DNA of 64,000 nucleotides from Pedobacter chitinilyticus. Its GTDB lineage: Bacteria > Bacteroidota > Bacteroidia > Sphingobacteriales > Sphingobacteriaceae. Positions within the stretch are counted from its first letter, which is position 1; each line of letters starts with the position of its first letter. A model generated the notes under the pieces. That model had not been told where the DNA came from. It worked only from the letters and a program-made list of their open reading frames with translations, and did not search any database. This document shows, in pieces, positions 1 to 64,000 of the stretch. The stretch lies in the NCBI RefSeq assembly GCF_003313385.1, contig NZ_QMHN01000003.1:62001-126000 (forward strand), given 5' to 3'. The position numbers and the translations under genes are program-made.

Positions 1-77
1 GCATAAATTACATTTTTGTTAACAATATGTAAATATAAATGAAAATATAATAAAAATAAAATTAAATCATTAAAAAA

Positions 78-110
78 TTTGCAACATATTTGATGAACGT
101 CCTATATTTG
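78..110 (+). promoter_or_regulatory. Bacteroidota-type promoter for the tRNA-like genes
   Basis: TTTG at 78-81 and TATATTTG at 103-110 are separated by 21 bases, matching the Bacteroidota primary sigma consensus (TTTG, about 20 bases, TAnnTTTG). Transcription would start near 117, about 100 bases before the first tRNA-like gene, and could cover both copies. No protein gene lies between this promoter and the tRNA-like genes. That it drives them is inference. Confidence 0.6.
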
Positions 111-130
111 TATCAAGCAAACGCCAGTAG

Positions 131-200
131 GCAGTAAGCAATTTACAGTTTCTAACAAATTATTTGCAGTTTGACAGCTGCCAATTGGAAACTGAAAACT
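131..200. repeat. R3 interspersed repeat, copy a
   Basis: An imperfectly palindromic stretch rich in CAGTTT/AAACTG words. A related stretch at 328-395 precedes the second tRNA-like gene, another lies at 30501-30560, and a short fragment sits inside the lipase-like gene at 7431-7460. The R3 plus tRNA-like unit seems to have been duplicated as a block. Confidence 0.55.
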
Positions 201-216
201 TGAAATGATAAAAAAA

Positions 217-326
217 TGTAGGGTGGTGAAATTGGCAGACACACCTCCTTGTCTCGGTGGTAGAGAAATTGGGAAATCCGGTAACGGTACAACCACTCTA
301 TGAAGGTTCGACTCCTTCCCCTACAG
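217..326 (+). tRNA. tRNA-like gene, leucine-type body with GUC anticodon (copy 1)
   Basis: A complete cloverleaf can be drawn. The acceptor stem is 217-223 with 319-325 (7 bp, U1-A72). The D arm is 226-242 with GG at 234-235, closely resembling bacterial tRNA-Leu. The anticodon arm is 244-260 with U33 at 250, anticodon GTC at 251-253 and C38 at 255. The T arm is 302-318 with the canonical loop TTCGACT. G326 is the discriminator and CCA is not encoded (CAA follows). The variable arm (261-301) is far longer than in class II tRNAs: a 5-bp outer stem (261-265 with 296-300) and an inner CCG-GTAA-CGG hairpin at 278-287. Oddities are a T-T mismatch in the middle of the anticodon stem and T at position 37. 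It could be a decoding tRNA-Asp-like molecule, a regulatory tRNA mimic or a decayed gene; the second copy argues against decay. Confidence 0.65.
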
Positions 327-327
327 C

Positions 328-395
328 AATTTACAGTTCGAAGTAATCAATTCGCAGTTTTTAACTGCTCATTGAAAACCGAAAAACTGTAAACT
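328..395. repeat. R3 interspersed repeat, copy b
   Basis: Similar to 131-200: it starts with the same CAATTTACAGTT word and carries the same alternation of CAGTTTT and AACTG blocks, but has diverged in sequence. It fills the gap between the two tRNA-like genes. Confidence 0.5.
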
Positions 396-402
396 AACAG
401 AA

Positions 403-547
403 TGTTGGGTGGTGAAATTGGCAGACACACCTCCTTGTCTCGGTGGTGGGGATTATGGGATAAACGCAGTTTATGGGTTGACCACAAATTAATTTTTGAA
501 CTGTAGCTAACTACCCCTTGAAGGTTCGACTCCTTCCCCAACAGCCA
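403..547 (+). tRNA. tRNA-like gene, leucine-type body with GUC anticodon (copy 2)
   Basis: Same architecture as the copy at 217-326. The acceptor is 403-409 with 537-543, the anticodon GTC is at 437-439, the T arm is 520-536, the discriminator is G544, and here CCA is encoded at 545-547. The acceptor pair at position 4-69 is T-A instead of A-T, a compensatory change that keeps the stem. The variable arm (447-519) is longer still, with GGGG 448-451 facing CCCC 514-517 and an internal 6-bp hairpin at 460-474. The D, anticodon and T arms are identical to copy 1 while the variable arms differ, as expected if the tRNA fold is under selection. Function is unproven. Confidence 0.65.
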
Positions 548-568
548 TTTTTATAAATAATAAGTTAG

Positions 569-1456
569 TTAAGGAAGCGGTTCTGGATTGAATCGCTTTT
601 TTTTATTTCCATTATTTTTCAAAGACCATACCTTGCCCATTTTATCTACAAACAACAGATAGGCAGCCGCCATGGTCAGGCCAAAATCTGGGAGCGATAA
701 AAATAAGGCTATAAAGATATGAAATATTAATCCGATAGGCACAAGCCATTTCCGCATTGTGCTAAACCAAATCAAAAATGGGAAGCCCAACTCAAAAAGC
801 ATGACCAGCCAAGAGGTGACTAAACACACTGTAGGGTTGGAAAACCACTGAGGTACCAAGTGCAAATTAGTATAGTATTCAAGCTCCCAAACTTTTTGCA
901 TAAACGACCCGTCCCACCAACTGCTTTTTAAAATTTTCCCATAACCATTTAAAAAGTACACGGCACAAATATTTATTTTCACCAGCAATACTGTGGCATT
1001 ATTGAGCATCCAGCTCACTTGTTGCTTCAATGCTTTTTCATTCACAAAAATCAATGAGAATATAAAAAAATTGAGCAGCTTATCGCCACTATTGGTTGCC
1101 AAATAAAACAGACTTAAATAATTGAGGCTGATGATAAAGATGAGTATAGATAGCCATCGTTTTGCGGAAAGTACCGTTGCCGCCGCCACCACTATACAGG
1201 CTAAACCCCACCAAAGTTGTACAAATGAACTAAAAATGGGTAAAAACATCAGTTTCGAAAAGCTAAACCCTACGATTGTACCTTGTGCATTTGTGACATG
1301 ATGATAAAACGTTTTTAGCTCTGGCCAAACCAATAGCATTTTCAAAAGCAGCAACAGGTAAACAGCCTTTCTAAACCAATAAAGATTGGCATTGCTATCC
1401 TTTTGGTTCATTAAACCAGTTTCGACGTCCGTTAAAAAACTTTGAACACGGCTCAT
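569..1456 (-). CDS. HTTM-like integral membrane protein
   Basis: A 295-aa protein with many hydrophobic helices. The C-terminal part has an SWWDG motif followed by helices with FELGFPFLIW and HIFIALFLSLPDFG. This pattern fits the HTTM (vitamin-K-dependent carboxylase-like membrane) family, which includes SdpB of the Bacillus sporulation-delaying system. Its start codon overlaps the stop of the upstream 171-aa gene (ATGA at 1453-1456), so the two are probably translationally coupled and work together in the membrane. The family assignment rests on pattern recognition and the substrate is unknown. Confidence 0.55.
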   Translation of the reverse strand: MSRVQSFLTDVETGLMNQKDSNANLYWFRKAVYLLLLLKMLLVWPELKTFYHHVTNAQGTIVGFSFSKLMFLPIFSSFVQLWWGLACIVVAAATVLSAKRWLSILIFIISLNYLSLFYLATNSGDKLLNFFIFSLIFVNEKALKQQVSWMLNNATVLLVKINICAVYFLNGYGKILKSSWWDGSFMQKVWELEYYTNLHLVPQWFSNPTVCLVTSWLVMLFELGFPFLIWFSTMRKWLVPIGLIFHIFIALFLSLPDFGLTMAAAYLLFVDKMGKVWSLKNNGNKKKRFNPEPLP

Positions 1457-1968
1457 GGTTGATATTTGAATTTAAAGATCGTTTTCACCGTTTCGGGTTG
1501 CCTAAACTTTTGCCGAACAATAATTTGGAGAGAATCTGGTTTTCTATTTTGATTGTGACTATAAAAAAGATGCGAGGTAAAGGCTTGAAATTCTTTGCTC
1601 TTCATCATTTGGGCATTTCCAGATTTGCGACCAATGCGCACTATTTTTTGGCTAAGGTATTTATCCAAGCGGTTATGCTTTAATGAGGCCAATCGTCCTT
1701 TGGAAACGTATTCTTCAAACAATGGCTCCTCCAAAAAATACCAATCCGTCCATTTTCCATCTTGGTAAAACCGATAACTGGTGGAGTAGGCTCTCATCGA
1801 AGCTTCGCTCACAAATAAAGTCCCCAAGCCAACAAAATTTCTGGCCTGTTGAAATTTTGGTTTCAGCACAGCGGGCATTAGTTTCTGCACAAATACAAAA
1901 GCAGAAAGAAATACTAATGCATAAACTGCAAAAACACCAGCAATAAAGATGATTACAAAGCGCTTCAT
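1453..1968 (-). CDS. Single-TM partner of the HTTM-like protein
   Basis: A 171-aa protein with one N-terminal membrane segment (about residues 2-27) and a soluble tail containing GLGTLFVSEAS and YRFYQDGKWTDW. This resembles the small partner proteins (SdpA or DUF5819-like) that accompany HTTM proteins and carry a W-x-LF-type motif followed by a D-G-x-W motif. I chose ATG 1968; an upstream in-frame ATG at 2013 would place coding sequence over the terminator hairpin at 1987-2028. The gene overlaps the HTTM gene by 4 bases. No peptide gene like SdpC is seen next to it. The specific function is unknown. Confidence 0.5.
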   Translation of the reverse strand: MKRFVIIFIAGVFAVYALVFLSAFVFVQKLMPAVLKPKFQQARNFVGLGTLFVSEASMRAYSTSYRFYQDGKWTDWYFLEEPLFEEYVSKGRLASLKHNRLDKYLSQKIVRIGRKSGNAQMMKSKEFQAFTSHLFYSHNQNRKPDSLQIIVRQKFRQPETVKTIFKFKYQP

Positions 1969-1986
1969 TAGTTTCAAAACTAACAA

Positions 1987-2028
1987 AAAAATCCTCCTGT
2001 TGTGAGTGCACAAATCAGGAGGATTTTT
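1987..2028 (-). terminator. Rho-independent terminator after the amidohydrolase genes
   Basis: A 13-bp perfect stem (1987-1999 with 2016-2028) around a 16-base loop, with A/T tracts on both sides. It lies 18 bases past the stop of the gene ending at 2047 and just ahead of the next gene's start, so it separates two minus-strand transcription units. Confidence 0.8.
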
Positions 2029-2046
2029 AAAGTTTAATGGATATGT

Positions 2047-3360
2047 TTATTTAATCCCATACTTATCACTGAATTTTTTGTCCAGTTGTTTATGAAGATT
2101 ATCTAAATTGATATCTCTACCTTGAATAAAAGCTTTTTCGATTTTGTTGCTTTTCATATCCAATGCATCGCCAGTAGACACGAACAAAGTAGCATCCTTA
2201 CCTACTTCTAAGCTACCTACAGATTTATCAACGCCTAAAATTTTTGCAGTATTTAGGGTGATGGTTTGCAATGCTTTTTCTTTATCCAAGCCCCAAGTAG
2301 CTACGGTTCCAGCCATGAAAGGCAAGTTACGTTGTTGCCAAAAATCATCAATACTTACCGCTACGGTTACACCTGCATTATATAAAATTGCGGCGTTTTT
2401 ATAAGGCATATTCACATCATCATCAATGTTATTTGGCAAAGCGTGTGGTTGTTTCACAATTACTGGCACGTTGTTTTGCTTTAAGAAATCAGTGATCAAA
2501 TAAGCATCACTACCCCCAATTATTACTGGCGTAATATTGAATTTTTTAGCAAAGTTAACGGCAGCTACGATATCCTTTTGCGTATTAGCAGTGATATAAA
2601 GCTTTTGCTCACCTTTGAACAATTTGGCCATCGCTGCAAAACGCGTATTGGTTTCGGCAGGTTTTGCACCTTCGTTATATGCTTTTGCTTCGGTGAAGAA
2701 ACTATTCAATTCTAAAATAGCATTTTGCGTACGTTCTGCCAATGACTCTGGAGAAAATGCACCCATTCGACCACCACCAAAACCACCTCTGAAACGAGGC
2801 GTTGCTGGCCATGAAACGTGCATTCCATCGTCTGTTTTAATGGCAGCATCTTCCCAGTTCCAAGCATCCAATTGAACAATAGATGAACTACCTGAGATAG
2901 CGCCACCACTAGGTCTAATTTGCGCCATTAATACCCCATTGGTACGCAAGGTTGCAGGCACTTTAGAATCAGTGTTATAAGCTACGATTGATCTGATGTG
3001 CGGATTTAGGTTTCCTATTTCCTGAAAATCCAAGGTTGCTTTGATCGATTCGTATTCTACCAAGCCCAAAGTGTTCACTGGAGCAATAAAGCCAGGGTAA
3101 ATGTGCTTGCCATTTACGTTAATCATTTCACCATCATTGGCTGCAAATCTTACGGTAGTCGCATCGCCCACACCTGTAATTTTGCCTTTTTCAAATACTA
3201 CGTATCCGTTATTGATGACCTGTCCATTTCCAGTATGCACCACACCGCCCAATAAAATTACTTTTTTGGATTGTGCCTTTGCTGGAGAAATATTTGCTTG
3301 AGCAAATGCTGATACACTAGCTGCAAGTGCTAAAAACAGGGTTAATATTTTCTTATTCAT
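2047..3360 (-). CDS. Secreted amidohydrolase-fold protein lacking the HxH metal motif
   Basis: A 437-aa protein with a Sec signal peptide (MNKKILTLFLALAASVSAFA). It has the N-terminal beta-sandwich and C-terminal LGVDKSVGSLEVGKDATLFV segment of the imidazolonepropionase-like amidohydrolase family. Where active members have PGFID-x-H-x-H, this protein has PGFIAPVNTLGL (about residue 93), so the metal-binding histidines are gone and it is probably a non-catalytic partner. ATG 3360 is chosen because it starts the signal peptide; an in-frame upstream start (3426) only adds sequence inside the preceding gene. It overlaps the upstream amidohydrolase gene by 8 bases (3353-3360), so coupling and a shared complex are likely. 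Confidence 0.8.
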   Translation of the reverse strand: MNKKILTLFLALAASVSAFAQANISPAKAQSKKVILLGGVVHTGNGQVINNGYVVFEKGKITGVGDATTVRFAANDGEMINVNGKHIYPGFIAPVNTLGLVEYESIKATLDFQEIGNLNPHIRSIVAYNTDSKVPATLRTNGVLMAQIRPSGGAISGSSSIVQLDAWNWEDAAIKTDDGMHVSWPATPRFRGGFGGGRMGAFSPESLAERTQNAILELNSFFTEAKAYNEGAKPAETNTRFAAMAKLFKGEQKLYITANTQKDIVAAVNFAKKFNITPVIIGGSDAYLITDFLKQNNVPVIVKQPHALPNNIDDDVNMPYKNAAILYNAGVTVAVSIDDFWQQRNLPFMAGTVATWGLDKEKALQTITLNTAKILGVDKSVGSLEVGKDATLFVSTGDALDMKSNKIEKAFIQGRDINLDNLHKQLDKKFSDKYGIK

Positions 3361-6300
3361 GGTGATGTCCTCCTTCTTCTGTTTGTATGGCTTCAAAACC
3401 ATTTGAATAGTCGCTAGCAGTTTCACAATTGTACAAGGTAGAAGTCATGCCCATTGGACGTTGAGTTCTTCCGCCTTTATTTTTACTGTCTAACATTTTT
3501 TGAATCAATCTAGCTCTTTCTACTTGTTGTTGTTTTAGTTTTTGAGCATCTTTATCGATATCCCAATACAAAACACCATCTACAAAAGTTTTTTCCGCTT
3601 TGGCATAAATCGATAACGGATTGTCTGACCAAACCACTACGTCGGCATCTTTACCCGCTTTTAAACTTCCAACTTTATCATCAATATGAAGCATTTTAGC
3701 TGGGTTTAGGGTTACGAATTTAAAAGCTTCTTCTTCTGGTACACCACCGTACAATACCGCTTTACCCGCTTCTTGATTTAAACGACGAGCCATCTCTGCG
3801 TCATCAGAGTTAAATGCTGTAGTAATGCCCACGTTGTGCATGATTTTTCCGTTGTAAGGAATGGCTTCGGCCACCTCAAATTTATAGGCCCACCAGTCAG
3901 AGAAAGTAGAAGCTGCAATACCATGAGCTTTCATTTTATCAGCCACTTTATATCCTTCTAAAATGTGTGTAAAGGTATTGATTTTAAAGCCTAAACTATC
4001 TGCTACATGGATCAGCATGTTGATTTCCGACTGTACATAAGAGTGACAAGTAATGAAACGTTTATTGTTCAGAATTTCTACCAAGGCATCCAATTCTAAA
4101 TCTCTACGCACATTATTTCCCTTCACTTTTAATGCCGCTTCATAGTCTTTCGCACGCGTAAAGGCATCTACAAAAGTTTGCTCAACCCCCATACGAGTTA
4201 CTGGAAAACGTTGTCCAGTACCAAAGTTACTTTGTTTCACGTTCTCTCCTAAAGCGAACTTGATGAAACCATCTGCGCCAGCAAATTTCAATTCTTCTGG
4301 CAATTTACCCCAACGTAATTTAATCAATTGAGATTGGCCACCGATTGGGTTTGCCGAACCGTGCAAAATTTGAGAAGTAGTTACTCCACCAGCCAACTGA
4401 CGATAGATGTTCACGTCTTCCGAATTGATGATATCTCCGATACGCACTTCAGAAGAAACCGATTGCGCGCCTTCGTTGATTCCGCCCGTACCTGCAATAT
4501 GCGAGTGCTCGTCGATAATACCAGGCGTAACATGTTTTCCAGTCGCGTCAATTACTTTTGCAGAACCCGCAGCTAAGTTTTTACCTACGGCTTTGATTTT
4601 ACCATTCTCTAAAAGTACGTCAGTATTTGGAAGGATGCCATCTTTTTCATTTGTCCAAACGGTCGCATTCTTTAACAATACCGTTTCTACTTTAGGTAAA
4701 GCTTCGTTACCGAAAGCTTGGAATGGATAAATTAGAGGTCCATTAGCCTCAAGAACAGGTTTAGGCTCCTCTCTTTTTGGCATTTCTTTAGCCGCTTCTT
4801 TAAAAGTAGCTGCCCATTTACCTTCGGTACCATCGCTTAAAGCCACTTCGCCTTTCATGGCAATTGGCGATTCGGAAGAAATGTAACCTATTAAACGAAC
4901 ATCTCCTTTAGGATTTTTCTTTAAGTTGAAGTTCAAAGTGATCCAGTCGCCGTTGCGTGCAAAGGTTCCTGTAGTTTTTACACTGTCAGCACCTGCTCTT
5001 TCAATGGCAGCCGTTGTAGGTCCTGTGATTTTTAAAGTCAATGTGCCAACGCCATCTACATTTAAATTGTAAACGCCTTTCAAATCGCTTACATCCATTT
5101 TGTTAACGATGTAACGTTTGCCTTGCACCCAGTTTTCGTGGATAATATTGCTGCTTTTGAATAAATTATCTGAGGTAATGAGGAAGTTGGCCAATTTACC
5201 TTTTTCAATAGAACCAACTTTATCGCTAATGCCCAACATTTTTGCAGGCACTTCGGTTACTGAAAGCAGTGCTTGTTTCTCGGTCAAACCGTTTTCTATC
5301 GCGGTGCGGATATTTGCCCAAAACTCACGGGTATTATCCAAACCAAAAGCAGTCAATGCGAAGTTAATTCCCGCTTTCTCTAAAACTCCAGGATTGGTTG
5401 CTGCCATTTCCCAAGCTTTCATTTGTGCCAAACCAATGTTTCTAGCTTCTGCTGGATCTTCTACATCATAGGCTTTTGGATAAGCAATTGGAATGATCAA
5501 GCTTGCGCCAGTTGCCTTAACGGCATCAATACGTTGATACTCGTCGCCGTTTGATTTAACGATATATTGTTTGCCAAATTCTTTACCAATTTTATCGGCA
5601 CGTAAAATATTCTGCCATCCATCGGCCTCAAAAATTTGAGGTAAGGTTTGTTGTTTGTTAAATTCCTCTAAAGAGATATTGTACTCTTCTTTTTGTCCTT
5701 TATACCAAGCAGCATCTAAATAGGTTTGACGCAATAATGCAATGGACCCCATTAATGAAGTTGGATAGTCGTTTGAAGAAGTTCCTTTGTTGAATGAATA
5801 GTTAGCAGCAGTTTGATCTTTCAAAAAAACCTTGTGCTCAAACTCATCATTTAGCGTTACTGCTGCAGAGGTTCCTCGAGCAATACCATCACGGTTGATC
5901 ACGTTTACACTACCAAAACCAGCTTTACGCAATTCATCTGCTTTTTTGTTATCGATCGCAAAAATGGTTCTTACTTCTGTTTCTGGTCTAATGGCCGCAT
6001 TCCAGTTGTAAGGTCCTTTTTTAGTGGTGGTAAAAATAGATTGACGTTGACCGCCAAAACCGCCGCCTCGTTGCGCTGCGCTTGGATCTGCAGCAATACC
6101 ATAGCTGGTAAAAGCGTCAATTAACGAAGGATAAATGTATTTTCCTTTTAAGTCGATCACCACGTATCCTTTGGGAATTGCAGTGCCGCTACCCACTGAT
6201 TGGATCACTTGGTTTTTAATCAGCAACGTACCATTGCTGATGGTTTGGTTGGCGTTGACCACAATAGTTGCATTGGTTAAGGCATACTGCCCCGACCGCA

Positions 6301-6391
6301 CATCAGCAGAGCCGTTTACAGGAAACGTTTGTTGCGAAAATGCAAATACAGCAGAAAACACCAACGCAAGCGCTAGTAAAATTTTCTTCAT
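3353..6391 (-). CDS. Secreted double-domain amidohydrolase
   Basis: A 1012-aa protein with a signal peptide (MKKILLALALVFSAVFAFS) and two consecutive amidohydrolase domains. The N-terminal half has lost the metal motif (PSLIDAFTSYG near residue 92). The C-terminal half keeps it: DEHSH near residue 629, then TCHSY, THILEG and NSDDAEMARR near 862, the expected set of zinc ligands and catalytic aspartate. The C-terminal LHIDDKVGSLKAGKDADVVVW is typical of the family. About 100 residues between the domains (about 450-550) form an unrelated, possibly beta-rich insert. The protein ends in a His-rich tail (GGHHHE). It is probably periplasmic; the substrate (N-acyl amino acids, dipeptides or cyclic amides) cannot be read from sequence. 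Confidence 0.85.
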   Translation of the reverse strand: MKKILLALALVFSAVFAFSQQTFPVNGSADVRSGQYALTNATIVVNANQTISNGTLLIKNQVIQSVGSGTAIPKGYVVIDLKGKYIYPSLIDAFTSYGIAADPSAAQRGGGFGGQRQSIFTTTKKGPYNWNAAIRPETEVRTIFAIDNKKADELRKAGFGSVNVINRDGIARGTSAAVTLNDEFEHKVFLKDQTAANYSFNKGTSSNDYPTSLMGSIALLRQTYLDAAWYKGQKEEYNISLEEFNKQQTLPQIFEADGWQNILRADKIGKEFGKQYIVKSNGDEYQRIDAVKATGASLIIPIAYPKAYDVEDPAEARNIGLAQMKAWEMAATNPGVLEKAGINFALTAFGLDNTREFWANIRTAIENGLTEKQALLSVTEVPAKMLGISDKVGSIEKGKLANFLITSDNLFKSSNIIHENWVQGKRYIVNKMDVSDLKGVYNLNVDGVGTLTLKITGPTTAAIERAGADSVKTTGTFARNGDWITLNFNLKKNPKGDVRLIGYISSESPIAMKGEVALSDGTEGKWAATFKEAAKEMPKREEPKPVLEANGPLIYPFQAFGNEALPKVETVLLKNATVWTNEKDGILPNTDVLLENGKIKAVGKNLAAGSAKVIDATGKHVTPGIIDEHSHIAGTGGINEGAQSVSSEVRIGDIINSEDVNIYRQLAGGVTTSQILHGSANPIGGQSQLIKLRWGKLPEELKFAGADGFIKFALGENVKQSNFGTGQRFPVTRMGVEQTFVDAFTRAKDYEAALKVKGNNVRRDLELDALVEILNNKRFITCHSYVQSEINMLIHVADSLGFKINTFTHILEGYKVADKMKAHGIAASTFSDWWAYKFEVAEAIPYNGKIMHNVGITTAFNSDDAEMARRLNQEAGKAVLYGGVPEEEAFKFVTLNPAKMLHIDDKVGSLKAGKDADVVVWSDNPLSIYAKAEKTFVDGVLYWDIDKDAQKLKQQQVERARLIQKMLDSKNKGGRTQRPMGMTSTLYNCETASDYSNGFEAIQTEEGGHHHE

Positions 6392-6465
6392 GTTGTTAGT
6401 TAATGTTTTAGAAAGCTTAAAGCTATTTATAAATCAGAACTTATAGATACTATATCTTACTTTTT

Positions 6466-6497
6466 ACAAAAAAAGCCATTCCTATTTGGAATGGCTT
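6466..6497 (-). terminator. Terminator of the lipase/lipoprotein operon
   Basis: A 10-bp stem (6473-6482 with 6488-6497), a 5-base loop and an A-run at 6468-6474 that reads as a U-tract on the minus strand. It sits 24 bases after the stop codon of the gene ending at 6522. Confidence 0.8.
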
Positions 6498-6521
6498 GTG
6501 GCTTCTCGGTGTTTAAGGTCG

Positions 6522-9500
6522 TTAATGCGAAATCACGACTTGTTGTTTTTTCACATTTTTACCCTCATAAATATGTAAATAGTAAATTCCATTAGGGATA
6601 TCCGCCACTTGTAAAACTATTTCTCTGCTGTTTGCATTGACTTTGCCTGCTTTTAATATTTTACCTTTTTCATTTAGCAGTTTTACACTAAAAATATTTG
6701 AACCCATCTTTTTTGCACTACCAACATCTTCTACCAATTTTTGACTAATTTTTAGTTCGCTGCTGCTGGGGTTGGGATAAACCATATAAGGGTAACCACC
6801 AATACAACCATAGTCAACCACGGTAATAGGTATTTGGGTTTGTGAAACACCACATGAATTAGTTAAAGAAAAAGACAGAATAAACGTTCCTGTTTCATAT
6901 ACAAATAAATCTATTCTTGGACTTCTTTCACCCAACATCATATAACGTGGAGTGGATCCATCGGTTCTCCTCAGTTTCCACAGATAATTAGCTGTAAGCG
7001 TTTGGTTAGAGGAGAAAATATTTCCTCCAGTATTTGGACATATCGGCCCTCGATCGTAAATAACCAAATAATTACCCGGCTTAACATATTTACTTGTTGT
7101 TACATTGCCGCAGGGGGTAGTTATGGTGGCCGTAATAACAGCGGTTTCTGCATAGCCAACTTTGGTGAATGTTGCGGTATTGCCCGAAGCCGTATAGCTA
7201 AGCACCCCCGTTGGAGCAACACTCCAAGTCACCACAGACCCAGCTGGCAGGTTGGGGATGGTATAAGTTTCCGAGCCACAGATTTCATAGGGGCCAGCAA
7301 TAGAAAGCGTACTAGAGCATATCTTTGCACAATCAAAACCTGCATCTTGCCATTGCAAAATCCAATTTGCCGACGGTAGGGTATAGGAAATATGTAATTG
7401 GTTTTGTTGAGGGGCATAATAGTCCTTTACACCTGTAGGGGTTAGGCAATTTACAGTTTCACACAGGTTCTTGTTAAGGTTAGTCCATGGGTTTGATATG
7501 GCTAAAGAACTTACTGTTGGCACAAAACAAAAACGGGGCTGCAACACGCTTGACCTGATGCCCTCAAAAAACTTTGGCAAGTTGTTTTTAATCAAGTCCT
7601 CGCTCACACCAAATTCTTCCAAATCATATAAACCTCCCTGTGCATTATCTAATGGCAGCATACCCGAAACAGAATTTATCCTTGTTTTCATGATGTAACT
7701 GGTAGAGTTGATTAACCATACTAATTTTCGTTTGATGAAAATATCACCCCTATACAATTCCGCTATGCCGCTTGAAGGCACTGCGTTGATGCGAAAGTCT
7801 AAATTGACAGATGTTTTAGTAGATATTAAACTTAAAGGAAACTGAATTAGTAGGCTTAATGGATTAACGTTACCTCCATAAACCACAAAGGGTGCTACAG
7901 GAGCAATAGCTGTCATTACTGCCGAGCGCCACAATTGCCCGCCATATGACATTGGTCGTCCTCCTATCATCTCAAATATGCGACTATTGTCTGCAAATAC
8001 TTTTGAACCATTGCAGGCGCCATTACTTAGGGTTAAATTTTTGCTATTTAACGGCCAGCCCATATTATTAAGCTCAGTATAAAAATTCGTATATGCGCTA
8101 TTATCTACCACTAATTTATAATTTAAAGGGCTTAGCAAATAACGCTGTATCAGCATTTGTTTTGCTGCAGGAGAATTAAAGCTATTGTTTGCCCGCACAA
8201 TTTCCGGAAACATGTCTTCCCATTTAATACTTTCTAACCAAGGAAATGATGAAGAGAATGTTGGGGTTAACAATTTAATAGGGGCAAGATGCTGTACCGC
8301 CGCCTGTGCGCCCACTGGCACATTGGCGCCATGGTGAGGAGTATCATGACTAATGAACAAGCGGGTTTCATGCGCTATACTATTAAGCTCCATGTTACGC
8401 AAGGCATAGCGTGCTACCAAGCCACCCATACTTAAACCAATAATGACATTTTGTTGCCTACTACCGCCATAGGTAGTTTTACGGCTGTTTACAATGCTTA
8501 TAACCCGTTGCAACAGATAGGCATTACGCTGTATATAATCTGTGGCGTTAGCAAAATTCAGGAAAATCAAATCGTATTCGTGCGCATTGTCTAGACCATC
8601 ATTGAGATTATCGGTTATTCTCTCTGTAAAATTTCGAAAATTATACCCATTATCTATATCAAAACCTTCTACCACAATTAAAGGTTTGCGTATTTGTCCA
8701 GTGGTATTGCCCTCGGCCAGTTGAATAGTAATATCGCCTGTGGCAAACTGCCCTAGGTAGCTCGTGGTGGCCGTTACAATTTCGTTGGTAGTGGTTCGCC
8801 AACCACCAAATCTAAAAGTCTGATTATTGCTCCCATTGATTAAGGTATTTCCCTCCAACTCATCTGGTTGTGGGTACACCAACAGCTTGGTGTGGGCATA
8901 ATAAGTACTGGCATCGGTATAGGTAATGCGTATGGCAATGTCAATAAAGCCTTCTTGCGCAAAACTAATGGCATAAGGGGTATTAAATGGCACCGTTTGG
9001 TAGTTGGTGGCATCACCTGTGGCAATGGCAATATGATTAATTGTCTTGCCTGTATTGCTAAAGAACAACTCGGGCCTAAAAATAACATTATTGGCACCCA
9101 ATACTGCAGCCTGGCGTATGGGTGCCACAGCAAAAAGGTTATTGTTTTGATATGGGCTTTGTAAACGATTGGGCACATCGTACAATTGGTCGTTGCTTAC
9201 CCTTAGCAAATTGGCACTAACGGCATCACTACACAAGCTATTGTAGTTATAATGCAACACCGCAAAGCTAATAGGCTGGTTCATGCCAATATAATTGAGC
9301 ACACGATTATTGATGGTATCCAAACGGAGCATATTGGCAGGGCTCTTAATCTGTGAGCTATATAAACTAGCGTACAACAAACGCCACTCCTGTAATCCGA
9401 CAAAATTGCTGTCGGCTAACAGTGCGCCATTATAGTTGGCAAGGTTTAAAAACTCAACACCATACTCGCTTAGCAAACCAGAACTGATTTGGTTCCTGTC

Positions 9501-9611
9501 TACACGCTGAAAAATATACTGCGACTTACCATAATAACTGGTAGTGTCCTGTGCAAGGGCTTGGTATGCCCAACACAAGATAAGGCTTAGCAAAAGGTAG
9601 ATTTTTTTCAT
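6522..9611 (-). CDS. T9SS-exported alpha/beta-hydrolase (lipase-like)
   Basis: A 1029-aa protein with a signal peptide (about residues 1-20). A central alpha/beta-hydrolase domain has the nucleophile elbow GLSMGGLVARYAL near residue 390, preceded by PLIVVEGFDIDNG, with HDTPHHGANVP shortly after, as in lipase or PGAP1-like enzymes. After it come Ig/PKD-like beta domains (about 770-930). The C-terminus, with YPNPSSSELKIS and IPNGIYYLHIYEGK, is a type-A type IX secretion sorting domain, so the product is probably cell-surface or secreted. It is the last gene of a minus-strand run of small lipoproteins, 24 bases after its neighbour. Oddity: a fragment of the R3 repeat lies in its coding sequence (7431-7460). 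Confidence 0.8.
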   Translation of the reverse strand: MKKIYLLLSLILCWAYQALAQDTTSYYGKSQYIFQRVDRNQISSGLLSEYGVEFLNLANYNGALLADSNFVGLQEWRLLYASLYSSQIKSPANMLRLDTINNRVLNYIGMNQPISFAVLHYNYNSLCSDAVSANLLRVSNDQLYDVPNRLQSPYQNNNLFAVAPIRQAAVLGANNVIFRPELFFSNTGKTINHIAIATGDATNYQTVPFNTPYAISFAQEGFIDIAIRITYTDASTYYAHTKLLVYPQPDELEGNTLINGSNNQTFRFGGWRTTTNEIVTATTSYLGQFATGDITIQLAEGNTTGQIRKPLIVVEGFDIDNGYNFRNFTERITDNLNDGLDNAHEYDLIFLNFANATDYIQRNAYLLQRVISIVNSRKTTYGGSRQQNVIIGLSMGGLVARYALRNMELNSIAHETRLFISHDTPHHGANVPVGAQAAVQHLAPIKLLTPTFSSSFPWLESIKWEDMFPEIVRANNSFNSPAAKQMLIQRYLLSPLNYKLVVDNSAYTNFYTELNNMGWPLNSKNLTLSNGACNGSKVFADNSRIFEMIGGRPMSYGGQLWRSAVMTAIAPVAPFVVYGGNVNPLSLLIQFPLSLISTKTSVNLDFRINAVPSSGIAELYRGDIFIKRKLVWLINSTSYIMKTRINSVSGMLPLDNAQGGLYDLEEFGVSEDLIKNNLPKFFEGIRSSVLQPRFCFVPTVSSLAISNPWTNLNKNLCETVNCLTPTGVKDYYAPQQNQLHISYTLPSANWILQWQDAGFDCAKICSSTLSIAGPYEICGSETYTIPNLPAGSVVTWSVAPTGVLSYTASGNTATFTKVGYAETAVITATITTPCGNVTTSKYVKPGNYLVIYDRGPICPNTGGNIFSSNQTLTANYLWKLRRTDGSTPRYMMLGERSPRIDLFVYETGTFILSFSLTNSCGVSQTQIPITVVDYGCIGGYPYMVYPNPSSSELKISQKLVEDVGSAKKMGSNIFSVKLLNEKGKILKAGKVNANSREIVLQVADIPNGIYYLHIYEGKNVKKQQVVISH
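7431..7460. repeat. R3 repeat fragment inside a coding sequence
   Basis: ACCTGTAGGGGTTAGGC followed by AATTTACAGTTTC matches the start of the intergenic R3 copy at about 122-155. In the lipase-like protein it is translated as ETVNCLTPTG, in a linker between the hydrolase and beta-sandwich regions. It keeps the frame open. Confidence 0.5.
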
Positions 9612-9635
9612 GATGATTGACTTAGTTTATTAAGG

Positions 9636-10166
9636 TTAATAATATCTGATATCGAAACGGCCATGGGTAATTTTCAATACACCGCATTTATCGGTTGGTA
9701 TATCACACCAAAAGGTGCCAGATATGATCTTCTTGTCAGTATCTATTCTAGTAAATATTACTTCTCCGTCCGTTGATTTGGATTCTGATATTCCATAACC
9801 TCCAGTAACAATGGAACAGTTCTTGTCAGTCACATATAAAGCAAAGCGCCCGTCTGTACCATTTAAACGAAAGCTAGTATTATTACCTAGGCTTTTAATT
9901 TGTATTTCGAATCTTTCAAATGAGTCTGACAAGATTACAGAACCTTTAATTCTTAATATATCTTTATAGAATCCTCCATCTATATTCATTTTTTTTGTTG
10001 CAATCCAGTTTATGCCATTTACCTTACAGGCAAACATTATAACTCCAGTTTGGGTGGCTTTTGGTAGGCCATCGGCATCCAAATTATTGCGTTTTTTACA
10101 GCTTAAACTGGTTAACAGTATAAAGCAAATGGCTAAAGGAGATAAAATTGGTTGAAGTATTTTCAT
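9636..10166 (-). CDS. Small lipoprotein, DUF6252-like
   Basis: A 176-aa protein with a lipoprotein signal peptide (LLTSLSCKK, Cys near residue 23). The mature part starts with a MFACKVNGINWIA segment, a pattern shared by Bacteroidota lipoproteins of the DUF6252 type (beta-sandwich, 'VNG-x-W'). It is part of the minus-strand lipoprotein cluster, 24 bases upstream of the T9SS hydrolase gene. The family match is from memory and the function is unknown. Confidence 0.6.
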   Translation of the reverse strand: MKILQPILSPLAICFILLTSLSCKKRNNLDADGLPKATQTGVIMFACKVNGINWIATKKMNIDGGFYKDILRIKGSVILSDSFERFEIQIKSLGNNTSFRLNGTDGRFALYVTDKNCSIVTGGYGISESKSTDGEVIFTRIDTDKKIISGTFWCDIPTDKCGVLKITHGRFDIRYY

Positions 10167-10226
10167 GATGTAGTTGTTTTTAGGTCACTCTATTTTTAAA
10201 TCAAACCTGCCTTGAGTGGCATTAAA

Positions 10227-10586
10227 TCAGTGATTTTCACACGAAGATTTGTAGGTTCCGGTACTAAGGTAAATTTTATACGGCTCGTACACGGCTGGAC
10301 AAGCAACAGGCTTATTTGCCGCAACTTCATCATCAATAAATTTAGTGTAGAAGCTGGTTTCTACCTTGTGAAATTCTTGCGGGACATTTAAGAGTTCAAC
10401 GATATTTGGTACAATCTTCCCGTTCTGGTCCGTTACTTCCTGATCCGAGAATTGAGCCGCTATGCCTTGACAAGCAGAACTTAAGGTCGTGACTTTATAG
10501 CAATTATTATTCTTATCTTTGCTACAAGCGAACAAAAGGACAAACAGTGCGCCTAAAGTTGTTAATTGAAGTATAAATAGTTTCAT
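10227..10586 (-). CDS. Small lipoprotein of unknown function
   Basis: A 119-aa protein with signal peptide and lipobox (LLFACSKDK). The mature part has four further cysteines (NNNCYK, SSACQG, PVACPA, KSSCEN), suggesting two disulfides in an extracytoplasmic protein. I do not recognise the family. Its ATG overlaps the restored stop of the frameshifted gene upstream (TGA at 10583-10585), which points to a tightly packed operon. Confidence 0.65.
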   Translation of the reverse strand: MKLFILQLTTLGALFVLLFACSKDKNNNCYKVTTLSSACQGIAAQFSDQEVTDQNGKIVPNIVELLNVPQEFHKVETSFYTKFIDDEVAANKPVACPAVYEPYKIYLSTGTYKSSCENH

Positions 10587-10962
10587 AATTTATTTGGTTT
10601 ACAATTTTCGTAAAGCTTGAGCACATTTACTTTTGTTGTAGGAAGCCCTCCTATATCGCAAAAATTCCCATCTCCAAATTGACCTACTATTTGATATTCT
10701 ACAGAGATTGTACTACCTTCATTTTGCTTATCCGAAGGCATATTTCCTACCAGTACACAGTTGTTGTAAGTAGGTTAGCTGCACTTGCATCTATCCATAC
10801 ATTACCAACATTCTCAGGTTTCAAAATCTGGACAATTGTACCTCCGCAAGTGATTTTGATAATTTTTGCATTATTACAATACTGTTCAACAGCTTCTCCT
10901 TCCTGCTTGGCACAAGAAAACAGTAACAACATTAGCATAGTATAAAATAAATTCGTTTTCAT
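10583..10962 (-). pseudogene. Frameshifted small lipoprotein gene
   Basis: The open frame begins with a lipoprotein signal (MLLLFSCAKQEG) and runs to a TAG at 10747-10749 after 71 codons (ending TTTVYW). Switching frame near 10757-10765 restores an open frame that continues with NCVLVGNMPSDKQNEGSTIS, then EYQIVGQFGDGNFCD and LYENCKPNKL, and stops at TGA 10583-10585. That stop overlaps the next gene's ATG as ATGA, the same arrangement this gene has with its upstream neighbour at 10959-10962. The restored product would be about 126 aa with paired cysteines like its neighbours. A one-base loss (or two-base gain) in the ACAACAACTG stretch explains it. It is either a recent mutation or a sequencing error. 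Confidence 0.75.
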
Positions 10963-11306
10963 TTTTTAATTATTTCTTTGCCTTCAACATCATATACCAC
11001 CATTAATTTTGGATTCATTATAGTTGTGTTACAAAGGGTAAATTCATCTTCTGTTTTTAATGGTCTCATCTTAAATTCAAGCTCACTTCCAACTGCTTGA
11101 TAATTCTCTGGTAGGGTAGCGGTATAAATAGAATCGTATTCTAAGCTATTATATACTTTTATAACTACAGGAAAACCGAGGCTACTAGTACAGTCCACTG
11201 TTTTTCTTTTTACTACTCCTTTATACGTCACTTCATCGTTAGTCTCTTTACAAGAAAGAGAAAAGGCAATCAACATACTAAAAGCCATTAGCTGAACCTT
11301 TTTCAT
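10959..11306 (-). CDS. Small lipoprotein of unknown function
   Basis: A 115-aa protein starting MKKVQLMAFSMLIAFSLSCK, a lipoprotein signal with Cys near residue 19. I chose ATG 11306 because it places the signal peptide at the N-terminus. The frame is open upstream to another ATG at 11438, which would add 44 charged residues and bury the signal, so that is less likely. The mature part has two more cysteines (VDCTS, TLCNT). It overlaps the following gene by ATGA. No family recognised. Confidence 0.65.
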   Translation of the reverse strand: MKKVQLMAFSMLIAFSLSCKETNDEVTYKGVVKRKTVDCTSSLGFPVVIKVYNSLEYDSIYTATLPENYQAVGSELEFKMRPLKTEDEFTLCNTTIMNPKLMVVYDVEGKEIIKK

Positions 11307-11495
11307 AGTATATAACTTAGTGATAAGCGAATTAAAAGCCTGTTTACTTTCTTCTTTAAGATGGTCTACCTTACCAAGTAAGACTTTTCGTGAAGACTCA
11401 GCCACACTGTTTACGTCTTTAAATAGATTTTTTTTCATGACTCATTTGTTATTAATAAATAGATAAATATTTAGATTGGTTACATAAATCACTCT

Positions 11496-11903
11496 TTACT
11501 TACTACCTATTTCATTAATACTTTTAAGCTCTATATTTAAGCTAAAAGCATCCGCCGTTTCGGGCAGGAGTTCTATCTTTCCGCTAAAACCTACTTTAAA
11601 ATGATCGCCAATTGCTATCGCTCGAAATTTATCTTTTGGGAAATTGCACACCTTTAACGGGAGAGAGATTCCCTCTACATTAGTATTTATAAGATAAAAA
11701 CCTCCTCTTCCTTCAATAGTCACTCCAGTGATGTTATTTGAGTAAATCAATGTAGCCGTCTTGTTTTCTACAGCAATTATTTGCTTTCCAGTGAGATTGC
11801 ATTTTGGCAATTCTGTACTCACTTTGCCTTTTTTACAGCCCTCTAATCCTAGAACCGTTAGGCATAAAAAGGATAATAATGTCATTAAATGTTTCATAAT
11901 CAT
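11496..11903 (-). CDS. Small lipoprotein, first gene of the cluster
   Basis: A 135-aa protein with a lipoprotein signal (LTVLGLEGCKKG, Cys near residue 23). The mature part is beta-rich with two cysteines (PKCNLTG, KVCNFPK). It is the most upstream of five small lipoprotein genes that run in one direction to the T9SS hydrolase. No family recognised. A start at MKHLMTLL two codons in is equally possible. Confidence 0.65.
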   Translation of the reverse strand: MIMKHLMTLLSFLCLTVLGLEGCKKGKVSTELPKCNLTGKQIIAVENKTATLIYSNNITGVTIEGRGGFYLINTNVEGISLPLKVCNFPKDKFRAIAIGDHFKVGFSGKIELLPETADAFSLNIELKSINEIGSK

Positions 11904-12096
11904 GAATAATAAAGATTATTTGCCTGTAAGGATAAAGCTAGATTACGATTCGAAAGTCTGCCTTTAGAAAGACGAACTAAGGTTAGGATTAGGAATTTTC
12001 ATATCGGCGATGTTTATTTATTATAAAGCTAAAAATCAATTATTTAAGATCCAACAACCTATATGTTTATTTTAAAATAACTTATTTTTTTCACAA

Positions 12097-12125
12097 AAAA
12101 AGCCACACTTTTAAGTGTGGCTTTT
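12097..12125 (-). terminator. Terminator after the TonB receptor gene
   Basis: AAAAGCCACACTT pairs with AAGTGTGGCTTTT (up to 13 bp) with a very tight turn. A long A-run on the plus strand (12094-12100) serves as U-tract for the minus strand. It lies 23 bases after the stop of the gene ending at 12149. Confidence 0.8.
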
Positions 12126-12148
12126 GCAAATCATTAATTGATCTTCGA

Positions 12149-15100
12149 TTAAAAACCGTAGCGCAAACCAATTTGTGCTTGCCAAGGGTTACCTGATGGA
12201 TTAACGATACCTGTATTGTTAAAATTATAGATATACTCTTTTGCGCTTTGATTGAATCCTGATGCTGCATATAGTGCTTGCGTACCCATAGTTTCTGTCA
12301 CGCCCCATTTTTTATTCAATAAATTCGCAAAATTGAAAACATCTCCAGAGATTTCAACACTTTGCTTTTTAGCCTTACCAAATTTAAATTGGTAAGCAAC
12401 ACGAACATCTACCGTACCGAAGAAACCATTGACACCACCATTACGCTCAGCCATTCTTCCTTCATATTTTAAAATATAATCTTTAAGGCTTTGGCTAGCA
12501 TTTGGATTATCTAATAGATTTTGTAATCCAGTACGGATATTCGCAGGCACATTTGGATTGTTTCTGTCGAAAACAAAAGCTAAATCGTTCGTTGTCACAA
12601 AGTCTCCATTAGTGTTCCCCCCAGAAAGCAAGCTGTAACGTGTACCGCCAATACCTGAATAACGCACACCAACCTTAACGCCCCAAAGCGTAGGCAAAGT
12701 ACCATAAATTACTACTTTGTGCCTAAATTGGCCATTTGAATAGGTGACATTACTTAAGTTACGTGGGTCATCAACTACAGGTAACGATAGCGTGGCCGAA
12801 TTAGCCACGTTACCATTAAACGAAGTGTTGTCCTTACTGTCATTCCAAGTATAACTAGCTGAGATTTCCCCATCTTTGAAATACCTCCAATTTCCATCAA
12901 CTACTACCGCAAACTGGTTTACTTTTCCTTTGCTATTCAATTCCAATACACGGCCAAAAGCTGTATTTAAGCGGCCAGTTTTCCAATCAGAGGTTCCATT
13001 AGTTGTAACCGTTGGCACAAACACCCCTCTGTTACCTTCATTTGCTAATCTAAAGAAAGGATCAGCAACCATGTTTCTATCCACATACATATAATTGTTG
13101 CGTGCAAAAGTGGCATAACCCGTAATTCCTACACGTAAATTATCATTAATCAATCTGTTGTATGATAAGTTTGCTTTATATACCACTGGGATTTTAGCAT
13201 CTTCAGCATAAGTATTAATGGTTGGCACTTGGAATTGAGATAAAGTAGGTGCCTGCGCTGTACCGTTTCTGTAACCAATAAAATCTGGTGTTGGCACATT
13301 TGCTCCGAAAACATCAACCGTTGCAAAATGTTTACCATCAAAAGAAAGGTTATTGATGGTTACGTAGTTGTTCACATCCGAACCAAAAATACCAGCACCC
13401 AATCTAACATAATCAGTATGCTCTTCGTTCACATCCCAGTTGAATTGGATACGAGGCTGTACTAAAAACTGTTTCAATTCGTGATCGGTTCTTACGCCAA
13501 TAGCATTGTACAGCTCTTGGTTAAGTGGTGACTTAGGATATTTACTGTAATCAATACGCAAACCTCCTGTAAACTCTAATCCTTTTGCAAGCTTAGTCTG
13601 CATCTGTCCGTAAACGGCAGCATTCCAAATACTTGCTCTTACACTTGGATCATCCATTAAAGGTACTTCTCTATAGAAACTATTTGGAATTAAGTTATTG
13701 AAGTTATCAATAGACTTAATATTTGCAGGTCTGTTATCTGTATACTCGAACCGGCCATTCACTTCACTTCCATATAAAGAAAGTGCGTTGGTGTACATTA
13801 AGTCTAACCCGAAAGTATATTTCACTTTATCAGTATTGTAATAAAGATTATCTACCAATTGAATTACATTATTGGTAAAACCTTCCTGCGCAAAACGATG
13901 ACCTCCGATTTGGACTGCGGTATATCCTAATTTTCCATTAGGTAAAGTAGATTCCAAGTTACGTACAATGGCTCTTGGGATTGCGCCTGACAATTGGTCG
14001 CCTTGTGAACTTTCTTGGAAAGTGTATAGGTGTTGCACTTTCAATTCATTGGTCACTTTACTGCTAATGGTAGAACGAAGTGTAGCCAATAAACTGTTAT
14101 CTACGTTTTTATCATTACCATAACTTTCCAAAAAGTTGATAGAAGTATTATCGCCCAATCCCAATGGGTTTCTATCATTAGTATAGTTATCTCTTACCGT
14201 TAAGAGGTTTTTGTCATTAATTTGCCAATCTAAACGGACAAAACCAGCATCAGTACCACGTTTTTTATCGAAAGTACCATACTGTGGGGTATTAGCTACG
14301 CCGTATTTTGATCTAGCAATTCCTAAAAACTGGCTTAACGTTGCATTGGTGATGTTAAACCTAGCTGCATCTGCATCAGATTGCACGTCGGCAATAATTA
14401 ACGGACGAGCGTCTTTTTGATGATCCCAACCCACAAAATAGTGTAATTTATCTTTGATGATTGGTCCACCTAAAGTGAAACCATACTGGTAGGTAGAGAA
14501 GTCGTTAGTTCTTTTGTTTCCTCTAATGTCGTTAGGGCTAGCCAACCAATCTGCACGACCGTAACCAAACGCACTACCACTAATTTCGTTGGTACCCGAT
14601 TTAGTTACCGCGCTAATGGTACCACCACCTGCACGACCTAAAGTAACATCGTATTGATTGGTCACTACTTTAAACTCCCTTACCGATTCAATAGAAATAG
14701 AATATGGCGCTCCACTTCTACTGGTTGTACTACCTGCTGAAGTTGGGTTTTTCGCCGTCATCCCATCGATGGTAAAGTTGGTAGAAGAACCCAACTGACC
14801 CGAAATTCCTCCGTTTGCAGCTAAAGGAGAAAGGTCCGTTAAGCTGGAGAAATTACGACCATTAATAGGTAATTGGTTCATGGTTTTAGAAGAAATCTCG
14901 GTTGAAGCACCAAACTGCTCCACTTTGTTTCTTAAACCATTACCGTTAATTTGTATGGCTTGTAAGGTTTGTGCTGAAGTTTGCATCCCTACGTTGGCCC
15001 TTACGGCATCTCCCTGATTTAACATGTAACCAGAAAGTGTCTGTTCGCCATAACCTAAAAAATTAACCTTAATCGTATATGGACCACCCAAAGGAAGTTC

Positions 15101-15313
15101 CTTAAAAGTGTAATCCCCTTGGGCATTGGTTCCCACTTTAGTGGTAAAACCTGTCGACTCATTTTTAACCTGAACCGAAGCCCCTGGAATAGGTTTTTTC
15201 TCTTCGTCGGTTACCTTGCCCGAAATAGATGCTTGCGTAGTTTGAGCTTTTGCGTTGGCAAAACTCAAAAGCAATAACATCAGCATTGATAGTTTAAATA
15301 AAGCTCTTTGCAT
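12149..15313 (-). CDS. TonB-dependent receptor, Oar-like
   Basis: A 1054-aa outer-membrane protein with signal peptide (about 1-23) and an N-terminal carboxypeptidase regulatory-like domain (ISGKVTDEEKKPIPGASVQV). A plug domain follows (LPINGRNFSSLTDLSP, NFTIDGMTAKNP, SVREFKVVTNQYDVTLGRAG), then a long beta-barrel ending in a C-terminal aromatic residue (QIGLRYGF). The plug signature and length match the Oar/OmpA-like TonB receptor group, which usually lacks a SusD partner; none is adjacent here. The substrate is unknown. It is monocistronic, with its own terminator downstream. Confidence 0.85.
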   Translation of the reverse strand: MQRALFKLSMLMLLLLSFANAKAQTTQASISGKVTDEEKKPIPGASVQVKNESTGFTTKVGTNAQGDYTFKELPLGGPYTIKVNFLGYGEQTLSGYMLNQGDAVRANVGMQTSAQTLQAIQINGNGLRNKVEQFGASTEISSKTMNQLPINGRNFSSLTDLSPLAANGGISGQLGSSTNFTIDGMTAKNPTSAGSTTSRSGAPYSISIESVREFKVVTNQYDVTLGRAGGGTISAVTKSGTNEISGSAFGYGRADWLASPNDIRGNKRTNDFSTYQYGFTLGGPIIKDKLHYFVGWDHQKDARPLIIADVQSDADAARFNITNATLSQFLGIARSKYGVANTPQYGTFDKKRGTDAGFVRLDWQINDKNLLTVRDNYTNDRNPLGLGDNTSINFLESYGNDKNVDNSLLATLRSTISSKVTNELKVQHLYTFQESSQGDQLSGAIPRAIVRNLESTLPNGKLGYTAVQIGGHRFAQEGFTNNVIQLVDNLYYNTDKVKYTFGLDLMYTNALSLYGSEVNGRFEYTDNRPANIKSIDNFNNLIPNSFYREVPLMDDPSVRASIWNAAVYGQMQTKLAKGLEFTGGLRIDYSKYPKSPLNQELYNAIGVRTDHELKQFLVQPRIQFNWDVNEEHTDYVRLGAGIFGSDVNNYVTINNLSFDGKHFATVDVFGANVPTPDFIGYRNGTAQAPTLSQFQVPTINTYAEDAKIPVVYKANLSYNRLINDNLRVGITGYATFARNNYMYVDRNMVADPFFRLANEGNRGVFVPTVTTNGTSDWKTGRLNTAFGRVLELNSKGKVNQFAVVVDGNWRYFKDGEISASYTWNDSKDNTSFNGNVANSATLSLPVVDDPRNLSNVTYSNGQFRHKVVIYGTLPTLWGVKVGVRYSGIGGTRYSLLSGGNTNGDFVTTNDLAFVFDRNNPNVPANIRTGLQNLLDNPNASQSLKDYILKYEGRMAERNGGVNGFFGTVDVRVAYQFKFGKAKKQSVEISGDVFNFANLLNKKWGVTETMGTQALYAASGFNQSAKEYIYNFNNTGIVNPSGNPWQAQIGLRYGF

Positions 15314-15618
15314 GTAAATTTCTTTAATTGTTTAGCAACAAAAATCCCCCAGAAAGATTAACTCAAACACTTTCAAAAATTAACTATTTATGAAATTAAA
15401 AGCCAAACTTTAACTTTATGTAAACAAATACAACAAAAAGAAAACAAAATATTACATCAACAAGCCATAATGTGCATTTAATACGATACGTACTTTAATT
15501 AGCTTTTATCATAGATTAGCCCTCACAACTTAAAACGATTATAAATTACTCCCTAAATTTACACCCGATACAACCGCTCAATTAAATTCCTATTTTTGAA
15601 AAAATAATTAAACAAGAC
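15314..15618. other. Divergent intergenic region
   Basis: About 305 very AT-rich bases between the TonB receptor and the four-TM protein gene. A TATTTTTG box (15591-15598) 20 bases before the plus-strand ATG is a plausible -7 element, but no good TTTG partner is visible. I see no repeat, RNA gene or small ORF of note. Confidence 0.5.
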
Positions 15619-16068
15619 ATGAACTTATACGGAATCCTAAAAAGTGCGCACTCTGGCTGGCGCTACATTGTTCTAATTCTATTAGTGGTGGCTCTTTTAC
15701 AAGCTTTGGCTGGTTGGCTAGGCAAAAAAGGATACACAGAAGGCAATAGAAAGCTAAATGTTTTTACTTTAATCAGCGCACACATCCAATTCCTTTTTGG
15801 GTTGATCTTATATTTTTTAAGCCCTTTAACCAAAGGGCCAAGCAGCGAAGCTTTATACCGCTATTGGAAAATGGAACATATTGCCATCATGCTTTTGGCT
15901 GTAATATTAATTACTGTTGGTAATTCAAAGTCTAAAAAAATTACGGATGGGGTAGCAAAACATAAAGCCATCGCTATTTTCTTTGGCTTGGCATTAATTT
16001 TAATTATTGGTTCTATTTTTATGATGGTTAAAAACGACCCATCTAGAACTTTATTTGGCGTTTCTTAA
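15619..16068 (+). CDS. Conserved four-TM membrane protein
   Basis: A 149-aa protein with four predicted helices. It opens with HSGWRYIVLILLVVALL and has further intramembrane histidines (SAHIQFLFG, MEHIAIM). It resembles a small Bacteroidota family often labelled cytochrome-b-like. The buried histidines would fit haem or quinone binding, but there is no direct evidence. It stands alone between the receptor and the trp genes. Confidence 0.6.
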   Translation: MNLYGILKSAHSGWRYIVLILLVVALLQALAGWLGKKGYTEGNRKLNVFTLISAHIQFLFGLILYFLSPLTKGPSSEALYRYWKMEHIAIMLLAVILITVGNSKSKKITDGVAKHKAIAIFFGLALILIIGSIFMMVKNDPSRTLFGVS

Positions 16069-16090
16069 ACAGCTCCTCTAGTTCATAATA

Positions 16091-16160
16091 CGTCATACCC
16101 AACTCGATTGGGTATCGTAATGCATATTGCTTTAAGGTTTCCGCCTTAACGGAAATGACG
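16091..16160. repeat. R1 palindromic interspersed element
   Basis: 70 bases with inverted ends CGTCAT/ATGACG, containing two small hairpins (ACCCAA-TTGGGT and TTCCG-CGGAA). Related elements with CGTCA/TGACG ends recur at 18477, 19328, 22120, 37682, 43314 and, as a half, 51466. Confidence 0.6.
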
Positions 16161-16213
16161 ATTGATGTAAGGTCCTGCAAAAAATGGAAAAACAATAAAA
16201 TTTTTCAAAATAT

Positions 16214-16243
16214 TTTGATTATTTAACATTTTGTATAAATTTG
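16214..16243 (+). promoter_or_regulatory. Promoter of the trp operon
   Basis: TTTG at 16214-16217 and TAAATTTG at 16236-16243, separated by 18 bases. Transcription would begin near 16250, almost at the ATG of the leader peptide (16251), so the leader mRNA would be nearly leaderless. Confidence 0.7.
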
Positions 16244-16250
16244 CTTTACG

Positions 16251-16328
16251 ATGATTAACAAAATAAACACTTGGCACTGGCATACTAACTCGAAAGAAAG
16301 TTTCGTCAATGACTCGTGCAAAATATAG
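16251..16328 (+). CDS. trpL: trp operon leader peptide
   Basis: A 25-codon ORF placed directly after the promoter with the motif NTWHWHTN: two tryptophan codons at 16272-16274 and 16278-16280 within three codons. It ends at TAG 16326-16328, before the attenuator hairpin. Position, size and Trp-Trp spacing are those of a classical attenuation leader peptide. Two interleaved histidines are unusual. The gene is too short for standard gene finders. Confidence 0.75.
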   Translation: MINKINTWHWHTNSKESFVNDSCKI

Positions 16329-16395
16329 TTTATCAACTTAAACCTAAACTTAAACCACATTCAAACCCGACGGAACCACACGTCGGGTTTTTTAT
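16291..16395 (+). promoter_or_regulatory. Tryptophan attenuator (alternative RNA hairpins)
   Basis: Four mutually exclusive segments are visible. Segment 1, CGAAA 16291-16295, pairs with TTTCG in segment 2 (16301-16305). Segment 2, TTTCGTC 16301-16307, can instead pair with GACGGAA 16369-16375 in segment 3 (7 bp, one G-U). Segment 3, AAACCCGACG 16363-16372, pairs perfectly with segment 4, CGTCGGGTTT 16381-16390, and T-rich sequence follows: a terminator ending 11 bases before trpE. A ribosome stalled at the Trp codons (16272-16280) would cover segment 1 and free the 2:3 antiterminator; one at the stop codon would cover segment 2 and allow termination. The pairing is seen in the sequence; the mechanism is inferred from enterobacterial trp attenuation. 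Confidence 0.75.
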
Positions 16396-16406
16396 TTTAT
16401 AAAAAA

Positions 16407-17810
16407 ATGAACACATATCAGATACATACTTACAATAAGAAAAGATTAGCCGATACGACAACACCTGTTAGCATCTATCTTCGTTTGAGAGATGTTTTCA
16501 CCAACACCATCTTGCTGGAAAGCTCCGATTACCATAGTCGAGAAAATGCAACCAGCTACGTTTGTGCCGAGCCTGTGGCGGGTTTTGTGGTTAAAGACGG
16601 AACCCTTAGCATCAGCTATCCTGATGGGAAAATAGAAACAAAGCAAGACTTTGTGCTTTCCAATGAAATCACTGCATTTAAAAACAAGTTCAAGCAAATT
16701 AATGCACCAGAATCAAAACACATTTCAAGTGGTTTGTTTGGTTACTTCACTTGGAACTGTGTTCAATATTTTGAGGATATCAAATTTTCATCGGCTACGC
16801 CCGAAGAAGATAAAATTCCAGAAATGCAATATCACATCTATAGGTACATTATTGCCATAGACCATTTCAAAAACGAAATCACTTTGTTCAAAAACACCTT
16901 TAACAATGATGAAGATGAAGACTTGAGCAAGATGGAATACATTATCCAGAATAAAAATTTCCCTGAATATGGCTTTAGCACTAACGGAGCCGAAAGTTCC
17001 AACCTTACCGATCAGGACTTTGTTGATACGGTGGAGAAACTTAAAAAGCACATTTACCGTGGCGATGTTTTTCAGATTGTACCCTCAAGGGCTTTTACAC
17101 AAGGCTTTTTAGGAGATGAATTTAACGTGTATCGTTGCCTTCGCTCTATCAATCCCTCTCCATATTTGTTTTATTTTGATTATGGTAGTTTCAAGTTGTT
17201 TGGTTCATCGCCAGAAGCTCAAATCACCATCAAAAACGAAACGGCTAACATATTTCCCATTGCAGGGACTTTCAAACGTAGTGGTAACGATGAAGAAGAT
17301 GCAAAAATTGCCAAAGCCTTAGAAAATGACCCTAAGGAAAGTGCGGAACATGTAATGCTGGTTGATTTAGCCCGTAATGACTTAAGCCGTCATTGCCAGC
17401 AAGTGGAAGTAAAATCCTTTAAAGAGGTACAATACTACTCGCACTTGATCCACTTGGTATCCAAAGTAAGTGGGAAACTTCAACAAAAAGATAGTGCTTT
17501 CAAAGTGGTGGCAGATACCTATCCCGCTGGGACGTTAAGTGGTGCTCCAAAATACAGGGCCATGCAACTGATCGATGAAAATGAAAACTTGGGCCGTAAT
17601 TTTTACGCTGGGGCTATCGGCTACATGGGCTTTAACGATGATTTTAACCATGCCATCATGATTAGAACGTTCATGAGCAAGAATAACAAGCTTTATTATC
17701 GAGCGGGTGCTGGAATTGTAGCCGATTCGGTTGCTGAAACCGAACTTAACGAAGTAAACAACAAAATAGCGGCATTGCGTAAAGCAATAGAAATGGCTGC
17801 TGGGATTTAA
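16407..17810 (+). CDS. trpE: Anthranilate synthase component I
   Basis: A 467-aa enzyme converting chorismate to anthranilate with TrpG, the first committed step to tryptophan. The N-terminal LLESSD motif (near residue 36) is the tryptophan feedback-binding element. The C-terminal chorismate-binding domain shows IFPIAGTFKRSG, LVDLARNDLSRHC, YPAGTLSGAPKYRAM and the FYAGAIGYMGF block. The start follows the attenuator by about 11 bases without an obvious Shine-Dalgarno, normal for this phylum. It is the first structural gene of the trp segment. Confidence 0.95.
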   Translation: MNTYQIHTYNKKRLADTTTPVSIYLRLRDVFTNTILLESSDYHSRENATSYVCAEPVAGFVVKDGTLSISYPDGKIETKQDFVLSNEITAFKNKFKQINAPESKHISSGLFGYFTWNCVQYFEDIKFSSATPEEDKIPEMQYHIYRYIIAIDHFKNEITLFKNTFNNDEDEDLSKMEYIIQNKNFPEYGFSTNGAESSNLTDQDFVDTVEKLKKHIYRGDVFQIVPSRAFTQGFLGDEFNVYRCLRSINPSPYLFYFDYGSFKLFGSSPEAQITIKNETANIFPIAGTFKRSGNDEEDAKIAKALENDPKESAEHVMLVDLARNDLSRHCQQVEVKSFKEVQYYSHLIHLVSKVSGKLQQKDSAFKVVADTYPAGTLSGAPKYRAMQLIDENENLGRNFYAGAIGYMGFNDDFNHAIMIRTFMSKNNKLYYRAGAGIVADSVAETELNEVNNKIAALRKAIEMAAGI

Positions 17811-17839
17811 GATTTTTGATTGACGAATTACGATTGACA

Positions 17840-18424
17840 ATGAACGAGCATAAAAATATAGTTTTAGTAATAGATAACTACGACAGTTTCACCTATAACT
17901 TGGTGCATTTGATTAATGAATTAGGTTATGAAACCGAAGTATGGAGAAATGACAAATTCGAACTTTCGGATGTTGCCAGGTATGATAAAATCTTACTTTC
18001 ACCTGGACCAGGTATTCCAGAAGAAGCAGGTTTACTACTAGATGTCATTAAAACTTACGCTCCTACAAAAAGTATCATGGGCGTGTGTTTGGGGCAACAA
18101 GCCATTGCTGAAGCTTTTGGCGGCAGCTTACTGAACTTAGGCAGACCTATGCACGGCATTGCCACTCCGGTAAGTAAAACAGTTGACGATGAATTGCTTT
18201 TCAAAGACATTGCCGTTCCATTTGAAGTGGGTCGTTACCATAGTTGGGTAGTTGACCCTAGTAGTTTACCTGAAAGCTTAACCATTACATCCGTAGATAA
18301 CGAAGGCCAAATTATGTCGCTGCGACATAAAGAACTTGACATTTGCGGCGTACAGTTTCACCCTGAAAGTGTATTGACCCCAGCAGGCAAGCAGATGATG
18401 AAGAACTGGTTGGAAGGGAGTTAA
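17840..18424 (+). CDS. trpG: Anthranilate synthase component II (glutamine amidotransferase)
   Basis: A 194-aa class I glutamine amidotransferase that supplies ammonia to TrpE. It shows VIDNYDSFTYNL at the N-terminus, LLSPGPGIPEEAG, the nucleophile Cys in GVCLGQQAIAEAFGG, and the His-Glu pair in GVQFHPESVLTPAG. I chose ATG 17840; an in-frame TTG at 17816 would only add a short unrelated segment. It lies 29 bases after trpE in the same operon. Confidence 0.95.
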   Translation: MNEHKNIVLVIDNYDSFTYNLVHLINELGYETEVWRNDKFELSDVARYDKILLSPGPGIPEEAGLLLDVIKTYAPTKSIMGVCLGQQAIAEAFGGSLLNLGRPMHGIATPVSKTVDDELLFKDIAVPFEVGRYHSWVVDPSSLPESLTITSVDNEGQIMSLRHKELDICGVQFHPESVLTPAGKQMMKNWLEGS

Positions 18425-18476
18425 AAGTCAAAATTAAAAAATAAAAAAGCAAAAGGACTAGAAGAATAAATCATAT

Positions 18477-18513
18477 CGTCACCTAAGATTGCTTCACGAC
18501 ATTCGCAATGACG
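18477..18513. repeat. R1 short element between trpG and trpC
   Basis: CGTCA at 18477-18481 and TGACG at 18509-18513 bound an imperfect palindrome with AAGATTGCTTCACGACATTCGC in between. It lies exactly where trpD is normally found. The in-frame ATG at 18508 for trpC lies inside it, which argues for the downstream ATG. Confidence 0.6.
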
Positions 18514-18528
18514 GCCGAAATAAAAAAC

Positions 18529-19317
18529 ATGAGCCAAAATATTTTAGACAAAATCGTTCTACGAAAACAAGAAGAAATTATACTTGCCAAACAACAAACA
18601 AGTGTAAAAGAGTTAGAAAATAGCCCTGCATTTGGACGAACCCCCTACCGTTTTAAGGATTTTTTACTCGCTACCGATAGAACAGGTATTATTGCCGAAT
18701 TCAAAAAGCAGTCGCCCTCAAAAGGAGTGATTAACGGCAATGCCGACGTTAAGGAAATTACCAAAGCTTACAATGCGGCGGGCGCTTCAGCACTTTCCGT
18801 ACTCACAGATACTGATTTCTTTGGCGGTAAAAAGGAAGATCTAATCCAAGCACGTAGCGTAAATGAAATTCCCATTTTAAGGAAGGATTTCATGATTGAC
18901 GAGTATCAAATTTTAGAAGCCAAAGCTTGGGGAGCCGACATTATTTTACTAATAGCTTCTATTCTAAGTCCGCAGCAAATTATGGATTTGGGTAAGCTTG
19001 CTCAAAGTTTGGGATTGAATGTATTATTGGAAGTACATGATCTAGCAGAGCTGGAACGCAGTATTTGTCCGCACTTAGATGCTATTGGGGTAAACAATAG
19101 GAACCTTGGCGATTTTACGGTGAATATTCAAACTTCTTTTGATTTAGTGGACAAAATCCCTAATGAGTTTTTAAAGATTTCGGAGAGCGCTATTAGCCAT
19201 CCGCAAACCATTAAAGAGCTGAAACAGGCAGGTTTTCAAGGTTTCCTAATTGGTGAGAACTTCATGAAAACTGCAAACCCTGGCCTGGCGATGAAAGAAT
19301 TTGTTGGGGAGTTGTAA
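18529..19317 (+). CDS. trpC: Indole-3-glycerol phosphate synthase
   Basis: A 262-aa TIM-barrel enzyme closing the indole ring of indole-3-glycerol phosphate. Family motifs in order are: EFKKQSPSKGVI, SVLTDTDFFGG, PILRKDFMIDEYQ (catalytic Lys), LLEVHDLAELE, AIGVNNRNL and KISESAISHP. ATG 18529 (MSQNILDKIV) fits homologue N-termini; the upstream ATG 18508 lies in a repeat. It follows trpG directly, without trpD, and no trpF, trpB or trpA follows; the next gene is on the other strand. Confidence 0.93.
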   Translation: MSQNILDKIVLRKQEEIILAKQQTSVKELENSPAFGRTPYRFKDFLLATDRTGIIAEFKKQSPSKGVINGNADVKEITKAYNAAGASALSVLTDTDFFGGKKEDLIQARSVNEIPILRKDFMIDEYQILEAKAWGADIILLIASILSPQQIMDLGKLAQSLGLNVLLEVHDLAELERSICPHLDAIGVNNRNLGDFTVNIQTSFDLVDKIPNEFLKISESAISHPQTIKELKQAGFQGFLIGENFMKTANPGLAMKEFVGEL

Positions 19318-19327
19318 TATTTTCTTT

Positions 19328-19403
19328 TCGTCGATAGGAGAAATCTAGCAAGACGCATATACAATTTGCTAGATTTCTCTTCATTACATTCATCGAAATG
19401 ACG
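19328..19403. repeat. R1 palindromic element downstream of trpC
   Basis: The inner arms AGAAATCTAGCAA and TTGCTAGATTTCT pair perfectly, and the ends TTCGTCGAT and ATCGAAATGACG are near-inverted. It is similar in plan to the element at 43314-43403 and could act as a transcription terminator for trpC. Confidence 0.65.
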
Positions 19404-19477
19404 GTGCTATTTTACTCGTTTGCAAGGCAACTAGCCATTAACAACTAGTTCCTGGCTACTAATCCCTAGCTCCTAGT

Positions 19478-20137
19478 TTAACTATCAAACTTCACACACT
19501 CCTTTAATTGTTTTTCGGTGTAAGCCAGCTTGTATTGCTTCAACACGTCATCAGGTACGCCGTTCCATTGGTTTGGGGAATTTCCTGCATAGCCAATATC
19601 AGCCACACCCATTTCCGAAGTATAAAAACCCGATGCTACCAAATTGCGCATGCGATTAAAAAACGCAACGCCTTGGCTCATTTCAGGTTTTGCTTTGTTA
19701 GGATAAGCAATCATATCTACCAGCTCAATCTGCTGTTTGTCACTACACTCCCTAAATGGTTTGCCAAAACGGTTTAAGCACTGCAAATCCAACCAACGCA
19801 AACCGCCACGCATCGGAATTTGATGCTGAGGCATATCCTTCACAATAAACTCAATAAACTCAGGAACCTTAGCCTCCGATGCACTTCCACTCACCTCATC
19901 CTTCGGAATAATAATATCCGACAAAATGGTAATGGTGGTCATCTCCTCTTTGCTAAAAAAGTTTTCTTGTGCTAAAAGCTCCTTCTCTCTTGCTAATTCT
20001 TCTTTCGCCCGGTCGTAGGTAAACTCTGGATCCTTTACAACTACTTCCTTTTCTTCCTTAGGCTTACAACCGCTTACTAAAGCCGTACCCGAAATGGCAC
20101 CAACACCTAATAATTTTAATGTTTCTCTCCTGTTCAT
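19478..20137 (-). CDS. Gluconate 2-dehydrogenase subunit 3-like protein
   Basis: A 219-aa protein with an N-terminal twin-arginine-like start (MNRRETLKLLGVGAISGTA) that runs into a lipobox (LVSGCKP), so it is exported and possibly lipidated. The body (FFSKEEMTTITILSDIIIPKD, GLRWLDLQCLNRFGKPF) fits the small subunit that accompanies GMC-type membrane dehydrogenases and assists FAD-subunit export. The start lies 2 bases after the stop of the GMC gene, so the two are co-transcribed. Confidence 0.85.
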   Translation of the reverse strand: MNRRETLKLLGVGAISGTALVSGCKPKEEKEVVVKDPEFTYDRAKEELAREKELLAQENFFSKEEMTTITILSDIIIPKDEVSGSASEAKVPEFIEFIVKDMPQHQIPMRGGLRWLDLQCLNRFGKPFRECSDKQQIELVDMIAYPNKAKPEMSQGVAFFNRMRNLVASGFYTSEMGVADIGYAGNSPNQWNGVPDDVLKQYKLAYTEKQLKECVKFDS

Positions 20138-20139
20138 GG

Positions 20140-21873
20140 TTATAAGTTTTGTTTTTTCATTTCAGAAATAATGTATTCACTAGCCCTCATCGAAAGCGCT
20201 AAAATGGTCCAAGTAATATTTTTATCTGCTTGCGAAGTAAAAGCAGCGCCATCTACCACAAACAGATTTTTGCAATCATGAGCTTGATTATATTTATTCA
20301 ACGCCGAAGTTTTAGGATCATTCCCCATACGGGCCGTTCCCGCTTCGTGAATAATCTTTCCAGGCGACTCCAAACCATAATTGTTCTCTTTATTATAATC
20401 ACCCCCCCAAGTCACAATAGCGCCCATGTTATGCATCATTTCATCAAAAGTTTCCTTCATGTGCTTGGCTTGCAAAATTTCATGCTCGCTCCATTTCACA
20501 TTAAATTTCAATACTGGAATACCATATCGATCCACTACATTAGGATCAATTTCACAACGATTATCGTATAAAGGAATAGCCTCTCCACGACCAGCCATGC
20601 CCACTCCAGCACCGTAGAAATAACGATAATCTTCTTTCAGCGATTTACCATAACCACCTGCTTCTTTTTGCTCACCTCTAACCGCAAATTTCCCATTCAT
20701 TCCTTCAATACCACCACCAAAACCGTAGGCAGGTTGGCCCATACCACCCCAGTACTCAATATGGTAACCACGAGGAAAATCCAATTTCTTATTGTCTAAC
20801 CACCATGGCGAATAAATGTGCATACCACCAACACCATCTTCGTTATACCTTTTTCGATCAAAAAGCTGAGGAAGCACCCCACCCATTGCCGCTCCGGTAG
20901 AGTCATGTAAATAACGACCAACCACATCACTATTGTTTGCCAAGCCATTGGGATGACGTTTCGACTTAGAGTTCAGCAACAACCTCGACGATTCACAAGC
21001 ACTGGCAGCCAATATTACGGTACGACCAGTTACCTGATACTCCATCATATCATCTTTATTGATGTACGAAATGCCAGTGGCCAAACCTTCCGCATTAGTG
21101 ATCACTTCTCTGGCCATGGCATTAGCTACAATATCAACATTGCCAGTAGCCAAAGCAGGATAAATAAGCACGTTGGTCGAAGAAAAATCGGCCTTTGCCA
21201 TGCTACAGTTTCTATTACACTGCCCACAGTAAAAGCAAACGCCACGTTCGTCGTTAATTTTTTGAGTAAGAATAGACAACCTCGAAGGGATAACCTTTAC
21301 CCCCGAAACTGCTGCCCCTTTTTGGATGAAAAGTTCGTGTAAGCGCGGCTTTGGAGGCGGCAAAAAGAAACCATCGGGATGGTCTTCCAAGCCTTCATTA
21401 GTCCCAAAAATTCCGATTAATTTATCAACCTTATCATAAAACGGTTTAATATCGTCATAGCTGATGGGCCAATTTTCTCCCAATCCGTCAATATCTTTTC
21501 TCTTAAAATCTTTAGGGCCAAAACGTAAAGAAATACGGCCCCAGTGGTTGGTTCTACCCCCAAGCATCCTAGCTCTCCACCAATCCCACTCCGTTCCAGG
21601 CTCCTTGGTGTAGGGTTCTCCTTCCACATCCCAACCATAGTAACAAGCATCAAAATCGCCAAAAGGACGGAATTTTGTACTCGCTCCCCTACGCGGCGAC
21701 TCCCAAGGATTTTTTAATTGTGTAATGTTTTTCTGCGGGTCGTACATGGCACCTGCCTCCAAAATACACACCTTTAATCCAGCTTTGGCAAGCGTATACG
21801 CCGCCATACCTCCACCAGCCCCCGAGCCCACAATTACCGCATCATAATGTTTGCTTTGTTTTTTAATTTGCAT
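20140..21873 (-). CDS. GMC-family FAD oxidoreductase
   Basis: A 577-aa sugar/alcohol dehydrogenase large subunit. The FAD-binding motif AVIVGSGAGGGMAAYTLAKAG is at the N-terminus, HEAGTARMG near residue 511, and the C-terminal FAD segment is LFVVDGAAFTSQADKNITWT. A cysteine group CFYCGQCNRNC near residue 215 resembles the Fe-S-binding insert of FAD-dependent glucose/fructose dehydrogenases. It has no signal peptide of its own and is probably exported with the twin-arginine-like partner 2 bases downstream. No cytochrome c subunit is adjacent, so the electron acceptor is unclear. The substrate is unknown. Confidence 0.88.
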   Translation of the reverse strand: MQIKKQSKHYDAVIVGSGAGGGMAAYTLAKAGLKVCILEAGAMYDPQKNITQLKNPWESPRRGASTKFRPFGDFDACYYGWDVEGEPYTKEPGTEWDWWRARMLGGRTNHWGRISLRFGPKDFKRKDIDGLGENWPISYDDIKPFYDKVDKLIGIFGTNEGLEDHPDGFFLPPPKPRLHELFIQKGAAVSGVKVIPSRLSILTQKINDERGVCFYCGQCNRNCSMAKADFSSTNVLIYPALATGNVDIVANAMAREVITNAEGLATGISYINKDDMMEYQVTGRTVILAASACESSRLLLNSKSKRHPNGLANNSDVVGRYLHDSTGAAMGGVLPQLFDRKRYNEDGVGGMHIYSPWWLDNKKLDFPRGYHIEYWGGMGQPAYGFGGGIEGMNGKFAVRGEQKEAGGYGKSLKEDYRYFYGAGVGMAGRGEAIPLYDNRCEIDPNVVDRYGIPVLKFNVKWSEHEILQAKHMKETFDEMMHNMGAIVTWGGDYNKENNYGLESPGKIIHEAGTARMGNDPKTSALNKYNQAHDCKNLFVVDGAAFTSQADKNITWTILALSMRASEYIISEMKKQNL

Positions 21874-21973
21874 AGGTTATAATTAGTTAGCTAGGCTCAA
21901 GTTAATGCATTTTTGTTTGATGTACAATAGCCAAATATTTTAATGGAGAAAATGTACGCCATTACGTCTTGGC

Positions 21974-22050
21974 TACAGCAGCCCCGCTATCCACTACAAG
22001 TCCTCATCCGCTCACGCTCCTTGTGGGCTTTCCGTTCCTATCGGGTTTAA
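21974..22050 (+). repeat. R2 interspersed repeat
   Basis: Begins near GCCCCGCT, contains AGTCCTC and CTTGTGGGCTT, and ends ATCGGGTTTAA. The same skeleton is found at 38174-38260, 40315-40405 and, inverted, 22478-22545. Confidence 0.6.
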
Positions 22051-22119
22051 AATACTTAAACCTGTGCACAACACTTGCCAACTAAACCCTACACCAGCGG
22101 AAATACTTTTTGTTTTACC

Positions 22120-22278
22120 TGTCATTCTGAGCGCAGCGAAGAATCTCATAGCGAAACACAAGACTTTACGCGAATTATGGATATTTTTCATTCAATATCA
22201 GCCGATTAATATATTTGTCATTTAAAATATTGACATAATATCCCTAAAAGCTGATGCTGAAATAAATTCAGCATGACG
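22120..22278. repeat. R1 element, long copy
   Basis: Starts GTCATTCTGAGCGCAGCGAA and ends TTCAGCATGACG, giving inverted termini around an AT-rich core that includes AAGAATCTC. It belongs to the family with CGTCA/TGACG-type ends. Confidence 0.55.
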
Positions 22279-22477
22279 AAACGCCCATTTAACGTCACCT
22301 TGAATGTATTTCAGGGCCTGTCAGACCAAATTTAACACCCAAAACTCACATTACTTTGCATTCTTAGCAGTTCTTTAAAAATCCTTTGTGGTGACAAAAT
22401 ATAGAATTTAGCAGCGAAGAAAAGTAAGAGTTATGCTAAGAACACAAAGTTGGTGTTTTTATACAGGCTTGGGTTAT

Positions 22478-22545
22478 TTAAACCCGACAGCAGCGGATAC
22501 CAGCCTGTGGTTAAGGCCTGCAGGCGTATGAGCGTAAGGCGGGAC
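22478..22545 (-). repeat. R2 interspersed repeat, inverted copy
   Basis: Read on the minus strand it contains CCCGCCTTACGCTCATACGC and ends ATCCGCTGCTGTCGGGTTTA, diverged from but recognisably like the R2 copies at 38174 and 40315. Confidence 0.5.
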
Positions 22546-22680
22546 ATGCACAGATAGCTCCAAAAACATTGCTTTTCTAAAGACAAACCTTAAAATCAAA
22601 ACCAAAAAAGAGTAAAAAATGCATCCAAATCAGGGTATTTACAAAAGGAAGTTTTAACTTCAAACATTAAACTACACATA

Positions 22681-24513
22681 ATGAAGAATTACCTAATCGC
22701 TGCTTTGCTTATGGGCACCTCCATAAGCGTTAAAGCCCAGCAAGAAATCAGCTATGAAGTGAGTTTCCCAAATGTGGTACACCATGAGGCTGAAATTAGC
22801 ATGACCATACCCAACGTGCCCGCAAACGCACCACTGAGAGTTAGATTTGCACGCTCCTCCCCAGGCCGATATGCTACTCACGAATTTGGCAAAAACATTT
22901 ATCATTTAAAAGCTTTTGATGCCAATGGAAAAGCCTTGGCACTTAAACAACCTGCGGGAGATGTTTTCGAGATTGAAAAACCTGCTGGCAAAATTAAAAT
23001 CACTTATACCATTTTTGGCAACTGGATTGACGGTACTTATGCTGGTTTCGACGAGCAACATGCCCACATGAATATTCCAGCTGTTTTTGCTTTCCCTGTA
23101 GGCATGGATAAACGCCCTAGAACCGTAAAGTTCAGCTATCCAAAGCAAGCAGATTGGAAAGTAGCTACGCAGCTAAAATCAATGGGCAACGGTGTTTACT
23201 ACGCCAAAGATTTCCAATATTTTATGGATAGCCCTATCGAAATATCAGCCTTTAAAGAAGCCAGCTGGGAAGTAAAAACCACAGATGGGAAAAACCAAAA
23301 AATCCATTTAATTGCCCATTCCGACGATGATGAAATGACCATTTTCAACTACGCCAACATGATTAAAAAAGTGGTGGATGAGCAAAAAGCCATCTTCGGA
23401 GAGCTTCCTACTTTTGATTATGGCAACTATTATTTTTTACACTGTGTACACCCAAGTTACGCAGGTGATGGCATGGAGCACCGAAACTCGACCGTGATTG
23501 TACAACGCACGCCTAAAATTGCGGGTAACGAAAGCAATTTATTGGGCACTTTTTCGCATGAGTTTTTCCACGCTTGGAATGTAGAACGTTTACGTCCAAA
23601 AACTTTAGAGCCTTTTAATTTCACCCAATCGAACATTAGTGATGAGCTTTGGATTGCCGAGGGTTTTACCCAGTATTATGGCAATTTAACCTTAAAAAGA
23701 TCAGGTTTTAGAACGCTAGAAAATATGCTACGTGTATTTGGCAGCTTGGTAAATTCAGTAAGCAACTCGCCAGGGGCAAAAAATTTCTCGCCAGTACAAG
23801 CCAGCAGATACGCTGTTTTTGCAGACGCAGGCGTGGCCGTTGACCGAACTAATCAGCAAAATATCTTCACCTCATACTATACCTACGGCGCAGCGGTTGC
23901 CTTGGCTTTAGATTTACGCTTAAGGTCCGACTTTAACCTTACTTTGGATAATTATATGCAGGCTTTATGGAAGGCTTATGGCAAAACCGAGATTGCTTAC
24001 AACATCAACGATTTGGAAAAAACCTTAGCCAGCCTTACCAAAAACCCAAGCTTTGCCAACAAGTTTTTTAAAGATTTTGTATATGCAACCAAGAAGGAAG
24101 ATTATGCGTCACTATTGCTAAAAGCAGGATTGGTTTTACGTAAAGAAGCTGCAGGAAAAGCTTACAGCGGTATTGGGCGTCTAGAAGCCAGCGCTACAGG
24201 AAAAATCATTATTCCAGCCACTACGGTAGGTTTACCCGCTTACAATGCAGGACTGGATATTGATGATGTTATTTTAAAAGCCGACGGAGAGGAGATTAAA
24301 ACTGTGAAAGACTTTGAAGCCATCACCGCAAAACACCAACCTGGTGAAACAATTGAGATTGTTTACAGTCGAAAAGGAGTAGAAAGAACAACCAAGCTAA
24401 CCTTCATTGAAAATCCGATGTTGGAATTAGTGACTATTGAAAGTACTGGAGGAACACTAACCGCCGAAATGAAAGCCTTTAGAGAAAAATGGTTGGAAAG
24501 TGCTTTAAAGTAA
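22681..24513 (+). CDS. M61 family peptidase with PDZ domain
   Basis: A 610-aa exported metallopeptidase (signal peptide MKNYLIAALLMGTSISVKA). An N-terminal beta-domain is followed by the zinc motif SHEFFHAWNVERLRP near residue 293 and the third ligand region DELWIAEGFTQYYG. A C-terminal PDZ domain (about 490-580, GLPAYNAGLDIDDVILKADG) ends the protein. The M61 family cleaves N-terminal glycine or alanine residues. It begins a plus-strand series with an M28 and a tricorn-like peptidase, suggesting sequential peptide breakdown in the periplasm. Confidence 0.92.
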   Translation: MKNYLIAALLMGTSISVKAQQEISYEVSFPNVVHHEAEISMTIPNVPANAPLRVRFARSSPGRYATHEFGKNIYHLKAFDANGKALALKQPAGDVFEIEKPAGKIKITYTIFGNWIDGTYAGFDEQHAHMNIPAVFAFPVGMDKRPRTVKFSYPKQADWKVATQLKSMGNGVYYAKDFQYFMDSPIEISAFKEASWEVKTTDGKNQKIHLIAHSDDDEMTIFNYANMIKKVVDEQKAIFGELPTFDYGNYYFLHCVHPSYAGDGMEHRNSTVIVQRTPKIAGNESNLLGTFSHEFFHAWNVERLRPKTLEPFNFTQSNISDELWIAEGFTQYYGNLTLKRSGFRTLENMLRVFGSLVNSVSNSPGAKNFSPVQASRYAVFADAGVAVDRTNQQNIFTSYYTYGAAVALALDLRLRSDFNLTLDNYMQALWKAYGKTEIAYNINDLEKTLASLTKNPSFANKFFKDFVYATKKEDYASLLLKAGLVLRKEAAGKAYSGIGRLEASATGKIIIPATTVGLPAYNAGLDIDDVILKADGEEIKTVKDFEAITAKHQPGETIEIVYSRKGVERTTKLTFIENPMLELVTIESTGGTLTAEMKAFREKWLESALK

Positions 24514-24609
24514 CCAGGAATTAGTAGCGGGCGATTAACACAAACTAGAAACCTAAACAACCAAAAACGAACTAACTAAAAAAATTAGCTAATCATATTA
24601 ACCATAAAA

Positions 24610-25920
24610 ATGAAAAAAACCTTTTACGCATTGGGCCTTGCTTTAGCCTCGTTAACGGCAAACGCTCAAAACATCGACAAAATCATTACCAAAGATTATG
24701 TAGATCATTTGATTAAAACTTTAAGTTCTGACGATATGCAAGGCCGTCGTACTTTTACACCTGGCATTGATAAAGCAGCCTCATTTATAGAGAAAGAATT
24801 TGCAGCCATTGGATTAAAACCTTTAGATGGTGAGAAAGGATACCGTCAAACTTTTTATAAATATCAGTTAAAGCCACTTTCTGCAAAAGTGACTATTGAT
24901 GGGCAAGCCATTGCCGAAGAAAACATCTTGGTATATGGCAACAGAGTCGAAAGTGTTTCTTTTGACCAAACCAATGGTGATGGTTGGATTAAACTAGATG
25001 AAAGCAAAGATTTCATGAGCCAGTTTAGAACTTTAGCACGCAGTGGCAAAAGACAATTGGTTTTGGTTGACATGAAGTTCCTAGATGCATTTAAAAGAGT
25101 AAAAGGCATGATTGGAAGAGAAACTGTGGTGGACGAAGCAGACTTGAAAAATGCCAAAAGCCCTGCAACCGTATTCGTATTGGACAAAGAAAGTGCAAGC
25201 TCTTTCCAAGTCGAGCTAAAAAACACTGTTTCAAAAATGCCTTTGTTTAACGTAGCAGGAATGATTCCTGGCAAGTCTAAAGCAAAAGAACTAGTCGTTT
25301 TCTCGGGCCACTACGACCACATGGGGATTGTAAAACCAGTAGAGGGAGACAGCATTATGAATGGTGCCGACGATGATGCCTCGGGAACTTCTGCAGTAGT
25401 TGCTTTGGCCAAATATTATAAAAAACTGAACAAAAATGAGCGCACCTTAATCTTTGTAGCCTTTACTGCTGAAGAAATTGGTGGCTATGGTTCTCGTTAT
25501 TTTTCAGAAAAGTTAAACCCTGATGATGTAGTGGCCATGTTCAATATCGAGATGATTGGTAAAGACAGCAAGTTTGGCAAAAACACTGCTTTCATTACAG
25601 GTTACGACAAATCTGACTTTGGCAAAATCCTTCAAAAAAATCTAGAAGGAACTGAGTTTACCTTCCATCCAGATCCATATAAAGACCAAAATCTGTTCTA
25701 CAGAAGTGATAATGCTACTTTAGCAGCATTAGGTGTACCAGCGCATACCATCAGCACTGATCAGATTGATATCGATAAATTATACCATACCGTAAAAGAT
25801 GAGTACAGTTCTTTAGATGTAGAAAACATCTTGTCGACCATTAAAGCGATTGCCAAAAGTGCAGTGAGCATCATCAGCGGAGCCGACACGCCTACTAGAA
25901 TCCCTAAATTGAAACAATAA
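24610..25920 (+). CDS. M28 family zinc aminopeptidase
   Basis: A 436-aa exported peptidase (signal MKKTFYALGLALASLTANA). The co-catalytic zinc ligands are in FSGHYDHMG (about 231), NGADDDASGT (about 253), FVAFTAEEIGGYGSRYF (catalytic Glu) and MFNIEMIG. A segment between residues 85 and 200 may be an altered PA-like insert. It lies 97 bases after the M61 gene and 8 bases before the tricorn-like gene. Confidence 0.92.
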   Translation: MKKTFYALGLALASLTANAQNIDKIITKDYVDHLIKTLSSDDMQGRRTFTPGIDKAASFIEKEFAAIGLKPLDGEKGYRQTFYKYQLKPLSAKVTIDGQAIAEENILVYGNRVESVSFDQTNGDGWIKLDESKDFMSQFRTLARSGKRQLVLVDMKFLDAFKRVKGMIGRETVVDEADLKNAKSPATVFVLDKESASSFQVELKNTVSKMPLFNVAGMIPGKSKAKELVVFSGHYDHMGIVKPVEGDSIMNGADDDASGTSAVVALAKYYKKLNKNERTLIFVAFTAEEIGGYGSRYFSEKLNPDDVVAMFNIEMIGKDSKFGKNTAFITGYDKSDFGKILQKNLEGTEFTFHPDPYKDQNLFYRSDNATLAALGVPAHTISTDQIDIDKLYHTVKDEYSSLDVENILSTIKAIAKSAVSIISGADTPTRIPKLKQ

Positions 25921-25928
25921 ACCACACA

Positions 25929-28900
25929 ATGAATAGATTTATATTGAAAGTATTATGCGGAGGCGCCATGTCTATGGCAATCTCTGCGCAGAGCACATAT
26001 GCTCAGAATACAGAGACCTTGCTATTGCGCAGTCCATCGGTAAGCGAAAAAAATGTAGCCTTTGTTTATGGCGGCGATATTTGGATTGCCAACCGTGACG
26101 GCAGCAATTCTAGAAGATTAACGGTTAATCCAGCCGTGGAACAAAGTCCTGTTTTTTCTCCCGACGGGAAAATGATTGCCTTTACGGGTAATTATGATGG
26201 GAATACAGACGTTTATGTGATCCCTGTAGAAGGAGGCGAACCTAAAAGAGTAACTTTCCACCCAAGTGCTGATTTGATTAAAGGTTGGTTAAACAATGAT
26301 GAAGTTTATTTCACTTCAACCCGTGACTATAACTACGCTTTAAGTCCACGCTTGCACCGCATTAAAACAGATGGCACCAACGAACAGCCACTACCAATGC
26401 CCGAAGCTACACAAGGTTCTCCTTCGGCTGATGGACGCTACTGGGCTTATATCAAAAACACCGATCCCTCTGACCGTTTAAACGTTGCTTTTAAACGCTA
26501 TCGTGGGGGTGGTATGCCTCAAATCTGGATCTTCGATACACAGACTAAAAACATCGAAATTATTCCAGGAGAAGGTGCCAACAATGTAAAACCTCAATGG
26601 GTAGGCAATAAAGTTTATTATCTGAACGATAAAGACCTTACCCTCAATCTTTACAGTTATGATGTAAAAGCTAAGAAAGTTGATAAAATCACCAACTTCA
26701 AAGATTATGATATTAAATCGTTAACAGGAGCCAAAAACACGCTTGCTTTTGAACAAGGTGGTCGCATTCATTTATTAGATGTGAGCAATAACAAAGTCAA
26801 CACTTTAAAGATTTTAATCCAAGCAGATGCTCCTTATAAACGCACTCGATATATTGATTTGGCCAGCGACATCAGAAACTTCGATATTTCGCCAAAAGGG
26901 GTAAGAGCCTTATTTGAAGGTCGCGGAGAGATTTTTTCTGTTCCTAAAGAAAAAGGCGATGCCCGTAATTTATCTAATTCACCAGGCAGTTATGAAAAAT
27001 ATCCAGGCTGGTCGCCAGACGGAAAGTACATTTCTTACCTATCTGATAAAAACGGCAAATACCAATTGGTGTTGTTAAACCAAGCCACTAAAGGCGGGCC
27101 AGAGTATATCAATTTGGGCGATTCTCACTTTTATTTCCAACCCACTTGGTCGCCAGATAGCAAAAAACTTTTCTATGCTGATGCACATTTGAATTTATAT
27201 TACATCGATATCAATGTTAAAAAACCAATATTGGTAAAACAGGATAAATTGGGATCGCATACCGCAAGGACTTACAATCAGTTAATGCCAAGCTGGTCGC
27301 CAGATTCGAAATGGATTTCATACGTTGCGACTTTGCCAAATAGTGTGAGTGCTGTTTTCTTGTATAATCTGGAGAAACAAAGCCATACACAAGTAACCGA
27401 CGGAATGAGTAATGCCGTTAACCCTAACTTTAGTAAAGATGGCAAGTACTTGTTCTTTATGGCCAGTACCGATGTGGGTTTAACTAACAGCGGCTTGCAC
27501 ATGTCTGCATATCAACGTCCAGTGAACTATACTGCGTATGCATTAATTCTTTCTAAAAAAACACCGTCGTTATACAAAACTGAAAGTGATGAAGAGAAAA
27601 TAACCGAAGAACCTGCTCCAGCTAAAAAGGAAGAGCCTAAGAAAGAAGAAAAGAAATCAACCGATAAAAAAGATGCCAAGCCTACTGAACCTGCAAAACC
27701 AGTTGAAACTAAAAAACCAATTGAGGTTGATTTAGATGATTTGAACAATCGTATCATTGCATTGCCTATTCCTGCAGGTGGTTTATCTAGCATTGAAGGT
27801 GGTGTTGATGGCCAATTATTGTACATCCGCAATGGAGAATTAAGCGCCTTAAACCTGAGCAAAATGGAAAGCACTAGCTTGGTACAGGGCGTTTATGGGG
27901 TTGGTGTAAGTGCCGATGGTAAGAGCATGATCTATACTTCAAGAGGAAGTTATTTCATTGTGCCTGCTGCACAAAAACCTGCTACACCAGAAACTGGCAA
28001 AATCAAGTTAGATGGCATCAAATTATTGGTAGATCCTACGGCTGAGTGGAAACAGATGTTCAACGAGGTTTGGACAATGGAAAAAGAATATTTCTATGTA
28101 GAAAATATGCACGGTGCCGATTGGCCTGAAGTTAAAGCCAAGTATGAAAAATTCTTACCTTATGTAAACCACAGATCTGATTTGGCTTATTTGCTAAACG
28201 AAATGATGGGCGAAATGGTGGTAGGCCACAACTATATTTATCCTGGCGATGAGCCTTCGGCTACTTCTGTAACGGTAGGCATGTTAGGTGCCGATTATCA
28301 AATCGAAAATGGCTTCTATAAGATCAGTAAAATCTTTAACCGTTTAGATTGGAACCCTAGCTTTAAAGCACCTTTGGCAGAACCAGGCTTGAACATTAAA
28401 GAAGGCGATTACATTGTGGCCATTAATGGCGTACCAGTAAAAGCGGAAACCTCTATTTACAGTCTTTTCGATTTTAAAGCAGGTAAGCAAGTAGCTATTA
28501 AGGTAAATAGCAAGCCTAGCTTAGATGGTGCTAGAGAAGTGGTAGTAGTACCTATTACGCCAGGTGCCGAAATGGAATTGCGTAGAATGGAATGGGTAGA
28601 ACGTAACCGTAAAAAAGTAGGCGAATTAAGTAATGGCCAAATTGCCTATGTGTACATGCCAAACACGGGCCCTGATGGTTACACTTACTTCAATCGTTAC
28701 TATTTCTCGCAAATGGACAAAAAAGCACTATTAATTGATGAGCGTAATAACGGCGGTGGATGGGTGGCAGATTATGTAATTGATTTGCTAAGCCGCGAAT
28801 TGATGAGCTACTGGGCAATTAGAGACGGTAAAAGCTTCACTACACCAGGTAATGGCATTTACGGCCCTAAAGCCATGATCATTAATGAAAATGCTGGTTC

Positions 28901-29240
28901 AGGTGGCGACATGATGCCTTATATGTTCAAAGAGAAAGGTTTGGGTAAACTAGTTGGTCGTACCACGATGGGTATTCTGGTAGGCATTAGCGGCTATCCG
29001 CGCTTGTTGGATGGCGGTAGCATTACTTCTCCAAACTTTGGTATTTACGACACAAAAGGTAAGTGGATCATCGAAAATGAAGGGGTAGCACCAGATGTTT
29101 TTGTAGAACAAACGCCTAAGGATTTGTTAGAAGGTAGAGATCCTCAATTGGAAAGAACCATCAAAATCTTACAAGAGGAAATGAAAAACTACAAATATCC
29201 TAGTACCACAAAACCTAAAGATCCAATCAGAGGTCATTAA
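25929..29240 (+). CDS. Tricorn-like S41 serine protease
   Basis: A 1103-aa exported protease. After the signal peptide (about 1-25) come WD/Kelch-like propeller repeats (SPDGKMIAFTGNYDG, WSPDGKYISYLSDKNG, WSPDSKKLFYAD and more), a Lys/Glu/Pro-rich linker near residues 555-600, a second small propeller, a PDZ domain (about 770-850) and the S41 core. The nucleophile Ser is in NENAGSGGDMMPY near residue 989, and RNNGGGWVADYV is also typical. The archaeal tricorn protease trims proteasome products; bacterial secreted homologues probably degrade oligopeptides. It is the last gene of the M61-M28-S41 series and is followed by a terminator. Confidence 0.92.
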   Translation: MNRFILKVLCGGAMSMAISAQSTYAQNTETLLLRSPSVSEKNVAFVYGGDIWIANRDGSNSRRLTVNPAVEQSPVFSPDGKMIAFTGNYDGNTDVYVIPVEGGEPKRVTFHPSADLIKGWLNNDEVYFTSTRDYNYALSPRLHRIKTDGTNEQPLPMPEATQGSPSADGRYWAYIKNTDPSDRLNVAFKRYRGGGMPQIWIFDTQTKNIEIIPGEGANNVKPQWVGNKVYYLNDKDLTLNLYSYDVKAKKVDKITNFKDYDIKSLTGAKNTLAFEQGGRIHLLDVSNNKVNTLKILIQADAPYKRTRYIDLASDIRNFDISPKGVRALFEGRGEIFSVPKEKGDARNLSNSPGSYEKYPGWSPDGKYISYLSDKNGKYQLVLLNQATKGGPEYINLGDSHFYFQPTWSPDSKKLFYADAHLNLYYIDINVKKPILVKQDKLGSHTARTYNQLMPSWSPDSKWISYVATLPNSVSAVFLYNLEKQSHTQVTDGMSNAVNPNFSKDGKYLFFMASTDVGLTNSGLHMSAYQRPVNYTAYALILSKKTPSLYKTESDEEKITEEPAPAKKEEPKKEEKKSTDKKDAKPTEPAKPVETKKPIEVDLDDLNNRIIALPIPAGGLSSIEGGVDGQLLYIRNGELSALNLSKMESTSLVQGVYGVGVSADGKSMIYTSRGSYFIVPAAQKPATPETGKIKLDGIKLLVDPTAEWKQMFNEVWTMEKEYFYVENMHGADWPEVKAKYEKFLPYVNHRSDLAYLLNEMMGEMVVGHNYIYPGDEPSATSVTVGMLGADYQIENGFYKISKIFNRLDWNPSFKAPLAEPGLNIKEGDYIVAINGVPVKAETSIYSLFDFKAGKQVAIKVNSKPSLDGAREVVVVPITPGAEMELRRMEWVERNRKKVGELSNGQIAYVYMPNTGPDGYTYFNRYYFSQMDKKALLIDERNNGGGWVADYVIDLLSRELMSYWAIRDGKSFTTPGNGIYGPKAMIINENAGSGGDMMPYMFKEKGLGKLVGRTTMGILVGISGYPRLLDGGSITSPNFGIYDTKGKWIIENEGVAPDVFVEQTPKDLLEGRDPQLERTIKILQEEMKNYKYPSTTKPKDPIRGH

Positions 29241-29246
29241 TAAAGA

Positions 29247-29283
29247 AGGTCCTTGCAACAACTAAACGCAAGGACCTTTAATA
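29247..29283 (+). terminator. Terminator after the tricorn-like gene
   Basis: AAGGTCCTTGC (29247-29257) pairs with GCAAGGACCTT (29269-29279), 11 bp with an 11-base loop, followed by T/A-rich sequence. It ends the three-peptidase unit. Confidence 0.85.
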
Positions 29284-29302
29284 ATTTTGGAATAAATAGA
29301 GG

Positions 29303-29797
29303 CTAAATCTCTTTCTCCATAACATAATCATTCATATAGAAACCGTTACCAATATCAAGGTCAACGGTTTCTTTTATTTTAAAACCAGCCTTTTCATAAA
29401 AATTTTTGGCTTTATTATCTCTGTTTACATTAAGGCGTAAAAATTTTGCTCCCTGAGCCTTGATTTGATCAACCACTTCGTTCATTAAGATTTTGCCTAC
29501 ACCTTTTCCGTGCATTTTAGGTAGCACGTAAAGCTTGTGCAGTTTATAAACGTGATTTTCCGAGTCGACTACAGAGAAGCCAGCAAAACCAACATCCTCT
29601 TTTAGTTCAGAAGCGATAAGGAAAGTGTGCCCATCATGCAGTTGCCCTAAAAGTTCGCCCTGATTGTACATTTTATCCAACATAAATACAATCTGTTCTT
29701 GGGAGATGATGTCGCTGTAAGCGGTAGGCCAAGTCTGTTCGGCCAAATTTCTAATGGTGGGTAAGTCTTCTTCTTTTGCTTTCCTGAGATATATCAT
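29303..29797 (-). CDS. GNAT family N-acetyltransferase
   Basis: A 164-aa acetyltransferase. Acetyl-CoA-binding motif A is visible as VLPKMHGKGVGKILMNEVVD (about 95-114), followed by LRLNVNRDNKAKNFYEKAGFKI typical of motif B. The length is normal for a single GNAT domain. The substrate is unknown. It converges on the tricorn-like gene across the shared terminator region. Confidence 0.9.
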   Translation of the reverse strand: MIYLRKAKEEDLPTIRNLAEQTWPTAYSDIISQEQIVFMLDKMYNQGELLGQLHDGHTFLIASELKEDVGFAGFSVVDSENHVYKLHKLYVLPKMHGKGVGKILMNEVVDQIKAQGAKFLRLNVNRDNKAKNFYEKAGFKIKETVDLDIGNGFYMNDYVMEKEI

Positions 29798-29905
29798 TTT
29801 TTTAAGGATCAGGGGTTAGTTGAGTTAAAGGTGATATGTTGTACGTGTTTTAAGTTATAAGTCTTTAGCCTATCTAAATACTAACTACTAATATCTAAAT
29901 ACTAG

Positions 29906-30472
29906 TTAAAGCAGCTCTCCAATAAATAAATAAGGCACTTGAAATCTGAACGACACTAAGCCATCTTCTACCACTACAAACTCGCCCATTTCTTGTTGCA
30001 TCAGGTTATCAGCTTCAAAATAAGCGATCACATCGATCAGCAAAACAGTACCTGCAGGTTTCCAAACGCTAAATCCATTTTTGATAGGATAGTGTTTACT
30101 TCGCTCGGTGAAAAGCACCAAATTGATATCGGGCAAATAGCAGGTTAAATCATCAAAACTGTCGATGCTACTGATGACATTCACCGCTGGATATTTTTCT
30201 TTGATAAGAAATTCCATAGCATCTTCTAAGCCCACGTTTGGTTTCGGAATAATTCGGATATCCTCTTGTAATACTGCTCCCATTGGCAAATTACCAACCA
30301 CTACGTCTACCTTGAGTTCCAAGGAAATTACTTTTTCATATTCACTAGCGGCTACTAACACTGTTGGACTCCACTCTAAAAGCTGGCCCAAATACTCTTC
30401 ATTAAAGTTTCCTAATTCGTGGATATATAGCGCTGGTTCTTGCTTTTCTCTGATGATATGGTGTGATGACAT
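29906..30472 (-). CDS. Thiamine pyrophosphokinase-like protein
   Basis: A 188-aa protein with VLVAASEYEKVI and VDVVVGNLPMG, which line up with the substrate-binding start of thiamine pyrophosphokinases (AADGG ... GDxDS). The acidic GDxDS motif is absent (GNLP instead). The C-terminal half (GTVLLIDVIAYFEADN, FQVPYLFIGELL) has the beta-rich character of the TPK regulatory domain. It may be a divergent or inactive relative; other functions cannot be excluded. It is separated from the GNAT gene by about 100 bases and is probably its own unit. Confidence 0.45.
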   Translation of the reverse strand: MSSHHIIREKQEPALYIHELGNFNEEYLGQLLEWSPTVLVAASEYEKVISLELKVDVVVGNLPMGAVLQEDIRIIPKPNVGLEDAMEFLIKEKYPAVNVISSIDSFDDLTCYLPDINLVLFTERSKHYPIKNGFSVWKPAGTVLLIDVIAYFEADNLMQQEMGEFVVVEDGLVSFRFQVPYLFIGELL

Positions 30473-30500
30473 GCGCCTAAGTTAAAAGTTTTTCAGCTCA

Positions 30501-30560
30501 CAATCTACAGTTTTCAGTTGGCAGTTTACACTTCGTCATTTACAGTTTTACAATTCACCG
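30501..30560. repeat. R3 interspersed repeat, copy c
   Basis: CTACAGTTTTCAGTTGGCAG and TTTACAGTTTTACAATTCACC are the same vocabulary as in the repeats around the tRNA-like genes at 131-200 and 328-395. Confidence 0.5.
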
Positions 30561-30636
30561 ATTAAACAAATCAAACCTTTCAAATTTTCAATCGTTCAAA
30601 CATATATCGATAACACAAAAATCGTATCTTGTAGTG

Positions 30637-31137
30637 ATGAGCAAAAGTAAATTCGAATTATCAAAAGAAGGCGGTCCTCATTTGAGACTGCTCAGTTTAA
30701 TAGGCACTTGGGACGGTCGTACACGTACTTGGTTTGAGAAAGATGTACTGGCGGATGAATCGGCAACGAGCAGTAAAATTATTGCGCTGCTTAACAAACG
30801 TTTTATACGTTATGAGTACCGAGGCGTGATCAATGGTAAAACACACGAAGGGCTAATGGTTTGGGGCTTTGATTTGGGCAATAACAAATGTGTTTGTAGC
30901 TGGATCGATAGCTTTCACATGGGCACAGGAATTATGTTCTCTGAGGGCGAGGAAACCAGTAATGGATTTTCGGTAACGGGTCAATACAGTAATAGTGAAA
31001 TGCCTGAACCTTGGGGCTGGCGCACTGAACTGGAAATCATCAACTCCGACCAGTTTATTTTACGTGCCTACAACATTTCTCCAAGTGGGGAGGAGGCTAA
31101 GGCCATTGAAACGATTAATTTGAGATTGGATTTATAG
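30637..31137 (+). CDS. DUF1579-like protein
   Basis: A 166-aa cytoplasmic protein with LRLLSLIGTWDGRTRTWFE near the start, then RYEYRGVINGKTHEGLMVWG and SFHMGTGIMFSEG. This is the lipocalin-like beta-barrel pattern of DUF1579 (heme-binding/nitrobindin-like fold); the biochemical role is unknown. ATG 30637 is preferred over GTG 30634. Confidence 0.75.
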   Translation: MSKSKFELSKEGGPHLRLLSLIGTWDGRTRTWFEKDVLADESATSSKIIALLNKRFIRYEYRGVINGKTHEGLMVWGFDLGNNKCVCSWIDSFHMGTGIMFSEGEETSNGFSVTGQYSNSEMPEPWGWRTELEIINSDQFILRAYNISPSGEEAKAIETINLRLDL

Positions 31138-31146
31138 GTTTAAATG

Positions 31147-31340
31147 AACCACCTAAGACACCTTAGTTCATCTAACATTAAAGGATTAAGATAGTCAAGT
31201 TAAAAAACTCAATAGGCTTTAATGGTTCAAATCTAAAATGTGCTTAAATGTCTAAAATGGTAAAAAATAAAAACCACCTAAGACACCTTGGTTCATCTAA
31301 GCCATGCGACTAAAATGTTCTTAGATATCTAAGGTGGTTA
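31147..31340. repeat. R4 direct and inverted repeat block
   Basis: AACCACCTAAGACACCTT followed by (A/G)GTTCATCTAA occurs at 31147-31175 and again at 31272-31300, and an inverted relative TCTAAGGTGGTT ends the block near 31340. It fills the gap between two convergent genes and could form a large hairpin. Confidence 0.65.
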
Positions 31341-31347
31341 AAATAAT

Positions 31348-32283
31348 TTATTTCTTATCTGCCGCAGGTTTTTGGTTCAACTGCATCGCCATCATTTGCT
31401 TCATCGTATTGTTCATCCCCTCTGTGCTACCATCTAGGAAAATCACATTGCCCTCGCTATACTCTGCAAATTGTTTAATTGCCTCAGTCCACATGGTAAA
31501 TAAAATCACTGAAGTATCCAGATTTGCTTGTTGCATTTCGTGAGCGGCATTGGTCATCCCTTTCGCTACTTCTTCCCTAAATAACGCAATACCCTGACCG
31601 CGCAATTGCGCAGCTTCACGTTCAGCAGTAGCGGCAATTTTAATCGCATTACCATCAGCTTCTGCACCTTTAGTTTTGGTAATCAATAAAGCCTGACCTT
31701 CGTTTTCAGCAGCAGCTTTTAAGTTGTTAGAAGCCACTACACGACTCATTGAGCGCATAATTTCTTCATCGAAAGTAATATCATTGAGTTGCAAATCCTG
31801 TAGATGATATCCCCAACTTTCCAATACTTGGTCAATTTGGTGTTTTACGTGCTCTACAATTTCATTACGCTGAGCCAATACATTTGCTTGTTTCTGGGTA
31901 GCTACATAAGCACGGATTGACCCCTCAATGGTACGGATTAACGCCTGCATTAAGTTATTAGAATCGACGAATTTAAAAGCTACATTTTTGATGGTTTCTT
32001 CATCATGGTTAAGCACCGAATAAAGCAACATGGCTTTGAAATATACATTGGCCTGATCTTGCGTTACTGCTTGAAAAGACAGCTCAACTGAACGATTTTG
32101 AATAGATATCCTCGAATGAATGACCTCAATCAAAGGAATTTTAAGGCTAAGTCCTGGACGCAACAAGCGCTGATATTTACCGAAAATGGTAATCACCGCA
32201 ATTGTTCCTTGTTTAACCGTAACAAATGAACTGAAAAGAATAATTAGCGCAAATACAAGTACGCCATAACCGAAGTAATCCAT
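31348..32283 (-). CDS. SPFH/Band 7 (stomatin-like) membrane protein
   Basis: A 311-aa protein with one N-terminal membrane anchor (about 5-22), the SPFH domain (IAVITIFGKYQRLLRPGLSL onward), and a coiled-coil segment rich in Ala/Glu (residues about 190-235, KAAAENEGQALLITKTKGAE). The C-terminal tail is Gln/Met-rich. The family organises membrane microdomains or regulates membrane proteases. No NfeD-like partner is adjacent, although two tiny two-TM proteins lie nearby (32436 and 32629). Confidence 0.88.
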   Translation of the reverse strand: MDYFGYGVLVFALIILFSSFVTVKQGTIAVITIFGKYQRLLRPGLSLKIPLIEVIHSRISIQNRSVELSFQAVTQDQANVYFKAMLLYSVLNHDEETIKNVAFKFVDSNNLMQALIRTIEGSIRAYVATQKQANVLAQRNEIVEHVKHQIDQVLESWGYHLQDLQLNDITFDEEIMRSMSRVVASNNLKAAAENEGQALLITKTKGAEADGNAIKIAATAEREAAQLRGQGIALFREEVAKGMTNAAHEMQQANLDTSVILFTMWTEAIKQFAEYSEGNVIFLDGSTEGMNNTMKQMMAMQLNQKPAADKK

Positions 32284-32435
32284 AGCAATAATTTTTGATG
32301 ATCAATATTACTAAAAATAAACCAGCAAGCGGCATTCCTATTCCCTTTAATCCAAAAAACAATGGGTAAATCTCAAAACAGCTTAACAAACAAAAAATAC
32401 TTTATGCTGTTTATGCAATATTGAATTACAGAGAC

Positions 32436-32621
32436 ATGAACGTAAAAAGAACCTTCGGCACTATCTTAACCATTCTCGGCATTGCAGGATTAATTTATGC
32501 AGGTTGGGGCTTTCTAAAGCATAGCGTGGGCACCAGAGAACTCGTAGTTGTAGCCGTCATTGCCATTATCTTTTTCATGTCGGGCATTGGGCTGATTAAG
32601 AATACCAAAGACGAAGCCTAA
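32436..32621 (+). CDS. Small two-TM membrane protein
   Basis: A 61-aa protein made of two hydrophobic helices (TFGTILTILGIAGLIYAGW and LVVVAVIAIIFFMSGIGLI) with a short charged tail. I use ATG 32436; a TTG at 32421 is also in frame. Similar tiny proteins are common in Sphingobacteriaceae but have no assigned role. Confidence 0.7.
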   Translation: MNVKRTFGTILTILGIAGLIYAGWGFLKHSVGTRELVVVAVIAIIFFMSGIGLIKNTKDEA

Positions 32622-32628
32622 GCACCAA

Positions 32629-32823
32629 CTATTTCTTGTTTAGAGATTTCTTTTGTCGAATAATGAGAATTTGCCCTAGCGCCACTACCGCACAAGCTAT
32701 AATAGTAAGAATCAAAAATCTGATGCGCTCGGGATCTTGGTAAAGCAGGTACAAAGCATAAAGCACCACCGCAATGGCAGCAGCAGCAATCATATAATGT
32801 AGGGTTAGTTTATTGTTTTTCAT
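32629..32823 (-). CDS. Small two-TM membrane protein
   Basis: A 64-aa protein with two helices (YMIAAAAIAVVLYALYLL and FLILTIIACAVVALGQILII) and a basic tail RQKKSLNKK. It overlaps the end of the CapA-like gene by 14 bases and is probably co-transcribed with it. Function unknown. Confidence 0.65.
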   Translation of the reverse strand: MKNNKLTLHYMIAAAAIAVVLYALYLLYQDPERIRFLILTIIACAVVALGQILIIRQKKSLNKK

Positions 32824-33913
32824 CCAGCGATATCCTATTGTTTTCGAATTTCAGCCCATGGCCCTTAAAATCCATGTCAGTAAGCGTCTTCATCTTTTGA
32901 AATGCAGCACCACTATCGTCCACAGTTAAGCGACTAATTTTATCCTGTTTTACAGAAACCACATCAGCATACAAGAAATCACCTTGGCTATTTATTTTCA
33001 ATTGCAGTAAAGGTGCTATACCGTTTGGCCCTCTCAAGCTAAACATGCCATAAGTGCAAAAATTACCCAAGCTGTAGGCAATAAATTTGTTTTTGTAAAC
33101 CTCTACCGCTCTGGTTACGTGCGGCCCGTGTCCAAGTACTACGTCTGCACCCGCATCAATTACACCATGTGCAAAAGCATACACATTGCCACGATTTTCG
33201 TTATAAAAAATCTCTGTTTTTCGGGTAACATGTTCAAATCTGGCACCTTCACCACCACCATGAAAAGATACAATCACAATATCGGCTTGTTTTTTCAACT
33301 CGGCCACCAGTAGCTTGGCACTATCTATATTTTTAATTGAAACCGTATTTTCATTGGGAGCAAATGCCACAAATGCATACTTCACACTATCAATGGAAAA
33401 CAAATCAAAAGGCTTATCCAATTGTCCCGCATAATGGATTTGCAAGGAGTCCAAAATCTTTGCGGTATTCTTACGACCCTTGTTGTTAAAATCACCCACG
33501 TGGTTATTGGCAACACTGAGTACGTTAAAGCCAGCGGTCTTAAAAATGCCAGCATAACGATCGGGCATTCTAAAAGCGTAGCAGTTATTGGGATTGATCC
33601 CCTTGCATTTAGAAGAATTTCCCGAGTTCAGGAAACAACCTTCAAGGTTACCAAATACAATATCTCCCCTCAAAAAAGTATCAACGGCCTTAAAACTGTG
33701 AATGGCATCATCAGGCGGCAAATTGAGCTTACTTGGAAAAGCAGAGCCCAACATCATATCACCAACAGCAACAATGCTAATCGTATCTTTTAGCTTCCTT
33801 ACCTTTAGGGTATCATTTTTAATTACCTGCTTAGCTTCCGTTGTTCTATTTTGACAACTTAACATCAGATAGGTAGCAGCAATCCCAACTAGCAGTCCAA
33901 AAATCTTTTTCAT
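32810..33913 (-). CDS. CapA-family lipoprotein (metallophosphatase fold)
   Basis: A 367-aa protein with a lipoprotein signal (LMLSCQNR, Cys near residue 20) and the CapA/PgsA core: ISIVAVGDMMLGSAFPSK, GNLEGCF, SVANNHVGDFNNKG, VSFHGGGEGARFE and GHGPHVTRAVEVYKNKFIAY. The family has a metallophosphatase-like fold; some members take part in poly-gamma-glutamate capsule anchoring, but no capsule genes are nearby, so the role here is open. Confidence 0.88.
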   Translation of the reverse strand: MKKIFGLLVGIAATYLMLSCQNRTTEAKQVIKNDTLKVRKLKDTISIVAVGDMMLGSAFPSKLNLPPDDAIHSFKAVDTFLRGDIVFGNLEGCFLNSGNSSKCKGINPNNCYAFRMPDRYAGIFKTAGFNVLSVANNHVGDFNNKGRKNTAKILDSLQIHYAGQLDKPFDLFSIDSVKYAFVAFAPNENTVSIKNIDSAKLLVAELKKQADIVIVSFHGGGEGARFEHVTRKTEIFYNENRGNVYAFAHGVIDAGADVVLGHGPHVTRAVEVYKNKFIAYSLGNFCTYGMFSLRGPNGIAPLLQLKINSQGDFLYADVVSVKQDKISRLTVDDSGAAFQKMKTLTDMDFKGHGLKFENNRISLDEKQ

Positions 33914-33986
33914 GTTCCAAAAAAAATCCCTCCCAAAAAAGGGAAGGATAAATCTAATATCGTCAATCTGAAATTTTAAAATCAGA

Positions 33987-34541
33987 CTATTCTTCTATAA
34001 ATTCTTTATCGCCTGGTTCAATAATTCTACCACCCTTATAAAAATAGCGGCTATAATAAGGCTCATTTAAATTGCTAATCACTACGCCACGAGTACTTGA
34101 AGCATGAGCAAAACGATTATCGCCCAAATAAATACCTACATGTGAGATGCTGCGACTCTTAATTTTAAAGAAAACCAAATCTCCTTCTTTCAGTTCATCC
34201 TTAGACAATGGATTAACCATGCTAAAGATATCACGAGAGTTACGTAAAATGGTTGTATTAAAAACTTTGTCGTAAATAGCTTTGGTAAAAGCAGAACAGT
34301 CTATTCCTTTTTTAGTGTTACCACCAAAACGGTAGGGAGTTCCTATCCATTCGTAAATAAACTTATATAATTTTAGGTTTGACGTTGCGTTCACAGCAAC
34401 CCCCATTACTTGCGAGAAATATTGCGAAGCTAAATTGTCTGGATCTTCTACTTTGGCAGCTTCTTTAGTTTTGCTTTGGGCAAATGTTGCCGAAAAAGCT
34501 GCGAGAACGATTAAAGTAGAAAACAAAAACTTTTTAATCAT
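33987..34541 (-). CDS. NlpC/P60 peptidoglycan hydrolase
   Basis: A 184-aa exported hydrolase with signal peptide (about 1-21). The catalytic Cys is in KKGIDCSAFTKAIYD (about 90), the His in SHVGIYLGDNRFAHASS, preceded by the usual GTPYRFGG. These enzymes cleave gamma-D-Glu-diamino acid bonds in peptidoglycan. It has its own promoter (34613-34644). Confidence 0.92.
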   Translation of the reverse strand: MIKKFLFSTLIVLAAFSATFAQSKTKEAAKVEDPDNLASQYFSQVMGVAVNATSNLKLYKFIYEWIGTPYRFGGNTKKGIDCSAFTKAIYDKVFNTTILRNSRDIFSMVNPLSKDELKEGDLVFFKIKSRSISHVGIYLGDNRFAHASSTRGVVISNLNEPYYSRYFYKGGRIIEPGDKEFIEE

Positions 34542-34612
34542 GTTATACTATTAAGTTTGGGTAAACAACACTTACACTTAACGTACACCACCGTGGGCTT
34601 ATTGTTAGGCAG

Positions 34613-34644
34613 CAAAATTATAATTTAAGGTTCTTGAATCCAAA
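34613..34644 (-). promoter_or_regulatory. Promoter of the NlpC/P60 gene
   Basis: On the minus strand, TTTG (34644-34641), 20 bases, then TAATTTTG (34620-34613): a full match to the Bacteroidota promoter consensus. The untranslated leader would be about 65 bases. Confidence 0.7.
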
Positions 34645-34956
34645 TATTAAAATGTTAAAAAGTGAAGTTATTAACATTTTTTATCCTGAGACCTTCCAGA
34701 CGGCGATTATCAAATGTATTTTTATTTAAAAAACCAGTCTTTTTTTGAGTAAAATCAGAAATTACGCCAAAGCTCTCCAACACCAAATAAAATTTCTGTT
34801 TTTAAAGGCTTTGAGTTTTCCCAAATACACCCAAAATGAATAGTGTAAAATTTACCATTTCTAAAAACGGTATAAAAAGCAGTACAACAAGGGGTTTAAC
34901 CACTACCTCTTGATGTTTTTACATAAATGCGTATAAAAAAATACAAGAAAATAGAT

Positions 34957-34964
34957 TAGATTTG
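34957..34964 (+). promoter_or_regulatory. Probable -7 box of pdhA
   Basis: TAGATTTG lies 31 bases before the pdhA start. No convincing TTTG is found about 20 bases upstream, so this is only a half match. Confidence 0.45.
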
Positions 34965-34995
34965 CTCTCGTAAATAAAAAATTTATCATCAAAAC

Positions 34996-35991
34996 ATGAG
35001 TGCAGTAGAAATTAATAAAGATACCTATTTGAAGTGGTTTGAGTCGATGTTGCTGATGCGCAAGTTCGAAGAAAAAACTGGACAACTTTATGGTCAGCAA
35101 AAAATCAGAGGTTTTTGCCATTTATATATTGGACAAGAAGCCGTAGTTGCAGGAGCAATCTCTGCAATGAAACAAGGCGATTCAATGGTTACTTCTTATA
35201 GAGATCACGCTCATGGTTTAGCACTAGGAATGAGTGCTAACAGCATCATGGCCGAAATGTATGGTAAAGCTACTGGCTGCTCAAAAGGCAAAGGTGGTTC
35301 AATGCACATTTTCAGCAAAGAGCACAACTTCTATGGTGGTCACGGTATCGTAGGTGGACAAATGCCACTAGGTGCTGGGATCGCTTTCGCAGAAAAATAT
35401 AAAGGCACCGACAATGTGAACATTTGCTACATGGGCGATGGCGCGGTACGTCAGGGAGCTTTAAACGAAGCGTTCAACATGGCTATGTTATGGAAACTTC
35501 CAGTAATTTTTGTTTGCGAAAACAATGGTTACGCCATGGGGACATCAGTAGAACGTACCACCAACATGATGGACATCTATAAAATTGGTTTAGGTTTCGA
35601 TATGCCGTGCGCACCAGTTGACGGAATGGATCCGGTAGCGGTACACAACGCCATGGACGAAGCCATTCAACGTGCTCGTGCTGGAGAAGGGCCAACCTTT
35701 CTAGAAATGAGAACTTACCGTTATAGAGGCCACTCTATGTCGGATCCTGCAAAATACCGTACCAAGGAAGAATTGGAAGAGTACAAAGCAAAAGACCCAA
35801 TTGAACACATCAAAGACATTATCCTTAAAGAAAAATATGCTGATGAGGCTTGGGTAACCGAAATTGAAGAAAAAGTAAAAAGCATTGTAGACGAGTCTGT
35901 AAAATTTGCTGAAGAATCTCCATGGCCACAACCAGAAGAATTGTTCACGGATATTTATGTAGAACAAAACTACCCTTTTCAACAAATTTAA
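34996..35991 (+). CDS. pdhA: Pyruvate dehydrogenase E1 component, alpha subunit
   Basis: A 331-aa subunit of the TPP-dependent pyruvate decarboxylase of the PDH complex. It shows YIGQEAVVAGAISAM, TSYRDHAHGLALG, GHGIVGGQMPLGAG, the TPP-binding GDGAVRQGALNEAFN ... ENNGYAMGTSV, and the phosphorylation-loop-like TYRYRGHSMSDPAKYR. It is followed by E2 31 bases downstream; the beta subunit and E3 are not in the window, a split common in this phylum. Confidence 0.95.
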   Translation: MSAVEINKDTYLKWFESMLLMRKFEEKTGQLYGQQKIRGFCHLYIGQEAVVAGAISAMKQGDSMVTSYRDHAHGLALGMSANSIMAEMYGKATGCSKGKGGSMHIFSKEHNFYGGHGIVGGQMPLGAGIAFAEKYKGTDNVNICYMGDGAVRQGALNEAFNMAMLWKLPVIFVCENNGYAMGTSVERTTNMMDIYKIGLGFDMPCAPVDGMDPVAVHNAMDEAIQRARAGEGPTFLEMRTYRYRGHSMSDPAKYRTKEELEEYKAKDPIEHIKDIILKEKYADEAWVTEIEEKVKSIVDESVKFAEESPWPQPEELFTDIYVEQNYPFQQI

Positions 35992-36022
35992 TTTTTAGAC
36001 AAGCATTCAAATAAAGATATCG

Positions 36023-37675
36023 ATGGCTGAAGTAATTAATATGCCTAAAATGAGCGACACCATGACCGAAGGGGTTTTGGCGAAGTGGCACAAAAAAGTA
36101 GGCGATAAAATAAAAAGTGGTGATGTTTTAGCGGAAGTTGAAACAGACAAAGCAACCATGGACATGGAGTCTTACTGGGATGGCACACTACTATATATTG
36201 GTGTAGAAGAAGGCCAAGCAGTTCCAATTGATGCCCTAATGGCAATTGTTGGTAAAGAAGGCGAAGACTACAAAGCACTTTTGGAAGCTCAAACTAGCGG
36301 CGCTAAAACCGAAGCAAAAGAAGAAGCTCCAAAAGAAGAAACTAAAACTGAAGCAGCTCCTTCTCAAGGCGCTGGCTTAAGCGAAGAAGAACTTTCTGCA
36401 AAAGGCATTACCGTAATTCGCATGCCTTTGCTAAGCGATACTATGACCGAAGGCGTGATTGCCGAGTGGCATAAAAAAGTAGGTGATAAAGTAAAAGATG
36501 ACGATGTACTTGCTGACGTAGAAACCGATAAGGCGACGATGGAAGTAATGGGCTACGCTACTGGTACTTTATTGCATATTGGCGTACAAAAAGGCGAAGC
36601 TGCTAAAGTAAATGGCATCATTGCTATTGTAGGTCCAGAAGGAACAGATGTTTCTGGCATTTTAGCTGCTGGCGATGCTCCTGCTGCTCCGAAGTCGGGA
36701 AGCAAAGAGACCGAAAGCCCGAAAGTTGCTGAAGCTCCAAAAGAGGAAGAAAAAGCACAAGTTGTTTCTAACTCAAATGGTGGGCGTATCATTGCATCGC
36801 CTTTGGCTAAGAAAATTGCAAAAGAAAAAGGAATTGATTTAGCGCAAGTTGCTGGCAGCGCAGACGGTGGCCGTATCATCAAGAAGGACGTAGAAAACTT
36901 TACACCTTCAGCGGCTCCTGCTAAAGCTGACGCACCTGCTGCTTCATTGGAAAAAACTGCAGCAGCTCCTGTGATCCCTACTTATGTGGGCGAAGAAAAA
37001 TACACAGAAAAGCCAGTTTCGCAAATGCGCAAAACCATCGCAAAACGTTTGGGTGAAAGCTTATTCACCGCTCCTCACTTCTACCTAACCATTAGCGTAG
37101 ATATGGACAATGCAATGGCTGCTCGTGCAAGCATCAACGATGTAGCTCCTGTTAAAGTGTCTTTCAACGATATCGTCATCAAAGCGGTGGCCGTAGCCTT
37201 GAAAAAACATCCAGCAGTAAACTCATCATGGGGTGGCGATAAAATCCGTTTCAACGAGCACACCAACATTGGTGTAGCCATGGCTGTTGAAGATGGCTTA
37301 TTGGTTCCTGTAGTACGTTTTGCAGACGGCAAATCATTGTCACACATCTCTGCAGAAGTAAAAGAATACGGAGCTAAAGCGAAAGCTAAAAAATTAACGC
37401 CTGCAGATTGGGAAGGTTCAACATTTACCGTATCTAACTTAGGAATGTTCGGTATCGATGAGTTTACATCAATCATCAACTCTCCTGACGGAGCTATTTT
37501 ATCTGTGGGTGCTATTCAAGCAGTTCCTGTAGTTAAAAATGGCGCAGTTGTCCCAGGCAACGTGATGAAATTAACCCTAGGTTGTGACCACCGTGTAGTT
37601 GACGGTGCAACTGGTGCAGCTTTCCTACAAACTTTAAAACAGTTGTTAGAAGCGCCAATCAGATTATTAGCATAA
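36023..37675 (+). CDS. pdhC: Dihydrolipoamide acetyltransferase (E2 of PDH)
   Basis: A 550-aa protein with two lipoyl domains (VETDKATMDMESYWDG near residue 44 and VETDKATMEVMGYATG near 170), each with the lipoylated Lys in DKAT. An Ala/Pro/Glu-rich linker follows, then the peripheral-subunit-binding domain (RIIASPLAKKIAKEKGID, about 255-290) and the catalytic domain, ending with the active-site DHRVVDGATGAAFLQ near residue 522. It transfers acetyl groups to CoA. It forms an operon with pdhA and is followed by a repeat and a terminator. The symbol aceF would be equivalent. Confidence 0.95.
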   Translation: MAEVINMPKMSDTMTEGVLAKWHKKVGDKIKSGDVLAEVETDKATMDMESYWDGTLLYIGVEEGQAVPIDALMAIVGKEGEDYKALLEAQTSGAKTEAKEEAPKEETKTEAAPSQGAGLSEEELSAKGITVIRMPLLSDTMTEGVIAEWHKKVGDKVKDDDVLADVETDKATMEVMGYATGTLLHIGVQKGEAAKVNGIIAIVGPEGTDVSGILAAGDAPAAPKSGSKETESPKVAEAPKEEEKAQVVSNSNGGRIIASPLAKKIAKEKGIDLAQVAGSADGGRIIKKDVENFTPSAAPAKADAPAASLEKTAAAPVIPTYVGEEKYTEKPVSQMRKTIAKRLGESLFTAPHFYLTISVDMDNAMAARASINDVAPVKVSFNDIVIKAVAVALKKHPAVNSSWGGDKIRFNEHTNIGVAMAVEDGLLVPVVRFADGKSLSHISAEVKEYGAKAKAKKLTPADWEGSTFTVSNLGMFGIDEFTSIINSPDGAILSVGAIQAVPVVKNGAVVPGNVMKLTLGCDHRVVDGATGAAFLQTLKQLLEAPIRLLA

Positions 37676-37681
37676 TCACCT

Positions 37682-37748
37682 TGTTATTCCGAGGGAAGCG
37701 TAGCGACGAGGAATCTCAAGCACATTCTTCACTTCGTTCAGAATGACA
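37682..37748. repeat. R1 palindromic element
   Basis: TGTTATTCCGAGG at one end and TTCAGAATGACA at the other, with GAGGAATCTC in the middle. The same family vocabulary as the elements at 22120 and 51466. Confidence 0.6.
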
Positions 37749-37757
37749 CAGCATATT

Positions 37758-37784
37758 AAAAGTCCCGTACATACGGGACTTTTT
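37758..37784 (+). terminator. Terminator of the pdhA-pdhC operon
   Basis: AAAAGTCCCGT and ACGGGACTTTTT form an 8-bp G/C-rich core extended by A-T pairs around a 4-base loop, followed by a T-rich tail. It also excludes the in-frame upstream start of the next gene. Confidence 0.8.
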
Positions 37785-37814
37785 CTTTTAAGGCCAAAAT
37801 CAATAACTTTAGCT

Positions 37815-38153
37815 ATGGCTTACAGCATTGAACTAGCAGATAGAATAAGAGAACATCTAGCAGCAATTCCAAATCTCAAAATAGAAGAGAAAAGGATGTT
37901 TAGCGGTCTTGCTTTCATGGTTAACGATAAAATGTGTATTAACGTAAGCGGTGAAAACTTAATGTGTCGTTTCGAGCCGAACTTGCTTGAAGAACTTGCT
38001 GAAAAAAGAGGTTTTCTACCCATGATCATGAAAGGGAAACAGATGGCAGGATATTGTTATGTAGAACCCGAGGGCTTTTCCCGAAAAGAAGATTTCGAGT
38101 TCTGGCTTAACCTATGCCTCGATTTTAACGACCGAGCCAAATCATCGAAATAA
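37815..38153 (+). CDS. TfoX N-terminal domain protein
   Basis: A 112-aa protein with KIEEKRMFSGLAFMVNDKMC and the final W-L-x-L-C-L segment typical of stand-alone TfoX N-terminal domains. ATG 37815 (MAYSIELADRIRE) is chosen; the longer in-frame start at 37743 would span the terminator hairpin. TfoX regulates competence in gammaproteobacteria, but single-domain versions have no established role. Confidence 0.8.
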   Translation: MAYSIELADRIREHLAAIPNLKIEEKRMFSGLAFMVNDKMCINVSGENLMCRFEPNLLEELAEKRGFLPMIMKGKQMAGYCYVEPEGFSRKEDFEFWLNLCLDFNDRAKSSK

Positions 38154-38173
38154 TTTTTAGAAAAGCAACCCAT

Positions 38174-38260
38174 TACAACTATTCAAGCTAACCCCGCTTT
38201 CGCTTATAGTCCTCGCCTCGTTGCACTTCGGCTGTGGGCTAATCCGCTCAATCGGGTTTA
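38174..38260 (+). repeat. R2 interspersed repeat
   Basis: Starts TACAACTATTCAAGCTAACC, then CCGCTTTCGCT, AGTCCTCGCCTCGTTGCAC and GGGCTAATCCGCTCAATCG, ending GGTTTAA. About 87 bases; nearly the same element occurs at 40315-40405, so the two copies flank the stretch with the AraC, OMP and DoxX genes. Confidence 0.7.
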
Positions 38261-38391
38261 ACTAACAAAAACCTGCATTGCAAATTAAAACCTGTCAATT
38301 CTGACATTCCATTTTAAAAATCACATTATTTTTCGCATTTTTATGTAAAGCCGCTCCCCGTATGCCAAATATCATTGACAATATTCCATAA

Positions 38392-39195
38392 ATGAATTTT
38401 AAAACCTATCCAGTTCCCAAACATTTAAAAAACTACGTGCGTTATTTTTGGAGCTGCGATATTGGTGATTCACAAAAAACAATCCTATTTAAAAACCTTG
38501 CCGATAGGTTTCCCCGATTGATATTTCAGGTAGACGAAAAGCCTTTGCTAATGAACTTGGAAAACCAACAAACACCCCAAGCCTACATTTGCGGCATCGA
38601 CACCTATACCTCAACCGCTAAAATCGAATCTAACTTCTCCCATTTCGGAGTAAGCTTTCACCCATTTGCCCTTTATCAAATCTTTGGACTAAACAGTCAA
38701 GAAATGGTAGACACCATTTTAGATTTAAAAACAATCGGCTATAACCAACTCATTGATCGGCTCAACACAGCCCAAAATCATGAAGCCAGAATAAATGCAA
38801 TAGGCAGCTTCATCGAAAACAAACTAAACCGTAAAACCATCGCCAATACAAGCATTCAGGAAATCATCCTGAATAACGAAATTGCTTTTAATACAGATTT
38901 GTTTGCCCTACAAAAGCACTACCACATCACCGAAAGAACACTCGAAAGACTCTTCAAAGCCAATTTGGGCATCAGCCCCAAAAAATACCAGCGCATGGTT
39001 CGGTTCGAAAAATCATTAGAATTGCTTACCGCACTTCCTTCAATAGAAATGACCGCTATTGTATATCAATTACACTACGCCGACCAATCGCACTTTATTA
39101 AAGACTTCAGGCGTTTTGCAGATACTACACCACAACACTTTCAACAACAAAAATTTCTGTTTTCAGAAAGTGCCGCCTTCATTTCAGAACTTTAA
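38392..39195 (+). CDS. AraC family transcriptional regulator
   Basis: A 267-aa regulator. The N-terminal ~150 residues (YPVPKHLKNYVRYFWSCDIG, FGVSFHPFALYQIFGL) match the DUF6597-type sensor domain. The C-terminal HTH pair (ITERTLERLFKANLGISPKKY and DQSHFIKDFRRFADTTPQHF) is the AraC/XylS DNA-binding domain. The neighbouring OMP and DoxX-like genes could be targets, but this is inference. Confidence 0.9.
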   Translation: MNFKTYPVPKHLKNYVRYFWSCDIGDSQKTILFKNLADRFPRLIFQVDEKPLLMNLENQQTPQAYICGIDTYTSTAKIESNFSHFGVSFHPFALYQIFGLNSQEMVDTILDLKTIGYNQLIDRLNTAQNHEARINAIGSFIENKLNRKTIANTSIQEIILNNEIAFNTDLFALQKHYHITERTLERLFKANLGISPKKYQRMVRFEKSLELLTALPSIEMTAIVYQLHYADQSHFIKDFRRFADTTPQHFQQQKFLFSESAAFISEL

Positions 39196-39235
39196 AACTG
39201 TCGGTTTCTTACAATACCAACATTCCCTCTCCTTT

Positions 39236-39243
39236 TAGCTTTG
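39236..39243 (+). promoter_or_regulatory. Possible -7 box before the OMP gene
   Basis: TAGCTTTG, 87 bases upstream of the ATG at 39331. A matching upstream TTTG is not evident, so activation by a regulator such as the adjacent AraC protein is conceivable. Confidence 0.35.
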
Positions 39244-39330
39244 CTTTATCTATCTATTCCCAAAAAGGAAACAGGAGAAAAAACACGTCATTCAATTACG
39301 TAAAAAACCATTTGAAAAAAACAATCATCA

Positions 39331-39861
39331 ATGAAAAAAACCGTTCTATTTTTGCTTCTCGTAAGCACTGCATTCATTAGCCAAGCCCAAAAATTTGGTT
39401 ACAGTAAAGGCGACAACCTGCTCAACGTAGGCGTTGGGGTCAACTCATTTTACAATGGAGGCATTCCCTTTGGAGCCTCTTACGAAAAAGGCATAACCAA
39501 CGACATTAGCGTAGGTGCAAATGCCGATTACCTCTCTAATAATTACAACTACGGCAGCGGTATTTCTTATAAATTTACGGCTATTTATGTAGGCGCAAGA
39601 GCTTCGTACCATTTCAACAAACTGCTAAAAATCAACACTGAAAAAATAGATGTATATGGCGGGGCTACCATTGGCTACAGAAGCTTTAAATGGAAAGATA
39701 ACTTCTCCAATAGCGGCCTAGACGACAGCTACGGCAGTGGTGTTTATTTAGGTGTATATGCGGGCGGCAAATACTACTTCAGCAAAAAAATTGGCGTCTT
39801 TACAGAAGTGGGCGACATTGGCTCAACCAATGCCAGGATAGGCTTGGCATTTAAACTATAG
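39331..39861 (+). CDS. Outer-membrane beta-barrel protein
   Basis: A 176-aa protein with signal peptide (MKKTVLFLLLVSTAFISQA) and alternating aromatic/glycine beta-strands, ending in NARIGLAFKL as expected for a small 8-strand barrel (OmpW/OmpX-like, or PF13568-like). It is followed after 13 bases by the DoxX-like gene. Role unknown. Confidence 0.8.
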   Translation: MKKTVLFLLLVSTAFISQAQKFGYSKGDNLLNVGVGVNSFYNGGIPFGASYEKGITNDISVGANADYLSNNYNYGSGISYKFTAIYVGARASYHFNKLLKINTEKIDVYGGATIGYRSFKWKDNFSNSGLDDSYGSGVYLGVYAGGKYYFSKKIGVFTEVGDIGSTNARIGLAFKL

Positions 39862-39874
39862 CTTTGCAACCACA

Positions 39875-40267
39875 ATGAAAAAATCCACCTTGATCTTACG
39901 CATTGCCATTGGCATTATTCTGCTAACACATAGCATACCAGGCATGTTTAACGGCGGAATAAATGCCTTTGGCAACCTATATCTCAACACCATTGGCTTT
40001 GCGCCTTTTGGCCTCATCATAGCGTGGACCGTTAAAATTTCCCATGTCATCTGTGCCGTGCTATTGTTTACAAACAGATGTGTAAAACCAGCCAGCCTCC
40101 TCACCATTTTCATTTTGGCAATGGGCATTGCTTTGGTTCATTTTCAAGAAGGATGGTTTGTAGTTGGCGGGGGCAGAAACGGAGTAGAGTATAATTTTTT
40201 GCTCATTGCGGTGCTCCTTCAAATTGTGATTAACGATCAAAAACCATTTGAATTACCTACCTCATAA
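39875..40267 (+). CDS. DoxX-like membrane protein
   Basis: A 130-aa protein with four helices. ILLTHSIPGMFNGG near the start and HFQEGWFVVGGGRNGVEYNF are the DoxX-family signatures. DoxX-like proteins are associated with quinone or thiosulfate metabolism and redox stress, but many are unassigned. It is co-transcribed with the OMP gene. A weak hairpin (40264-40290) may terminate the unit. Confidence 0.8.
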   Translation: MKKSTLILRIAIGIILLTHSIPGMFNGGINAFGNLYLNTIGFAPFGLIIAWTVKISHVICAVLLFTNRCVKPASLLTIFILAMGIALVHFQEGWFVVGGGRNGVEYNFLLIAVLLQIVINDQKPFELPTS

Positions 40268-40314
40268 AGGCTTCCAATAGGGAGCCTTTTCCTTTTTTTG
40301 AGCAAAGCAATTTC

Positions 40315-40405
40315 CTACAACTATTAAGGTCAGTCCCGCTTTCGCTCATAGTCCTCGGCTTCGTTACACTTCGCCTGCGGGCTAATCCGCTCAATCGGGT
40401 TTAAA
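40315..40405 (+). repeat. R2 interspersed repeat
   Basis: Contains TCCCGCTTTCGCTCATAGTC, then CTCGGCTTCG, TTACACTTCGCC and GGGCTAATCCGCTCAATCG, followed by GGTTTAA, nearly identical to the copy at 38174-38260. It precedes the DNA methyltransferase gene. Confidence 0.7.
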
Positions 40406-40506
40406 AACAAAAAAATTGCAATAATTAAAAGTGATACCAAGAATTTAGCCCACCAAAAAACCGAAAAATATTTTTTGTACTTTGCACTAATAATAGCGTT
40501 GGAAAG

Positions 40507-41793
40507 ATGAAAGTAACGGAAAAAATATCACTTGAAAAAATCAGAAATGACAGGAAAAATCCTATCCCCGATTTTGACATCAAGGATGCCGTTATTACAC
40601 ACTATCTTCACAACAATAAAAATGGTGTTTCACAATCCTTCAAAAAAGAAGCAATAAATTACACCAATGAAATTGTGAAAAATTACTTTTCGGAAGAATT
40701 CATTGAGAATTACACCGCCGAAAATTTTCGGCTAGATTTTTTAAATCATGAAACAGTACCATTTATACCTGTCGAGAACCCACGATTTAAATTTATTGAC
40801 CTATTTGCGGGCATCGGTGGCTTTAGGCTAGCCCTACAAAACTTAGGTGGCAAATGTGTTTTCACCAGCGAATGGGACAAACACGCTCAAAAAACTTATC
40901 GGACTAACTTCGGAGAAACACCCTTTGGCGATATCACCAAAGAAGAAACCAAAAAATATATCCCAGATGGGTTTGAAGTGCTATGTGCTGGTTTCCCTTG
41001 CCAAGCATTCTCCATTGCAGGAAAACGTGGTGGTTTCGAAGACACCAGAGGCACACTGTTTTTCGAGGTTGCAGAAATCATCAGGCGCAAACAACCAAAA
41101 GCTATTTTTCTGGAAAATGTAAAAGGACTAAGAAGTCACGACAAAGGAAAAACACTAGCCACAATTCTGAATGTTTTAAGAAACGATTTAGGGTATTTTG
41201 TACCCGAGCCACAAATCATTAATGCCAAAGATTTCGGAGTTCCGCAAAACCGAGAAAGAATTTATATTGTAGGCTTTCACCCAAGTCTACACATCAATCA
41301 ATTTAACTATCCCCAACCCTTAAATAAAAAGGTATCATTTGCCGACATTAAGGAAAAAGACGTAGTCGACACCAAATACTATTTATCTACCCAATACCTT
41401 CAAACGCTTGTAAACCACAAAGCAAGGCACGAAAATAAAGGCAATGGCTTTGGCTACGAAATTATTAAAGACCATCAAATTGCCAATGCAGTAGTTTGCG
41501 GAGGAATGGGCCGTGAAAGAAATTTAGTGATAGACCATAGAATTACCGACTTTACACCAACTACAAAAATCAAAGGAGAAGTCAATCGTGAAGGCATCAG
41601 AAAAATGACCCCCAGAGAATGGGCAAGGCTACAAGGTTTTCCTGAACCCTATATCATTCCCGTTGCCGACGCTTCCGCTTATAAACAGTTTGGCAATTCA
41701 GTCGCCGTACCCGCTATCCAAGCAACAGCAAACGAAATCATTAAACTGATCACCGAAAAGTCGTCGTCAAAACATCAAGACAAAATCGCCTAA
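40507..41793 (+). CDS. DNA (cytosine-5) methyltransferase
   Basis: A 428-aa enzyme. After a ~95-residue N-terminal extension come motif I FIDLFAGIGGFRLAL, motif IV with the catalytic Cys AGFPCQAFSIAG (near residue 162), motif VI LENVKGL, motif VIII NAKDFGVPQNRERIYIVG and motifs IX/X (REWARLQGFPEPY, YKQFGNSVAVPAI). The target recognition domain contains KGNGFGYEII and VVCGGMGRERNLVID. No restriction endonuclease or Vsr gene is adjacent, so it seems solitary. It sits between an R2 repeat and hisS, which may mark an acquired gene. Confidence 0.92.
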   Translation: MKVTEKISLEKIRNDRKNPIPDFDIKDAVITHYLHNNKNGVSQSFKKEAINYTNEIVKNYFSEEFIENYTAENFRLDFLNHETVPFIPVENPRFKFIDLFAGIGGFRLALQNLGGKCVFTSEWDKHAQKTYRTNFGETPFGDITKEETKKYIPDGFEVLCAGFPCQAFSIAGKRGGFEDTRGTLFFEVAEIIRRKQPKAIFLENVKGLRSHDKGKTLATILNVLRNDLGYFVPEPQIINAKDFGVPQNRERIYIVGFHPSLHINQFNYPQPLNKKVSFADIKEKDVVDTKYYLSTQYLQTLVNHKARHENKGNGFGYEIIKDHQIANAVVCGGMGRERNLVIDHRITDFTPTTKIKGEVNREGIRKMTPREWARLQGFPEPYIIPVADASAYKQFGNSVAVPAIQATANEIIKLITEKSSSKHQDKIA

Positions 41794-41851
41794 AACGATT
41801 TTCATCCATGACCAGAAATGGATAACCTTTTACGTTTCAGCTTAAATTAAG

Positions 41852-41859
41852 TACTTTTG
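41852..41859 (+). promoter_or_regulatory. -7 box directly before hisS
   Basis: TACTTTTG ends 4 bases before the hisS ATG (41864). If used, transcription starts at or next to the start codon and the mRNA would be leaderless. The -33 region is weak. Confidence 0.4.
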
Positions 41860-41863
41860 CCGC

Positions 41864-43246
41864 ATGTCAGTAACCAAGCCAAGCTTACCAAAAGGAACCA
41901 GAGATTTTTCGCCACAAGAAATGGTGAAACGCAATTATATTTTCGACACCATTAAAACCGTTTTCAGGAAATATGGCTACGCCGAAATACAAACGCCTAG
42001 CATGGAAAACCTGCAAACCCTAACGGGTAAATACGGCGACGAAGGTGATAAACTGATCTTTAAGATTCTTAATTCTGGTGATTACTTGGCTAAAGTTGAC
42101 GAAACGTTACTTACTGCTCGCAACTCGCAACTTGCTACCTCTAAGCTGTCAGAAAAAGCCCTTCGTTATGATTTAACAGTGCCTTTTGCTCGTTACGTAG
42201 TGATGCACCAAAGCGAAATTGCTTTTCCTTTCAAACGTTTTCAGGTACAGCCAGTATGGCGTGCTGATCGACCCCAAAAAGGACGCTACCGTGAGTTTTA
42301 TCAATGTGATGCCGATGTAGTAGGTTCTCCATCCCTTTTAAATGAAGCCGAGTTTATATTGATTTATCACGAAGCTTTGAGCAAATTAGGGTTGAAAGAT
42401 TTTACCATCAAGATCAATAACCGTAAAATATTAAGCGGTATTGCCGAAATTATTGGCAAGCCCGAGCTAATTGTGGACATGACGGTAGCCATTGACAAAC
42501 TGGACAAAATTGGTTTGGATGGCGTTGCCAAAGAACTTATTGAAAGAGGATTTACCGAAGCTGACATTGAAAAACTGAAACCAGTTATTTTGTTGGAAGG
42601 TGCTAATGTTGCAAAGTTGGAAAGCTTAAAGGCTGTTCTTTCAACTTCCGAAACTGGCTTAAAAGGGATCGAAGAAATCGAAACAGTTTTCAACTATGTG
42701 AATAATCTTGTATCCGATAACCCAACACTCACAACTCAAATAGAATTAGATATTACCTTGGCTAGAGGTCTCAACTACTACACTGGCTGTATTTTCGAAG
42801 TGAAAACCAACGAAGTAGCCATGGGCAGCATCGGTGGTGGTGGTCGTTATGATGACTTAACAGGAATGTTTGGTTTGAAAGACCTAACTGGAGTGGGTAT
42901 TTCTTTTGGTGCCGATCGTATTTACGATGTGTTGGAAGAACTGAACTTATTCCCAACCTCAGCACAACAAGGCACCAAAGTACTTATCAGCAATTTTGAT
43001 GAAAACGCTGAGCTTTATGCCTTGCCTTTATTACAACAATTCAGAACAGCCAATATTGCGGCCGAACTTTATCCAAGTTCAGCCAAGCTTAAAAAACAAA
43101 TGAGCTACGCTGATGCCAAACATATCCCTTACGTGATTTTAATTGGCGAAGAAGAGATGCAAAACAATTTGCTTACCCTAAAAGATATGGTCAGCGGAGA
43201 ACAACAGAAACTAGCCGCGGCGGAAATTATTGAGCGATTGAAATAG
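41864..43246 (+). CDS. hisS: Histidyl-tRNA synthetase
   Basis: A 460-aa class II aminoacyl-tRNA synthetase. [13 protein letters not shown] at the N-terminus, motif 2 [19 protein letters not shown], the histidine-specific [14 protein letters not shown] and motif 3 [15 protein letters not shown] are clear. The anticodon-binding domain (about 370-460) follows. Length is normal. Confidence 0.97.
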
Positions 43247-43313
43247 ATCCCACATTTCCAGTCCCCTCTCTTTTTCAAGGAGAGGGTTAGGGAGAGGATG
43301 AACAAAACTCCTT

Positions 43314-43403
43314 CGTCATTTCGACCGTAGTGGAGAAATCTTTGAACTTTGTATAGCAAAACCAAAGATTTCTCCATTCCACTGTATTCCAGTCGAAATG
43401 ACG
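43314..43403. repeat. R1 palindromic element with perfect 12-bp ends
   Basis: CGTCATTTCGAC at the left end and GTCGAAATGACG at the right end are perfect inverted repeats, with inner arms GGAGAAATCTTTG and CAAAGATTTCTCC. It lies between the convergent hisS and thioredoxin-like genes. A separate CCTCTC/GAGAGG hairpin precedes it at about 43264-43285. Confidence 0.75.
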
Positions 43404-43430
43404 GACTATTTAAGTCACTACAAATTCTAA

Positions 43431-44033
43431 TTAAAGCAACTGCTTCAACAATTCGTTTATTTCCTGTTGAGTAGCCGCGGTTTTATCCTTCGCATACCAA
43501 CCGTGAAGCTTCTCAGCCAATTCAGGCATTTCCACCCCTTCAGATTTCCATTGGGCCAACAAGCCTTGTAAAACCGCAGGACGAGGTCCCCACTTAGGCA
43601 ACAATAAATTCCCTGCCTCATCCAATATTAGCAAAACAGGAATCGCACGACCTCCATTGGTTAAATGCGCATCAATCAATGGAAGGTTTTTATCACGTAA
43701 AGTAAGTTTCAACTTGAATTGATCGGGAGCTTCCGAAACAATTTTGTTGATAACAGGCACAATTTGCGCTGCATCACCACACCAACCTTCGGTAATCACC
43801 AAAAAGTGATATTTCCCTTTGATCCCTTTTAAGGTTTCTAAAATTTCTTCGCTCAACACAGCGGTTTTATCAACCCTGTTCATGCGCTGCACATTCATTT
43901 TAGTGTAGTGCAACATCGCCTCCGAATCGTCTGGACCAGTAGTTTGTCCCTGAGCCAATAGCTCATCTACCAAATTTCTGTAGCTAGGGTAGTCTAGCGC
44001 TTCTTTATCAAAAATATTACTGTAATCAAGCAT
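43431..44033 (-). CDS. Thioredoxin-like protein
   Basis: A 200-aa cytoplasmic protein with a thioredoxin fold: ITEGWCGDAAQIVPVINKI (about 93-111) holds one cysteine where thioredoxins have CxxC, and GGRAIPVLLILDEAG supplies the cis-proline. This is the Thioredoxin_9-like family of Bacteroidota and Bacillota. With a single Cys it is unlikely to be a standard disulfide reductase. Confidence 0.8.
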   Translation of the reverse strand: MLDYSNIFDKEALDYPSYRNLVDELLAQGQTTGPDDSEAMLHYTKMNVQRMNRVDKTAVLSEEILETLKGIKGKYHFLVITEGWCGDAAQIVPVINKIVSEAPDQFKLKLTLRDKNLPLIDAHLTNGGRAIPVLLILDEAGNLLLPKWGPRPAVLQGLLAQWKSEGVEMPELAEKLHGWYAKDKTAATQQEINELLKQLL

Positions 44034-44130
44034 AAAAACGCTGTAATAAAATGGTTACGCCCTTTTTTTAAATCTTTTATTAACGAGATTTGTGCCCTTA
44101 TTTAACACACAACACCTCAACTGAATTTAA

Positions 44131-46629
44131 ATGGATAGGATTAAGCGCAAAGTTCTTTTATTAGCTGCTGTTATTTGTATTGCAACTGTAAAAATTTACG
44201 CACAATCGGGTAATACCGGAAAAATAAGTGGCAAGATTGTAGACGCACAAACCAACGAAACAATTCCCTACGCTTCGGCAATATTATTAGACAGAAAAAC
44301 AAAAGCAACCGTTAGAATTGTTCAATCTGACTTGGATGGAAATTTTGCCATTCCAAATTTAGCAGACGGAACTTACTCTTTTAAGGCTAGTTACGTAGGT
44401 TACCAAACCATGGTTAGAGATTCCATCTCTATTACTGGTGCGCTCAAAAGCATCAATTTGGGCACCATCAAAATGAAAACGGGCAAAGGAAACATCCTTA
44501 ACGAAGTAACCGTAACCGCACAAAAACCGACCATGCAATTGGGTATCGATAAGAAAGTTTTCTCGGTAGACCAAAGCGTAGTAAGCGAAGGTGGTTCTGC
44601 TACTGATGTATTGCAAAATGTACCTTCTGTACAAACCGATATGGATGGCGGCGTTTCTTTAAGAGGATCGGCAGCCAGGGTATTAATTGATGGTAAACAA
44701 TCATTAATTGGCGGTGGCGATGTAGCGCAGATTCTAGCCTCAATCCCTGCCAGTTCTATTGAAACCATCGAGGTCATTACCAATCCTTCTTCTAAATATG
44801 ATGCTGAAGGCCAAACAGGGATCATCAACATTGTTTTAAAGAAAAACAAGAAATTAGGTTTTAATGGAAACGTAGCCTTAACAGCTGGAAACAGGGATAA
44901 CTATAACGGTTCTACCAACCTATCTTTTCAAAATAAGAACATTAACCTTTACGCTAATTACAGCTACCGCTATGGTAACAGACCTGGTAATGGCTACAAC
45001 AACACGTTTTATCAAAGCGGCGTAAGAGGCGGTGGCTACATCAACCAAAGCAATAATTCTAACGAGTTGGAAAAGGGACACAATGTTAAATTGGGTATCG
45101 ACTACAACCTTACCGAAAAAAGCACCGTAAGTTTATCTGGAGGTTTCAACATCAGGAACAGCGATGAAATAGAAAATATTGGCTTCAGCGAGTACAATGG
45201 TGCGAACTCTCCTCTAAATTTATCTAACCGTGTAAATACCAGAGATCGTAAAGGAAACAACTACGATTTAAGTTTAGATTTTGTACAAAAATTCAAGAAA
45301 AAAGGATCGGAATTGACTTTTAACGCTAGTTATGCAACGGGTGATAATGATACTTACCAGTTTTTTGACACTTACAAGGTTTTTGAAAATGGTTCATCAA
45401 TTCCTACTGAATTTTTGCAACAACGTACTAATAGGCCAAGTGATAACAAAAATTATAACGTACAATTAGATTATACGTTACCGTTAACTGAAACTTCGCG
45501 TATAGAAGCTGGTTACAGAAGCCAGTTCCGAGTTTCAAATAGCAGAACCATTGCGGATTCATTGATCAATGGAGCCTATGAGTTTAGCCGTACCTTAAGT
45601 AACGACTTTAATAGCGATGACTACGTACATGCTGTGTATGTGAACTATCAAAATCAGATCAAGAACTTTGGCTACCAAGTGGGCTTAAGGGGAGAAGATG
45701 CAGCATTAGAAACAGAAATGGGCACATACGATGCAAGCAGAAACATTAGCTACACGCCAGGGAAAGTTGCCTACACCCGTTTGTATCCAAGTATTTTCTT
45801 GACACAAAAACTTAAAAACGAACAACAGCTTCAATTGAGCTATAGCCGTCGTGTTAACCGTCCGCGTGGTTGGGATACCAATCCATTTTTAGATGTTTCG
45901 GATCCGATAAACCACCGTATGGGTAATGTGAATTTAATGCCTGAAGACGTGCACGCTTTCGAATTTAGCTACAGCAGGTTCTTCAAAAAATTCTCATTAG
46001 TATCTTCGGCCTATTTCCGTCAAACCAATGATGTGATCCAACGTATCAGATACGACGATTACAATGGCGAACAAGGCGTTAGTTTAACCATTCCTCAAAA
46101 TCTTACCAGCGCAAAAAATAGCGGAGTAGAGTTAATTGGAAAGTTTGACGTTTCTAAAAAATGGAACTTCACCACCAACTTTAACTTATACTACAGAAAA
46201 ATTGAGGGCGTGGCTGCATTTGGAACAAAAGACGTTGATGGAATGAGCTATAATGCCAATATCACCAACAACATTACCTTGCCATACAACATTACGCTAC
46301 AATTAAGAGCAGATTACCGTTCTAACGAAGTGACCGCACAAGGAACCTTTAAAGCTATGTATGGCTTTGATGCAGGTGCCAAAATGGATTTGATGAACAA
46401 AAGAGCAAGCTTAAGCTTTAACATCAGAAACTTGTTCAACACCCGTAAATTCCAAATGGAGTTTGACAACACCAATGCATCAAACACAGGTTCTACCATT
46501 AATTTTAGTAGAGCAAGAGCTGGCAACATGGGCTCATTAACTTTCTCTTACCGTTTTGGCAAGACTGATTTTAGCCAAAAGAGAAAGAAAACACAAGAAG
46601 CTCCAAGATCAGACGAGGAAAGTTTCTAA
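44131..46629 (+). CDS. TonB-receptor-like outer-membrane beta-barrel protein
   Basis: An 832-aa outer-membrane protein with signal peptide (about 1-25), a carboxypeptidase regulatory-like domain (GKISGKIVDAQTNETIPYAS), a plug-like region (GGSATDVLQNVPSVQTDMDG, then VLIDGKQSLIGGG) and a long barrel (OMP_b-brl_3 type). The C-terminus has a charged tail (FSQKRKKTQEAPRSDEESF) after the last strand. It is a paralogue of the gene at 46817, with a terminator between them. Confidence 0.85.
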   Translation: MDRIKRKVLLLAAVICIATVKIYAQSGNTGKISGKIVDAQTNETIPYASAILLDRKTKATVRIVQSDLDGNFAIPNLADGTYSFKASYVGYQTMVRDSISITGALKSINLGTIKMKTGKGNILNEVTVTAQKPTMQLGIDKKVFSVDQSVVSEGGSATDVLQNVPSVQTDMDGGVSLRGSAARVLIDGKQSLIGGGDVAQILASIPASSIETIEVITNPSSKYDAEGQTGIINIVLKKNKKLGFNGNVALTAGNRDNYNGSTNLSFQNKNINLYANYSYRYGNRPGNGYNNTFYQSGVRGGGYINQSNNSNELEKGHNVKLGIDYNLTEKSTVSLSGGFNIRNSDEIENIGFSEYNGANSPLNLSNRVNTRDRKGNNYDLSLDFVQKFKKKGSELTFNASYATGDNDTYQFFDTYKVFENGSSIPTEFLQQRTNRPSDNKNYNVQLDYTLPLTETSRIEAGYRSQFRVSNSRTIADSLINGAYEFSRTLSNDFNSDDYVHAVYVNYQNQIKNFGYQVGLRGEDAALETEMGTYDASRNISYTPGKVAYTRLYPSIFLTQKLKNEQQLQLSYSRRVNRPRGWDTNPFLDVSDPINHRMGNVNLMPEDVHAFEFSYSRFFKKFSLVSSAYFRQTNDVIQRIRYDDYNGEQGVSLTIPQNLTSAKNSGVELIGKFDVSKKWNFTTNFNLYYRKIEGVAAFGTKDVDGMSYNANITNNITLPYNITLQLRADYRSNEVTAQGTFKAMYGFDAGAKMDLMNKRASLSFNIRNLFNTRKFQMEFDNTNASNTGSTINFSRARAGNMGSLTFSYRFGKTDFSQKRKKTQEAPRSDEESF

Positions 46630-46675
46630 GCGCATTCCGCAAGCGTTTTTAACATAATTTAAAAAAATAAAAAAA

Positions 46676-46709
46676 GCCCTTAAGAAAATTAAACCTTAAG
46701 GGCTTTTTT
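46676..46709 (+). terminator. Terminator between the two receptor paralogues
   Basis: GCCCTTAAG (46676-46684) pairs with CTTAAGGGC (46695-46703), flanked by an A-run and a T-run, with a 10-base loop. Bidirectional in form. Confidence 0.85.
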
Positions 46710-46816
46710 GCATCCAAATAGGTCAACAAACTATCTTTTTGAAACAAGCTGCCTTATCGAATTGAAATTTAGAGAGTTTCTTAATATATTAGTATTGATT
46801 TAGACCTAAACCAACG

Positions 46817-49264
46817 TTGAAGAATTTACTTGCCCTAATCTTTTTTATTTTATTTACCATTCCCCTTCTAGCGAACGCACAAACAACCGAAAAAGGCATT
46901 ATTAGAGGTAAAGTTATCGAGGAAGTTGGCGCATTGCCGATTCCTTTCGCCGTTGTTTCCATTTTTGAAAGCGGTGTAGAGCAACCAATGGTTACTTTTC
47001 AGACCGATGAAAATGGCTTCTTCAAATTCAACAATATCAAATTTGGCACTTATAAAGTTAAAGTAAGCTATGTAGGCTTTGGGCCTTTGTTTGTTAACGA
47101 AGTAATCGTTAATGAAAAAGAGTCCGACAAAAACCTAGGCACTTTAAAATTGGCTGCCGAACAAAATAACCTCAATGAGGTGGTAATTACGGCCGAAAAA
47201 CCTGTGATTGAAGTAGGCGCTGATGTCATTACGTACAATGTAAGTTCAAGTATTTTGGCAGAGGGCAGTACAGCGACAGACCTCCTTAAAAACGTGCCCA
47301 TGGTAGAGGTTGACATTGATGGCAACACCACCATTTCGGGCAAAAGAAGTACCAGGGTTTTCATTGATGGCAAACCTTCCGATTACATGACCTCCAATAT
47401 CGCCGATCTGTTAAACGTTCTTCCCTCTGATGCTATTGAAAAAATCGAAGTGATGACCAATCCACCCGCCAAATATTCGGCCGATGGCGAAGGGATCATT
47501 AACATCGTGATGAAAAAAGGCTTTAAAGTGGGATTCAATGGTAACATTGGTCTTTCGGCAGGTACGCAGGGGAACAATAACGCAAATGCAAATGCTTCCT
47601 ATAAAGGCGAAAAATACAGCATTACTGGCGGCGGGGCTTATAGGATGGGTATCGGCAAAAGCACTAGCGAAAGCTACAGAACCAATTTTTTCACAGACAG
47701 AGATCCAGCAATTTATCAAAATCCAGACACCACCTTTTATTACAACCAATTCAACAACGCCCGCAACGAAAACAATGGCGGAAACTTTAGGGTTGCTTTA
47801 GATTGGGACATTAACAAAAAGCAGAACCTACGGGTAAACACGAGCTACAATGTAAACAGAAGCGATAGCTGGTCGGGCAATGATTTTTATTATATCGACC
47901 AACAGGAAATTACCAAACGTCTCCGCAACCAGATCAACTTAGGGGATGCGAGCAGTAATAACTTTGTGTTCAATACCGATTACAGCCTAGCGACTGACAC
48001 CTCTGGCGGCAAGCTAACTGCTGGCTTTACCGTAAACACGAATAGCAGTAACTCTACCAGAAGTTTTGAACGGAGCTATGCTTTTCCAAATAATTTAAAC
48101 CCCAGCTTACAACAAAACGACAATGAAATAGGAAACAGGGGGATTAACGTTAACCTGGATTATGACAAGCCTGTTTTTAATAAAAGAGACCGATTGGAAT
48201 TTGGAGTGGCTTACAACTATCGCAAAAACCAAAATGATTTATTGGTAGATAATTTCAACTACAAAACACAACAGTTTGTCACCAATGATAAGCTAAGTAA
48301 TGAGTTCTTTTACAACGAAAATATCTTGGCAGGATATCTTTCCTATAACTACCGAAATAAGGGTTGGTCGGCAAAGGCGGCACTAAGAAGCGAATACACG
48401 AACGTTAATTTCGACCTTTCAACAGGCGAAGTGTACAATGTGAGCCCCTACTTTAGCTTCTTCCCATCGTTGTCTTTAAATCGATTTTTCAGAAAGAGAT
48501 ACAACATTGGTGCTACCTACAGCGTGAGGATTAATCGCCCTAGAGAAAACACCCTGAATCCGCAGGTAAACAATGCCGATACGTTGAATATCTCTTACGG
48601 TAATCCAGATCTTTCACCTTCTTATACCCACCAATTTGACGTTAGTTTTGGCGCTTTTGGCAAGCAGTGGTCGTTCACCCCTCGCATTTCATATTCGAGA
48701 GCAAGCGGCGTAATTGAACGTTACCGCTTTGTGAACGACAACGGTATTTCAGAAAGCACTTTCAATAATGTGGGCACCAATTACTCATTGGCTTTCATGC
48801 TTATTGGAAATTATAGGCCAACCAAGAAAATTTCGGCCAATGGAAACTTTAGTATCATCCAAAGCAACTATACGTCGAGCTTAAACAGTGCTTTAAACAG
48901 AGGAGGAATCAGTATCCGATCAAGAGCTGGCATTTCAATGCAACTACCTTACAAAACCGCTTTTGAAGCTAATTTGAACTACAATAACAACGTAAGTGCT
49001 ATTGGTCGAAATAGCGCCTCTATTAACACCAGTTTTGGCGCCAGGAAAACTTTTTTAAAGAACACCCTCACGGCTCGCATCAGTGCCAACGACCCTTTCC
49101 GAGCGAGAAGAAATGCTACTTTTAACGAAGGCCTAAACTTCTTCTCCAACACCTACGGCGTGAGCAACACCAATAATTTTGTGTTCAACATCAACTATCG
49201 TTTTACGAAAGTGAAAACCAACAAGGTAAACGTTCCACCACCACCAACCACATCGCAACAATAG
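46817..49264 (+). CDS. TonB-receptor-like outer-membrane beta-barrel protein, second paralogue
   Basis: An 815-aa protein with the same design as the 44131 gene: signal peptide (KNLLALIFFILFTIPLLANA), regulatory-like domain (IRGKVIEEVGALPIPFAVVS), plug-like region (GSTATDLLKNVPMVEVDIDG, VFIDGKPSDY) and barrel, ending in a Pro-rich tail (VPPPPTTSQQ). Translation apparently starts at TTG 46817: a stop codon lies just upstream in frame and the signal peptide begins right at this TTG. The pair probably arose by tandem duplication. Confidence 0.85.
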   Translation: MKNLLALIFFILFTIPLLANAQTTEKGIIRGKVIEEVGALPIPFAVVSIFESGVEQPMVTFQTDENGFFKFNNIKFGTYKVKVSYVGFGPLFVNEVIVNEKESDKNLGTLKLAAEQNNLNEVVITAEKPVIEVGADVITYNVSSSILAEGSTATDLLKNVPMVEVDIDGNTTISGKRSTRVFIDGKPSDYMTSNIADLLNVLPSDAIEKIEVMTNPPAKYSADGEGIINIVMKKGFKVGFNGNIGLSAGTQGNNNANANASYKGEKYSITGGGAYRMGIGKSTSESYRTNFFTDRDPAIYQNPDTTFYYNQFNNARNENNGGNFRVALDWDINKKQNLRVNTSYNVNRSDSWSGNDFYYIDQQEITKRLRNQINLGDASSNNFVFNTDYSLATDTSGGKLTAGFTVNTNSSNSTRSFERSYAFPNNLNPSLQQNDNEIGNRGINVNLDYDKPVFNKRDRLEFGVAYNYRKNQNDLLVDNFNYKTQQFVTNDKLSNEFFYNENILAGYLSYNYRNKGWSAKAALRSEYTNVNFDLSTGEVYNVSPYFSFFPSLSLNRFFRKRYNIGATYSVRINRPRENTLNPQVNNADTLNISYGNPDLSPSYTHQFDVSFGAFGKQWSFTPRISYSRASGVIERYRFVNDNGISESTFNNVGTNYSLAFMLIGNYRPTKKISANGNFSIIQSNYTSSLNSALNRGGISIRSRAGISMQLPYKTAFEANLNYNNNVSAIGRNSASINTSFGARKTFLKNTLTARISANDPFRARRNATFNEGLNFFSNTYGVSNTNNFVFNINYRFTKVKTNKVNVPPPPTTSQQ

Positions 49265-49300
49265 AATTAGGGTAGAGTTAGCGATAAACTCATTATTTGT

Positions 49301-49308
49301 TAGTTTTG
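49301..49308 (+). promoter_or_regulatory. Probable -7 box of the Nudix-GH16-PlsC operon
   Basis: TAGTTTTG, 33 bases before the Nudix ATG. No strong upstream TTTG at the expected spacing. Confidence 0.45.
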
Positions 49309-49341
49309 CCTTTATTTAATATATCCATTAACTAACTTCTA

Positions 49342-49893
49342 ATGAACGATAACCCTTGGAAAACCCTTAGCAGCGAAGAGAAATACAATAACAAGTGGAT
49401 TACCGTTACCGAACATCAGGTGATTAATCCCTCGGGTGGCAAGGGAATTTATGGCGAAGTACATTTTAAAAACCTTGCGATAGGTGTGTTGCCACTAGAT
49501 GACGAGCACAATACTTGGCTGGTTGGGCAATATCGCTACCCATTAAAAGCCTATAGCTGGGAAATTCCAGAAGGTGGCGGTCCGCTAGGTTCTGATCCAG
49601 AACTAAGCGCTAAAAGAGAACTGGCAGAAGAAACGGGTTTGGTTGCTTCGAAACTTACAGAGATACAACGCATACACCTTTCCAATTCGGTAAGCGATGA
49701 ACTGGCAATTATCTACTTGGCCCAAGATTTACAGTTGGGAGAAGCAGCACCCGAAGAAACAGAAGACCTTCAGTTGATTAAGGTGCCTTTTACAAAAGCG
49801 TTTGAAATGGTGATGAATGGAGAAATTACCGATAGCATGAGTGTGGCCGCGATCCTTAAGGTGCACTTGATGATACAGAAAGGAGCGATCTAA
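49342..49893 (+). CDS. Nudix hydrolase, ADP-ribose pyrophosphatase-like
   Basis: A 183-aa protein. The Nudix box reads as G-x5-S-x7-RELAEETGL (about 75-98), so the first conserved Glu of G-x5-E is replaced by Ser while the catalytic REL-x-EE is intact. WEIPEGGG before it and the length fit ADP-ribose pyrophosphatases. It is followed after 2 bases by a GH16 gene and then PlsC. Confidence 0.88.
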   Translation: MNDNPWKTLSSEEKYNNKWITVTEHQVINPSGGKGIYGEVHFKNLAIGVLPLDDEHNTWLVGQYRYPLKAYSWEIPEGGGPLGSDPELSAKRELAEETGLVASKLTEIQRIHLSNSVSDELAIIYLAQDLQLGEAAPEETEDLQLIKVPFTKAFEMVMNGEITDSMSVAAILKVHLMIQKGAI

Positions 49894-49895
49894 AC

Positions 49896-50600
49896 ATGCG
49901 TTTTAGCTATTTTCTCCTATTTATTGTTTTATTCCTAGGCTGCGCTACTTCACAAAAATTGCAGCAGAAAAGCGAACTAACAACAAGTTTTGACTACCGT
50001 TATGATGTGGATTGGTATGCCGAAAACCATACCTTTGAAAATAATCTTGCTCATTTTTCAGACAACAATGCCCACGTGGAAAGTGGAAATCTCGTATTAG
50101 AACTCAATCGCAATAAACACCAAGGGAAAGATTATACTGGTGCCGAACTGCGTAGCAAAAAAATGTTTTTATACGGTCGCTTTGAAGCTCGTTTAAAAGC
50201 TTCGGATGCCTTGGGCTGTATTACCGCTTTTTTCCTTTATCGCCCTAATGCTGCTCAAAACACCGAAATTGACTTTGAAATTAGCGGCAAATATCCAAAG
50301 GTAATTACGCTGAACCATTGGGTAGATAAACGCTCACATGATAAGGATATTCCGTTAAGCTTTGATAGTACGAAAGATTTCCACTCTTACGTCATCCATT
50401 GGAAACCCAACCTCATTGAATGGGAAGTGGATGGCCAAATTATCCATCGCACCACCGACGCGGTACCCAACAAAGCCATGCAAGTAGTTTTTAATTTATG
50501 GGCAACCAAATCAATCAAATGGGCAGGTAGTATAAAAGACGCAAAACTTCCTACCTTTGCAAAAATTGATTCGTTTAAGTACACACCTTATAAAAGATAA
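49896..50600 (+). CDS. GH16-family glycoside hydrolase lipoprotein
   Basis: A 234-aa protein with a lipoprotein signal (LFIVLFLGCATS, Cys near residue 16). The catalytic GH16 motif ExDxE is seen as TEIDFEISG near residue 123, with GAELRSKKMFLYGRFEARLK and WEVDGQIIHR as supporting strands. Family members cleave beta-1,3/1,4-glucans, agar or related polymers; the substrate here cannot be told. It is in an operon with Nudix and PlsC, a mixed set without an obvious common pathway. Confidence 0.88.
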   Translation: MRFSYFLLFIVLFLGCATSQKLQQKSELTTSFDYRYDVDWYAENHTFENNLAHFSDNNAHVESGNLVLELNRNKHQGKDYTGAELRSKKMFLYGRFEARLKASDALGCITAFFLYRPNAAQNTEIDFEISGKYPKVITLNHWVDKRSHDKDIPLSFDSTKDFHSYVIHWKPNLIEWEVDGQIIHRTTDAVPNKAMQVVFNLWATKSIKWAGSIKDAKLPTFAKIDSFKYTPYKR

Positions 50601-50603
50601 TTA

Positions 50604-51341
50604 ATGAAGAAGCTTTTGGGCTACCTCCTAACGCCAATATTCTATTTTACCTTTGGATTGTTTTTGGGCATTTTTCATCCTATACAATGGATTTGTTATA
50701 AAATATTTGGCTACTCGGCGCATAAATGGTCGGTAGATGTGTTGAACTTTTTCTTGACCTACTCCCAATTAACCTTACTAAATGGTGTTAGTTTCAGAAA
50801 CGATTTTAAATTGCCAAAAGACAGACCGATTATTTTTGTGGCCAATCACCAAAGCATGTACGACATCCCGAGCTTGATTTGGTTCTTGCGTAAACACCAT
50901 CCTAAATTCATTTCTAAAATTGAATTGACCAAAGGCATTCCATCTATTTCCTTTAACCTAAAATATGGCGGTGGGGCCAATATCAACAGAAAAGACAGCA
51001 AGCAGGCCATTGGCGAAATTATAAAGCTAGGCAGGCGCATGAACGAGAAAAACTGGAGCACCGTAATTTTTGCGGAAGGAACAAGAGCTAAGGATGGTCA
51101 GTTGAAACCTTTTCAAGTAGGTGGCATTGCTACTTTACTTAAAAATGTTCCAAACGCACTCATTGTTCCAGTAGCGATAGAAAACTCTTGGAAGGTGGTT
51201 AAATATGGCTCGTATCCGTTGGGTACTTTACTTCCACTAAAGTGGACTGTTTTGGCACCTATTGAACGCGAAGACAAAGCACCTGAAGATTTAGTGTTGC
51301 AAGCGGAAAATGCTATTAAACAGTATATCGGACAGGCTTAG
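50604..51341 (+). CDS. plsC: 1-acyl-sn-glycerol-3-phosphate acyltransferase
   Basis: A 245-aa membrane acyltransferase of phospholipid synthesis. It has an N-terminal hydrophobic segment, the acyltransferase motif ANHQSMYDIP (NHx4D, near residue 92), GGGANINRKDSKQ and FAEGTRAKDGQLKPF. The gene starts 3 bases after the GH16 stop and ends the operon. Confidence 0.92.
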   Translation: MKKLLGYLLTPIFYFTFGLFLGIFHPIQWICYKIFGYSAHKWSVDVLNFFLTYSQLTLLNGVSFRNDFKLPKDRPIIFVANHQSMYDIPSLIWFLRKHHPKFISKIELTKGIPSISFNLKYGGGANINRKDSKQAIGEIIKLGRRMNEKNWSTVIFAEGTRAKDGQLKPFQVGGIATLLKNVPNALIVPVAIENSWKVVKYGSYPLGTLLPLKWTVLAPIEREDKAPEDLVLQAENAIKQYIGQA

Positions 51342-51465
51342 GCTATTTACCGCTTGAGTTCTTAGCGTAACTCTTCTCCTTCTTCATGGTTTTTATAATA
51401 AGCGTAAAGGATAAAGAAGTATTCGCAAAGGACGTGATGGCTTATGATAAATACAAAGGCCCTTG

Positions 51466-51494
51466 TGAGATTCTTCGTTGCGCTCTGAATGACA
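51466..51494. repeat. R1 half element
   Basis: TGAGATTCTTCGTTGCGCTC followed by TGAATGACA is the reverse complement of the left part of the R1 element at 22120. It lies between convergent plsC and the LytTR regulator. A stretch just upstream (about 51359-51440, TTCTTAGCGTAACTC) resembles another scattered repeat near 22340. Confidence 0.5.
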
Positions 51495-51501
51495 AAAACC
51501 T

Positions 51502-52242
51502 TTAAACGTTCTTGGTATCAATCAGTTTGAAGAACGCATCCCTGTAGGTATCTCCTACTGGAATTGTTTTCCCAGCAATAGCGATACGGCTACGTTCGAT
51601 GCTTTCAATTTTATCTACTGCAATGATGTAAGACTTATGCACCCTGATGAAATCCTTTTTAGGTAAAGTTTCTTCCATTTTCTTCATGTTTTGCAGCGTA
51701 ATGACACGCTCATTTTTAGTGAAAATAGAAATATAGTCTTTCAATCCTTCAATGTAAAGGATGTCATCAAGCTCAATTTTTTGAATTTTATGCTCTGTCT
51801 TAACGAAGATGAAATCTTGTATGGATGGTGTTGCCACTGGAGTTGCTACTGGCTCAGGAGCTACTGGAGTTGGCGAATCCTGCTTCTGACGTTGGTTACG
51901 TACCTTTTCAACGGCTTTGTAAAACCGATCAAATGCAATGGGTTTCAACAAATAATCCGACACATTTAAATCATAACTCTCCAGTGCGTATTGCGAGTAG
52001 GCGGTAGTAAGAATATAACTGGCCTTGTTTCCTGCGATTTTAAGAAACTGTATTCCCGTCAGTTCTGGCATTTGAATATCCAAAAAAACCAGATCGATAT
52101 TGCCTTCTTGCACAATCTGCATGGCTTCAATAGCACTTTCGGTACGTTTTACCAACTCTAAAAAGGGTACTTTGGCCACGTAATCAGCAATAATATCCAG
52201 CGCTAGTGGCTCGTCATCAACGGCAATACATTTTAAAATCAT
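51502..52242 (-). CDS. LytTR-family response regulator
   Basis: A 246-aa regulator with a receiver domain (DDEPLALDIIADYV at the N-terminus, phospho-acceptor Asp in VFLDIQMPELTGIQFL near 55, SDYLLKPIAFDRF) and a C-terminal LytTR DNA-binding domain (about 145-240, FVKTEHKIQKIELDDILYIE). A Pro/Val-rich linker lies between. The start overlaps the kinase gene stop by 4 bases (52239-52242). Confidence 0.93.
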   Translation of the reverse strand: MILKCIAVDDEPLALDIIADYVAKVPFLELVKRTESAIEAMQIVQEGNIDLVFLDIQMPELTGIQFLKIAGNKASYILTTAYSQYALESYDLNVSDYLLKPIAFDRFYKAVEKVRNQRQKQDSPTPVAPEPVATPVATPSIQDFIFVKTEHKIQKIELDDILYIEGLKDYISIFTKNERVITLQNMKKMEETLPKKDFIRVHKSYIIAVDKIESIERSRIAIAGKTIPVGDTYRDAFFKLIDTKNV

Positions 52243-53276
52243 AAATCAAGCATTAGTTCTGTAGTGTAATGTGTAGACGAATTTACAATATTTAGCTTAT
52301 ACCTTTCGGGATATAACAATTGCAATCTGCGCTCTACATTGTTTAGTCCAACCCCACCAATGGCATCTTTGTTGGCGGCACTCTTTTTATTGGACACGCT
52401 AAAATGCAAAATCTTTTGGTTGGCAATAATATTGATTTTAATAGGATCGCTATGATCATTAGCTACCCCATGTTTAAAAGCATTTTCTACAAAAGAGATC
52501 AAAATTAAAGGCACAATTTTTTGTCCATCAATTACACCATTAATGGTAATTTCAACCGCAGCACCATCTTTAAACCTAAGTTTTTGTAGTTCTACATAAC
52601 TCTCTACATACTGTATTTCCTTATCCAAACTTACCCAGCTATCGTTACTTTCGTAAATCATATAGCGCATAATTTCCGACAGCTTTAAAATGGCATCTGC
52701 AGTTTTATCTGACTTTTGATAAGCCAATGAGTAAATGTTATTGAGGGAGTTGAACAGAAAATGTGGGTTAAGCTGTGATTTTAGGAACTGTAATTCCATG
52801 TCTTTCTTTTCGCTTTCCAAATTGCGCTGTACACGTTCATCAGAAAACCAATCAACCGCAAACCTGATGATGCTACTTGAAACCAAGAAAAATCCTGCTA
52901 AAAATACTACTGTGGCAACATAATTACTCATAGAAATATGATTACGCAAGCCATTATCAGATTCATAGTAAAATACATGTTCTGGATTGAGCAAACCAAC
53001 CAGCACTTTAATACCAGTACTTGCTACGATGAGCAGAATGAAACAAAGAATATATAACCAATATTTCTTTCTTTTCTTTAAAAGTTCTGGAATAAGAACA
53101 ATGTAATTGATATAGAATACCGCAACATTGATGGCGCCAAATATGACATAGTCAATCACCAGCTCTTTCAATGGATGCGCTTTGTTTGAAAAAAACAGTG
53201 CAACTGCAATAATGGTGACGATTACTCCCCAAAATGCACAATTAAGTATCACCGATGCTTTGCTACTACTTTTCAT
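52239..53276 (-). CDS. LytS/YehU-type sensor histidine kinase
   Basis: A 345-aa kinase with four N-terminal membrane helices (about 10-150) and the His_kinase motif QLNPHFLFNSLNNIYSLAYQ (phospho-His near residue 170). The ATP-binding region follows (LILISFVENAFKHGVAND, GGVGLNNVERRLQLLYP). It has no extracytoplasmic sensor domain, so it probably senses within or near the membrane. It is divergent from a 60-aa peptide gene and an ABC exporter, a setting typical of envelope-stress or peptide-response modules. Confidence 0.92.
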   Translation of the reverse strand: MKSSSKASVILNCAFWGVIVTIIAVALFFSNKAHPLKELVIDYVIFGAINVAVFYINYIVLIPELLKKRKKYWLYILCFILLIVASTGIKVLVGLLNPEHVFYYESDNGLRNHISMSNYVATVVFLAGFFLVSSSIIRFAVDWFSDERVQRNLESEKKDMELQFLKSQLNPHFLFNSLNNIYSLAYQKSDKTADAILKLSEIMRYMIYESNDSWVSLDKEIQYVESYVELQKLRFKDGAAVEITINGVIDGQKIVPLILISFVENAFKHGVANDHSDPIKINIIANQKILHFSVSNKKSAANKDAIGGVGLNNVERRLQLLYPERYKLNIVNSSTHYTTELMLDL

Positions 53277-53336
53277 ATAATTTTGTCGCCCATAATTTAT
53301 CTAAACTAGCTATAAGCCATTATTGGACCAAGCACT

Positions 53337-53415
53337 TTCGACCAACTGGCATTTTTTTTCTACGAATGGGCAATTTAGCCCATTTATTCGACAAACAGGC
53401 ATTTTAACCGTTTAT
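53337..53415. promoter_or_regulatory. Repeated operator-like motif in the divergent region
   Basis: TTCGACcAACtGGCATTTT occurs at 53337-53355 and again, with two changes, at 53387-53405, exactly 50 bases (about five helical turns) apart. Between them lies the inverted repeat AATGGGC-aattta-GCCCATT (53365-53384). Directly after the second copy is ACCGTTTAT (53407-53415), which fits the LytTR/AlgR-type consensus. Candidate binding site for the response regulator encoded next door; this is inference. Confidence 0.5.
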
Positions 53416-53520
53416 CTAGGATATTTTACACTTGGTCTAAAACATTTTCACAGGGTTTTAATAATTATTCTATTTGTTCAACGGAAACGAAAAGAGTATT
53501 AAACTTTAAACCTTAGAACC

Positions 53521-53703
53521 ATGAAAAAGTTAACCAACGTATCGCCATTTCTACTTTTGTTATTCCCTGTATTTATAGTAATGTTATTTGCATTCACCGC
53601 TAACAACAACGATGCAAGCAACAATGAAGAAGGTATGGTAAAAACAACCACTACCTCTGAAAACACTACTATTGTTAAGGCTGCTAGCGTAATCCTAAGA
53701 TAA
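53521..53703 (+). CDS. Small exported or membrane peptide
   Basis: A 60-aa product with a hydrophobic helix (SPFLLLLFPVFIVMLFAFTA, about 8-27) and a polar Asn/Thr-rich tail (NNNDASNNEEG, TTTTSENTT). It begins the plus-strand unit with the ABC transporter, 2 bases before the ATPase ATG. No family recognised. Possible roles: exported substrate, membrane adaptor or stress-induced peptide of the transporter. Confidence 0.6.
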   Translation: MKKLTNVSPFLLLLFPVFIVMLFAFTANNNDASNNEEGMVKTTTTSENTTIVKAASVILR

Positions 53704-53705
53704 AC

Positions 53706-54617
53706 ATGAACACATCGTTTGCCATTGAAACCGTTGGACTGAACTATCGTTTTGGCTCACAAACCGTAGTGAAAGATTTATCACTACAGGTCCCGAAAGG
53801 AAGTATTTATGGTTTTTTAGGCCCAAATGGAGCTGGAAAAACCACTACTATTAAAATATTACTGAACCTGTTACAGTCTTCTTCAGACAAGGTTTTTATT
53901 TTTGGCAAAGAGTTAAACAGCAACCGTACAGCTTGCTTAAAACAAATGGGCTCCCTGGTAGAGCAACCAGCCATCTATGCGCATCTAACAGGTAAAGAAA
54001 ACTTGATCAACCGTTGTATCCTTTTAGGAATAAATCAACGCAAGGTTGCTGAGATGCTGGCTTTAGTTGGTCTAACAAGCGCTGCGAATAAAAAAGCAGG
54101 CAAGTACTCGCTAGGCATGAAACAACGCTTAGGGATAGCCTTGGCTTTAATCGCTGATCCCGAACTATTACTGTTAGATGAACCTACCAATGGTTTAGAT
54201 CCTAATGGAATTATTGAGATTAGAAATTTGATGATTGAGCTAGCTGGCAAACATGGCAAAACCATTCTGGTTTCGAGCCACTTGCTTGCAGAAATTGAAA
54301 GAACAGCTACCCACGTGGGCATCATCAATAAAGGTGAACTGCTTTTTCAAGGCAAAATTAACGAGCTACACGACTTGAGTAAACCTGTTATCAAAATTGA
54401 AGTAGATGATAGCGCTGCTGCACTTAACATATTAAGCACTACTGGAGCCGAAATCATCGACATGGACGAAGGTCTTGTAAAAATCGCATATACAGGCAAG
54501 GCAGAAATGGGCAAGTATAACAGCCTTTTGGTCAATAACGGCGTAACCGTTTATGCTATCTACACCGAGAAAAAAGACCTCGAACATTTATTCCTAGACA
54601 TCACCTCTAAAAACTAA
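53706..54617 (+). CDS. ABC transporter ATP-binding protein (ABC-2 type)
   Basis: A 303-aa ATPase with Walker A GPNGAGKTTTIKILL (about 39-53), signature YSLGMKQRLGIALALIADP, Walker B LLLLDEPTNGLDPNG and H-loop VSSHLLAEIERTA. The C-terminal ~80 residues form the extra domain seen in BcrA/NatA-like exporters for peptides or drugs. It pairs with the permease 4 bases downstream. Confidence 0.93.
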   Translation: MNTSFAIETVGLNYRFGSQTVVKDLSLQVPKGSIYGFLGPNGAGKTTTIKILLNLLQSSSDKVFIFGKELNSNRTACLKQMGSLVEQPAIYAHLTGKENLINRCILLGINQRKVAEMLALVGLTSAANKKAGKYSLGMKQRLGIALALIADPELLLLDEPTNGLDPNGIIEIRNLMIELAGKHGKTILVSSHLLAEIERTATHVGIINKGELLFQGKINELHDLSKPVIKIEVDDSAAALNILSTTGAEIIDMDEGLVKIAYTGKAEMGKYNSLLVNNGVTVYAIYTEKKDLEHLFLDITSKN

Positions 54618-54621
54618 TATC

Positions 54622-55419
54622 ATGCGTTCTTTCTACATATCTTTTGTTTCAGAATTTTACAAATCACGTAAAACACTAGCATTTTGGGCGGCCATTGTTT
54701 TACCGTTAATCATTTGTGGACTAATCGCTTTGGGATATTATTACGATTCGGCTAAAGTGCTGAAATACAATTACCCAGGCATGATACTTTGGTTCAAATA
54801 TAGCGGAGCAGCATTGGGAGTAATGGGCATGCTCATTCTACCGTTCTATGTGATGTTTATGGCTTTTTCGGTAAACAACATAGAGCATAAAAACGACACT
54901 TGGAAAACGCTGTTTTCGCAGCCTTTAAATAAGTTTTCAATTTACGCCGCTAAATATGCATATGCTGTTGCGCTATTGTTTATATGTTTATTTCTTTTTG
55001 CCTTACTTACTTATTCCACTGGGTATTTGCTACAAATGCTAGTGCCCAAGTTTACTTTTAATGATTACAATCCAGCAATTATATTAAGCAAGCTTTATGG
55101 CAAACTGTTTTTGGCTTCCTTAGGTATTCTCTCTGTACAGTTTATATTGAGCTTAATCTGGTCTGATTTTTTAAAGCCTATGGGAATTGGTTTCGTAGGA
55201 ACCATCATGGGAATGATCACGGGCAGTGTTGGTTGGAAATATGCCTACCTTATTCCATATAGCGATCCAACTCTGGCATTAGGTTCAAGTGCAGCTGCAA
55301 AAAAAGCTAACCCTGAAAGCTTCGCTGTGTTTACACAAGAGGTGTGGGTGAGCATTGCTTACGGAGTGATTTTATTTATTGTCGGTTACTTTATTCTTAC
55401 CAAGAGAAATATTAAATAA
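54622..55419 (+). CDS. ABC-2 type permease
   Basis: A 265-aa membrane protein with six predicted helices, of the ABC-2 permease family (lantibiotic-immunity MutE/EpiE-like). EFYKSRKTLAFWAAIVLPLI at the start and NNIEHKNDTWKTLFSQPLNK between helices 2 and 3 are characteristic. It forms the transporter with the preceding ATPase; regulation by the divergent LytTR system is inferred. Confidence 0.88.
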   Translation: MRSFYISFVSEFYKSRKTLAFWAAIVLPLIICGLIALGYYYDSAKVLKYNYPGMILWFKYSGAALGVMGMLILPFYVMFMAFSVNNIEHKNDTWKTLFSQPLNKFSIYAAKYAYAVALLFICLFLFALLTYSTGYLLQMLVPKFTFNDYNPAIILSKLYGKLFLASLGILSVQFILSLIWSDFLKPMGIGFVGTIMGMITGSVGWKYAYLIPYSDPTLALGSSAAAKKANPESFAVFTQEVWVSIAYGVILFIVGYFILTKRNIK

Positions 55420-55449
55420 AGATTTTTTAGTTTAGTTTTAGTTAATAAC

Positions 55450-55477
55450 AAAAAGGCGGCTGGTTACCGCCTTTTTT
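55450..55477. terminator. Bidirectional terminator between convergent genes
   Basis: AAAAAGGCGG and CCGCCTTTTT pair around a 7-base loop with A and T runs on both sides. It serves the ABC permease on the plus strand and abuts the stop codon of the M28 peptidase on the minus strand. Confidence 0.85.
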
Positions 55478-56841
55478 TATCTTCCTGGTTTTGGAATAAT
55501 CATTAAACTTTCGTGGCCATTTTCATCAACTGACTGTACCGCAAAAAAGTAGTTGTCTTTTGAGTAGGCTAAAGTAGCGGTAGGTTCCTTTACGAAAAAT
55601 TTTCGCTCCCAAAAAGGACTGGTGGTTTCTCTCATAAGCACATAGTAGCCAAATGGCGTTTTACCTTTCGGCACATCCCATTTTAACTGAGTTTTGTTAG
55701 TTAAGCCAGAAGTTATCACCGTTACATTTTGCGGTTCTTGGGTAGACAATCCCAAATTGGCCATCACCGACATATTCATACGGCTAACTTTTTGGAGATA
55801 ATTATAATCGACATATTCTGGTAAGTCTCCATATTTAAATCCATTTTCAGTCCTCACATCCTGATGTTGTCTGTTAAAATCTTCGTTCATCTCGGTAACC
55901 CTCACCGCCGTAAACCCTTGTTGCGAAAAAGGAGTATGGTCGCCACCTCTTAAATACCGATCTCTTCTATAAATGAGCTTTACTTCCAATTGATCAACAT
56001 AACGCTCAGCAACCTCCTTGATATATCTAGCGGCTTGTCTAGCATTACCGTCATTCTCTGTTCCTGCTGATTGACGGGCAGCTGCTTGTTCCTTCGTTTC
56101 GGCAGCGGCAACGCCCTCGCTAAACACCCTTACACTTTTATTGTCCTTGATATCCGTTTCCATTCCGTATGAATTTCCCACGATATCATTATTCATCAAC
56201 AAATGAACATCCCAACCTTCGCTTTTTGCTCGCTTTGCCAAATTAGCGGCTCCGTATAATCCCTGCTCTTCTCCTACAAAAGCGACAAAAACCAAAGTAG
56301 TTCTAAACTGGTACTTGCTCATTACTCGACACATTTCCATTACCGCAGCTACCCCAGAGGCATCATCGTTAGCACCAGGAGCAAAGTCCTTTATGTTCAT
56401 CACGTCGGTCACCCTTGAATCATAATGACCAGAAACCATCAGCATCCGTTTGTCATTGGGATCAGTACCAGGTAAAACAGCCATTACATTTTTTAAAGTT
56501 ACAGGCTCTTTAATTCTTCTTCCATCAGCGGGCTGCAAAAAGGTATCGTATGAAACCTGTAGCTTCCCTCCACTCTCTGCGGCATATTTTTCAAACTCAC
56601 TCTTGATCCAACTTCGGGCCGCACCTATCCCCTTGGTTTTGCTTAAAGTATCACTCAACGTATGGCGGGTATGAAAAGAAACCATCTTTCTAATCAAGTT
56701 TTCCAGATTATTTGCCGAAACCTCATTTAACATGTTGATAATTTGGGGGTCTCTAACTTCTATTTTTTGTGCGAAGACAAGAGAATTAACCAAAAACCCT
56801 ATGCTCATTAGCAAAGCCAGACGAAGATTTTTCATATTCAT
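55477..56841 (-). CDS. M28 family zinc peptidase with C-terminal Fn3-like domain
   Basis: A 454-aa exported peptidase (signal about 1-24). Zinc-binding and catalytic motifs are VSGHYDSRVTD (about 144), PGANDDASGVAAVMEM, VFVAFVGEEQGLYGA and NNDIVG. The C-terminal ~90 residues (NKTQLKWDVPKGKTPFGYYV) resemble a fibronectin III domain. It is transcribed away from a second M28 gene 92 bases upstream. The start could also be the ATG two codons in (56835). Confidence 0.9.
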   Translation of the reverse strand: MNMKNLRLALLMSIGFLVNSLVFAQKIEVRDPQIINMLNEVSANNLENLIRKMVSFHTRHTLSDTLSKTKGIGAARSWIKSEFEKYAAESGGKLQVSYDTFLQPADGRRIKEPVTLKNVMAVLPGTDPNDKRMLMVSGHYDSRVTDVMNIKDFAPGANDDASGVAAVMEMCRVMSKYQFRTTLVFVAFVGEEQGLYGAANLAKRAKSEGWDVHLLMNNDIVGNSYGMETDIKDNKSVRVFSEGVAAAETKEQAAARQSAGTENDGNARQAARYIKEVAERYVDQLEVKLIYRRDRYLRGGDHTPFSQQGFTAVRVTEMNEDFNRQHQDVRTENGFKYGDLPEYVDYNYLQKVSRMNMSVMANLGLSTQEPQNVTVITSGLTNKTQLKWDVPKGKTPFGYYVLMRETTSPFWERKFFVKEPTATLAYSKDNYFFAVQSVDENGHESLMIIPKPGR

Positions 56842-56933
56842 TTAGGTTGTAAAATTCTGAATAGAAAGTTACAACTATTTGACATTACCTGTAAATTCAC
56901 ACCATATTGTTACTTAACCTAAATAGACAATTT

Positions 56934-58505
56934 ATGATAAAGAAATTTACCATTGGCGCATTAGCCATTGCCTTTTCTTTCAACGCTTTTGCACAAGAAC
57001 AAGTGAATACTGAGGCTGTACAAAAGATCAGAAAGGAAGGATTAGAAAACTCGAAAGTAATGGACATTGCTTTCCAAATTACCGATGTGATTGGACCTCG
57101 TTTGGCCAATTCTCCAGGTATTAAAAGAGGAAGAGACTGGGCCGTGAAATATTTTACCGAGCTTGGACTTAAAAATGCCAAACAAGAAAGTTGGGGCGAC
57201 TTTGGAAAAGGTTGGTCAGTAGAGAGATATTATGCTGCTACTACTGCTCCTTTTTACAGACCAATTATTGGTTATCCTAAAGCTTGGACACCAGGCACCA
57301 ACGGGCCAATTAAATCGGAAGTTGTTTTAATTAAAGCGGATACGGTTACTGACCTTGAAAAATATAAAGGCAAACTGGCTGGCAAAATTGTAGTAATTGA
57401 ATCGGTAATGGTACAGCCGCTTAAAAATTCATATACACCAGATGTAACACGCTACACTGACGAAAAACTTGCTGAAATGGCAGCAGCAGCACCTGCAGTT
57501 CCAGGGCAGGCACGCCCAGGTGGCCGTGGTGGCAACAACCAAATGGCCATGATGATGCGTATGCGTCAAAACAGAGCCGCGATCAATGAAATGTTATTAC
57601 AAGAAAAAGTAGGTTTGATTTTAACCTACGCCCGTGGTAACTATGGTACTTTCTTTACGAGCAACGGTGCCTCTTATGCGGTAGATGCCAAACCTGTTGC
57701 TCCAGAATTAGAAGTATCAGCCGAGGATTTTCTGCACATTTTACGTTTATTGCGTGCTGGTCAAAAAGTAGAGGTGGAAGCTGACGTGAAAACAACTTTC
57801 TATCCACAGGATGTGAAAGGCTACAATGTTATTGCTGAAATTCCAGGTACTGATAAAAAGTTAAAAGATGAGATTGTAATGCTAGGCGGTCACTTTGATT
57901 CTTGGCATTCAGGAACTGGTGCAACTGATAATGCAGCTGGTTCTATCGTGATGATTGAAGTAATGAGGATTTTAAAAGCCATTGACTTTAAGCCAAAAAG
58001 AACCATTAGAATTGCCCTTTGGGATGCTGAGGAGCAAGGCTTACACGGATCAAGAGGTTATGTAAAGCAACATTTTGCTGATCCAACCAAAATGGAATTA
58101 TTGCCTGAGCACGGAAAGCTTAGTGCTTATTACAATCTAGACAATGGTACTGGTGCTGTACGTGGTATTTACTTGCAAGGTAATGCTGGAGCAAAGGATA
58201 TTTTCCAAGCTTGGTTAAATCCATTTGCTGATTTAGGTGCAAAAACGGTAACCATTAGCAACACTGGCGGTACCGATCACCAAGCTTATGATGCCGTAGG
58301 CTTACCAGGTTTCCAGTTTATCCAAGATCCAATGGACTACAATACGCGTACCCACCACACCAACCAAGATACTTACGATAGATTGGTAGAGGATGACTTG
58401 AAAAAATCCGCAACGATTATCGCTTCTTTCGTTTATCACACTTCAGAACGTGCCGAGAAAATTCCTCGTAAAGAATTACCAAAACCAGTTGCTCCAAGAA
58501 ATTAA
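56934..58505 (+). CDS. M28 family peptidase with PA-like insert
   Basis: A 523-aa exported peptidase. ATG 56934 places the signal peptide (MIKKFTIGALAIAFSFNAFA) at the N-terminus; an upstream TTG (56907) adds 9 residues without purpose. Catalytic motifs: LGGHFDSWHSGTGATDNAAG (about 318), IALWDAEEQGLHGSRGY (catalytic Glu) and YYNLDNGTGAVRG. A PA-type domain spans about 120-290 and contains a Gly/Met/Arg-rich loop (GGRGGNNQMAMMMRMRQN). Confidence 0.92.
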   Translation: MIKKFTIGALAIAFSFNAFAQEQVNTEAVQKIRKEGLENSKVMDIAFQITDVIGPRLANSPGIKRGRDWAVKYFTELGLKNAKQESWGDFGKGWSVERYYAATTAPFYRPIIGYPKAWTPGTNGPIKSEVVLIKADTVTDLEKYKGKLAGKIVVIESVMVQPLKNSYTPDVTRYTDEKLAEMAAAAPAVPGQARPGGRGGNNQMAMMMRMRQNRAAINEMLLQEKVGLILTYARGNYGTFFTSNGASYAVDAKPVAPELEVSAEDFLHILRLLRAGQKVEVEADVKTTFYPQDVKGYNVIAEIPGTDKKLKDEIVMLGGHFDSWHSGTGATDNAAGSIVMIEVMRILKAIDFKPKRTIRIALWDAEEQGLHGSRGYVKQHFADPTKMELLPEHGKLSAYYNLDNGTGAVRGIYLQGNAGAKDIFQAWLNPFADLGAKTVTISNTGGTDHQAYDAVGLPGFQFIQDPMDYNTRTHHTNQDTYDRLVEDDLKKSATIIASFVYHTSERAEKIPRKELPKPVAPRN

Positions 58506-58524
58506 AAGCCTTGGTCAATGTTTT

Positions 58525-58559
58525 AACCCTGACTGTTTTTTAGAACCGTCAGGGTTTTT
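58525..58559 (+). terminator. Terminator after the M28 gene
   Basis: AACCCTGAC (58525-58533) pairs with GTCAGGGTT (58548-58556) followed by a short T-run. The inner ACTGTT/AACCGT stretch extends the stem imperfectly. Confidence 0.8.
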
Positions 58560-58587
58560 AATTAGGAAACTACTATTTACCGAAATC

Positions 58588-59439
58588 CTATAAGATTCTA
58601 ATTCGGCTAGGAATAACATGGTAAAATCCGCAAAAATCAGTATACCTACCTCTGTTGGCATATCTCGGATCACTAATGAGATTACCGCTTTGATCATAGT
58701 TTATTACGGGAGTTCCTCCAGGCTTATGAGACCACATCCCATTATTATCTCTTCTGTACCAATGAAAATCCCAATTTGGACCCACTACTAATGCTACATA
58801 ATGCCCATCTGCAGGAGTACTATCTACATTTGGAATCGATATCAAACCATCACGAGCAGCGGCAGCGCTTACTTCGGCACAGCTAATTGCTGCATACATA
58901 CGACCACTGCCTCTACCTGGCTGCGCAAAAGTATTAGTTGCAAAGTTACTTCCATAGTTATAACAATTATTACTTCTAAGCCTACTCGCATCATTATTCC
59001 ACCAACCAGGATTATAAGGCGGCTCTACTAATACTTTAGCAGTATCTTTTTTGCTTTTTAAAGTTGATTCAAAGCTTTTGTTTTTGACATCGATTTCCTC
59101 TAAAGCAATTTTTTTGATTTCGTCATCCAAAAAACTACCCGAAGTATCCAATAACCACTTTTCTATATCATTTTGATGATCAACATAGCTCTCTCTAGTC
59201 CAGCCAAAGTCAACAATGTTTGCATTTACTAGCATTTTTTGGGGCAAATCAGGATCTCCAACGGAAGAAACGATAAACCCACGATAGCCGAGCCCGTACA
59301 AAATACTTGGGGATTTCAAAAGTGATTTCTCACGTAAAGAATAAAGTTTCTCCTTAAGGATCTTTGCCTGTTCATCAGAAAGCTCCCAAGTTGGATTGGG
59401 ACGCCCAGAGAAAATGTCTAAAGTAATCAGTGTTGCCAT
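58588..59439 (-). CDS. Two-domain protein with SGRPNP and Cys/His hydrolase-like domains
   Basis: A 283-aa protein without a signal peptide. The N-terminal ~100 residues begin TLDIFSGRPNPTWELSDEQ, a module I recall from scattered bacterial proteins. The C-terminal ~130 residues hold NNCYNYGSNF, QPGRGSG, GHYVALVVGPNWDFHWYRRD, MWSHKPGGTPV and RYTDFCGFYHV. The conserved-looking Cys (NNCYNY) and His (DFHWYR) suggest a papain-like or NlpC/P60-like Cys/His active site; this is inference. A basic/aspartate linker joins the two. It is next to a LuxR regulator on the same strand, upstream of the four-gene sensor unit. Function unknown. Confidence 0.6.
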   Translation of the reverse strand: MATLITLDIFSGRPNPTWELSDEQAKILKEKLYSLREKSLLKSPSILYGLGYRGFIVSSVGDPDLPQKMLVNANIVDFGWTRESYVDHQNDIEKWLLDTSGSFLDDEIKKIALEEIDVKNKSFESTLKSKKDTAKVLVEPPYNPGWWNNDASRLRSNNCYNYGSNFATNTFAQPGRGSGRMYAAISCAEVSAAAARDGLISIPNVDSTPADGHYVALVVGPNWDFHWYRRDNNGMWSHKPGGTPVINYDQSGNLISDPRYANRGRYTDFCGFYHVIPSRIRIL

Positions 59440-59572
59440 TTTGTTATTTATTTACTTCCTACTCGTATAGCTTTTCGGATACGCTCCGTTTTTTTCAATG
59501 GTCTCTGGCCTCCATTATAATTCTACATCTATTATTTTCTGTATTAAGTAAATATTGCTATTGCGATAATTT

Positions 59573-59800
59573 CTATACAAATACCCTCTCCTTAAATGCC
59601 CATACCACCAACTGGTAGGCATTTCTAAAGCCCATTTTTTTTACCATATTTCTTCGATGGGTTTCAACAGTGAGCCTGCTGATGAAAAGCTGATCAGCAA
59701 TTTCCTTATTGCAATAGCCCAAGGAAATCAATTGTAAAACTTCCACCTCTCGGGTACTGATACTGTCTTGTAGATGTTCTTCATTAATTTGGATTGTCAT
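59573..59800 (-). CDS. Stand-alone LuxR-type HTH regulator
   Basis: A 75-aa protein that is essentially only a GerE/LuxR HTH domain (TREVEVLQLISLGYCNKEIA, LFISRLTVETHRRNMVKKMG). It lacks a receiver or ligand-binding domain. It has a good promoter of its own (59818-59845) and a leader of only about 10 bases. It may regulate the neighbouring Cys/His protein gene or the divergent sensor operon. Confidence 0.88.
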   Translation of the reverse strand: MTIQINEEHLQDSISTREVEVLQLISLGYCNKEIADQLFISRLTVETHRRNMVKKMGFRNAYQLVVWAFKERVFV

Positions 59801-59817
59801 AGCTCTTTAGTTTTACC

Positions 59818-59845
59818 CAAAATTATTTAGACCGAACTGTTCCAA
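59818..59845 (-). promoter_or_regulatory. Promoter of the LuxR-type gene
   Basis: On the minus strand TTG (59845-59843), 17 bases, then TAATTTTG (59825-59818). Transcription would start near 59811, just before the ATG at 59800. Confidence 0.55.
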
Positions 59846-59945
59846 CTTTAGAGATATTACCTTAATTTACAGGGTGTTTTTACGGTATTACTTTTATTAA
59901 AAAATCAATTTCTTTGACGAAAATTTATAATTAAACCTTACAACT

Positions 59946-60443
59946 ATGCCACAAAAATTAAATGACCCTCAAAAAAAACTTGAATTGCGTCTGAAAAGGT
60001 CGGATGTAGAAACAATGGTAAATCAATACAGAAGCATTAGAGCTCAACGAGAGCTAAAACTTGCCCATTTCAATCTTAAAGAAATATTTGAGCTTTTTAT
60101 TGATAATAAAATTTTAGACAGAGAAAAGCTAGAACTAGCAAAGCTAGTAGATGTTAAAAAACATGGCCTTAAACTATATTTGGGAAACCATCTCAATGAA
60201 AGATACTGCCCAGGAAAACCAAATTATAAAGGCCACAATACAATTATTGCCTGCAATACTGAATTACGGAGCGGGCGCTTTGAAGATATGTTAGATGACA
60301 CCAAAGACAATGATAATGACAGCATCATCATTACAGGTTATGAAAAAAATGACCCTTATGGAGATGGCTTAGACATGGCTCAAATTTGTCCACCAGAATG
60401 CCCTAAAGATGATCCTAGTGTTACAGATATAGGAAATGATTAA
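59946..60443 (+). CDS. Hypothetical protein, first gene of the sensor unit
   Basis: A 165-aa soluble, charged protein. The N-terminal half is helical and Lys/Leu/Glu-rich (EIFELFIDNKILDREKLELA); the C-terminal part is acidic (DMLDDTKDNDNDS) and ends with PPECPKDDPS. No signal peptide and no family recognised. It overlaps the next gene by 8 bases, so it is coupled to the seven-TM protein and probably part of the same signalling unit. Confidence 0.65.
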   Translation: MPQKLNDPQKKLELRLKRSDVETMVNQYRSIRAQRELKLAHFNLKEIFELFIDNKILDREKLELAKLVDVKKHGLKLYLGNHLNERYCPGKPNYKGHNTIIACNTELRSGRFEDMLDDTKDNDNDSIIITGYEKNDPYGDGLDMAQICPPECPKDDPSVTDIGND

Positions 60444-61107
60444 ATTCCCAATTTCTCAGATAGCCATAATTATTGCTTTTATGGCTGCTGTATTTTTAAT
60501 AAAAAAGCCCAGGAAACATCCTTGGCTTTTATTTCCTGTTTATCTATTGATAGCAATGGTTTTAGAGTGGTTCAACTTTATTGGTCTTAACTATAAACTG
60601 CTAAAGAATAACCAATGGCTTTATAATAGTTTCATGCCAGTATATGGCTTGTTTTATTTTTATGTATTTAATCATATCATCAAGCTAAAAAGAATTAAAC
60701 CCTTCGTTTTATTGCTCTCCATTAGTTTTTTGGGAGTATTGTTATGGGAAGGCTTTAGCCATGGCTTTAGTAACTTCTTCTTTAGAACCCTCATTTATCT
60801 ATCGGTAGTACAACTATTTTTATGTGGGTTATATTTCTACAGCATCTTTCAACAAGATGAATATTCCGATCTCTTAAAAGATGCTGCATTTTGGTTTGTA
60901 ACTGGTACCCTCTTCTATACGGCTATCGTTGCTTCTACCTCGATTTTCTTTAGCGAACTATTAAAACTTCAAGTTAAAAATCAGATTCCTCTACGTGCTA
61001 TTTTAGTTGTATTAGGCAACATCATCATGTATGGCTGCTGGATCAAATCGTTTTTATGCATCAACAACAAGCAGACTTATATAACGCAATCCTACTCTCA
61101 GCACTAG
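60436..61107 (+). CDS. Seven-TM membrane protein of the sensor unit
   Basis: A 223-aa protein with about seven hydrophobic helices and short loops, e.g. WLLFPVYLLIAMVLEWFNFI and WFVTGTLFYTAIVASTSIFF. It overlaps the upstream gene by 8 bases and the kinase gene by 52 bases (61056-61107), so the three are translated together. It could be the sensing module for the kinase, which itself has only one helix. No named family. Confidence 0.7.
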   Translation: MIKFPISQIAIIIAFMAAVFLIKKPRKHPWLLFPVYLLIAMVLEWFNFIGLNYKLLKNNQWLYNSFMPVYGLFYFYVFNHIIKLKRIKPFVLLLSISFLGVLLWEGFSHGFSNFFFRTLIYLSVVQLFLCGLYFYSIFQQDEYSDLLKDAAFWFVTGTLFYTAIVASTSIFFSELLKLQVKNQIPLRAILVVLGNIIMYGCWIKSFLCINNKQTYITQSYSQH

Positions 61108-61850
61108 TTTTTTTCTTAGTTGCTGCTGGATTGGTTTTCCTCGTGTTCACTTACAACAAGAGAAGAAAAATTCATGCGATGGAAAAAGAAAGCCTTAAGA
61201 AAACACATGAAACCATTCTACTCAAATCCCAAATTGAAGTGCAGGAGCAAACCATGCAAACCATCGCCAGCAACCTCCACGACAATATTGGACAGCTGCT
61301 AAGCCTTACCAACTTAACCTTGGCTTCTATTAACATAGATGACAGAGAAAAGGCAAGCAAAAAAATTGACAACTCTACCGAGTTAGTGAACAAATCCATT
61401 AAGGAACTAAGAGAATTGGCTAAGCTATTACAGGGAGAAAAACTGCTCGAAAAAGGTATCGGCTATGCCCTTGCGCAGGAAGTAGCTTGGCTTAAAAAAT
61501 CTGAAATCTACCAAATTAACTTTACCAACCAACTTGAAGAACAGCTAGAGACCTCTCCCGAAAAGGACTTGATTATCTTAAGACTCTTTCAAGAAATCGT
61601 CAATAACATTATCAAACATGCCAAGGCAACCGAAATCATCATCAGCTTGACACAACAACAAGAAAACTTGCTCATTGTCATTAAAGAAAATGGCATTGGC
61701 TTTAATTATCACGACGTATCTAAAAACAATAGTGTTGGACTAGGTCTGCACACCATTGAGAAGAGAGTAAAGTTAATTGACGGCACATTCCAAGTTGACT
61801 CAACAATAGGTAAAGGAACTCAAATCACCCTAATCATACCCTATCCTTAA
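61056..61850 (+). CDS. NarL-type sensor histidine kinase
   Basis: A 264-aa kinase with one N-terminal membrane helix (AILLSALVFFLVAAGLVFLVF), a coiled coil, and the HisKA_3 motif IASNLHDNIGQLLSLTNL (phospho-His near residue 73). The ATP-binding domain has FQEIVNNIIKHAKA, KENGIGF (Glu where many kinases have Asp) and GLGLHTIEKRVKLI. It probably pairs with the response regulator that starts immediately after its stop codon. Confidence 0.9.
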   Translation: MHQQQADLYNAILLSALVFFLVAAGLVFLVFTYNKRRKIHAMEKESLKKTHETILLKSQIEVQEQTMQTIASNLHDNIGQLLSLTNLTLASINIDDREKASKKIDNSTELVNKSIKELRELAKLLQGEKLLEKGIGYALAQEVAWLKKSEIYQINFTNQLEEQLETSPEKDLIILRLFQEIVNNIIKHAKATEIIISLTQQQENLLIVIKENGIGFNYHDVSKNNSVGLGLHTIEKRVKLIDGTFQVDSTIGKGTQITLIIPYP

Positions 61851-62492
61851 ATGATGCAAGAAAAGATAAAAATAGCCTTAGTAGACGACCACACCCTGTT
61901 CAGATCTGGCTTAGCAAGCCTGTTAAGTGAATTTGAGGAGATTGTCATTGTTTTTGAAGCGGTAAACGGCAGTGATCTACAGTCGAAAATTAAAAAGAAT
62001 GAAGACGTACAATTGATCCTCATGGATATTAACATGCCCGTAGTAGATGGCTTTGCTGCCACAAAATGGATCAAGGAGCACTATCCTCATATTTATGTTT
62101 TGGCCCTCAGCATGTTCGAAGATGAAAAATCCATCATCAACATGATTAAGGCTGGTGCAAATGGTTATCTTTTGAAGGAATCGAAACCTTCGGAAGTACT
62201 CATTGCCATTAAAGCAATGCTAGAAAAGGGCTTTTATGTAAACGAACTCGTCTCTGGCCGTTTACTGGTGTCTATCAAAAATGAAGAGCCCAAAAATATC
62301 CTTACCGAAAAAGAACTTACCTTTTTGCAATATTGTGCCTCGGAGCTTACCTACAAGGAAATTGCATCCCTCATGAATGTGAGTCCCCGTACGGTAGACA
62401 ATTACCGCGAATCCTTATTCGCCAAGCTTAACCTAAAATCCAGAACTGGCTTGGTGGTTTATGGCATTAAGAACGATTTAATAAAAATCTAG
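61851..62492 (+). CDS. NarL/FixJ-type response regulator
   Basis: A 213-aa regulator with a receiver domain (ALVDDHTLFRSGLASLL, phospho-acceptor Asp in ILMDINMPVVDG near 58, GYLLKESKPSEVL) and a C-terminal LuxR-type HTH (LTEKELTFLQYCASELTYKE, MNVSPRTVDNYRESLFAKL). It starts directly after the kinase stop (TAA-ATG), closing a four-gene unit. Confidence 0.93.
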   Translation: MMQEKIKIALVDDHTLFRSGLASLLSEFEEIVIVFEAVNGSDLQSKIKKNEDVQLILMDINMPVVDGFAATKWIKEHYPHIYVLALSMFEDEKSIINMIKAGANGYLLKESKPSEVLIAIKAMLEKGFYVNELVSGRLLVSIKNEEPKNILTEKELTFLQYCASELTYKEIASLMNVSPRTVDNYRESLFAKLNLKSRTGLVVYGIKNDLIKI

Positions 62493-62564
62493 TTGGGTTA
62501 ATTGTTTAATTGTTGAAATCGGTTAACTGACATTATCAAATTAGCCAATTCGATAATTAGCTAA

Positions 62565-63971
62565 CTAACGAGGTAAATCAAACGATTGGTGCCTATCTGG
62601 AATTTCTACATTCCTAAAACCAGCAGCGTGCAGTTTCTCTTTAAAATTCAATTGTACTTCATACTCACCATGCACCAAAAACAGTTTCTTCACCTTGCTT
62701 GCATCCTGACCAGAAAGAAATTGGAGCAAGTCATTATAATCGCCATGAGCGCTCATTGATTGGATACTTTGCACTTCTGCATGTACCGTAAATCGATCTC
62801 CAAAAATTCCCACCTCTGTAGCACCATTCTTCAACTTACCTCCCAATGAATTTGGCTCACAGTAACCCACCAGCAAAATGGTATGCTTAGGATCTCCAAT
62901 ACAGTTTTTGATGTGATGTTTTACCCTTCCGGCTTCGGCCATTCCTGATGCAGAAATAATGATACACGGTGCGGGATTAGTATTCAAGGCCTTTGATTCT
63001 TCCGCAGTTTCTACATAATGTAATCGCTCAAAATCAAAAGGATTGTCGTCAATTTTCATAATATCCAACACCTCATCATTATACCCTTCGGCATGGTTCT
63101 CTACAATCTGAGTCGCTTTTGCTGAAAGTGGACTATCCACATACACATTCACTTTTGGCAATTGACCTTTCAAATCCAGGTTGTTGAGCACGTATAAAAT
63201 CTCCTGCGTTCTGCCTACGCTAAAAGCAGGAATAATCAACTTCCCTTGCTTCTCCACACAGGTTTTAATCACCACATTCAATAATGCTTGCGCCGTTGGC
63301 TGAGCATCTTTATGGAGTTTATCACCATAGGTAGATTCCAATAAAATATAATCTGCCTGCGGAAATGATTGCGGTGAACGTAAAAGTAAATCGCCATACT
63401 GTCCTACATCACCACTAAAGCTCAATTGAGAGGTGTTGCCTTGTTCAGTAATGCGCAAATGTACCGAAGCACTGCCAATGATATGTCCAGCGTCAATAAA
63501 CTGTAAGCTAACCCCGTCGGTAATCACCACTTCTTTGTGATAAGGAACAATTTCAAAAAAAGACATCGCTTTCAGCACATCTTCCTCTTCATATAGCGCT
63601 TCCTCTAAAGGTAAGCCTCGTTTGGCCAGCTTCTTATTTTTATAGTTTAAATCTCCAGCTTGTATTTTCGCGGAATCCAACAATAGGATTTTGGTAAGCT
63701 CCTTGGTAGCAGGAGTTCCGTAAATTTTACCTTTAAAGCCTTGGGCCACCAAACGAGGAATCAATCCACTGTGGTCAATGTGTGCGTGCGACAATACCAA
63801 AACATCTACTTCGGCGGCTACAAAACCAAAGTTTTCGTTTAATGCTTCCGTTTCCTGCCCCATTCCCTGAAACATCCCACAATCCAATAAAATATTAGTT
63901 CCATTGTCTAAGGTAAGTAGGTGTTTACTTCCAGTTACGTTTCTGGCAGCACCATGAAAAGCTATCTTCAT
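62565..63971 (-). CDS. Beta-CASP metallo-beta-lactamase RNA exonuclease
   Basis: A 468-aa enzyme. ATG 63971 (MKIAFHGAARNVTGSKH) is preferred over the in-frame TTG at 63992. The metallo-beta-lactamase zinc motif LSHAHIDHSGLIPRL is near residue 65, followed by GHIIGSASVHL, FSGDVGQYGDLLL, LLESTYGDKLH, and the beta-CASP/RMMBL part with IIPAFSVGRTQEIL, IIISASGMAEAGRV and AHGDYNDLLQFL. The length and motif order fit the CPSF/YSH1-like nucleases. Confidence 0.93.
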   Translation of the reverse strand: MKIAFHGAARNVTGSKHLLTLDNGTNILLDCGMFQGMGQETEALNENFGFVAAEVDVLVLSHAHIDHSGLIPRLVAQGFKGKIYGTPATKELTKILLLDSAKIQAGDLNYKNKKLAKRGLPLEEALYEEEDVLKAMSFFEIVPYHKEVVITDGVSLQFIDAGHIIGSASVHLRITEQGNTSQLSFSGDVGQYGDLLLRSPQSFPQADYILLESTYGDKLHKDAQPTAQALLNVVIKTCVEKQGKLIIPAFSVGRTQEILYVLNNLDLKGQLPKVNVYVDSPLSAKATQIVENHAEGYNDEVLDIMKIDDNPFDFERLHYVETAEESKALNTNPAPCIIISASGMAEAGRVKHHIKNCIGDPKHTILLVGYCEPNSLGGKLKNGATEVGIFGDRFTVHAEVQSIQSMSAHGDYNDLLQFLSGQDASKVKKLFLVHGEYEVQLNFKEKLHAAGFRNVEIPDRHQSFDLPR

Positions 63972-64000
63972 TTTAAGTTCTTTAGTGTTCAATACTACGA

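Follow-up and report, generated by a model that had tools for sequence, protein, structure and literature searches.

Conserved tRNA-like RNAs of Bacteroidota as probable scaffolds for tRNA-dependent asparagine synthesis

Two tandem tRNA-like genes of Pedobacter chitinilyticus belong to a conserved RNA family and probably represent dedicated non-decoding tRNAs, which, as read from their sequences, would act as a scaffold for tRNA-dependent asparagine synthesis. Judged by its conserved nucleotides, the RNA is the anticodon of one tRNA joined to the amidation signal of another, with the decoding nucleotide U33 apparently drifting. The conserved fold, the determinant set for AspRS, the neighbouring gene and the gene-content correlations are directly established. 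Two clues that lay beyond the reach of the initial annotation of this DNA point to a use, namely an AsnC-type gene that leaves the window at its edge, and the U1-A72 pair, by which GatCAB recognizes its substrates. A broader reading is favoured with somewhat more reserve: the family may be a new RNA class for amino-acid biosynthesis, split from decoding, which unites AspRS determinants with the GatCAB pair and, behind an AsnC regulator, takes the place of asparagine synthetase in much of Bacteroidota, while the phage copies perhaps keep asparagine flowing during infection. Among the titles and abstract openings found by full-text searching, a scope that excludes subscription papers, no such RNA is described.

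The window, i.e. the whole stretch analysed, comprises 64,000 nucleotides of contig NZ_QMHN01000003.1 (positions 62,001–126,000). Copy 1 occupies positions 217–326 on the plus strand (110 nt) and consists of a 7-bp acceptor stem with U1-A72 and G2-C71, a Leu-like D arm, the anticodon loop UUGUCUC (anticodon GUC), a T arm and G73; its variable arm of 41 nt (261–301, plus strand) is built from a V stem, a conserved internal loop and a covarying apical hairpin. Copy 2 (403–544, plus strand, 142 nt) follows after 76 bases, with the acceptor strand UGUUGGG, an anticodon arm identical to that of copy 1 and a variable arm of 73 nt (447–519, plus strand), which contains the conserved GGGUUGACCAC element, also seen in long forms from other families and in viral contigs, together with the internal-loop strand GCUAACU. 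Both copies adopt the 7/5 class II fold (acceptor 7 bp, T arm 5 bp). The initial annotation had described two complete class II-like cloverleaves at this spacing, each pairing a Leu-type D arm with a GUC anticodon, as well as the lengths of the variable arms, a compensatory change at acceptor pair 4-69 (A-U versus U-A between the copies), a T-T mismatch in the anticodon stem and T at position 37, and this description stands in full. Upstream lies a promoter-like site (78–110, plus strand; TTTG at 78–81, TATATTTG at 103–110) that resembles the Bacteroidota-type consensus, and a terminator-like hairpin with a T run (574–604, plus strand) is located 3' of copy 2; in many relatives, read by eye, a terminator-like element likewise directly follows the RNA. 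Degenerate GCAGTTT-type repeats lie beside both copies (121–210 and 327–400).

ARAGORN called no tRNA within the window and so missed both copies, and neither was found by Rfam at gathering thresholds over the whole window, where the sole match is a DUF805 RNA (RF03081) at 59452–59520 on the minus strand. When the search was restricted to positions 150–620, the Rfam tRNA model matched copy 1 with 36.1 bits and did not match copy 2, and no family other than tRNA reached its gathering score for the pair in the window or for five member loci, two bacterial and three viral. The RNA family is covered in Rfam by the generic tRNA model only. Single-sequence folding was no better than that of shuffled sequences (z −0.38 and 0.04), so that the support for the fold is comparative.

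This comparative support is strong. In a sample of 59 genomes, 36 of them from the same genus including P. chitinilyticus itself, copy 1 is present in 35/36 same-genus genomes (E ≤ 9e-22) and the tandem pair in 34/36; the only one that lacks both copies is 84% complete (G006), while in G021 the two are fused to a single 170-nt gene (L069:1326-1495). The pair is also found in a genome of another family (G036), and BLAST revealed no further copy in the P. chitinilyticus genome. In a MAFFT alignment of 27 copy-1-type sequences 95.6% of the cells pair, versus 48–60% when the partners are slid. From these 27 sequences the covariance model R1 was built and searched against 301 genomes of the same family (f1) and 395 genomes of the class. 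All 301 match R1 at E 0.01; since tRNA-Leu-like genes also match the model (52–57 bits for three that were inspected), members were counted from 62 bits upwards, which gave 66/395 genomes of the class. For the wider family, represented by 83 distinct sequences, 98.4% of the cells pair, versus 54–62% after sliding, in an alignment that was fitted to the model and hence leans towards the structure, as the 27-sequence MAFFT alignment does not, and 19 of the 27 pairs are altered on both sides. The conservation of the fold is far beyond chance. The model search that the initial annotation had proposed returned covarying homologues, and their absence, which would have spoken for decayed tRNA copies, did not occur. 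Conservation figures are taken from the 83-sequence alignment, which was gathered by the covariance model and not by a fixed pattern, although R1 was built from GUC sequences, 6 of the 68 sources of the alignment had fed it and very divergent members would be missed; for loci fetched by pattern, the pattern itself contained GTCNCG, which biases the conservation of the anticodon among them, and the figures for these loci, drawn from the matches listed, are counts and not rates. Named members, among the matches listed, come from Pedobacter, Mucilaginibacter, Chitinophaga, Dyadobacter, Spirosoma, Algoriphagus, Cyclobacterium, Echinicola and Saprospiraceae. The variable arm ranges from 7 to 99 nt in the 83 sequences, with a median of 67.

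Decoding elongator tRNAs normally carry U33, which is needed for the U-turn of the anticodon, and a purine at position 37. In the family U33 is kept in 69/83 sequences and replaced by G or C in 13/83, and at position 37 a pyrimidine is found in 78/83 (73 U, 5 C) and a purine in 5/83 (4 G, 1 A). Another alignment has G, C or A in place of U33 in 24/122 sequences and U1-A72 in 122/122; the replacement of U33 is seen in viral members too. The U-U mismatch of the anticodon stem is present in 25/25 same-genus copy-1 sequences of the 27-sequence alignment, with C-G in the two sequences of G036. Conservation is by contrast nearly complete at the positions that matter for AspRS and GatCAB: U1-A72, G2-C71 and G73 are each found in 83/83 distinct sequences, U35 and C36 in 82/83, C38 in 81/83 and G34 in 77/83. 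The anticodon is CUC in G503 and G677, both of one family, and AUC in the 76-nt form of G377. Of the positions listed earlier as read by E. coli AspRS, G73, G2-C71, G34, U35, C36 and C38 are near-invariant, whereas G10 varies between A, G and U. G73, G34, U35, C36 and C38 are described as strong AspRS determinants (PMC9976931). The same source, in the part drawn on here, states that bacterial tRNA-Asp normally has G1-C72, which is said to help to place the 3' end in AspRS, that U1-A72 enables GatCAB to amidate Asp-tRNA, and that G1-C72 together with U20a prevents this reaction in tRNA-Asp; the requirement of GatCAB for U1-A72 is also given in PMC4206432. G1-C72 is absent from the family, which has U1-A72 instead throughout the 83 sequences. 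The D loop is of the Leu type (GGCAGA), and its numbering is ambiguous with respect to nucleotide 20a, the GatCAB antideterminant.

Members of the family also reside in tRNA arrays of viral contigs. Among the matches listed, 74 of 80 pattern-picked viral stretches have an R1 match of at least 50 bits. In 24 of the 80 stretches scanned with ARAGORN, an ordinary tRNA-Asp was called in seven and a tmRNA in four, and in six the only tRNA called was the member itself, named tRNA-Asp. Some phage members are accompanied by tmRNA and an almost full tRNA set, and others stand without a further tRNA in the fetched stretch. The ordinary tRNA-Asp in 7/24 stretches indicates that some phages keep the RNA besides tRNA-Asp and not as its replacement. 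Short viral forms of 90–104 nt are without the enlarged arm, and at least two of these have A1-U72 (L321, L278). Searches of annotated phages and of plasmids, with one member as query each, gave no match, and in 40 viral stretches the neighbours offered no functional lead, the commonest being a protein of about 735 aa that looks terminase-like by eye (17 stretches). The tmRNA genes in or near viral tRNA arrays include L315:1363-1749, L325:5143-5517, L273:1028-1383 and L295:1341-1732. Other viral elements share the acceptor/D-arm start AGTCAGGTGGCG and the T-arm end ACAGGTTCGAATCCTGTCCTGACTA around unrelated inserts, which replace the anticodon and variable arms (L286:6143-6262, L286:7683-7830, L264:4534-4678, L299:9980-10112 and L304:4907-5049); these are possibly tRNA-flanked small RNAs.

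The gene next to the pair is a regulator gene of 158 aa, whose start codon lies on the minus strand at positions 1–4 of the window and whose body extends outside it (G000:C4:61528-62004), so that it is transcribed divergently, away from the RNA, the two being separated by an intergenic region of 212 bp. Its best NCBIfam match is AsnC with 172 bits, below the cut-off of 227, followed by LrpA with 72 and Lrp with 47. An upstream flank of 700 bp or more was available for 114 loci (five more were too short), and 72 of these have a divergent homologue within 450 bp on that side of the RNA (tblastn, E ≤ 1e-10), comprising 41/65 loci of the covariance set and, among the matches listed, 31/49 of the pattern set; 42 are without the homologue. 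When the neighbours of 83 loci were grouped into BLAST clusters and read by eye, the AsnC-type gene was found in 55/83, and no other cluster reached more than 8 loci. Sixty chosen genomes were searched for the AsnC-type gene, which is present in 29/29 RNA-positive genomes. Other families contributed 14 RNA-negative genomes: a 1e-20 threshold gave no hit in 12 of them, G037 has the AsnC-type gene and G056 a weak homologue. Since 14 of the 17 RNA-negative genomes of f1 have kept it, the gene also occurs without the RNA. Upstream of the AsnC-type gene, several of the RNA-negative f1 genomes (L434, L428, L426, L432) have retained the conserved element AGGTTTATAATTGGTTAG together with a terminator; in other genera the AGGTTTATAATTGGTTAG element directly follows the RNA, and the trailer element differs from family to family. 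Apparent remnants of the RNA were seen by eye beside the AsnC-type gene, namely a 5' half in G070 (L421) and, in genus g29, acceptor/T-arm halves in two genomes of small size (L441, L445). E. coli AsnC is reported to activate asnA and to be damped by asparagine (PMC8707732).

The P. chitinilyticus genome has only three PF00152 proteins, among them AspRS and AsnRS, a count on which the idea of an extra AspRS paralogue was rejected. The single AspRS carries the motif RDLGG, as does the enzyme of Thermus thermophilus (1efw), while the motif reads RDLGS in E. coli (1c0a), RDKGF in the nearest solved enzyme (6wom) and RDHGG in the Asp/Asn ligases 4wj3, 4rmf and 5w25. We assume that the motif residue separates discriminating from non-discriminating enzymes, so that RDLGG would mark a discriminating-type AspRS. 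Should this assumption hold, tRNA-Asn would not be aspartylated and the RNA would be the only evident molecule that presents aspartate to GatCAB; by this reading of the motif, a separate scaffold would be needed for tRNA-dependent asparagine synthesis. GatB and AsnRS are present and AsnA was not found. The best of three TIGR01536 matches fails the model of the E. coli-type asparagine synthetase AsnB, NF006949 (296 versus a cut-off of 499 bits), the other two being too weak for listing. Forty-one other loci exceed the Rfam tRNA cut-off, among them the ordinary tRNA-Asp(GUC) with the loop CUGUCAC, a gene whose presence the initial annotation had left to be looked up. The tRNA-Asn of the genome has U1-A72.

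The presence of the RNA goes along with gene content in other genomes. Genomes were scored as RNA-positive with an R1 match of at least 62 bits, with the addition of G049 (168-nt match, 58.5 bits); two odd forms were counted, G377 (76 nt, AUC) and G476 (loop CGUUCUA). The samples were chosen by hand, 75 of the 301 f1 genomes to cover the genera and 80 genomes for AsnA and AsnB, and the presence of GatCAB was judged by GatB alone. In f1, GatB is found in 35/36 RNA-positive versus 11/39 RNA-negative genomes (p 1.2e-10, a descriptive value that ignores kinship, since related genomes are treated as separate and independence is overstated), and in 34/35 versus 7/34 when only genomes at least 90% complete are taken. 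Of the seven genomes tested from genus g44, four have the RNA together with GatB and three have neither, while G085 has the RNA and no GatB match. Outside f1, in a class sample of 315, GatB was found in 46/46 genomes with the RNA and in about 189/258 without it, the latter figure assuming no further f1 genome among 52 unlisted negatives. E. coli-type AsnB was recognized by a split match, i.e. a first match ending at model position 384–389 in a frame of 549–578 aa, a rule confirmed with NF006949 on four proteins, which pass with 908–930 bits against a cut-off of 499; in each of six RNA-positive genomes the top AsnB-like protein stays below this cut-off, at 233–325 bits. Among the matches listed for the 80 genomes, split-match AsnB occurs in 0/43 RNA-positive genomes, in 21/30 that lack both the RNA and GatB and in 0/7 that are RNA-negative and GatB-positive. 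AsnA was found in 1/43, 7/30 and 0/7 of these groups, respectively, and the sole RNA-positive genome with AsnA is G503, whose RNA has the anticodon CUC. Neither AsnA nor split-match AsnB is present in 8/30 and 7/7 of the two RNA-negative groups, so that the three routes (the RNA with GatCAB, AsnA and E. coli-type AsnB) do not explain every genome. RNA-positive genomes often encode long AsnB-like proteins that exceed the TIGR01536 cut-off and have a putative function; proteins of this longer kind can serve other purposes, and AsnB of Listeria is reported to amidate peptidoglycan (PMC8554201).

The proposed scaffold would operate in three steps. In the first, the single discriminating-type AspRS would read G34-U35-C36, C38 and G73 and attach aspartate to the RNA. 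In the second, U1-A72, by which the RNA differs from tRNA-Asp, would let GatCAB convert Asp-RNA to Asn-RNA with glutamine. In the third and least certain step, asparagine would be freed by hydrolysis or by another enzyme, and AsnRS would load it onto ordinary tRNA-Asn. The relaxed position 33, the pyrimidine at position 37 and the very large variable arm would bar Asn-RNA(GUC) from Asp codons, and the AsnC-type gene probably controls transcription of the RNA in response to asparagine, as E. coli AsnC does for asnA. The main weak points are the U1-A72 pair in an AspRS substrate, which may weaken aspartylation, the putative release step and the genomes with none of the three routes. Furthermore, given that tRNA-Asn has U1-A72, the tRNA-Asn route would suffice were AspRS non-discriminating, and GatCAB might serve tRNA-Gln.

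Three options had been left open by the initial annotation, i.e. mis-decoding, charging with aspartate for a non-translational use and regulatory tRNA mimicry, of which the second fits best, with AspRS determinants near-invariant while U33 and purine 37 are not kept. Mimicry survives as an unlikely though conceivable alternative: the RNA could bind AspRS or GatCAB, or act as a base-pairing sRNA via its loop, variable arm or 3' trailer, and tune Asp/Asn metabolism under AsnC, with no biosynthetic intermediate. The adjoining AsnC-type gene, the strong conservation of GGGUUGACCAC and GCUAAC in the variable arm and the element and terminator that stay upstream of the AsnC-type gene in RNA-negative f1 genomes are consistent with such a role; it does not, however, predict the exact combination of AspRS determinants with U1-A72, nor the lack of E. 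coli-type AsnB and, with one exception, of AsnA in RNA-positive genomes, and the variation of the trailer between families argues against it. It seems improbable that the RNA donates aspartate to some other non-translational reaction, such as a lipid, cell-wall or protein modification, and tracks GatCAB by chance, since this would account for the retained AspRS determinants and the lost decoding features but would require a separate explanation for the correlations with GatB and AsnB, and, the AsnC-type gene aside, every neighbour is confined to 8 loci or fewer. Equally little, or slightly less, speaks for a class II tRNA-Asp that decodes or mis-decodes, which is very improbable: GUC in 77/83 and U33 in 69/83 sequences would agree with it, as would the name tRNA-Asp(gtc) that ARAGORN gives to short viral members in 8/24 stretches, whereas the loss of U33 in both alignments and in viral members, the pyrimidine 37 and the ordinary tRNA-Asp of the genome disfavour it, and asparagine on a GUC tRNA would produce errors. 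Decayed tRNA copies or a selfish repeat, to which the tandem arrangement, the low-complexity flanks and the failure of ARAGORN in the window might point, can practically be dismissed, being already contradicted by genus-wide conservation, strong covariation and synteny kept across families.

If the scaffold reading is true, a tRNA has been wholly diverted from decoding into metabolism, the mutual replacement of GatCAB plus the RNA and E. coli-type AsnB would be explained, and genome-based predictions of auxotrophy would need correction; the phage copies suggest importance during infection. In 18 of 547 genera, with Bacteroidetes among the clades, AsnRS, GlnRS and GatCAB are reported to occur without an asparagine synthetase, and synthesis on tRNA-Asn was proposed (PMC4206432). 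A discriminating-type AspRS would block the route proposed there, and the RNA would be the missing piece.

Several known RNAs resemble the family in part. Allo-tRNAs, as described in the part of PMC7609411 used here, are likewise class II and combine SerRS-type identity with non-serine anticodons that include GUC, but their arms are 8/4 or 9/3 and their anticodons vary, in contrast to the 7/5 fold and conserved GUC of the present RNA. Serine charging as in allo-tRNAs was rejected, as it would not conserve GUC and C38. With bacterial tRNA-Leu, to which the inspected background matches of R1 are alike, the RNA shares the D arm and the overall class II body, while it differs in the anticodon, the acceptor, G73 (A73 in tRNA-Leu) and the far larger variable arm. 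With tRNA-Asp(GUC) it has G34, U35, C36 and C38, G73 and G2-C71 in common, the loop UUGUCUC standing against CUGUCAC in the tRNA-Asp of the same genome, yet it carries U1-A72 in place of G1-C72 and a class II variable arm, and U33 is not required. The staphylococcal cell-wall tRNA-Gly is a tRNA reserved for non-ribosomal use, a use that would be alike here, whereas the amino acid, the enzyme and the structure differ. The nearest parallel in chemistry is tRNA-dependent asparagine synthesis on tRNA-Asn by a non-discriminating AspRS and GatCAB, as reported for Deinococcus, Thermus, Bdellovibrio and S. aureus (PMC4206432, PMC6523644). Both would place aspartate on an RNA with U1-A72 for amidation by GatCAB, with AsnRS present in the genome; in those organisms, however, AspRS is relaxed and ordinary tRNA-Asn serves as the scaffold before it goes on to decode, whereas in the present case the scaffold would be an RNA of its own that bears the Asp anticodon, is apparently not built for decoding and would be paired with a discriminating-type AspRS.
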